A stretch of 32,887 nucleotides of DNA from Thermoplasmatales archaeon ex4572_165. Its GTDB lineage: Archaea > Thermoplasmatota > E2 > DHVEG-1. A program made the translations under genes and the position numbers. Location of the stretch: assembly GCA_002254885.1 (NCBI GenBank), contig NJDG01000005.1:1-32887 (forward strand), written 5' to 3'. The stretch's first letter is position 1; each line of letters opens with the position of its first letter. This document shows positions 1-32,887 of this stretch, piece after piece. A model generated the notes under the pieces. The model saw only the letters and a program-made list of their open reading frames with translations, did no database searches and had not been told where the DNA came from.

Positions 1-621
1 GGTAACAATTGTAATGGAGTTGTTATTGAATCTTGTTTTCCATATGTTGGGAGAGATGCAGAAGGATACTCAAATAGATTTATAGAATCAAATCTAGATC
101 CGGTTCCTTGTTCTAATAAATCTGATGATTGGGAAAATTATCTTGTTCCTTTAAAAACGTGGGGTTATATGAAGATAAATGATACTGATGATGAAAGAGA
201 TTTAATCAAACAACTGATTATGGATAAAGGACCTATTGTTTCATTTTTTTCTTATCCAATGTTTCCATTAAAATGGAATAATAATCTTGGATTTTTCTTC
301 AATATTATTCCATTTTCTTTTTTTTATTGGGGAAAAATGATACATAATCAAAGTTCATATTTTCCTGCTAGTAAAACGATTTTTCCTAATTTTGGTCATG
401 CAATTGCAGTAGTGGGATGGAAAGATAATTCATCTATTGATAATGGTGGATATTGGATTTGCAAGAATAGCTTTGGTGCTGATTGGGGCTATAATGGTTT
501 TGTTAATTTAGAGTATGGTATTCTTGGTCATAAAGATGGAACTGATTATATGAGTAATTATAAATCGTGGGTTGATTATGATCCGGATAGTTATAAATGG
601 CCATTTGAATCCAAATTATGA
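1..621 (+). CDS. Papain-like cysteine peptidase (C1A family), 3' part only
   Basis: The frame is open from base 1 to the TGA at 619-621, giving 206 codons, so the start and the catalytic Gln and Cys lie before the window. The motif FGHAIAVVGW carries the catalytic His (codon 397-399). The motif YWICKNSFGADWGYNGF carries the catalytic Asn (codon 466-468). The order His, Asn and the WG.G motif is diagnostic of papain-fold C1 peptidases. The ESCFPY segment near base 30 matches the E-SYPY region that follows the active-site Cys in this family. Such archaeal enzymes are normally secreted or surface-bound, but the signal peptide cannot be seen here. It converges on the methyltransferase gene, with about 50 bases between the stops. 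An ATG at 169 is internal and is not a credible start. The family call is firm; substrate and location are unknown. Confidence 0.9.
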   Translation, partial: GNNCNGVVIESCFPYVGRDAEGYSNRFIESNLDPVPCSNKSDDWENYLVPLKTWGYMKINDTDDERDLIKQLIMDKGPIVSFFSYPMFPLKWNNNLGFFFNIIPFSFFYWGKMIHNQSSYFPASKTIFPNFGHAIAVVGWKDNSSIDNGGYWICKNSFGADWGYNGFVNLEYGILGHKDGTDYMSNYKSWVDYDPDSYKWPFESKL

Positions 622-673
622 TTATGGAAAAAAATTGTAATGAACCTCAAAAATTTATCTGGGCAGGATAAAT

Positions 674-1291
674 CTATTTTTCTACCATTATAAAATAATT
701 ATCTGGTTTATCTTTTGAAGAAATATATTCTTCATTTATAGATAAAATTTTAAAACCAGTTTGTATTAATTCATCTTTGATTTCTTCTTTATCATACAGA
801 TGGTAATAGCGAGGAATATGAAGATTATCTTGATTCCAATAGATGAATACATCACCAGGTTCAAGAAACTCTTTGTTTATGTTTATTTTTTCTAAATTCT
901 TATCTGCATCTTTAAATTTTTCTTGATGGCGAGACCATACTTTGTGAATTGCGGCTATGTAAATTACAGCATCAAGACAGTGATTGGTTAATGGGATGTT
1001 GATTAGATTTCCATGCATTAATTCAATATTTTGTTTTATCATTATTTTTTTTTTAAGAATTAAAAGAAGTTTTTTTGAAATATCAATTCCAATTATCTTT
1101 TTACATTGATCTGCCATTTCAAGACTGTGACGTCCATTTCCACAAGCAAAATCACCTACAACAGAATCTATTGGAAGTTTATCTATAAAATCAATGCATT
1201 GTTTCCATGGTTTTTTCCTTGTTTTATCAAAACTAAACGCGATATCATCCCATGTATCTTGTATATGTGATTGAATTTCAAGGTCGTTCAT
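674..1291 (-). CDS. Class I SAM-dependent methyltransferase, Trm9/ALKBH8-like
   Basis: This 205-residue protein has a Rossmann-fold motif I (GDFACGNGR, residues 46-54), an acidic strand-2 end (GIDIS, about 68-72) and a post-I segment (HGNLINIPL, about 93-101). The stretch LDAVIYIAAIHKVW (about 106-119) followed by YYHLYDKEEI resembles the IAviHH and ryYhly..gEl signatures of Trm9-type tRNA wobble-uridine methyltransferases. The usual second His of IAVIHH is Lys here, and the basic RR region is weak, so a tRNA substrate is inference. The ATG start is preceded by a TATA-like element about 26 bases upstream, which suggests a leaderless mRNA. It is transcribed away from the repeat protein and converges on the protease gene. 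Confidence 0.82.
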   Translation of the reverse strand: MNDLEIQSHIQDTWDDIAFSFDKTRKKPWKQCIDFIDKLPIDSVVGDFACGNGRHSLEMADQCKKIIGIDISKKLLLILKKKIMIKQNIELMHGNLINIPLTNHCLDAVIYIAAIHKVWSRHQEKFKDADKNLEKININKEFLEPGDVFIYWNQDNLHIPRYYHLYDKEEIKDELIQTGFKILSINEEYISSKDKPDNYFIMVEK

Positions 1292-1312
1292 TTTGTTTTA
1301 ATACACAAATTT

Positions 1313-1322
1313 ATTTTATATA
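1313..1322 (-). promoter_or_regulatory. TATA box (box A) of the methyltransferase gene
   Basis: Read on the minus strand this is TATATAAAAT, centred about 26 bases upstream of the ATG at 1291. That spacing puts the transcription start at or next to the ATG, and no Shine-Dalgarno motif is present, which fits leaderless archaeal transcripts. Confidence 0.5.
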
Positions 1323-1384
1323 GTTAATGGAATCTTTTGTTAAAGAACATTTATAAGGTAATATTATAATATATATATTAGAGA

Positions 1385-2890
1385 ATGAAGTATAATATAA
1401 AAATTGAATTTTTCATAATTATCATTACGATGTTGATTGCTTTAATGGTAATTATATTTTTATTACTTCCACCAGATCCTTCAACTGTTGATTCAGATAA
1501 TGATGGAGTTATGAATGATAAAGATGTTTTTCCAAACGATCAATATGAATCAAATGACACGGATAATGATGGTGTTGGAGATAATTCAGATAAATTTATT
1601 TTCGATCCTTCTGCAAGTATCGATTCAGATGATGATGGATATCCAGATAAATGGAACGATGGAAAATCACAAAATGATAGTACATCAGATCCAAAATTGA
1701 TAATTGATGAATTTCCATATGATCCTAATGAACATGTTGATTCAGATGGAGATGGTGTTGGAGATAATTCTGATGCTTTTCCAAATGATTCAACAGAAAG
1801 CTTTGATTTTGATAAAGATGGAATTGGAAATAATAAAGATAAAAATCCAAATGTTGATTTGGGATTTAAGTTATATATTGACAAATTTGAGTTGACAAAA
1901 AATGTAGATATTTTACCAAGAGGTCAAATATATTTTGAGATAAAAATCAATGACGAGTTATATACTGTCCTTGATAATGATGGAGATTATTGGAAAGTAT
2001 GGTTATTACAGGAACAGTCAATTGGATTTACTCTAACAAAAGATATTTTAGATGACACAGATAGGAAAAATACCAGCATTGAAATTATCATGTATGATAT
2101 GGATTATTTCTTTAACGATGACATTGTAGACATACATTCTAACAATATTAAGACAAATCTGATGATAGTTATTGACCATGTCACAAATAAAGTTAATATT
2201 AATAACAATTCAAAAGGTCAAAAAGCAACGGTTTGGTTTACTGTTACCCTACCTGAATATATTGAACCTAATGAAAGCTATCAGCAAATTAACTATGATT
2301 GGTCATATAAAGGAAAATGGCATACAATTTCATTGAATATTTCAACAGATAAATATAATTGGTATACTCAAAGAGATGTCAATCGAAGTCCGCAACATAT
2401 TGGAAAAAATAAGATGGTTTCTTTTGTAACTGAAAATGATGAAGTTATTCAAGATTTAACTCTTAAAATACTTGAAATTGCAAATCAAAATAATTACAAT
2501 AACTCTGAAACAATTAATTTAATTTTATCTTTTATTCAAAAAAATATTGATTATAAAGAAGATATATTATCAAAAAATACTGAGGAATATTGGAAGTTTC
2601 CAATTGAAACCCTCGTTGAAAAAAATGGTGATTGTGAAGACAGCAGCATTCTCTTTCAGTCAATTATTAAAAATACGGATTATGATGTTATCATGCTTTT
2701 TTATATAATTGATGATGAAACAGGTCATCTAGCATCAGGTGTTTGTATTGATGAAAATATTAATGGTGACGTTATAGAATATAAAAATAAGAATTATTAT
2801 TATTGTGAAACTACCTCAAATGGTTTTGTTTTTGGCGTTAAACCTGAAAAGATTCCTGATGAACCTGAAATGATTATTGATATCCCATAA
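1385..2890 (+). CDS. Membrane-anchored protein with D-rich calcium-type repeats and a C-terminal transglutaminase-like domain
   Basis: The 501-residue protein starts with a short basic segment and one hydrophobic helix (about residues 9-29), so it is an anchored or secreted surface protein. Residues about 37-156 hold repeated DSDNDGV, DTDNDGVGDNSD and DSDGDGVGDNSD units, typical of thrombospondin type 3-like calcium-binding repeats. A beta-rich middle follows. The C-terminal part has GDCEDSS (Cys417), GHLASGV (His448) and YYCETT (Glu475). These sit where the Cys, His and acidic residues of the transglutaminase-like cysteine-protease fold are expected. The third residue is Glu instead of the usual Asp, as in some prokaryotic members. 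It may cleave or crosslink envelope proteins. It converges on leuS, with only 6 bases between the coding regions. Confidence 0.8.
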   Translation: MKYNIKIEFFIIIITMLIALMVIIFLLLPPDPSTVDSDNDGVMNDKDVFPNDQYESNDTDNDGVGDNSDKFIFDPSASIDSDDDGYPDKWNDGKSQNDSTSDPKLIIDEFPYDPNEHVDSDGDGVGDNSDAFPNDSTESFDFDKDGIGNNKDKNPNVDLGFKLYIDKFELTKNVDILPRGQIYFEIKINDELYTVLDNDGDYWKVWLLQEQSIGFTLTKDILDDTDRKNTSIEIIMYDMDYFFNDDIVDIHSNNIKTNLMIVIDHVTNKVNINNNSKGQKATVWFTVTLPEYIEPNESYQQINYDWSYKGKWHTISLNISTDKYNWYTQRDVNRSPQHIGKNKMVSFVTENDEVIQDLTLKILEIANQNNYNNSETINLILSFIQKNIDYKEDILSKNTEEYWKFPIETLVEKNGDCEDSSILFQSIIKNTDYDVIMLFYIIDDETGHLASGVCIDENINGDVIEYKNKNYYYCETTSNGFVFGVKPEKIPDEPEMIIDIP

Positions 2891-2896
2891 AAAAAA

Positions 2897-5722
2897 TTAT
2901 TGCTTGATATAAATAGCGGGTCTTAATGGTGCTGCAAACCGACTTTTATTTTCTGGATCTATCTTTTCTTGTTCATCTGCATTATAAATATCAATCGTAC
3001 AATTAAACAAATATTCAAGGAAATTCTTCTCAGTTGTCAAGTATTGTTTTTCATCAATTTCTGTTTGATATCGTTTTTTATCTATATCCTGTAGTCTTTT
3101 TATTTCACTTGGAAGTTTACTAATATATTTTGATATTTCTTTACCTTGTTTTCGTAATAATGGATCTTTCATTAATTCTTTTATGATATTTCCAATATTA
3201 AGTGAATTGTTCTCAGAATCAGTAATTGCATTTGAAAAAACATCTTTTTTCCATTTTTGTGAAACATAAATATATATTTTTTTAGGTGTAATTTTTGTAA
3301 CTTTTGTAATTTCATTGATGTCATCAATAAGGTTTTTTATAAGGTATTCACCAACTTCTGCTTTTGGAAAAAGTTGATCTTTGTTTATTATTGGAAATAT
3401 TTGATTTGAAATAAAATTATCTTTATTTTCATTCCAAATTTCTTCTGTAATGTGTGGCGTGATTGGAGTCATTAGCTTTAACCATTCAGTTAGATACCAA
3501 TTGGTAATTTCTTTATTTCTTCCTCCTCGTTTTTTGTACCATTGCATATCTTTTTGCATTTCAAAATATATTTCATTAGCTGCATCTCGTAAATTTAGTG
3601 AAGAATATAATTTGTTAATATTATTAATATGCAGATTCATCTGATTTTGTAACCATTCATCAAGGTTTTTGTTTTTTTCACCGTTTATATCTTTAAACTG
3701 CTGGATAACTCTATAAATACTTCCAATTCGATTTTTATATTTTAATACTGATTCAGCATTCCATTCAATGTCAACTGATGAAGATCCAACATGTGCATAA
3801 TATAGACGCATAGCATCTATCCCATATTTTTTTGCAGCTTCTGATACGTGTTCTGCACCACCCTTTGATTTACTTATTTTTTCTTTTCCTTTTTTTGTTA
3901 CCCACCAGTGTACAAAGAATCCTTTTGGATACATTTTTTCAGGTAAGATTGCTACATGATTCATTAGAAACACTGGGAAATGTACAGTTTTATGCTCTTT
4001 TCCACCTAGATTAATGTCAACTGGATACCAATATTTTACATCATCTTGAATTTTTTTCCATATTTTTTGTTTTGCATCTCCTTTTTCTAAGAAAATAAAA
4101 TCAAAGAATTCATTTGTCATCTCCTCGGGGGTAATTTGATTAGTATTCACATAATGTGAAATTAAATAATATGCAGGATACAATGTTGAATCTGATATTG
4201 GCTCAACTATCCATTCTTTTTTAAATGGAAATTCTGTACCAAGCCAAGATCCTTTTCTAATACATGCTCTATCATCAAACCAATCAAGAATTGAAGGTAG
4301 CTGTTTTTTATATTCTTCGGGTATAATATTCATTTTTGAAACATATTTTTTTGATTTTTCAGTTAATGTTTCATCACTATACTTAATAAACCATTGATCT
4401 GGAATTTGTTTAATGACTACATGTTCTCCACAACGACATATAACTTCTTCTGAAAATTCTCTAAGCTGAGTTGCCTTATTTTCTAAAATTAGATCGTTTT
4501 TAACAGTATCTTTAATGTCAGTTATTTTTATATTTGCATATTTGCCACATTTTTGATTTAAAATGCCCGTATGAAATTCTTTTTTATAGACAATATCAGT
4601 TGCTTCATCGAGTTTTTCTGTCTGATTTTGACTTGATATATTTAAATTTTCACAGACTTTTTTTGCTGGATTTTCACCTAGATCTTTTACATCAATAATA
4701 GTGATAGGTTCAATGGGTTCCCCAGTTTCTATTAATGCAATATAATCATATGGTGCGTGAGCAGGAACTGACATTACAACCCCTGTTGCAACATTTGGAT
4801 CTGCAAATGGGCCAGATAAAATTGGTATATTTCTATCAATAATAGGTACGATACAAGTTTTACCAATTAGGTCTTTACCGCTTATTTTTTTATTTAAATC
4901 AATAATGTTATCATATTGAAAGTGAAGTTTTTTCAAGCTTTGTTTGGATAAGATCCAGGTTTCATCATTTATTTTTGCTTTGGTATAAGTAACATCTGGA
5001 TTAATCCACATATTTGTTACTCCAAAGAGGGTTTCAGGTCGTAGTGTTGCAGCTGGAAGTATCGTTCCATCTTCCATTTTAAATTTAATTACAGTGAATT
5101 CATTAATCTCCGATCCTCCACCTGATGAAATATCTGTTTCAGATTTATCAACTGCAACAGGGCCACAATTTGGACAGAATGGAGCAAAATGTGGTTTTTG
5201 AATTAAAAGATTTTGTTCTTTAAGTTTATGAAACTGCCATATGATAAATTTTTTATATCCCTCTGAAATGGTACTCATTAATCGAGTGTAATCAATCAAG
5301 AAACCAAATTGTTTCCAATAATCCTCAACATATATATCAGAAAAATAATTTACTACTTCATTTGGATCATTCATTTTTTCTATTTGTTCATCTGAACATC
5401 CATATTCCTTAAGAATTGAGATGGTTGTTTCATCTTTCCGTTCAACTTTTTTTGCAAATCCTATGGATGGTATTCCCGATGCATGAAACCCTGCAGGGAA
5501 AAGGACATCATATCCATGCATTCTATAATATCTAGCGATAATATCACAGTATGTGAATCCTCTCATATGTCCTACATGTAAATAACCTGATACTCCAGGG
5601 TATGCAAAATGAATAAACAATTTTTTCTCACTCTTTTTTTTAGCTTCATAAATTGAGTTTGAAAACCAAGCATTTTGCCATTTTTTTTCAATTTTTATAT
5701 AATCATACTGTTCATTATTCAT
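2897..5722 (-). CDS. leuS: Leucyl-tRNA synthetase, archaeal type
   Basis: A 941-residue class Ia synthetase that charges tRNA-Leu. The HIGH-type motif is HVGH (residues 49-52), in the context YPGVSGYLHVGHMRG. The KMSKS-type motif is KISKS (615-619), followed by GGAEHVSEAAKKYGIDAMRL. A CPNCG zinc knuckle near residue 185 and the CP1 editing domain (TLRPETLFGV and GVVMSVPAHAPYD) match archaeal and eukaryotic cytosolic LeuRS. The C-terminus ends in RFAAPLRPAIYI, the usual archaeal end. Length is normal. The ATG at 5722 has no Shine-Dalgarno motif, but a TATA box lies about 30 bases upstream. It is monocistronic and divergent from the pilin-like operon. Confidence 0.97.
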   Translation of the reverse strand: MNNEQYDYIKIEKKWQNAWFSNSIYEAKKKSEKKLFIHFAYPGVSGYLHVGHMRGFTYCDIIARYYRMHGYDVLFPAGFHASGIPSIGFAKKVERKDETTISILKEYGCSDEQIEKMNDPNEVVNYFSDIYVEDYWKQFGFLIDYTRLMSTISEGYKKFIIWQFHKLKEQNLLIQKPHFAPFCPNCGPVAVDKSETDISSGGGSEINEFTVIKFKMEDGTILPAATLRPETLFGVTNMWINPDVTYTKAKINDETWILSKQSLKKLHFQYDNIIDLNKKISGKDLIGKTCIVPIIDRNIPILSGPFADPNVATGVVMSVPAHAPYDYIALIETGEPIEPITIIDVKDLGENPAKKVCENLNISSQNQTEKLDEATDIVYKKEFHTGILNQKCGKYANIKITDIKDTVKNDLILENKATQLREFSEEVICRCGEHVVIKQIPDQWFIKYSDETLTEKSKKYVSKMNIIPEEYKKQLPSILDWFDDRACIRKGSWLGTEFPFKKEWIVEPISDSTLYPAYYLISHYVNTNQITPEEMTNEFFDFIFLEKGDAKQKIWKKIQDDVKYWYPVDINLGGKEHKTVHFPVFLMNHVAILPEKMYPKGFFVHWWVTKKGKEKISKSKGGAEHVSEAAKKYGIDAMRLYYAHVGSSSVDIEWNAESVLKYKNRIGSIYRVIQQFKDINGEKNKNLDEWLQNQMNLHINNINKLYSSLNLRDAANEIYFEMQKDMQWYKKRGGRNKEITNWYLTEWLKLMTPITPHITEEIWNENKDNFISNQIFPIINKDQLFPKAEVGEYLIKNLIDDINEITKVTKITPKKIYIYVSQKWKKDVFSNAITDSENNSLNIGNIIKELMKDPLLRKQGKEISKYISKLPSEIKRLQDIDKKRYQTEIDEKQYLTTEKNFLEYLFNCTIDIYNADEQEKIDPENKSRFAAPLRPAIYIKQ

Positions 5723-5751
5723 GAATTAATCGATTTGGAAATGCTTGTTTA

Positions 5752-5761
5752 TTTATATAAT
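5752..5761 (-). promoter_or_regulatory. TATA box of leuS
   Basis: On the minus strand the element reads ATTATATAAA, 30-39 bases upstream of the leuS ATG. A start 24-27 bases downstream of the box would give a leader of only a few bases, consistent with the absence of a ribosome site. Confidence 0.5.
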
Positions 5762-5899
5762 GCTTTTTGACTGAAAATATAAGCTGATTATAAAAAAAAT
5801 ATATTTTTTAAATTCAAATCAATATTATAACTATTATACGATATATTTAAATGTATAAGATTTATACAAAATTAAATATTTAAATAATCATTTATATAC

Positions 5900-6417
5900 A
5901 TGGGTGAATATTTATCAAAATAAAATTCCTTAAGAAAAGAAATTTTCTGAATAATTCTTATGCAATTTCAGAAGAATTTACAACATTACCCGCACTAGCA
6001 ATTGTACTCTTTGGAATTATTATTGCTTTTTTACTTGTCGGACAAACTTATGGGGGCTATAATCAACAAACCTCACTTATTGATTCATTACATACAACAG
6101 AAAATCTATACAATAAAATAATTCAACCTTCAAATCCACTTGTTATACAAAGTGGCATTATTGATTATGAATCTTTAAATTCATCCGAATGCCTACAATT
6201 CGTTAAAGATTTACAAAAACAATATGCAACTATAGGATTGAATTTTTCTATTTATTTTACTTTTGAAAACAATTCATTTTGGTATCCGACAACTCCCGTA
6301 AATGCCAATCATAGAATTGCCGTCACCCATTCAATAGGTCTAGCAGTAAATATGGTCAATACAGTTGAATCAACTATCAGTATCGCTGTTTGGAATGTTA
6401 ATAATGAGATAAGCTGA
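5900..6417 (+). CDS. Pilin-like protein, first gene of the operon; no normal start codon or a frameshift
   Basis: An open frame from 5908 to the TGA at 6415-6417 encodes 169 residues but has no ATG, GTG or TTG near its beginning. It starts with a basic stretch (KIKFLKKRNFLNN), then AISEEFTTLPALAIVLFG, a hydrophobic helix of about 20 residues. It ends with ISIAVWNVNNEIS. Basic leader, then A-I-S-E-E, then helix is the layout of archaeal type IV pilin-like proteins, with a Glu near position +5 if processing follows the Tyr. The start is unclear. An ATG at 5900 opens MGEYLSK in another frame and hits TAA at 5921-5923; one extra A in the A-run at 5917-5920 would join it to the long frame. Otherwise a rare start such as ATC or ATA must be used, with GGTGA at 5903-5907 as ribosome site. 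The next gene begins 11 bases after the stop. The gene is real; the exact family is not certain. Confidence 0.7.
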
Positions 6418-6428
6418 AAGGAGAAAAA

Positions 6429-7751
6429 ATGAAAAAAATAATATCAATTAAACAAAATAATGGTGCAATAACTGTTATGTATGATACAATATTATTCCTT
6501 ACATTTATCTCATTAGCAGGAGCTGTTCTATTACCTGCATTTATCCCTTCTAATATCTCTTCTTCATCAGAAAAAGCAATTCATGATAACGCAGTTGATG
6601 AATCACTTCACTTGATGCTTATATCAACCAGTAAAGAATTCAATTATACAATTGGAAGCAGTATAATTCAGCCTTTTGCAGAAACAATGGGAATTAATAC
6701 AAGTCAAACAAATGGATTATATCACACTATTAGTCAATGGATACTTGGAAAACAACAATTTCATAAAACATTTGGTGAACATATTTCTGAAATGCTCTAC
6801 TGTATGCTTGAATTTCCAATTTCAAACAATGAAAGCATAAAACTTAATTTTTTAACATCAGATTATGAAACACAATTAAAAAACCATATCTCAGAATTGC
6901 TTGAAAATCAACTTAAAGAAACATATCAATTTCATCTAGTTTCAACTTGGAAACCTATAAAAAATCTTGAATTTGGTGGAACCTTTGAGATGGGAGAGAC
7001 TCCACCTAAAACAAATTGTTATGTTGCAAATCAAAAAATTAGCATTCCGTTTCTTCCAATTATAACAGCTTATGGCGAAGTATTTGTTTTATCTGAACAT
7101 TGGTTTTCTGAAAAGATTAATGAATATAATGATGAAATCCCAATTCTTATCAATATTTCAAATATCTCAGATAATCTCAGTAGACCAGATATTACAGAAG
7201 CTGAAAAAGATAAATATTATACATATCAAAATGAAAATATTTCTTCTCTTTTGTTAGGTATCATTTTTGATGGATTATATAATTCATCTCATAATCAATT
7301 GATTCCAGGTGTTCTTTCAATGATTTTGAAAAACTATTTAAATGATTTTTCAAAAAAAATTATTGATATGGGATCTAAACAGATAGAAAATACAACTGGT
7401 TATGCTTTTTCAAAATTAGATTCATTTTTTTTAAATTGCGATGATTCCATTACTGATTATTTTACTTCATATCTTAAAGACATCATTATTGAAAATGTTA
7501 CATCATATTTTTCAAATATTACTGTTGAGCTAACTAATTTATCTGATTATTTAGTTGAAGTTATCATATCAATTTTAAAGGAACAATTTCAACCATTTAT
7601 TGAATCATTCATTCTATCTGTTTTACCAATTATTCAATCCAATCTAGATTTTAATAATCTTATAGATGAATTGATTTCATTTATTTTCTCTCAGCTATCG
7701 CTTTCATCAGCTTCTGTTTCACTAACTATCTGGGAGGGAACATATCAATGA
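6429..7751 (+). CDS. Pilin-like or envelope protein with N-terminal membrane helix, function unknown
   Basis: A 440-residue protein. Its ATG is preceded by AAAGGAG (6417-6423), which overlaps the preceding stop codon. Residues 1-12 are basic. Residues about 14-38 form one hydrophobic helix beginning GAITVMYDTILFL, like the processed end of a pilin-like protein. The rest is extracellular in character: rich in Asn, Ser, Ile and Phe, with many N-x-S/T sites. The C-terminal third, about residues 330-430, has amphipathic helical repeats (SYLKDIIIENVTSYF, ELISFIFSQLSL). There is no catalytic motif. It overlaps the next gene by 4 bases (ATGA), implying translational coupling. It resembles, from memory and unverified, mid-sized proteins found in pilin-rich operons of other euryarchaea. 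Confidence 0.75.
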   Translation: MKKIISIKQNNGAITVMYDTILFLTFISLAGAVLLPAFIPSNISSSSEKAIHDNAVDESLHLMLISTSKEFNYTIGSSIIQPFAETMGINTSQTNGLYHTISQWILGKQQFHKTFGEHISEMLYCMLEFPISNNESIKLNFLTSDYETQLKNHISELLENQLKETYQFHLVSTWKPIKNLEFGGTFEMGETPPKTNCYVANQKISIPFLPIITAYGEVFVLSEHWFSEKINEYNDEIPILINISNISDNLSRPDITEAEKDKYYTYQNENISSLLLGIIFDGLYNSSHNQLIPGVLSMILKNYLNDFSKKIIDMGSKQIENTTGYAFSKLDSFFLNCDDSITDYFTSYLKDIIIENVTSYFSNITVELTNLSDYLVEVIISILKEQFQPFIESFILSVLPIIQSNLDFNNLIDELISFIFSQLSLSSASVSLTIWEGTYQ

Positions 7752-10504
7752 AAAAAAGAAGGTATTTGCTACCTGATTTATCTGCACGTATACCTTTTTC
7801 AATTCTTGGAATATTTATCCTTCTTAGCAGCTCCATAACAACAGTATATATTTCAGATTTTGATACTCAAAATACAGATCAATACATTACATCTCTGAAA
7901 GGGGCAGATATTGAACAATTACTGTATCGTGCTGATGCAGATATTGCATCTATGATAAATACAGTAGGATTGAAATCACTTCAAGAAATTGGAAAAACAC
8001 CGGTTATGGAGTCTTCTGATTTAACACAAACAGGCCAGGATGTCAATAAACTCAGATTAAAAAAATCAGTTGTTTCAATGTTGAATCAATTATTGATTTT
8101 GAATTTTAGAGGCGATAAATTCAATAATGGAAGATATGCAATTAATGTAATTATCAATCAATCGCAAACCTATCCAATTGAAGATCTAAATAATGTAAAG
8201 ATTACATCTATTAATATGACAGTTAACAGACCTATCCATATACCTTTAATAGGTCCAGATCAAACAGAAAATGGTGAAACGTATTGGAAAATTGATATTC
8301 TACTTAAATTTGAAATACGTTCGTTGCAAGATGATGAGGTGGTTGGAGAATACTATAAAGAAATTTCAAAAGTAATAACTTCTCGATATCCAATGTTATA
8401 TTATCTAACAGAAGAGTATAATACTACATTACAGTCACTTGGACCTTTTTGGGGTTTTGTTACTGCTGTATCTAACATATATTCATTGGCACGTGGATAT
8501 AAACATTATTCATCTGGAAAACCTATGAATGTTGTGGATAACAAACATCTTGCACCAATTATTAATGCAGGGTTATTGTTTGAACAAGGTCTTTCATTTG
8601 GAAGTATTGATCCAAACTCTCTTATTGATCTAATCTCAGAATGTAAAACAGCTTTTTTCAATAAAACATCGACTAACTCAATTGCTTCTTTAAACTCAAT
8701 AGATCAACCATCTTTTTCAATACCCAAATCTTGGTTTTCTACAATTCCATCAAATATTGCAAATGATGATGATATAAATACAACAATTGACCAATGCCCT
8801 CAAATAAATATCTCTGAAATTGCGTCAATGATAATTTATAACTATCAAACAATAGAAATTATTTTTAAGCAACTTTATCCTGAAAACATATATTCTACTA
8901 TTTTATCAAATCCAAGTTCTGAGGATATTAAAAATTGTATAAACAGCACTATTGATGACAATAATATCCTTTTAGAGGTTAATAAGAAAGACATATATTA
9001 CAATCTAAGCTCTTTGAATACTGTTAATAATTTAATTAATTTAACATATAATTCTTCATTTGAAACCTGTGTAATAAGAGATCCTGCCCCTAATGTTGAA
9101 ATTGGTCCACATGATGGATATCCAATTGATAATGGGACAACAAGTTGGGAAATCTCATCAACAATTTTAATAAATACAATTCAAAAACCTCCAAAAAATA
9201 ATATTTCTATTGATACAATATTGTATGAAGAAATATATGATATTATTTGGACTAGGTCACATCATTGGAGTAAAAAAGAAACATATACCTCAGGAAATAT
9301 TAGCTATACAAACTGGTCTTTTTTCTCTGCAACTGACCATAAAACCGAAGAAAATATATCATTACAAATCATTGTTAGAAAAATCAGCCCTATAAGTTAT
9401 GGTGGTTTTCCAATCAAGGATGTTTTTTATGAGAATGTAACATTAGATGACTTAAATTTAGAAGATACGCTTGATATATATTATGCTACTGTTTTTGACG
9501 TTAATACCGATGAATTATTAGAAAATGCAAATGGTTGTTATTATCCAAGGGGTATTAATGGTTCATATGGTTCTTGGGTCTATAATGATGCTTTGGAAAG
9601 TATCGATGAGATTTTAGATATTATTAGATCAATTAAACAAAATGAGTCGATTAATTCCTCTAGGTATAGTAATCCACTTACTCTTTTAGAAAAATCAAAG
9701 GAAGATTTAATTTTGAAATATGAAAATTTAATGCCTTTAATGATTGATGAAAATTCATATTTAAAGGATAATACATTTATTAGTGCAGGAAATAAAGCAG
9801 TTTATTGTGTTAGATCCTGGTTTGTTGATACTAGTTATGAATATATTATTAAAATGTTTGATGAGGCGATAGAAAAATTAGACTCCTCGTTTTCTGATAG
9901 TTTAGAAGAATATGGTTTTCAGCAGCAGGAAGATGTTTTATCTATGTTGGATGGATCGGATGAAGGGTCGTTTATTTCTGATTCATTTGCAATACCTTTT
10001 GGTATTCCTTTGGAGCTACAATCAGAAGAATCAGGAATGATGTTTGGATGGAATGAATCATTACATCTTTCTGTTAATCAATTTCCAAAATATCTTTCAC
10101 CATTTACAGAAGAAAAATATGAAGGGAAAGATGAATATTTCCTAAGCATTCGAAATACATGTATTCTTGGTCCAACAGGTATACCGATTCTTCCAATTAC
10201 TCCTGCAACACCTTGGATAGTAACATTAAATATTTGGCTTCTTTCCATTAGAGGGTCTTATGCTGAATTTATCCTAGCAGATGGTAATGATGAAACTATA
10301 CCTAACCCAATTTTTGGTCATGACTCTCAGGTAATGATTCGTGAAAATAAGGATATTCTTGATGAAAATGGGGATATTATTGGGATGAATACGCGGATTT
10401 CATTTGAATTTGATACTGTTTGTTTTTCTATTGTTCCATCTTTTGGAATGATGGTTGGAGATAAGGATGGAAATTTAATGGAGGAAGATGGATATGAAAA
10501 ATAA
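7748..10504 (+). CDS. Large N-terminally anchored extracellular protein of a pilin-like operon
   Basis: This is the largest protein of the operon, at 918 residues. GGGAGG (7732-7737) lies ten bases before the ATG, and the start overlaps the previous stop by 4 bases. A short basic head is followed by LSARIPFSILGIFILLSSS (about residues 16-34), a single membrane helix. A D-x-Q-N-T-D-Q segment and an Ala/Leu-rich region (YRADADIASMINTVGL) follow. The long ectodomain is Asn/Ser-rich with many glycosylation-type sequons. I see no enzyme motif, LPXTG-like signal or C-terminal anchor. The layout R-x-P-F-x-x-x-G followed by a helix recalls large proteins next to pilins in haloarchaeal clusters, but I cannot confirm homology. 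The last 17 bases overlap the longest form of the next gene. Confidence 0.78.
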   Translation: MKKRRYLLPDLSARIPFSILGIFILLSSSITTVYISDFDTQNTDQYITSLKGADIEQLLYRADADIASMINTVGLKSLQEIGKTPVMESSDLTQTGQDVNKLRLKKSVVSMLNQLLILNFRGDKFNNGRYAINVIINQSQTYPIEDLNNVKITSINMTVNRPIHIPLIGPDQTENGETYWKIDILLKFEIRSLQDDEVVGEYYKEISKVITSRYPMLYYLTEEYNTTLQSLGPFWGFVTAVSNIYSLARGYKHYSSGKPMNVVDNKHLAPIINAGLLFEQGLSFGSIDPNSLIDLISECKTAFFNKTSTNSIASLNSIDQPSFSIPKSWFSTIPSNIANDDDINTTIDQCPQINISEIASMIIYNYQTIEIIFKQLYPENIYSTILSNPSSEDIKNCINSTIDDNNILLEVNKKDIYYNLSSLNTVNNLINLTYNSSFETCVIRDPAPNVEIGPHDGYPIDNGTTSWEISSTILINTIQKPPKNNISIDTILYEEIYDIIWTRSHHWSKKETYTSGNISYTNWSFFSATDHKTEENISLQIIVRKISPISYGGFPIKDVFYENVTLDDLNLEDTLDIYYATVFDVNTDELLENANGCYYPRGINGSYGSWVYNDALESIDEILDIIRSIKQNESINSSRYSNPLTLLEKSKEDLILKYENLMPLMIDENSYLKDNTFISAGNKAVYCVRSWFVDTSYEYIIKMFDEAIEKLDSSFSDSLEEYGFQQQEDVLSMLDGSDEGSFISDSFAIPFGIPLELQSEESGMMFGWNESLHLSVNQFPKYLSPFTEEKYEGKDEYFLSIRNTCILGPTGIPILPITPATPWIVTLNIWLLSIRGSYAEFILADGNDETIPNPIFGHDSQVMIRENKDILDENGDIIGMNTRISFEFDTVCFSIVPSFGMMVGDKDGNLMEEDGYEK

Positions 10505-11168
10505 AAGATTTTTATTCATCATGATTTTATTGATACTTTCATGTTTTTTTTCTTCTGTAACAGCAAATAAACCTGCTACTTGTGGATATGGAACTTGTGA
10601 TACTTGGTTTAGTTTTGATGGGATAAACTGGCATAATACTACTTATCGTAACGCAGAATTACATCGTGGTGAATCCTTTTTTATTAAGACTATGATTTCT
10701 ACAACAAAACCTGATATTCATGTTTCTATCCGTTTTTTTGAAGTAGGAGTAAATAGTAATGATGATGCATCATTTGAGATTCTTGATGGATACGTTACAG
10801 GTATTATTAACCAAAATTTCAAGCAAATATATTCATTTGGAATTATTGACACACCTACAAGATTTGAAAAGATATGGAAAATAAAGGTTTGTGAGAATGC
10901 TTCTTGGTGGAATGCAACATCTCCTTTGAATATTTTTGTTGATTTTAATGAACAAATTGGTGAAGGATGGGGTTCTGAATGGATTGGTGATGAGATAAGT
11001 TATACAGTTGCCACGATTTATATTAAAAAATCAGTTTTTTCCCCAGTAGATAATTCAGAGCTAGTATCTGAAAATGTCAAATATTTATCATTAAATCATA
11101 TTATTATGATTTCAATATTAATTGGTCTAATATTTTTGTCATTTCTTCTAAAATTTAAAAAACATTAA
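10494..11168 (+). CDS. Secreted, C-terminally anchored protein of a pilin-like operon (possibly sarcinarray-like)
   Basis: I choose the ATG at 10494 because GGAGG at 10480-10484 lies nine bases before it; an ATG at 10488 would be only three bases away. The 224-residue product begins MKNKRFLFIMILLILSCF, a clear Sec signal peptide ending near VTA. The mature start has two close Cys (TCGYGTCDTWFSFDG), a possible disulfide. The body has ELHRGESFFIK and SPLNIFVDFNE, which recall the sarcinarray-type secreted domain of methanogens; this match is from memory. A C-terminal helix (about 200-219) and basic tail KFKKH would anchor it with the domain outside. It overlaps the preceding gene and closes the operon. 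It could be a minor subunit or adhesin. Confidence 0.75.
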   Translation: MKNKRFLFIMILLILSCFFSSVTANKPATCGYGTCDTWFSFDGINWHNTTYRNAELHRGESFFIKTMISTTKPDIHVSIRFFEVGVNSNDDASFEILDGYVTGIINQNFKQIYSFGIIDTPTRFEKIWKIKVCENASWWNATSPLNIFVDFNEQIGEGWGSEWIGDEISYTVATIYIKKSVFSPVDNSELVSENVKYLSLNHIIMISILIGLIFLSFLLKFKKH

Positions 11169-11197
11169 TATGGATAGCTTAATTCTAATTTTTTTAT

Positions 11198-11539
11198 ATG
11201 CTGACTATTCATTATACTGGTCTCAAAAATGATGTAAAAGAATTTATTGAAAATATAAAATTAGTCTTAGATAATTTACCAAAAATAGATCAAGATAGGA
11301 TAAATGATGAATGTATGATATTTCTAATAGGTAAAACATATGGTTTTTCAGTGGGGGTTAAAAATAAACATTTGATCCTGTTAAATGTTAATGAAATGTT
11401 AAAAAATAAACTATCTATTAAAGAACAGCGTTTTATTATAGCTCATGAATTTGCTCATTTTATTTTGAAACATACTTATTCAAATGATGAAAATGAACAA
11501 GAAGCAAATGATTTAGTTTTAAAATGGAATATATGTTAA
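11198..11539 (+). CDS. Small ImmA/IrrE-type zinc metallopeptidase (M78-like)
   Basis: A 113-residue protein whose C-terminal half contains HEFAH (residues 83-87) in the context RFIIAHEFAHFILKH. An ENEQEAND segment follows (about 99-105), where Glu102 or Glu100 would be the third zinc ligand. This HExxH plus E..EAN arrangement defines the ImmA/IrrE family, which often cleaves or inactivates a partner repressor. The usual N-terminal or C-terminal helix-turn-helix is absent, and no repressor gene lies next to it, so the partner is unknown. It starts 29 bases after the pilin-like operon with no ribosome site, and it may have its own promoter. The C-terminus is short for the family, so the length is a little below normal. 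Confidence 0.8.
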   Translation: MLTIHYTGLKNDVKEFIENIKLVLDNLPKIDQDRINDECMIFLIGKTYGFSVGVKNKHLILLNVNEMLKNKLSIKEQRFIIAHEFAHFILKHTYSNDENEQEANDLVLKWNIC

Positions 11540-11558
11540 GAGTTCTAAAATGTATTTT

Positions 11559-13592
11559 TTATAGATTCTTTATGTGTCTAATTGGGATATAAGCAAGTAA
11601 CAATGCAATAAACATCCAAATAACAAGACCTGGCCACCATGGAGCATAAGTAAATACAGTTAGATTAATTCCAAGGACAATAAGAACAGCGATTAAAACG
11701 CCAGTTAGTGCTTCTCCTGCAACAAGACCTGCAGTGAGAAGTAAACCAGTTCTAATGGTTTTTTCTTGTGGTTTAATATTTGTTTGTTTGATCGCAAGCT
11801 CCCAATCACTAATTTCTTCACCATTTGTTTTAAATTTTCTATTAATGAAATCATCTGTAAATTTACGAATTAATCCTCCTGAAAAAATTGGTATTGCTAG
11901 GGTAAAAGGAAGATATATTCCAATTGCTACTGGTAAAATTGGTAAATCAATAATTATCAGTATTATTGCAAGCACCATTCCAACAAGAACATATGGCCAA
12001 AGCATCTCTCCACCTAACACTCCTTTTACAATTCCTGCCATTAGAAATGCTTGTGGGGCGGGTAGTTGTCTACTACCAATTTCAAATGCTTGATGTAATA
12101 CAGCAATAACAAAACCAATCACCGCAGATGTTGCTAATACTCCAAGGGTCATGGAGATTTGTAGTTTTTTTGGTGTTGCCCCTATCATTTGTCCACAGGC
12201 CATACTTTGTAATAGATCGCCAGATATTGACCCTGCTATACATATCACGGCAGATATGAAAATTACTATTGCCATTCCTGCAGGTCCTGTGAGTCCAATG
12301 CTTAGCATTATTAAACTTACAATTAGTAATACAGATACTGTCACTCCAGATATTGGACAATTTGATGATCCAACTAGGCCCGTTAAATATCCTGCAAGGG
12401 CACTAGCTAGAAATGCAAAAAAAATCGTTATTATTGCCATTATTATTGAAATTTCAAGCATTGATGATAACCAATTATATAGCAAAAAAATAGGTATAAC
12501 TAAAAGTATGATACCTATGAATACAAGTTTGTAGCTTAGATCTTCCTCAGTTCGTTTTTTTGAGCTTGTTTGACCTTTTCTTAATCCAATTGCTGCTTCT
12601 TTAACACTATCTACAAGGTTATTTCTAATTGACCATATGGCCCATAAACCACCAACAAGCATTGCACCAACGCCAATGTATCGGATTTGATCTCCCCATA
12701 TCTTAAAAAAACCCCATATTGCAGATCCAAGTTCAATATTTCCATATCCCATTGCAATTGCACTATTAATTTCAGATGCAGTGATCGGCGTTGGTAAACC
12801 TGTTGCTAATGCAACAAGAGGTGCAATGATTACCCATCCGATAAGTCCACCTACAAGAACATATGATGATATCTGTGGCCCTATAATCCAACCGACACCA
12901 AGTAATGCAGGTGATGTTGTGATTCCTCCATAAATCCATCCATCATTAGTGTTTTTTCCAATTGAAAATTTTCCAAATGAGGCGATATGTTCAATTGTTC
13001 CTCTAAAAACATTTAATCCTAACTCTCCAAATTTATATAATGCTGCTATAACTCCTCCAACAAGAAGCCATATTCCACTAATTGAATCACTAGATTTCTT
13101 TAATTGATCTGCTGTTTCCCCTCCAACTGTAGTGGTAAGAACTGCTGCAACAGCTACCCCCTCAGGAAAAGGCAGATCCGTTTTTACTACAAGTGCCCTT
13201 CGCAATGGCACCATCCAAAACACTCCTAAAAGTCCACCCAATAAAGATATTATACTTGTTTCCAAGAAATGTATCTCCGTCCAGGTTCCTAATAGAACTA
13301 ATGCAGGTATCGTAAATATTACACCAGCTGCGATACATTCACCGGCTGCTGCACCCATTGTTGCGAGATTCACTTCTAATATTGTACCTTTAAATGGTTT
13401 AAGAAATGCAAGTGCCATTACTGCACCAGGTATGATTGCTGATACTGTCATTCCTGCATAGAGTCCAAGATAAGCATTTGCGCTTCCTAGAACAATTGCA
13501 AGAAATAATCCAACAAGTACTGATTTTACTGTTAGTTCAGGTATTTCTCTACTATGAGGAATAAACGAATTGAAATCTTCACGTGAACGCAT
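11559..13592 (-). CDS. OPT-family oligopeptide transporter
   Basis: A polytopic membrane protein of 677 residues if started at the ATG at 13592, or 684 from an upstream TTG at 13613. The N-terminus reads EIPELTVKSVLVGLFLAIV then GSANAYLGLYAGMTVSAIIP, the hallmark of OPT proteins. Further hydrophobic segments run to the C-terminus, about 14-16 in all. Conserved GEALTGVLIAVLIVLG near the end also fits. Family members take up small peptides or metal chelates, probably driven by protons. The substrate cannot be read from sequence. A TATA-like TTTTTATAAT on the minus strand at about 13637-13647 would start transcription near 13615, favouring the ATG. It converges on the metallopeptidase gene. Several plus-strand open frames inside it are shadows. 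Confidence 0.93.
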   Translation of the reverse strand: MRSREDFNSFIPHSREIPELTVKSVLVGLFLAIVLGSANAYLGLYAGMTVSAIIPGAVMALAFLKPFKGTILEVNLATMGAAAGECIAAGVIFTIPALVLLGTWTEIHFLETSIISLLGGLLGVFWMVPLRRALVVKTDLPFPEGVAVAAVLTTTVGGETADQLKKSSDSISGIWLLVGGVIAALYKFGELGLNVFRGTIEHIASFGKFSIGKNTNDGWIYGGITTSPALLGVGWIIGPQISSYVLVGGLIGWVIIAPLVALATGLPTPITASEINSAIAMGYGNIELGSAIWGFFKIWGDQIRYIGVGAMLVGGLWAIWSIRNNLVDSVKEAAIGLRKGQTSSKKRTEEDLSYKLVFIGIILLVIPIFLLYNWLSSMLEISIIMAIITIFFAFLASALAGYLTGLVGSSNCPISGVTVSVLLIVSLIMLSIGLTGPAGMAIVIFISAVICIAGSISGDLLQSMACGQMIGATPKKLQISMTLGVLATSAVIGFVIAVLHQAFEIGSRQLPAPQAFLMAGIVKGVLGGEMLWPYVLVGMVLAIILIIIDLPILPVAIGIYLPFTLAIPIFSGGLIRKFTDDFINRKFKTNGEEISDWELAIKQTNIKPQEKTIRTGLLLTAGLVAGEALTGVLIAVLIVLGINLTVFTYAPWWPGLVIWMFIALLLAYIPIRHIKNL

Positions 13593-13733
13593 ATTATAAG
13601 ATATATATGACAAACATAATATTAAAATTTAATGTAATTATAAAAAAATAATTATCAAATCCAAAGAAAATAATAAGCTATTTAAACAATAGAATTATGT
13701 CTAGATTAAACTCGTGGGGAGAGGCATAAAATT

Positions 13734-13835
13734 ATGCTTATAGATAGAAAACAAGATAGTATAGAAAAATTCGGAAAACTTGAATTAGTGGACAAAGAAA
13801 TCTTTTTTATTGCTTTTAACAGAAGAGACACTTAA
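13734..13835 (+). CDS. Candidate 33-residue small protein
   Basis: The frame reads MLIDRKQDSIEKF to NRRDT and ends in TAA. A strong GGGGAGAGG stands at 13717-13725, eight bases before the ATG, and an A+T element TTTAAACA lies near 13681. T-rich runs follow the stop. A shorter frame (ATG at 13697, ten codons) overlaps the ribosome site and could act as a leader. I recognise no family. Short length makes chance likely; the ribosome site is the main support. Confidence 0.3.
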   Translation: MLIDRKQDSIEKFGKLELVDKEIFFIAFNRRDT

Positions 13836-13856
13836 AAAAAAGATTTTCTAATTTTT

Positions 13857-14054
13857 TTATAAATAATTACTTAGCATCTGCTGAATCCATTGAAATATTC
13901 CAAGCATATCTAAACCAATTAAAACTCCGAAAAATATAAGGAGTGCTACAAAAATTTTTATTGCAAATTTAATGACTTTCCATGCTATAACTATTACAAT
14001 AATGCCTAATAAAAGCAAATAAACCAAGGGTATTTGACCAAATATCTCTAACAT
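13857..14054 (-). CDS. Small hydrophobic membrane protein, unknown function
   Basis: The ATG at 14054 gives 65 residues. It is preceded by AGGTGG (14060-14065), so an in-frame GTG at 14063 is part of the ribosome site and not the start. The protein is almost entirely hydrophobic, with helices at about residues 9-24 and 28-48 split by one basic residue cluster (KVIKFAIK), and a polar C-terminus (QWIQQMLSNYL). This suggests a hairpin of two membrane helices. No family is recognised. It lies alone, back to back with hef, and shares that intergenic region. Confidence 0.62.
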   Translation of the reverse strand: MLEIFGQIPLVYLLLLGIIVIVIAWKVIKFAIKIFVALLIFFGVLIGLDMLGIFQWIQQMLSNYL

Positions 14055-14147
14055 ACATTCCACCTAATTTTTAGATATATGAGTAATAGTATATTTGATT
14101 TCCCAATTTTTTAAAATAAAAATGATATTTAATCAAAAATCTCTAAA

Positions 14148-16454
14148 ATGACTAGTTCATTACTAAGAATTGTGTATGTAAAAAAAGAATTTCTTAAAAA
14201 AAATACTATTGAATTAAGAGAATATCAAATAAAAATCGCAGAATATGCTATAAAAAATAATACGCTTCTTGTACTTCCAACAGGTCTTGGTAAAACAATC
14301 ATCGCGTTATTATTGATTATAGAAAAACTAAAAAATGATAAAACAGGAAAAATACTCTTTCTTGCTCCAACAAAACCATTAGTTAACCAGCATTTGTCAT
14401 TTTTACATAAGTTTCTAACACTTGATGAGGAACAAAGTACAATTTTTACAGGTGAAGTAGCTCCTAATAAAAGAAAGAAATTATGGGATGAAAAACAAAT
14501 TATTATTTCAACACCGCAGGTAATTGAAAACGATATAATATCAAAACAAATAAAATTAGATAATGTTTCATTGATAATTTTTGATGAAGCACATCATGCC
14601 ATGGGTAAATATGCATATGTTTTTATCAATGAATTATATCAAAAACAAAATATCAACGGTCATGTTCTTGCTATGACTGCATCCCCCGGAAATGATATAG
14701 AAAAAATCACCGAGGTTTGTGTTAATCTTTCAATTAATCATGTTGAGATTAGAACAAAGCAAGATCCTGATGTATCATCATATGTTCATGAAGTAAAGTT
14801 TTCTTGGAAACATGTTTCTGTTCCTAAGGATTTTGATTTTTCATTAGAATTATTAAAAAAAGCTTTACATAAAAGATTGGAGGAATTAAAAGATATTAAT
14901 GTGATAGAGTCTGCATCAGTATCATCTATTACAAAAACTAAGCTTTTGGATGCACAAAAAAAAATTCAGGCAGAAATTCATTCACAGATTAATCCACCTA
15001 AAAGATTGTTTATTGCAGCAGCGGTTCAAAGTGAAGCAATGAAGTTACAGTATGCTATTGAAATTCTTCAGACACAAGGAGTTAAGGCAGTAAAGAAGTT
15101 TTTAAAAAGGATTCAAGATGAATCAACTAAAAAAAGTGGAAGTAAATCCTCAAAGAATCTAGCATCTGACCCTCTTTTTATGGAGGTTAGAGCGTATCTT
15201 TCAAATGTTGCTGTTGAGCATCCTAAACTGGATGAAGTAGAAAAAATAATTGATCATTATTTCTCAGAAAACAAATCTTCACGTGTCATTATTTTCACTC
15301 ATTATAGAGATACAAGTCAGATGGTTCTTGAACGTTTACAAGGTAAACCTTCTATTAGGCCTGTACGTTTTATTGGTCAAGGATCAAAAATTGATGATAA
15401 AGGTTTAACACAAAAACAACAAAGAGACATCATCAATAAATTTCGTAGAGGTGTTTTTAATGTTCTTATTGCTACAAGTGTTGCAGAGGAGGGCCTTGAT
15501 ATTCCTGCAACAGAACTTGTATTATTTTATGAGCCAATCCCATCAGAGATTCGTAATATTCAGCGAAGGGGTCGTACTGCACGTAACAAACCAGGAAAAG
15601 TAATTATTTTAATTACTAAGGGAACCTCTGATGAAGGATATTATTGGGCATCAAAACGTAGAGAAAAAAACATGAGGTCTGAACTGGAATTAATGAGGGC
15701 TTCTTTGAAAAGAAGATTGGAGTTGAAAACAGGAAATTTTTTATTAAATGAACAAAAAATCAAAGATCAAAAAACACTTCAAGAATATAAAAATAATGAT
15801 GAAAACCAAGTTAAGATAATTGTCGATCATCGAGAATACCGATCATCAGTTGTAAAATCTATGGTTTCAAAAGATATAACTATTGATGCTCAACAGTTGC
15901 CAGTTGGCGACTATATAATTTCTGATCGTGTAGGCGTTGAAAGAAAAGAAGTCGATGATTTTTTAAATTCTTTAATGAATGGGTCATTATTTAACCAGGT
16001 TAAAAGGCTAAGAGATTCATTTTCCCGTCCAGTTTTGATAATTGAAGGAGACGGTCTTTTCACTAAGAGAAATATAAATCATAAAGCTATTTATGGATGT
16101 TTAATTTCAATTATTATTGATTATGGAATCGCAATCATTTCAACAAAAGATGGTAATGAAACTGCTGAATTTCTTTCAGTAATGGCAAACAGAGAACAAC
16201 GTAAAGAAAAGAAACCAATTGTTCTCAGAGGAGATAAACATACTATGGATTTTACTGAGCAACAACAATTTATTGTTGAAGGATTTCCTCAGATTTCAAC
16301 AGTCATGGCGAAAAGATTATTGGATCATTTTGGTTCTATAAGAGCAGTAACAAATGCTTCTGAAAAAGAGCTTCAAGAAGTTCAAGGAATTGGTAAGCAG
16401 ATTGCCTCATCGATTCATCGTGTTTTAAATGAACAATACCGAAAAGAGGAATGA
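14148..16454 (+). CDS. hef: Hef: archaeal XPF/FANCM-like helicase-nuclease
   Basis: A 768-residue fusion of a superfamily 2 helicase and an XPF-type nuclease, which in archaea processes stalled or branched replication forks. Walker A is LPTGLGKT (43-50) and Walker B is DEAH (146-149). Motif III-like MTASPG follows. The C-terminal helicase lobe contains ATSVAEEGLDIP and QRRGRTAR. The nuclease signature ERKEVD is intact (598-603). The tail has two helix-hairpin-helix motifs (GFPQISTVMAKRLLDHFG and LQEVQGIGKQIASSI). Both active sites look functional. The ATG at 14148 has no ribosome site. Full-length Hef is a euryarchaeal feature. Confidence 0.96.
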   Translation: MTSSLLRIVYVKKEFLKKNTIELREYQIKIAEYAIKNNTLLVLPTGLGKTIIALLLIIEKLKNDKTGKILFLAPTKPLVNQHLSFLHKFLTLDEEQSTIFTGEVAPNKRKKLWDEKQIIISTPQVIENDIISKQIKLDNVSLIIFDEAHHAMGKYAYVFINELYQKQNINGHVLAMTASPGNDIEKITEVCVNLSINHVEIRTKQDPDVSSYVHEVKFSWKHVSVPKDFDFSLELLKKALHKRLEELKDINVIESASVSSITKTKLLDAQKKIQAEIHSQINPPKRLFIAAAVQSEAMKLQYAIEILQTQGVKAVKKFLKRIQDESTKKSGSKSSKNLASDPLFMEVRAYLSNVAVEHPKLDEVEKIIDHYFSENKSSRVIIFTHYRDTSQMVLERLQGKPSIRPVRFIGQGSKIDDKGLTQKQQRDIINKFRRGVFNVLIATSVAEEGLDIPATELVLFYEPIPSEIRNIQRRGRTARNKPGKVIILITKGTSDEGYYWASKRREKNMRSELELMRASLKRRLELKTGNFLLNEQKIKDQKTLQEYKNNDENQVKIIVDHREYRSSVVKSMVSKDITIDAQQLPVGDYIISDRVGVERKEVDDFLNSLMNGSLFNQVKRLRDSFSRPVLIIEGDGLFTKRNINHKAIYGCLISIIIDYGIAIISTKDGNETAEFLSVMANREQRKEKKPIVLRGDKHTMDFTEQQQFIVEGFPQISTVMAKRLLDHFGSIRAVTNASEKELQEVQGIGKQIASSIHRVLNEQYRKEE

Positions 16455-16525
16455 AATCTTTCCCAAATGTTTTTATCTAGTATCATATTACAGGAGCCGG
16501 ATTAATACAATAAAGGTGATAAATT

Positions 16526-16777
16526 ATGGCTAATGATATTCTTGATCAAGTTTGCGATGGACTTGATATGCTCAATGAAGATGCATCTGTTCCTCGTAAT
16601 ATCCGACGAGGTGCAGATGAAGTAAAAAATTTGTTATTAAAAAATTCTGATCCTATGGATGTTCGTGTTGCAACAGCAACTTCACGGCTAGATGAGTTAG
16701 CAAATGACCCTAATATTCCGTTACATGGAAGGACATTGATTTGGAACATCATGAGTAGACTTGAGGAGTTGGCTTAA
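16526..16777 (+). CDS. UPF0147 family protein
   Basis: An 83-residue acidic, all-helical protein. The ATG follows AAAGGTGATAAATT, an excellent ribosome site. Sequence landmarks [14 protein letters not shown] and [20 protein letters not shown] are the repeated SVPRNIRR / PNIPLH.R pattern that marks UPF0147, a small archaeal family of unknown function. Length is typical. It stands between hef and the endonuclease IV gene on the same strand and may be cotranscribed, but the A+T-rich spacing permits its own promoter. Confidence 0.9.
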
Positions 16778-16869
16778 TTGTTTTTCTATATTGATATTAA
16801 TATTTCTTAATACTAACAGAATCTAGATAAAAGTAATAAGAAAAATATACATTAGGGTGTTTGAGATAT

Positions 16870-17739
16870 ATGATTCGTATTGGACAAGCAGGTATTCCAT
16901 TATCCTGCAAAGGAAGAACAAATAAAGATGGATTGATTTATACAAGAGAAATACTTGATTTAAATACAATGGAAGTTCAATTTGTAAGAGGGCTTTATGT
17001 CATGGAAGAAGAAGAAGCTCTATTTATGAATGAATATGCAAAGGAAAATGATGTTGAACTTCATGTTCATGCACCTTATTATATTAATTTAGCTGATGAT
17101 GAAGAGGCTGAATTAAGTTTTGATAAAATTTTTAATTCAGGGTTAGCCGCAGAAAAAATGGGTGCAAAAACTGTTGTTGTTCACCCGGGGTATTATGGAG
17201 AAAAAACTGAATCTGAAACAATGGAGAACATCATCTCTAATCTAAAAAAATTACAGAAACGGTTTAAAAAAGAAAAAATAACTACTAATATTGGTATTGA
17301 AACAATGGGTAAACAAAAGGTTTTTGGAACCATTGATGAAGTTATTGAAGTATCAAAAAAGGTCAAGAATGTAGTTCCAGTTATTGATCTTGCTCATGTG
17401 CATGCAAGAGGTGATGGTTGCTTAAAAAAAGTTGATGATTATCAGGAGTTATTTGATAAGTTAAGTGTATTAAAACTTGAGCATTATCTTATACATCTCA
17501 CAGGTGTTTTATATGAAAATGGAAATGAACAATATCATCTACCAATAAAAAAAGGTGATATGCCTTTAACTCCATTTCTTGATACAATTATTGACAACAA
17601 TTATAATGTATCATTAATTTCAGAATCTCCGCTTCTTGAACACGATGCTGTATATATTAGGCTTCAAGTTGAAAAAGCAATTATGAAGCGGACTGGTGGT
17701 GAAGAAGCAGATTACCGGAATCTTTCGGAGATTCAATGA
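16870..17739 (+). CDS. nfo: Endonuclease IV-family (Nfo / xylose isomerase-like TIM barrel) protein
   Basis: With the ATG at 16870 the product has 289 residues; a TTG at 16861 adds three but sits only one base after GGGTG (16855-16859). The TIM-barrel metal sites are visible in order: HVHAPYYINL, VVVHPGYYG, NIGIETMGK, PVIDLAHVHARGDG, HYLIHLTG and LISESP. These match the His, Glu and Asp ligands for the three zinc ions of endonuclease IV, which cuts DNA at abasic sites. The sequence is diverged, so a related sugar-isomerase-type function is possible. The stop overlaps the next gene by 4 bases, so it is translationally coupled to the hexuloisomerase gene. Confidence 0.82.
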   Translation: MIRIGQAGIPLSCKGRTNKDGLIYTREILDLNTMEVQFVRGLYVMEEEEALFMNEYAKENDVELHVHAPYYINLADDEEAELSFDKIFNSGLAAEKMGAKTVVVHPGYYGEKTESETMENIISNLKKLQKRFKKEKITTNIGIETMGKQKVFGTIDEVIEVSKKVKNVVPVIDLAHVHARGDGCLKKVDDYQELFDKLSVLKLEHYLIHLTGVLYENGNEQYHLPIKKGDMPLTPFLDTIIDNNYNVSLISESPLLEHDAVYIRLQVEKAIMKRTGGEEADYRNLSEIQ

Positions 17740-18299
17740 ACGAAGAATATGTTTTTTTAAAATCAATTGATTATATACAAAAAAAAGTAAAGGAAATTTT
17801 ATCAAGTGTTTCAACTGAGAATATTAAATCTGTGATGGAATTATTTTTCAAATCAAATCATATTTTTGTTTATGGTGCAGGGCGATCTGGATTAGTTTCA
17901 AAAGCGTTTGCAATTAGACTAGTTCATCTTGGTTTTCAGGCATTTGTCATTGGTGAAACCATTACAATTCCAGTTCAAAAAGATGATCTTATTGTTATTG
18001 TTTCAGGTTCTGGTGAAACAATCCCTGCGGTGATGACTGCTGAAATTGGAAATAAACTAGGTGCAAAGGTAATTTCTATAACTGGAAAAAAAGAATCAGA
18101 TATTGCCAAATATGCAGATATTACATTGTTTGTATCAGCAGGATGTTCAGAAGAAGAAAGAAAGAAATATGCACCATTAGGTACATTATTTGAAGCTAGT
18201 GTTTGGATTCTTCTTGATGGTATCATTGCTGATTTACTGGAAAAAAAACAAGAGACTGAGGATACCATGCGTAAACGTCATGCAACCTTAGAACAATAA
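17736..18299 (+). CDS. hxlB: 6-phospho-3-hexuloisomerase (SIS domain)
   Basis: A 187-residue single SIS-domain protein of the usual length. It contains HIFVYGAGRSGLVSKAFAIRL, then LGFQAFVIGETITIP, then the phosphosugar-binding IVSGSGET, then a late E-rich APLGTLFEAS segment. These are the diagnostic PHI/HxlB features. In archaea it interconverts hexulose 6-phosphate and fructose 6-phosphate in the reverse ribulose monophosphate route that supplies ribose 5-phosphate. Its partner, hexulose-phosphate synthase, is not in the window. The ATG overlaps the stop of the endonuclease IV gene (ATGA), suggesting one operon. Confidence 0.92.
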   Translation: MNEEYVFLKSIDYIQKKVKEILSSVSTENIKSVMELFFKSNHIFVYGAGRSGLVSKAFAIRLVHLGFQAFVIGETITIPVQKDDLIVIVSGSGETIPAVMTAEIGNKLGAKVISITGKKESDIAKYADITLFVSAGCSEEERKKYAPLGTLFEASVWILLDGIIADLLEKKQETEDTMRKRHATLEQ

Positions 18300-18316
18300 A
18301 TAATAAATGTAGATTA

Positions 18317-18565
18317 TTAATTATTTGAAATATTTGTTTCACTGACAAGGAAATCTTCTACTTCATGAATTTGTTGGGAAATTTCTTGAATCTCCATTAT
18401 TTCAAGTTCATCTTCATCATCAATCATACTTATCTCACGGTATTTTCGTCTTAAAAGTGTTTCAAATCCTTTAAAAAAAACATCTTCTGGGCTTAATCCT
18501 ATTTTTCTTAGTAATTCTAATTTTTCATTTGAAATTGTAATTTCAATTTTCTTTGTTTTTTTCAT
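18317..18565 (-). CDS. Small hypothetical protein, possible DNA-binding N-terminus
   Basis: An 82-residue protein starting MKKTKKIEITISNEKLELL. The N-terminal 45 residues have a short strand followed by two predicted helices (EKLELLRKIG and PEDVFFKGFETLLRRKY), a ribbon-helix-helix-like arrangement. The C-terminal half is very acidic (DDEDELEIMEIQEI). A DNA-binding regulator is possible but unproven. It converges on hxlB and is back to back with hisS across a 159-base A+T-rich gap. I recognise no family. Confidence 0.55.
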   Translation of the reverse strand: MKKTKKIEITISNEKLELLRKIGLSPEDVFFKGFETLLRRKYREISMIDDEDELEIMEIQEISQQIHEVEDFLVSETNISNN

Positions 18566-18724
18566 ATAATAATTTCTCCACCCAAAGACGGTTTTAGTTT
18601 CAATATTCTTATTTTATAAATATTAAAAAGTATTTTAAATAGTTTTGCTTAGATATTGATTAAAGGACGAAATATTTATTTGCTTAATCTTCAATAGAAA
18701 TTATATTAAGAAATAACTTGCATT

Positions 18725-19996
18725 ATGGTATTTGTGATAGAAAGACCACGTGGAACAAGAGATTTTTCCGTAAAAGAAATGGAAAAAAGGAAATTTGTTG
18801 AAGAAAAATTAAGAAGCACGTTTCAATCATTTGGATTTCAAGAGATTCAGACACCAACATTTGAACAATTGGACTTGTTTACAATGAAATCTGGTGAATC
18901 AATTATAGATGAACTTTATTCTTTTACGGACAAAGGTGGAAGAAATCTTGCACTTAGACCTGAATTAACAGCACCTGTTATTCGTATGTATGTTGATCAA
19001 TTACAGATGGAATCTAAACCATTAAAATTATTTTATTTTGGTAATTGTTATAGATATGATAGGCCACAAAAAGGCAGATATAGGGAATTTATGCAGGCAG
19101 GTTGTGAACTTATTGGTACAAATACACCCGAAGCACTCTCTGAGCTTATTGCAATGGCATATCATCTATTAGTAAAGGTTGATATTAAAGATATAACATT
19201 AGATATTGGTAATCTTAAATTATTAACAATGATCTTTAAAAAAATGAATATTAATAAGGATCAACAAAAACAATTATTTCCATTGATTGATAAGGAACTT
19301 TTTTCAGATGTAACTGAAATGTTAGAGGATTTTAATTTTGAAAATAATGAAATCAAACAATTCATTTCATTTATTCAACAAAGTAATATTGAAGAAATTG
19401 AATGTTATCTTAATGATGATGAAGATGCTTTAAAAGAAGTGCATAAAATGAAACAACTGATTCATTTCTTAGATTCTTGTTTTGAAGTAAAGGATTTTCA
19501 TTTGAATCTTGGGATTGTTAGAGGTCTGGATTATTATCAAGGGGTCGTATTTGAGATAAAGGCACCTAAATTAGGAGCTGAGAAACAGATTTGTGGTGGA
19601 GGTGAATATGATCTGATTTCTCTTTTTAATGGAAGAAAAACACATACATCAGGTTTTGCCTTAGGATTTGATCGAACAATTTTATCTATGGAATTAGAAG
19701 ATGTTTCTTTTCCATCAAAAGGTTTAGATTATTTTATTGTCCCTGTTAATGATGATATGATTGATATTGCAATTCAGATAGCAATGAGACTTCGTCTAAA
19801 AGAGAAACGAGTTGATATTGACTTAATGAAAAGAGGCATTGGAAAAGCAATGAAATATGCAGGCTCAAAAAATACAAGTAAAGTAATAATTATTGGACCC
19901 AGAGAAATTGAGAATAATATGGTTACACTTAGAGATATGGCAACGGGTAATCAACAGATGTTATCTATTGATACTTTGGATCCGATTGAGGCATAA
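18725..19996 (+). CDS. hisS: Histidyl-tRNA synthetase
   Basis: A 423-residue class II synthetase that charges tRNA-His. The N-terminus has RPRGTRDFS, typical of HisRS. Motif 2 is YFGNCYRYDRPQKGRYREF. The histidine-specific HisA motif is RGLDYYQGVVFEI, from Arg266. HisB/motif 3 reads CGGGEYDLIS and TSGFALGFDRTIL. A C-terminal anticodon-binding domain completes it. Length matches the archaeal form. The start at ATG 18725 lacks a clear ribosome site. It heads a probable operon with nob1 and the signal peptidase gene, as the spacing to each is short. Confidence 0.97.
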   Translation: MVFVIERPRGTRDFSVKEMEKRKFVEEKLRSTFQSFGFQEIQTPTFEQLDLFTMKSGESIIDELYSFTDKGGRNLALRPELTAPVIRMYVDQLQMESKPLKLFYFGNCYRYDRPQKGRYREFMQAGCELIGTNTPEALSELIAMAYHLLVKVDIKDITLDIGNLKLLTMIFKKMNINKDQQKQLFPLIDKELFSDVTEMLEDFNFENNEIKQFISFIQQSNIEEIECYLNDDEDALKEVHKMKQLIHFLDSCFEVKDFHLNLGIVRGLDYYQGVVFEIKAPKLGAEKQICGGGEYDLISLFNGRKTHTSGFALGFDRTILSMELEDVSFPSKGLDYFIVPVNDDMIDIAIQIAMRLRLKEKRVDIDLMKRGIGKAMKYAGSKNTSKVIIIGPREIENNMVTLRDMATGNQQMLSIDTLDPIEA

Positions 19997-20037
19997 AAAA
20001 TAATGAAATACTAAATTTTTTTTTATTAAGTATTAAT

Positions 20038-20571
20038 ATGGTAGAAAAAAAACAAGTTTTTATAATTGATTCTTCTGCAATTTTTTCTGGAAAACCACTT
20101 AGTTTTATCAAAGATATGTTTGTAACAACATCTAAAATCTATGATGAATTTAAACCAGGTGGGAGAGATTATAGAAATTTTCAATTGTTAATTGATAAAG
20201 GACTTCAAATTATTGACCCATCAAAATCATCGATTAATTCTTTATTAAATAAAATAAGATTATTTGGTGAAGAAAAGAGATTATCTGATGCAGATATTTC
20301 AATTCTTGCACTTTCCTATGAATATCAAAAATTGGGTGATTTAAAACCTATTATTGTTACAGATGATTATAGCATTCAAAATGTTGCTAATTATCTTGAA
20401 ATGTCGATTCAAACAATAAATCAAAACCCTATAACAAAAAGATTTAAATGGGAGCGGAGATGTCGAGGATGCAGAAAAAAAATAATTGAAGATGTGGATG
20501 TCTGTCCAATTTGCGGATCCTCAATTAAACATGTAATTAAGAAATCTTCACCAGTGAAAAAACAGATATAA
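20038..20571 (+). CDS. nob1: Nob1-type ribosome maturation endoribonuclease (PIN domain plus zinc ribbon)
   Basis: A 177-residue protein with an N-terminal PIN nuclease domain. Asp11 lies in VFIIDSSAIFSGK, with further acidic residues at LSDAD (84 and 86) and VTDDYS (109-110). A C-terminal zinc ribbon has Cys142, Cys145, Cys156 and Cys159 (CRGC and CPICG). The PIN-then-ribbon order and the KRFKWERRCRGC junction are typical of archaeal Nob1, which trims the 3' end of 16S rRNA precursor. It lies 41 bases after hisS and 13 before the signal peptidase gene. Confidence 0.93.
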   Translation: MVEKKQVFIIDSSAIFSGKPLSFIKDMFVTTSKIYDEFKPGGRDYRNFQLLIDKGLQIIDPSKSSINSLLNKIRLFGEEKRLSDADISILALSYEYQKLGDLKPIIVTDDYSIQNVANYLEMSIQTINQNPITKRFKWERRCRGCRKKIIEDVDVCPICGSSIKHVIKKSSPVKKQI

Positions 20572-20584
20572 AATAGGTGTTATC

Positions 20585-21436
20585 ATGAATTTAAATGAAA
20601 TAAGATTAATGTTTTTAAAGTTCTGGCGTTCAGAAGATGATAAAATAACTTTTATCCGTGATATTCTTGTAGCAGTGTTTGTGGTTTTGCTTATTTTATC
20701 ATTTTTATGGGGTTATACGGGTCAATGGTTCGGTGCTCCTATGGTTGCAATTGAATCAGGTAGTATGATGCATGCAGATGAACCTTATGGTAGAGTTGGT
20801 TATATTGATGCAGGAGATATGGTTTTACTAGTGAAGGTAAATAATGAAGCTGACCTTGTCGTTCGTGGAGGCCCAAATGGTGGTGAAATGGCAAAAGAAG
20901 ATGGTTTCCGATCGTATGGCGATTATGGTGATGTTATTGTGTATCGAAAATATGGGCGAACAGAGGAGGAACAGATTATTCATCGTGCAATATGCTGGGT
21001 AGAATATAATGATGACAAAACATATACTGTTGAAGAATATGGAATTTACAATGAAAATGCGATTACAATATCACAAATTGGATTAAGCAATTATAAACCA
21101 AGTCATTCTGGCTATATCACTAAAGGCGACAATCCATTTACAAATGATCGATGTGATCAAGCAGGAGGCATTTGTAGCGAACCAATTAAATTTGAATGGG
21201 TTACTGGTAAAGCACGGGGGGAATTACCATGGGTTGGAACAATTAACCTTCTTTTCAATGATATTATCAGTGGTACTTTTTTTAATGATAATGAACAACC
21301 GACTGTGTATAATGTTCCTCAGGATTGTACTGTTTGTTTAGTGATTCTTATTTCAGTTCTTATCTCAATTCCTGTTTCACTTGATGTCTATGATTATTAT
21401 AAAGGAAAAAAGAAAAATAAGTATGATAATTCCTAG
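20585..21436 (+). CDS. Signal peptidase I (S26B, Sec11-like)
   Basis: The 283-residue membrane protein removes signal peptides from exported proteins. A cytoplasmic N-terminus of about 26 residues precedes helix 1 (about 27-44). The catalytic Ser60 is in IESGSMMHADEP. His133 (EEQIIHRAICW), in place of the bacterial Lys, and Asp182 (KGDNPFTND) match archaeal Sec11-type enzymes. A second helix (about 247-265) and a basic tail close the protein. The SGSM motif is followed by an insertion before the Gly-Asp (YIDAGDMVLL) of the usual M-x-P...GD region. AGGTG (20575-20579) precedes the ATG. The last bases overlap the convergent queC stop; the shared CTAG holds both stop codons. Confidence 0.92.
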   Translation: MNLNEIRLMFLKFWRSEDDKITFIRDILVAVFVVLLILSFLWGYTGQWFGAPMVAIESGSMMHADEPYGRVGYIDAGDMVLLVKVNNEADLVVRGGPNGGEMAKEDGFRSYGDYGDVIVYRKYGRTEEEQIIHRAICWVEYNDDKTYTVEEYGIYNENAITISQIGLSNYKPSHSGYITKGDNPFTNDRCDQAGGICSEPIKFEWVTGKARGELPWVGTINLLFNDIISGTFFNDNEQPTVYNVPQDCTVCLVILISVLISIPVSLDVYDYYKGKKKNKYDNS

Positions 21437-22143
21437 CTAAGATCATACCATTCAGGTGTTGTAATATATGAGATAGGATCTGGTAATCCTGCATTTTTAA
21501 ATCCCTTTAATCGTAGTTTACATGAATCACAAATTCCACAGGCTTTATCTTTTCCTTGATAGCAGGACCATGTTTTTTCAAAAGGTACATTAAGATTTAT
21601 TCCTTTTTTTATTATTTCATCTTTTGAAAGTTTAAGAAGGGGAGTATTTAATCTTATGTTTTTACCTAGAATTGTTTTTTTTGTTGCATTATTTATCAGG
21701 TTTTGAAAAGCATCAATAAATGCAGGGCGACAGTCAGGATAACCAGAATAATCTTCTGAGGTTACTCCAATAAAAATAAAATCTGCATCAATTGTTTCAG
21801 CATAAGCAAGAGCAATTGATAAAAAAATGGTATTTCTAGCTGGGACATATGTAGATGGTATTTCTTTTCCAATTTCTTCAACAGAAACATTATTTGGTAT
21901 TGTTTCTTTGGAATTTTTTAATAATGATGATCCACCAAATTGATTTAAGTCAAGTGTAAAAAAAACGTGATCTTTTAATTTTGCCTCTATTCCTATTTTT
22001 TTTGCTGAATCAATTTCACGGTTGTGTTTTTGCCCGTATAGAAAGGATAAGCCATATAGCTCACTAGATTCCTGTTTTGCATAAAAAGCTGTTACAGCAG
22101 AATCTAGGCCCCCTGAAATTAAAATAACCGATCTTTTATTCAT
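21433..22143 (-). CDS. queC: 7-cyano-7-deazaguanine synthase QueC
   Basis: The 236-residue protein from ATG 22143 makes preQ0 from 7-carboxy-7-deazaguanine, using ATP and ammonia. In archaea preQ0 feeds tRNA archaeosine. The PP-loop SGGLDS is at residues 10-15 in ILISGGLDSAVTAFY. YGQKHNREI follows, then EDYSGYPDCRPAF. The zinc site near the C-terminus is C-x8-C-x2-C-x2-C (CYQGKDKACGICDSC). A TTG four codons upstream (22155) is an alternative start; neither has a strong ribosome site. It is the last gene of the iscS-iscU-queD-queC run. Confidence 0.95.
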   Translation of the reverse strand: MNKRSVILISGGLDSAVTAFYAKQESSELYGLSFLYGQKHNREIDSAKKIGIEAKLKDHVFFTLDLNQFGGSSLLKNSKETIPNNVSVEEIGKEIPSTYVPARNTIFLSIALAYAETIDADFIFIGVTSEDYSGYPDCRPAFIDAFQNLINNATKKTILGKNIRLNTPLLKLSKDEIIKKGINLNVPFEKTWSCYQGKDKACGICDSCKLRLKGFKNAGLPDPISYITTPEWYDLS

Positions 22144-22176
22144 AAGATAAACCAATATAACAATTAAATGTAATAT

Positions 22177-22656
22177 TTAAAGCTCTTTTGAAATGAATGC
22201 ACCTTGACCATATCCTTCATCTACACCAACTTCTATTTTTGTAAGATGGATTTCATTTTCCATCTTTGTTAGTAGTTCTTCTAAAACATAATGTGCGAGG
22301 TTTTCAGCAGAGGTTGATGAAAGAGGTAGAATGATACAATCATTTTTTGGAAAAACATATATCTTATCAAGGGAATTTAAAGTAATTTGATTATTTTCAT
22401 CGGTTATTGAAATTGATTGGCTATTACCAGGTATAAGAATATAATGATCCAGATGATCTGCAATCATCTTTAAATGATGTTTAATAATTGAAAAATCAAC
22501 TATTATTCCTTTTTCATCTTTTTCTCCATAAAGTTTTGCATGAATTGCATATGAATGTCCATGTAACCTCCCACATTTTTCATATTCTGGAATTACATGA
22601 GCTGATGAAAAACGGATATTTGCTTTCCAACCATCTATTCTAATGTATGAATCCAT
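22177..22656 (-). CDS. queD: 6-carboxy-5,6,7,8-tetrahydropterin synthase QueD
   Basis: About 159 residues from the ATG at 22656. A GTG at 22668 is also in frame and overlaps the iscU stop, but GGAG (GGAGTGA) is better spaced for the ATG. The T-fold enzyme shows zinc ligands His20 (FSSAH), His32 and His34 in CGRLHGH. The spacing C-x3-H-G-H is the QueD form, which makes 6-carboxytetrahydropterin, and not the biopterin-synthase form. GVDEGYGQG carries a late catalytic-region acidic residue. QueE, the next enzyme, is not in the window. Confidence 0.92.
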   Translation of the reverse strand: MDSYIRIDGWKANIRFSSAHVIPEYEKCGRLHGHSYAIHAKLYGEKDEKGIIVDFSIIKHHLKMIADHLDHYILIPGNSQSISITDENNQITLNSLDKIYVFPKNDCIILPLSSTSAENLAHYVLEELLTKMENEIHLTKIEVGVDEGYGQGAFISKEL

Positions 22657-22664
22657 TTTATTTG

Positions 22665-23045
22665 TCACTCCTTTTTCTTGTTTTCATAATCTTTAATTGC
22701 TTCTTTTAATGCATCTGCTGCAAGATTTGAACAATGTAACTTTAAAGTAGGAAGTCCGCCAAGTTCTTCTGCAACATTATCTCTTGTTAATTTTTTTGCT
22801 TCTTGTATATTCATTCCTTTAACAATTTCTGTTGTGATACTACTTGTTGCAATTGCTGCTGCACAACCATATGTTTTGAATTTAATGTCAGTGATAATTT
22901 CATTTTTAACTTTGAGATATATAGTCATAACATCGCCACATGTTGGATTTCCAACAGTCCCTACTCCATCAGCATCTGAAATTTCACCAACATTTCGTGG
23001 GTTGAAAAAGTGATCCTTTACTTTTTCAGTATATTTTTCATCCAT
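22665..23045 (-). CDS. iscU: Iron-sulfur cluster scaffold protein IscU
   Basis: This 126-residue scaffold assembles [2Fe-2S] or [4Fe-4S] clusters with sulfur from IscS. Three Cys are present: Cys36 in GNPTCGD, Cys61 in YGCAAAIA and Cys105 in KLHCSNLA. Asp38 next to the first Cys is also present. The NPRNVGE segment near residue 17 is typical. Length is normal for IscU and lacks the extra NifU domains. It starts 12 bases after iscS and overlaps the longer queD reading by 4 bases, so the four genes are probably one transcript. Confidence 0.95.
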   Translation of the reverse strand: MDEKYTEKVKDHFFNPRNVGEISDADGVGTVGNPTCGDVMTIYLKVKNEIITDIKFKTYGCAAAIATSSITTEIVKGMNIQEAKKLTRDNVAEELGGLPTLKLHCSNLAADALKEAIKDYENKKKE

Positions 23046-23057
23046 TTCAATTTCTCC

Positions 23058-24227
23058 TCATTTTTTCCATAATGGAGACATTTTTCTAAGATGTTCAACA
23101 ATTTTTGGAAGTTCTTTGGAAACATATGATATTTCAGTATCTTCTGTTTGTCTTCCTAATGTAAAACGAAGTGAACCATGTGATTCCTCGGGAGTCAATC
23201 CAAGAGCAAGCAATACATGAGATGGCTTTAATTTTTTTGATGAGCAGGCTGAACCTGTTGCAACAGCTATTTGTTTATTATCAAGCATCATATGTAATGA
23301 TTCTCCTTCAACTGCTGAAAATCGAAAATGTGCATTATTTGGTAATCGTTTATTTGGATGTCCATTAAGGTAACTTTCTTCAATTCCAAGGATATTTTTA
23401 ATTAAGGTATCTCTTTGTTTAATCATCTTTTTACTATCTGTCACTAATCGTTTTTTACCTAACTCACATGCTTTACCTAGACCAATAATACCTGGTGTAT
23501 TCAAGGTACTACTACGTTTTCCTTGTTCATGTCCTCCACCATGAAATAATGGTTTGATTTTAATACCTTTTTTTACAAATAAACCGCCTACGCCCTTTGG
23601 ACCATAGATCTTATGAGAAGATAATGAAAGAAGGTCAATTCTTGATCTATTTACATCAACTGGGATCTTTCCAACAGCTTGTACCGCATCTGTATGAAAA
23701 AGAATACCATTACTTTCTGTAATTTTTCCTATCTCTTCAATTTCTTGTATTGTACCAATCTCATTATTTGCATAGATAATTGAAAGTAGAAAGGTGTTTT
23801 TTGATATTGTATTCTTTAAATCTTCTGTTTTAATAAGGCCATATTTATCAACTGGAAGGTATGCTACATCAAAACCTGTTTTTTCAAGATATTTACATGT
23901 TTCTAGAACTGCTGCATGCTCAATTTCAGTAGTGATAATATGAGGCCCTTTTGTGTTTTTTTTGTTTTCATGTAATGCAGCAACCCCCTTTATTGCAAGA
24001 TTATCAGCTTCGGTTCCACCTGAAGTAAAAATAATTTCTTCGGGTTTTGCATTTATTAATGAAGCAACCTTTAACCTACTTTGTTCAATGTCATCTGCCG
24101 CATCTACACCATATGAATGTGTGGATGAAGGGTTCCCATATATTTCAAAAAAATAGGGATTCATAGCAGTGATTACTTCTGGATCTACTGGTGTTGTTGC
24201 ACCATAATCCATATATACTTTTTTCAT
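23058..24227 (-). CDS. iscS: Cysteine desulfurase (IscS/NifS family)
   Basis: A 389-residue PLP enzyme that takes sulfur from cysteine. The N-terminus MDYGATTPVDPEV is typical of the family. His104 (EIEHAAV) would stack on PLP, and SLSSHKIYGPKGVG carries the PLP lysine (Lys206). The loop with active Cys328 is GSACSSKK. RFTLGRQTEDTEISYV is the usual C-terminal pattern. Loop length fits the IscS/NifS type and not SufS. GAGGT lies eight bases before the ATG. It is the first gene of a four-gene operon with an inverted repeat upstream. Its sulfur could go to the scaffold IscU and to tRNA thiolation. Confidence 0.96.
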   Translation of the reverse strand: MKKVYMDYGATTPVDPEVITAMNPYFFEIYGNPSSTHSYGVDAADDIEQSRLKVASLINAKPEEIIFTSGGTEADNLAIKGVAALHENKKNTKGPHIITTEIEHAAVLETCKYLEKTGFDVAYLPVDKYGLIKTEDLKNTISKNTFLLSIIYANNEIGTIQEIEEIGKITESNGILFHTDAVQAVGKIPVDVNRSRIDLLSLSSHKIYGPKGVGGLFVKKGIKIKPLFHGGGHEQGKRSSTLNTPGIIGLGKACELGKKRLVTDSKKMIKQRDTLIKNILGIEESYLNGHPNKRLPNNAHFRFSAVEGESLHMMLDNKQIAVATGSACSSKKLKPSHVLLALGLTPEESHGSLRFTLGRQTEDTEISYVSKELPKIVEHLRKMSPLWKK

Positions 24228-24291
24228 TAAATTAACCTCATTATAAATATTAGTTTTATTCGTGATTAAAATGATTGTTTTAAATGTTTTG

Positions 24292-24305
24292 TATGATGTA
24301 TCATA
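24292..24305. promoter_or_regulatory. Perfect inverted repeat upstream of iscS, candidate operator
   Basis: TATGAT-GT-ATCATA, six-base arms with a two-base gap, lies 65-78 bases upstream of the iscS start and about 90 before the divergent gene. A TATA-like element (AAACATTTAAAA on the minus strand) lies between it and iscS. No regulator is encoded next to it, so its role is inference. Confidence 0.35.
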
Positions 24306-24394
24306 AAAAAATAAACATAATTCATAAAAGTTAACTATATCGAAATATCTATAATTAAAAACACTATATCCCTTTGTATAATGGGTTGAATGTG

Positions 24395-24847
24395 ATGGAT
24401 ATTATAACATTAGCAGTTGGATTTATTATTGGGGTTATTGTTGTTGCAATTGCAATAGAATTTGGATCAAAGAAAGATAAAGTAGATATGCCAAACTCAC
24501 GGCGAACAAATGATTGGAATATCAATGAAATTAATAATCCTAAAATCATGGCAGAATACTTAGGAAATGTATCACTTCCTGAAAAATCAATGGTTCTTGT
24601 TCATAAATATAAAGATCCAGGTCTTTTTAAAGGATTAAACACTAGAAGAAACGCAGAAATTAAGGGAAATTATGTTCTAGGAGATGATCGTGCATTGATT
24701 CTTTCGGGCCCTATGAAAGAAGGTGAACTTGGTTTTTGGACTGTTGAAAAGGAAATTGTTAATTCATTACATGAAGATTTTGACCATCATTGGAATAATG
24801 GACAAATGCTAAAAACAGATGAAAAAAATAGAAATAATAACTTATAA
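24395..24847 (+). CDS. Membrane-anchored protein with a C-terminal domain of TrmB/phospholipase-D-like character
   Basis: The ATG at 24395 gives 150 residues beginning MDIITLAVGFIIGVIVVAIA, one N-terminal membrane helix. A TTG at 24374 would add seven residues before the helix. After a basic turn (EFGSKKDK) the domain contains RRNAEIKGNYVLGDDRALIL and ends HEDFDHHWNNGQ. The D-D-x-A-L-I-L then F..HW pattern resembles the effector half of TrmB or PLD-like domains, without catalytic HxK motifs. It could sense or bind a ligand at the membrane. This is my reading; function unknown. Confidence 0.6.
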   Translation: MDIITLAVGFIIGVIVVAIAIEFGSKKDKVDMPNSRRTNDWNINEINNPKIMAEYLGNVSLPEKSMVLVHKYKDPGLFKGLNTRRNAEIKGNYVLGDDRALILSGPMKEGELGFWTVEKEIVNSLHEDFDHHWNNGQMLKTDEKNRNNNL

Positions 24848-24908
24848 AAATTTTTATTTCTTTTTATAAAAGGTTTTAATTAGAGTTTTAATATCCATAG
24901 ATTTAAAA

Positions 24909-26216
24909 ATGAATCCATTACAATTATTATTAACATATTTTCCAATTCTTGGTTTATGCATTTCTTTTGTAGTTGTTATATTTCTTGTTAGAAAAAAAAC
25001 TAATTTTGGTTTATCTCTTTTTATAGGCTCATTAGTTGTAGCTTTGTTTTCATTAAAAAATACCAGTGTTAGTGATATTGCCAATGCAGTATCTAATGCT
25101 GTAATATATTCCTTTAAAGATCAAAGATTTAATACAGAAACAATTGAACTTGCTATTTTGTTAACTCTTATTTTTATTTTAGCTAATTGCATGCAAAAAA
25201 CAGGGGCAATAGACAAGTTAATAACAAGTTTAAAATCAATTTTTCATAAAGGCGGAACTTTGGGTTTAATACCTGCAATTTATGGTCTTATGCCAGTCCC
25301 TGGGGGTGCGTTGTTTTCTGCGCCATTAATTGACAAGGAAGGAGATGATTTCAAGTTAAATAAAAATCAAAAAAATTTTTTAAATGTATGGTTCAGACAT
25401 ATATGGTTTCCAATTTTCCCAGTTTCATCAGCTGTTTTATTATTGTGTAGTGCAAAATATGCAAATATTGATATTTATCAACTTTTAATTGCTAATTCTC
25501 CTTCTTTTATTGTATTTGTGTTTATTGGAATTATTTATCTTAAACACTTTACAAAAGATGTAAAAATTGAAAAATTTGATGGTGAAAAAGACTACAAAGG
25601 ATTAATCTATTTATTTCCACCAATAATTCCAATTTTGTTATATGTGGTTTTATTCATCATTGGTTTTCCAAATTTAAAGGACAATCAAAGAAATATTTTC
25701 AATATAGGTGTAATTATTAGTATCATATTACTATTTTTAATAATGCATATTGATTTTAATAAATATATCAAAATCCTAAAGGAATCAATATCGTTTAATC
25801 TTGCTTTAATCATTTTTGGAATTATGATTTTCAGACAATTAATTGATATATCTGGTGCTGCTGATCAAATCGGCTTAATGGTAGGTAGCCTACCATTTCA
25901 TCCAATTATAATTATTATTTTAATTCCATTACTCTTAGGTTTAGTGACAGGTTATAATCTAGGTGCAATTGCATTGTCTTATCTTTTAGTATATCCATTT
26001 TTTTATTCATCTGGCTTGAATATAACAGGATTTGCAAGTATAGTTTTTATAAGCTCATTAGTGGGTTATTTAATTTCACCTATTCATCTATGCAATGTTG
26101 TCAGTAGCGATTTTCTTAAAACAGAAACAACTAGTTTGTATAAAATGTATATTCCTGCAATTCTAACACTTTTAATAATTCAGAGTATTTTTGTTATTAT
26201 ATTTTATCATGTTTGA
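24909..26216 (+). CDS. DUF401 family integral membrane protein
   Basis: A 435-residue protein with about 10-12 hydrophobic helices. The run GLIPAIYGLMPVPGGALFSAP, plus FLNVWFRHIWFPIFP and HLCNVVSSDF, are the conserved landmarks of DUF401. These belong to the ion-transporter superfamily with ArsB-like and Na/H antiporter-like folds. A repeated half-structure is suggested by a second G-rich segment, LVTGYNLGAIALSY. The transported ion is unknown. It begins 62 bases after the preceding gene, with no ribosome site, and may be leaderless. Confidence 0.85.
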   Translation: MNPLQLLLTYFPILGLCISFVVVIFLVRKKTNFGLSLFIGSLVVALFSLKNTSVSDIANAVSNAVIYSFKDQRFNTETIELAILLTLIFILANCMQKTGAIDKLITSLKSIFHKGGTLGLIPAIYGLMPVPGGALFSAPLIDKEGDDFKLNKNQKNFLNVWFRHIWFPIFPVSSAVLLLCSAKYANIDIYQLLIANSPSFIVFVFIGIIYLKHFTKDVKIEKFDGEKDYKGLIYLFPPIIPILLYVVLFIIGFPNLKDNQRNIFNIGVIISIILLFLIMHIDFNKYIKILKESISFNLALIIFGIMIFRQLIDISGAADQIGLMVGSLPFHPIIIIILIPLLLGLVTGYNLGAIALSYLLVYPFFYSSGLNITGFASIVFISSLVGYLISPIHLCNVVSSDFLKTETTSLYKMYIPAILTLLIIQSIFVIIFYHV

Positions 26217-26284
26217 AGACAAAATTTTTAAAACAATATCATTTCCAAGGATTAAATAAAAAACTAGATTGGAATTGAATAATT

Positions 26285-27286
26285 ATGAAAACTATGATTG
26301 AAGATTTAATGAATCCATCTGCTTATCCTGAACATTCAAATAAATTAATTTTAACACAAACACATATTTCAAATGTTTTTATTGGAGATGAATTTGTATA
26401 TAAAATAAAAAAGCCAGTAAATTTTGGATTTCTTGATTTTTCAACCCTTGAAAAAAGAAAGTTTTATTGCAATAAAGAGGTTGAGTTAAATAGCAGATTT
26501 TCAGATGATGTATATATTGGAGTTTATCCTGTAACTTATGATGGGGATAACTATTCAGTTGATGGAGCAGGTGATGTTGTAGATTATGCAGTTAAGATGA
26601 GACGATTGTCAGAGGAAGATCTTTTGAAGGCTAGATTTAAAAAAGGTGTTGTAACAACTGTTGATATCAGAAGAATTGGAAGAGCAATTGCAGATTTTCA
26701 TAATAATTCAAAAAAATCAAATGAAATAAATGAATTTGGAAAACTAGAAACCATAAAATTCAATACAGATGAAAATTTTCAACAAACCGAAGAGTTCATC
26801 GGTAAGTCAATCACTGAAATACAATATACTGACCTAAAAAAGTGGACAGATAATTTTTATTATGAAAATGAAGGTTTATTTAAACAAAGAATAAAGAATG
26901 GTAACATCCGAGATTGTCATGGTGATCTTCATATGGAACATGTAGTTCTAACTGACCCAATAATTATTATCGACTGTATTGAATTCAACGATAGATTTAG
27001 ATATTCAGATACTGCCTCTGAAATTGCATTTCTATTAATGGATTTAGAATATAATGATGGAAAAGAGTTCTCAGACCAGCTATTAGATGAATATCTTGAA
27101 AATGTAGGAGAAAAAGATAACATTCAAATTTATCAACTAATTAATTTCTATAAAATTTATCGAGCATATGTCCGTGGAAAAGTAACAAGTTTCATTTTAA
27201 ATGACGGCTCAATTACGGAAGAAAAAAAGAAAGAGGCGGAAAAATCTGCTCAGAAATATTTCACTCTTGCTCACTCTTATATTTAA
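26285..27286 (+). CDS. Aminoglycoside-phosphotransferase-like kinase (COG2187 type)
   Basis: A 333-residue protein with an APH-type kinase fold. The N-lobe has VYKIKKPVNFGFLDF, with candidate ATP-anchoring Lys40 or Lys42. The catalytic loop is DCHGDLHMEHV: His212 and Asp214 are present, but the Brenner-motif Asn is His219. The metal-binding Asp230 is in IIIIDCIEFNDRF. Then SEIAFLLMDLEY matches COG2187. In many bacteria this domain is fused to the P-loop kinase encoded by the next gene; here they are separate, 68 bases apart. The substrate is unknown; antibiotic modification is not implied. Confidence 0.83.
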   Translation: MKTMIEDLMNPSAYPEHSNKLILTQTHISNVFIGDEFVYKIKKPVNFGFLDFSTLEKRKFYCNKEVELNSRFSDDVYIGVYPVTYDGDNYSVDGAGDVVDYAVKMRRLSEEDLLKARFKKGVVTTVDIRRIGRAIADFHNNSKKSNEINEFGKLETIKFNTDENFQQTEEFIGKSITEIQYTDLKKWTDNFYYENEGLFKQRIKNGNIRDCHGDLHMEHVVLTDPIIIIDCIEFNDRFRYSDTASEIAFLLMDLEYNDGKEFSDQLLDEYLENVGEKDNIQIYQLINFYKIYRAYVRGKVTSFILNDGSITEEKKKEAEKSAQKYFTLAHSYI

Positions 27287-27354
27287 TATATAATTAATAT
27301 AAAAATAATATTTAGAAAATAAAGAAAAATATGAATATTTGGATGTGAAAAAAA

Positions 27355-27957
27355 TTGAAAGAACCATTTGAAAATTTTATTGAAAATCAACTTGAGTCCG
27401 GTACTCTTCTTATTGCTTGTGGACTTCCAGGAACCTTTAAAACAGAAACAACAGAAGAAGTATCTAAAATAAAAGGATATCCCATACAGAGAACCGACTT
27501 GATTAGACGTGACGTTCTTAAAGATAAAGATATTTTTGATGAAAAAGTAGCAGCAAACTTTGAGATAAGAAAGCAAATATATGCTGAAATGTTCAAACGA
27601 GCAGAGAATACACTCAAAAATGACAATGGCGTAATTCTTGATGCGACTTTTGTAACACAAGATTTAAGAAGAAAAGCCGCAGGTATTGCCGCAGCTCAAA
27701 ATAAAACATTTGTAATTCTACAAACAAATTGTTCAAAAGATGCAAGCATTAATAGAATATTGAAAAGAACCAAAGAAAACTATGAATCAAATGCATTAAC
27801 AGAACAAGCATATCTAAATAACTTAAAAAAATTTGAAAATGTCGATCTTGAAGATATAAAAAATCTATATCCAAATCTAAAAATTGTTCATTTAACCGTA
27901 GATACTGAATTAGATAAAACAGATGATTGGTATATAATTGGAATGGAGAGAAGATAA
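27355..27957 (+). CDS. P-loop kinase (COG0645 type) with altered Walker A
   Basis: A 200-residue kinase starting with TTG. The Walker A region is CGLPGTFKTE: the expected G-x4-GKT has Phe28 in place of the Gly before Lys29. A Walker B-like VILDATF (about 94-100) and a lid-like R-rich helix RILKRTKENY follow. RTDLIRRDVL after the P-loop is a conserved feature of this family. It is the partner of the APH-like gene just upstream, the usual fusion partner in bacteria. The substrate is unknown. It is followed by dph2 with a short gap, so the three are probably one operon. Confidence 0.78.
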   Translation: MKEPFENFIENQLESGTLLIACGLPGTFKTETTEEVSKIKGYPIQRTDLIRRDVLKDKDIFDEKVAANFEIRKQIYAEMFKRAENTLKNDNGVILDATFVTQDLRRKAAGIAAAQNKTFVILQTNCSKDASINRILKRTKENYESNALTEQAYLNNLKKFENVDLEDIKNLYPNLKIVHLTVDTELDKTDDWYIIGMERR

Positions 27958-27978
27958 AAAATAATTGAGGAATTAATT

Positions 27979-29001
27979 TTGAAAATATCTAATTATACTA
28001 TTAATCTTGAAAGAGCCGCTGAATTCATTAATAAAAATAATTCAAAGCTTGTTGCTTTACAAATTCCAGAAGGATTAAAAGAAAATATATCAAATATCTT
28101 AGATTATTTTCAAAAAAATACAAAATCAAGTTTTATTATTTATGAAGATCCTTGTTTTGGTGCATGTGATCTTGTTGGTTCAGAATTAAAAGAAATTGGT
28201 GTAGATCTAGCAATTCAAATAGGACATACTATCATCCCTAGCATTAATCAGATGCCTATAAAAACTCTTTTTTTAAATGCAGAGTCAAATCTTGATGTAG
28301 AAATCATCGTTAAAGAATCAATTAAACATTTAAATGGGAAAAAAATTGGTATTGTAACCACTGCTCAACATAGAAATAGTATAGAAAGAATTATTAAGAT
28401 TTTAAAAGAAAATGATTTTGAACCAGTTATTGGTAAAGGTGATAATCGAATTGATTTTGAAGGACAAATATTAGGTTGTAATCTTAGTTCAGCGGTTAAT
28501 ATTTCAGAAAACGTTGATATTTTTTTATATGTAGGTAGCGGTATTTTTCATCCTCTTGGTTTGATACTTGCTACAAAAAAAGAAGTTATCGTTGCTGATC
28601 CATATGAAAACAAGATAAAAACCAAGGAACTTTATGATTTAAAAGATAAAATATTACGGCAAAGATTCGGTGCAATCGAAAGGTCAAGGGATGCAGCATT
28701 ATTTGGCATTTTAATTGGAACAAAAATTGGGCAACAAAGAAAAAAACTTGCCTTTGAAATTAAAGAAAAACTAGATTCTAAAAATAAAAAATCCATACTT
28801 ATTGGATCAAACCATTTCAATCCTACTAATCTTGAGACTTTTAGGTCAATAGATTGTTTTATTTCAACTGCCTGCCCTCGTATTGCAATTGATGATTATA
28901 TGAGATATAAAATTCCAATTATTACACCAGTGGAGCTTGATATTCTTTTAGGATTTGAAAAATGGGAAGATTATAAGTTTGATGAAATATTAGATACATA
29001 A
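27979..29001 (+). CDS. dph2: Diphthamide biosynthesis enzyme Dph2
   Basis: A 340-residue protein starting at TTG after GAGG. Archaeal Dph2 is a homodimer with a [4Fe-4S] cluster. It splits S-adenosylmethionine to place a 3-amino-3-carboxypropyl group on a His of elongation factor aEF2. The three cluster cysteines occur in the three domains: Cys59 in EDPCFGACD, Cys167 in LGCNLS and Cys299 in STACPRIAIDD. HPLGLIL and DPYE also match the family. Length is normal. It follows the kinase pair and precedes the MFS gene. Confidence 0.94.
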   Translation: MKISNYTINLERAAEFINKNNSKLVALQIPEGLKENISNILDYFQKNTKSSFIIYEDPCFGACDLVGSELKEIGVDLAIQIGHTIIPSINQMPIKTLFLNAESNLDVEIIVKESIKHLNGKKIGIVTTAQHRNSIERIIKILKENDFEPVIGKGDNRIDFEGQILGCNLSSAVNISENVDIFLYVGSGIFHPLGLILATKKEVIVADPYENKIKTKELYDLKDKILRQRFGAIERSRDAALFGILIGTKIGQQRKKLAFEIKEKLDSKNKKSILIGSNHFNPTNLETFRSIDCFISTACPRIAIDDYMRYKIPIITPVELDILLGFEKWEDYKFDEILDT

Positions 29002-29027
29002 TAATTATTTTTTTTGAGGACTTTTTA

Positions 29028-30326
29028 ATGAAGATTTCATCACTTGATTTAAACGAAATTGAAAAAACAACGTTTAAGTATCATCTTTTATATTCAATTC
29101 TTGAGGGATGTATCTTTGGTATTTTATCATTAAATGAATTCATTTTTTTGAAGAGCATGAAAGGATCAAATTTTCAACTTGGCATACTTTTTCAAGTGGG
29201 TGTTGCAGTATTTGTTTTGCTTATATTTTTCAATGTTTTTATTAAACGAGTATTGAATAAAAAATCATTATTAAAAAAAACAGCAATTATTACTCGCCTT
29301 CCACTTTTGTTATTATTGATTTTTCCAAAAAACCCTGATACCTTTCTTTCAAACCCTCAGTTTCATTATCTTTTTTTATTTTTGTTTCTTTTGTTTTATC
29401 TAGAAGCACCAGTTACTTTACCATTAGTGAATCTTTTTTTAAAACATAATTACCGCCATCATCATTTTGGTATACTATATGGATTTTCTACGACGATAAA
29501 TAAGATTGTAACACTGATCATTACTTTTTCATATGGTATTTTATTAGATTTTGATAATTATGCTTTCACATATATTCTCCCAATTACAGCAATTTTAGGT
29601 GTATTATCTATTTTTTTGTTTTCAAAAATATCTTATGAAGAACAAGTAATAATATCAAAAAAGCAAGGTTTTTTCACTTCTATTAAAGAATCAATTTTCA
29701 ACATGAAAAAAATCATCAAAAAAAATCAACCTTTTAGACATTTTGAAATTGGTTTCATGCTCTATGGATTTGCTTTTATGATAACTGTTACAGTTATTAC
29801 TATTTTTTATGAACGGGTTCTTAATTTAAATTATGTTAGTGTAGCATTTTATAAAAATACATTTAACATTATTGCTATTTTATTAATGCCCCTATTTGGT
29901 AGGATGATTGGGAAAATTGATCCACGTAAATTTGCTGCTTTTTCTTTTTTCTCTATGATGCTTGCCATTGGTTCAATTGCTCTGTCAGAGTATTATCAGT
30001 ATAATATTACCATATTTGATATTAAAATATTCTATGTTTTACTTATTTATATTTTCTGGTATGGTTTATTTTTAGGGAGTATGAGTATTATCTGGAGGAT
30101 TGGATCAGTATATTTTTGTAAAAAAAAAGATACTGCAATTTATCAATCTATTCATTTATCCGCAACAGGTGTTCGTGCTCTATTTGCCCCTCTTTTAGGA
30201 GTAATTCTTTATGAAATTGTTGGATTTACTTTAACTTTTCTAATAGCAATAGGCTTTTTATTATCTGCAATATTTGTCCTTATTTGGTCATTTAAAAATT
30301 ATCCAATTGATTCTTTGAAAGAATAA
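29028..30326 (+). CDS. Major facilitator superfamily transporter
   Basis: A 432-residue protein with about 12 hydrophobic helices. The loop HHHFGILYGFSTTINKIVT falls where the MFS cytoplasmic loop motif is expected. A long central loop (ISKKQGFFTSIKESIF) separates two six-helix halves. GAGGA precedes the ATG by seven bases. Substrate cannot be inferred. It lies 26 bases after dph2 and may be the last gene of that operon. Confidence 0.8.
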   Translation: MKISSLDLNEIEKTTFKYHLLYSILEGCIFGILSLNEFIFLKSMKGSNFQLGILFQVGVAVFVLLIFFNVFIKRVLNKKSLLKKTAIITRLPLLLLLIFPKNPDTFLSNPQFHYLFLFLFLLFYLEAPVTLPLVNLFLKHNYRHHHFGILYGFSTTINKIVTLIITFSYGILLDFDNYAFTYILPITAILGVLSIFLFSKISYEEQVIISKKQGFFTSIKESIFNMKKIIKKNQPFRHFEIGFMLYGFAFMITVTVITIFYERVLNLNYVSVAFYKNTFNIIAILLMPLFGRMIGKIDPRKFAAFSFFSMMLAIGSIALSEYYQYNITIFDIKIFYVLLIYIFWYGLFLGSMSIIWRIGSVYFCKKKDTAIYQSIHLSATGVRALFAPLLGVILYEIVGFTLTFLIAIGFLLSAIFVLIWSFKNYPIDSLKE

Positions 30327-30363
30327 TTAATAAAAACCTAGTTTTTCATAAAAAATAATTTTA

Positions 30364-30438
30364 TGGGCGAGGCCAGATTCGAACTGGCGACCTCCCGGTT
30401 ATCAGCCGGGTGCTCCAACCAAGCTAAGCTACTCGCCC
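30364..30438 (-). tRNA. tRNA-Ile, anticodon GAT
   Basis: Read on the minus strand, the 75-base cloverleaf has a perfect 7-base acceptor (GGGCGAG with CTCGCCC) and a D arm with GG in the loop. The anticodon stem is CCCGG/CCGGG with loop CTGATAA, and the T arm is GCCAG-TTCGAAT-CTGGC. The discriminator is A. No CCA is encoded (bases 30361-30363 are TTA) and there is no intron. A T-rich run lies on the minus-strand 3' side. Confidence 0.95.
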
Positions 30439-30465
30439 ATAAACAACCCCTTAATACACTTTTCC

Positions 30466-30477
30466 TATTTATAATTA
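30466..30477 (-). promoter_or_regulatory. TATA box of tRNA-Ile
   Basis: TAATTATAAATA on the minus strand, 28-39 bases before the tRNA 5' end, is at box A spacing for a start a few bases upstream of the mature end. Confidence 0.45.
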
Positions 30478-30591
30478 AAGTTATAATCATTTTTATATTC
30501 TTCCATCATATAATAGATAATTATATTTATCAACAGAGTGTTATATAACTATTAAAGTTTGGATTAAAAATAAAGATTAAAGGTGTTTATT

Positions 30592-31908
30592 TTGAAATAT
30601 AAACTAATAAGTTTATTAATCTCTATCATGCTGCTGTCAGTAAGTATCAACATACTTAATCAAAATTTAACAGTAAATGGGAAATCAACAAATTTCAATA
30701 CATCCACCATTTCAGAAAACATGAATCCAGATGTAGTTGATATGATTCAATCCATTAATCATACTCTTGTTTATGATTATCATCAAGCGCTAATGAGTTT
30801 TGGACCTCGATATACAGGTTCAAAGAATTGTTCAGATGCAGGTAATTACCTTTATGATTCTTTTCAATCCATCGGACTTAATACAGAGAAAACTATATGG
30901 AATTTCAAAGGTTTTTCAAGTTATAATATTGAAGCAACAATAGAGGGGACTCATCCAAATAAAGCAATTTTTATTATGAGTGCTCATTATGATTGCACAA
31001 AAGGTTCACTAGGTGCTGATGATGATGGATCTGGTGTTGCTGCTTTACTGGCTATTGCAAATGTAATGTCAAAATATTCATTTAATAATACAATAAAATT
31101 TGTTGCATTTAGCGGTGAAGAAGTTGGCACATATGGAAGTTTTTCCTATGCTCGTGATGCATATCGAAATGAAGAAAATATACATGCTGTATTAAATGTT
31201 GACATGATTGGATATGCCAATTCAAATGAAGGCGGGAAAAAAATTCGTTTTCATAGTCCAAAACGATCAGAATGGATTGTAGAACAAGCAACTCAGATAA
31301 GTTATTTGTATGAACCTTTACTTGATATTACAGTTCAAGGAAGACCAAATTATATTGGTGCCGATCATCAAGCATTCGTTGATTATGGATACGATGGCGT
31401 TTGGATCGCTCATCATGATGGATACCCCTGGGCAAATACGCCAGAAGACAACCCTGAACATCTCAATTGGTCCTATCAATTAAAAGCAACTAAAGTGCTA
31501 TGTGCAATTCTTGCTGAAATGTCTCTGAAACCTATATCACTACAGATACAGCTTCTTAAACCATATGAGGGTTATGGATACTTTGGAAAGAAACCTCTTT
31601 TACTTTTGGATCTAGGATCACTATGGTCAAAAGAAAAAAGAGGAATTACAATGGTCCTTGGAACTACAAATGCAGAAGCAAGGGTGATTTCAGATGAAGA
31701 AATAACGTATGTAGTATTTTGCATTAATAATAATTTCATGAACTTTGATTCCACCCCACCTTACACATGGGACATTCAAGGGAAACATGCACCACCAATT
31801 GGATCCTATACATTACGAGCATATGTATATTCAGAAAACGGACAAGTTGCTAGTGATGAAATGGATATATGGTCTTTCTCACTTAATTATTATTACAGCC
31901 CATGGTAA
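30592..31908 (+). CDS. Secreted M28-family peptidase with C-terminal beta domain
   Basis: The start is set at TTG 30592, six bases after AAAGGTG; a GTG at 30583 is part of that ribosome site. The 438-residue product begins MKYKLISLLISIMLLSVSIN, a Sec signal peptide. The M28 zinc-site motifs are SAHYD (His132), GADDDGSG (Asp143), SGEEVG (Glu176 and Glu177) and NVDMIGY (Asp204). The fifth ligand in M28 is His in a Y-H-T motif; here the segment reads WANTPEDNPEHLNW with Asn282 at that place. A beta-rich tail of about 120 residues resembles an Ig-like domain. It is an aminopeptidase by family, but activity is uncertain because of Asn282. Confidence 0.86.
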   Translation: MKYKLISLLISIMLLSVSINILNQNLTVNGKSTNFNTSTISENMNPDVVDMIQSINHTLVYDYHQALMSFGPRYTGSKNCSDAGNYLYDSFQSIGLNTEKTIWNFKGFSSYNIEATIEGTHPNKAIFIMSAHYDCTKGSLGADDDGSGVAALLAIANVMSKYSFNNTIKFVAFSGEEVGTYGSFSYARDAYRNEENIHAVLNVDMIGYANSNEGGKKIRFHSPKRSEWIVEQATQISYLYEPLLDITVQGRPNYIGADHQAFVDYGYDGVWIAHHDGYPWANTPEDNPEHLNWSYQLKATKVLCAILAEMSLKPISLQIQLLKPYEGYGYFGKKPLLLLDLGSLWSKEKRGITMVLGTTNAEARVISDEEITYVVFCINNNFMNFDSTPPYTWDIQGKHAPPIGSYTLRAYVYSENGQVASDEMDIWSFSLNYYYSPW

Positions 31909-31969
31909 ATTCTAGAAAAACCTTTTTATGATAATAGTGATTCAGGTCAAAAAAGGAGAGTTTTTTTTT

Positions 31970-32578
31970 ATGAGTAAAAACAAAACTGAATCTATATCAT
32001 CAAATACAGAAACCCTGCTTCCAGCAGAACCCGCAGCTCTTGGCCTAACAGGTCTTGGAGTAGCAGCATTAGTAATTGGATCTGGATATCTTGGATTAAC
32101 CTCAGGAATTGATAAACTTCTAATGGTCCCCTGGGTTCTTTTCTTTGGTGCATGTGTTCAACTTGTAGCAGGAATAATGGATTTTAAGAGAAACAACATA
32201 TTTGGGGCAACAGTTTTTACAGGCTTTGCATTTGCAATGTTTGCAATTGCGTTAACATTATTTTTCACAATTTTCGGTGGAGTAAGCTTTGATATATCAC
32301 ATTATGCCTTTGGACTTATTGGAATTCTTATCTTTAGTTTTATCGCAACAGTAACTTCACTTATGGCAAACAAATTATTTTTCGCCATACTAATTGTTGT
32401 AAATATCGCTGTTGTAAATCTAATACTCCATTATCTAACCGGAGCATCATCTTTAATTGGTGGAATCTTTTTGCTTGCAACATCTGCATTATCATTTTAT
32501 GGATCAGCATCAGTTCTTATTAACACAGTTGCAGGGAAAACAATACTTCCAATGGGTGGGCCTATCTGGAAACCATAA
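31970..32578 (+). CDS. GPR1/FUN34/YaaH family transporter
   Basis: The ATG at 31970 follows AAAGGAGAG, giving 202 residues; an ATG at 31928 would add 14. Six hydrophobic helices and the N-terminal EPAALGLTGLG segment match the family. The usual N-P-x-P-L-G-L motif has Glu-Pro-Ala-Ala here, so the first Asn is replaced. Inner segments such as VPWVLFFGACVQLVAGIMDF fit well. Members move acetate or related small acids; the substrate here is not established. A hairpin with a T-run follows the stop. Confidence 0.85.
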   Translation: MSKNKTESISSNTETLLPAEPAALGLTGLGVAALVIGSGYLGLTSGIDKLLMVPWVLFFGACVQLVAGIMDFKRNNIFGATVFTGFAFAMFAIALTLFFTIFGGVSFDISHYAFGLIGILIFSFIATVTSLMANKLFFAILIVVNIAVVNLILHYLTGASSLIGGIFLLATSALSFYGSASVLINTVAGKTILPMGGPIWKP

Positions 32579-32606
32579 GGGTTTTTTCGAAAAAAAACCT
32601 TTTTAA
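32577..32606 (+). terminator. Inverted repeat with T-run after the YaaH-family gene
   Basis: The stem AAGGG-TTTTTT pairs with AAAAAA-ACCTT through a CG centre with a two-base bulge, followed by TTTT. It starts at the stop codon. The downstream T-run overlaps the promoter of tRNA-Pro. Confidence 0.5.
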
Positions 32607-32608
32607 TA
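32600..32608 (+). promoter_or_regulatory. TATA-like box of tRNA-Pro
   Basis: TTTTTAATA, centred about 24 bases before the tRNA 5' end, is at box A spacing for a start near the mature 5' end. It overlaps the T-run of the upstream terminator. Confidence 0.4.
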
Positions 32609-32627
32609 CCCCTCACCCCTTTTTTTT

Positions 32628-32700
32628 GGGCCCGTAGGGTAGCTTGGCATCCTTCTACCTCGGGGAGGTAGTAACCCGAGTTCAAATCTCGGCGGGCCCA
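32628..32700 (+). tRNA. tRNA-Pro, anticodon GGG
   Basis: A 73-base cloverleaf. The acceptor GGGCCCG pairs fully with CGGGCCC, and the T arm is CCGAG-TTCAAAT-CTCGG. The anticodon stem CTACC/GGTAG closes the loop TCGGGGA, giving GGG with G37, typical of proline tRNA. Position 33 is C instead of the near-universal T. Two Ts separate the D stem from the anticodon stem and the variable loop is short (4 bases). No CCA and no intron. Confidence 0.88.
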
Positions 32701-32887
32701 TTCTCATTTCTCGAAGGGTTTTTAACGGCAGATGACTTTTTTGGCGTTTTACCGTTTGACGGAAGGGAGCCTGTTTTCTACTTTTGTCGATTATGGGTAC
32801 GGCACTATATTGCTTGAAGATAATCAATAAGTCGAAGTTCTAAGAAGCTGCTGAGAGTGAGTTTATGTTTAGGTATAATTAGATTAT
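32701..32887. other. Unassigned 187-base tail after tRNA-Pro
   Basis: I find no credible protein here. The stretch looks less A+T-rich than its surroundings. It holds small inverted repeats (CCGT-TTG-ACGG near 32749, GATTAT with ATAATC around 32800-32825) and an A+T element near the end. It could be a transcribed leader, an RNA, or plain spacer; I cannot decide. Confidence 0.25.

Follow-up and report, generated by a model that had tools for sequence, protein, structure and literature searches.

A conserved four-gene pilin-like operon of Thermoplasmatales archaeon ex4572_165 as a probable part of a split archaeal surface system

Results

Four genes in one operon

The window studied here is the entire contig NJDG01000005.1 (C24; 32,887 nucleotides) of Thermoplasmatales archaeon ex4572_165, a 1.2 Mb MAG that is 73% complete. 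It contains a four-gene operon, P1-P2-P3-P4 (Table 1), and the operon is real. As the initial annotation had described, the four frames lie on the same strand and are tightly packed: 11 bases separate P1 from P2, P2 and P3 share an ATGA overlap at 7748-7751, and GGAG-type ribosome sites precede P2, P3 and P4. The 11-base overlap claimed for P3 and P4 holds if P4 begins at the second ATG (10494), 9 bases downstream of GGAGG; a P4 beginning at 10488 would overlap P3 by 17 bases.

The claimed start of P1 at 5900 does not stand, as the ATG there is out of frame and runs into a stop after seven codons. The P1 frame opens after a TGA at 5905-5907 and has no ATG, GTG or TTG until 6238. Alignment with relatives, together with the GGGTGA site at 5902-5907, places the start near ATC 5914. 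Because the evidence points to this codon and none of the usual starts precedes 6238, the P1 start would be either non-standard or the product of a sequence error.

Table 1. Positions of the operon genes and associated features. Positions are those of the window unless a locus is named.
Feature	Position	Strand	Description
Probable P1 ribosome-binding site	5902..5907	+	GGGTGA, from sequence; 6 bases before the inferred start 5914
P1	5914..6417	+	small pilin-like protein of ~167 aa; ATC 5914 is the inferred start; stop 6415-6417
P2	6429..7751	+	440 aa, N-anchored, DUF7284-like
P3	7748..10504	+	918 aa, N-anchored, DUF7286
P4	10494..11168	+	secreted protein of 224 aa, or 226 if begun at 10488; has a C-terminal helix and is related to sarcinarray/MAST proteins
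Zinc-peptidase-like protein	11198..11539	+	short; M78/M48 signature
Transglutaminase-like protein	1385..2890		secreted; calcium-binding-type repeats
Prepilin peptidase, own genome	L099:4768-5499		PF06847 5.1e-15, PF01478 1.9e-7

The overall layout is as first proposed: a small pilin-like protein, two large proteins anchored at the N-terminus and a secreted one anchored at the C-terminus. P1, P2 and P3 each have a short basic or polar head followed by one strongly hydrophobic stretch, with 18-residue Kyte-Doolittle means of 3.0, 2.4 and 1.9, respectively. By inspection, P4 has a signal-peptide-like N-terminus, in line with the Sec signal ascribed to it, and a C-terminal hydrophobic helix.

Two further genes of the window deserve mention. 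Just downstream of P4 is a short zinc-peptidase-like gene; none adjoins P4 in the relatives read. Near the operon lies a gene for a secreted transglutaminase-like protein, and such proteins are also found near the operon at L078:8964-9608 and L071:14303-16609. Surface transglutaminases are linked to archaeal type IV pili by Makarova et al. (2016, PMC4858521).

The gene order is kept in other genomes

Repeated co-occurrence in other archaea had been set beforehand as a check, and the P1-P2-P3-P4 order is kept in at least 14 genomes: the window, L061, L062, L064, L066, L067, L071, L072, L073, L077, L078, L114, L116 and L117. Across these loci the proteins are 16-42% identical to those of the window, and conservation of the order at such identities argues that the operon is more than chance. 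The alignments with the window cover 10 relatives over the length of P1 and 11 sequences for P2. Two more loci, L065 and L074, agree with the order, P1 and P4 being translated, P3 taken from searches and P2 placed by position, and L110, which begins inside P2, carries P2-P3-P4. In the window, L072, L077, L078 and L117 a divergent leucyl-tRNA synthetase gene adjoins P1.

In two families, f7 and f10, the operon sits inside a larger cluster (L066, L064, L067, L116), with five genes upstream, four for small pilin-like proteins and one for a coiled-coil protein, and one pilin-like gene downstream. Also within these families, two loci of one genus, L069 and L070, have a P1-P2-P3 arrangement without P4. 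By size the gene after P3 was a candidate for P4 there; its translation is a different pilin-like protein, whose counterpart in related genomes comes after P4.

Two loci outside the class, L109 and L080, lack P4 but have the P1-P2-P3 triad. Their P2 is shorter (173-177 aa) and is recognised only by its position, N-terminus and C-terminal L-x-I-W motif; their P3 is larger (1,374 aa in L109) and matches DUF7286 weakly. At L108 a single P3-like protein stands alone.

Family assignments

The two large proteins had been described as having no recognisable domain. For the 918-residue P3 this is not so: it matches PF23957 (DUF7286) at E 7.1e-23 and 81.5 bits, over the curated cut-off of 27. For the 440-residue P2 the description becomes doubtful, as its match to PF23955 (DUF7284; E 1.7e-4, 22.1 bits) is below the curated cut-off of 27; the P2 relative in L066 is over it (E 5.8e-8, 33.4 bits). 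The P1 relative in the same locus matches DUF7285 (PF23956) weakly (E 0.004), and window P1 matched no family in a profile search of the window proteins. Profile comparison of P1, P2 and P3 with one another gave no detectable homology. No convincing relative came out of profile searches against PDB sequences, whose best matches (E 0.0004 to 0.01) were designed proteins and an antibody chain.

A P3 relative is present in 34 of the 80 genomes of the class, and named P3 relatives come from Thermoplasmata, Thermoplasmatota or 'Euryarchaeota' MAGs; a tblastn search with a P3 relative against plasmids gave no match. Among 14 control genomes, DUF7284 and DUF7286 match in the same two, Haloferax volcanii and Methanosarcina acetivorans. 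Since P2 and P3 belong or relate to families also found in these two, the system reaches beyond this lineage. The first interpretation of the operon is borne out in part, its layout and predicted co-occurrence holding. These families have no known function, so a match to DUF7284, DUF7285 or DUF7286 names the proteins and does not explain them. In a literature search no paper found names DUF7284-7289, with the sole exception of one table entry for the sarcinarray family.

The P3 relatives L061:8581-12156, L071:6670-10182 and L072:2253-5732 carry about 200 inserted residues immediately ahead of the conserved C-terminal domain. They also have the three best DUF7286 scores in the phylum search.

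N-termini and predicted folds

Where the N-termini of P1, P2 and P3 relatives are aligned, G or A occupies position -1 relative to the hydrophobic segment. The class III (FlaFind-type) cleavage core is found in 8 of 11 P1s and, correctly placed, in three P2s. No P3 relative has it at the right place, +1 being R, and its canonical form is found in none of the window's own proteins.

Pilin folds had been another check set beforehand, and it gave a divided answer. The P1 model (mean pLDDT 79, from 8 sequences) has a helix at 15-69 followed by four strands, as a pilin would. P3 was poorly modelled overall (57), and the better part of its model, roughly residues 51-230, consists of helices and then four strands. 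For neither model did a fold search against the PDB give a match at E <= 0.001.

P4 and its anchoring

The aligned P4 relatives in L066, L064 and L078 are over the TIGR04209 (sarcinarray) cut-off, with a best E of 2.8e-19. Window P4 aligns to its relatives at 16-30% identity and has no confident family match, TIGR04209 included. Of the two control genomes with DUF7284 and DUF7286, the sarcinarray model matches only Methanosarcina acetivorans.

Some P4 relatives end in a sorting-type tail, and several have PGF-like tails. In agreement with this, archaeosortase A is present over cut-off in the own genome as well as in 7 of 8 relatives tested. At the C-terminus of window P4 and of P4 in the same-genus genome G001 there is no PGF motif; these proteins end in a plain hydrophobic helix.

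Assembly machinery elsewhere in the genome

No ATPase or platform gene lies beside the operon, as had been noted: there is none among the window translations, and genome-wide T2SSE and T2SSF searches place none on the contig. The puzzle that was seen in this largely dissolves, as machinery is encoded elsewhere in the same genomes. Contig C3 of the own genome carries genes for a prepilin peptidase (Table 1), TadC1, TadC2 and a Pilin_N/LamG protein as well as a split ATPase gene; this rules out an orphan operon in a machinery-free genome. The ATPase gene (L099:7555-9241), the sole pilus-type ATPase found in this assembly, is broken and has a frame break; compared with its relative in G026, about 65 codons including Walker A are absent between 'AAYFW' and 'KTGKDIDMFDL'. 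This may be an assembly fault of the MAG or a real deletion. Intact ATPase/TadC sets are present in relatives, and same-genus genomes of higher completeness have more machines.

All 13 DUF7286-positive genomes in f7 and f10 have two T2SSF matches and no more, amounting to one TadC pair. Pilin genes are absent from the machine loci of G057 and G048. G004 is a single case with TadC1/TadC2 and LamG pilins on the same contig as the operon. Orthology of this machine to the single f7/f10 machine was considered and found weak, with TadC2 identities of 37-39% against 33% to the other type.

It should be kept in mind that the platform (T2SSF) is near-universal in the class, occurring in 74 of 80 genomes (33 of 34 with P3 and 41 of 46 without), so its co-occurrence with the operon is not discriminating. 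According to Makarova et al. (2016, PMC4858521), the ATPase/TadC modules of euryarchaea serve pilins encoded in trans, with exchange of pilin sets between machines. On that description, a pilin operon without a machine of its own would be expected within known biology.

Very large pilins with lectin-like domains adjoin ATPase/TadC genes at several loci: L099:11227-13137 on the own C3 (Pilin_N 6.7e-8, Laminin_G_3 2.3e-19), L100:11484-17897 and L107, with proteins of 830-1,280 aa in G130 and G004. At L102:11631-15068 (G016:C1) a 1,145-aa pilin-like protein lies beside an ATPase/TadC set; near its N-terminus it has, by eye only, an apparent Hint/intein-like stretch (CFLAGTKVLMAD...VDVLVHND).

Discussion

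We consider it probable that the operon is an accessory pilin/adhesin module. It would belong to a split archaeal surface system that resembles a type IV pilus and has its machine encoded elsewhere. For processing, polymerisation, subunit roles, adhesion and the machine used, we infer the following. P1, P2 and P3 would enter the membrane via their N-terminal helix. For P1 at least, the archaeal prepilin peptidase would probably do the trimming, and an ATPase/TadC machine from another locus the incorporation. P2 and the 900-residue P3 may be large minor subunits, for instance at the tip or base, with adhesive heads, and P4 a partner anchored at the cell surface, where it would fix or cap the structure. 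Its anchoring would be due to archaeosortase in relatives and perhaps to its own C-terminal helix in the window.

Several lines of evidence favour this module. The order recurs in 14 genomes with two more agreeing, P1-P2-P3 even outside the class, and the f7/f10 cluster adds small proteins with the same N-terminal layout. To these are added the G or A at -1, the cleavage core in most P1s and the helix plus four strands of the P1 model. The peptidase, TadC genes and Pilin_N protein of C3, the pilin-free machine loci of G057 and G048, the 13 genomes with one TadC pair and the trans-encoded pilins of PMC4858521 count for it as well. Against it count the missing canonical core in window proteins and P3s, the lack of PDB matches for the P1 and P3 models, the poor P3 model, the lack of detectable homology among P1, P2 and P3, the non-discriminating co-occurrence of machinery and the own ATPase lacking its Walker A segment.

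The absence of the canonical core from P3 relatives and window proteins would also suit a static, non-polymerised surface complex, in which an uncleaved N-terminal anchor keeps P2 and P3 in the membrane. Together with P1 and P4 they would make up an assembly for adhesion or sensing, associated with the S-layer and in no need of an ATPase/TadC machine. The P4 relatives, which are archaeosortase-type anchored proteins, fit such a complex, as does the position of the operon apart from machine genes at nearly all loci read. However, further pilin-like genes surround the operon in two families, the G or A at -1 is kept in P1, P2 and P3, and the layout of P1 is that of a pilin; we regard a static complex as rather unlikely. 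Even less probable, to a marked degree, is a pseudopilus-like secretion or DNA-uptake device in which P1-P3 are pseudopilins that push or pull a substrate and build no adhesive filament. Each operon does hold several non-identical pilin-like subunits and P1 is a small helix-plus-sheet protein, but no substrate, channel or uptake gene is associated with the operon at the loci read, and archaea of this kind are not known to have an outer membrane for which a pseudopilus would be needed.

Beyond the accessory pilin/adhesin module preferred here, a bolder and doubtful proposal is that the operon represents a distinct, undescribed class of archaeal type IV filament. Such a class would be defined by the P1-P2-P3 triad, giant pilin-like subunits of 900-1400 residues and, in most, an archaeosortase-type MAST partner, and would occur in several Thermoplasmatota lineages, shared in part with Haloferax and Methanosarcina.

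Comparison with known systems

Set against the Pfam families DUF7284, DUF7285 and DUF7286, P3 passes the DUF7286 cut-off, P2 is related to DUF7284 and a P1 relative weakly to DUF7285, whereas window P2 is below cut-off and window P1 lacks a match. The likeness to the sarcinarray family MAST-domain proteins (TIGR04209, TIGR04204) is similarly uneven: P4 relatives pass TIGR04209, some with a sorting-type tail, while window P4 has neither the model match nor the C-terminal PGF motif.

A close parallel is with clade 2 of the euryarchaeal type IV pili (PilB3/PilB4 types) as presented by Makarova et al. (2016, PMC4858521). Those systems have pilin-like sets with class III-type N-termini, which the proteins of the operon resemble in part. 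They also have an ATPase/TadC module with one or two TadC genes, their pilins often being encoded in trans. In contrast, the N-terminal cleavage motif of the operon's P2 and P3 is mostly non-canonical. The main-text sections consulted do not mention the MAST proteins, or the 440- and 918-residue proteins, under any family name.

The operon brings DUF7284, DUF7286, the sarcinarray/MAST family and, less strongly, DUF7285 together in a single conserved module. As DUF7284 and DUF7286 match in Haloferax volcanii, a species open to genetics, it becomes directly testable what giant pilin-like proteins do in the surface structures of archaea. With a function that we infer, the operon appears to extend a known kind of system and to give context to unstudied families, most likely being served in trans by a type IV-pilus-like machine.
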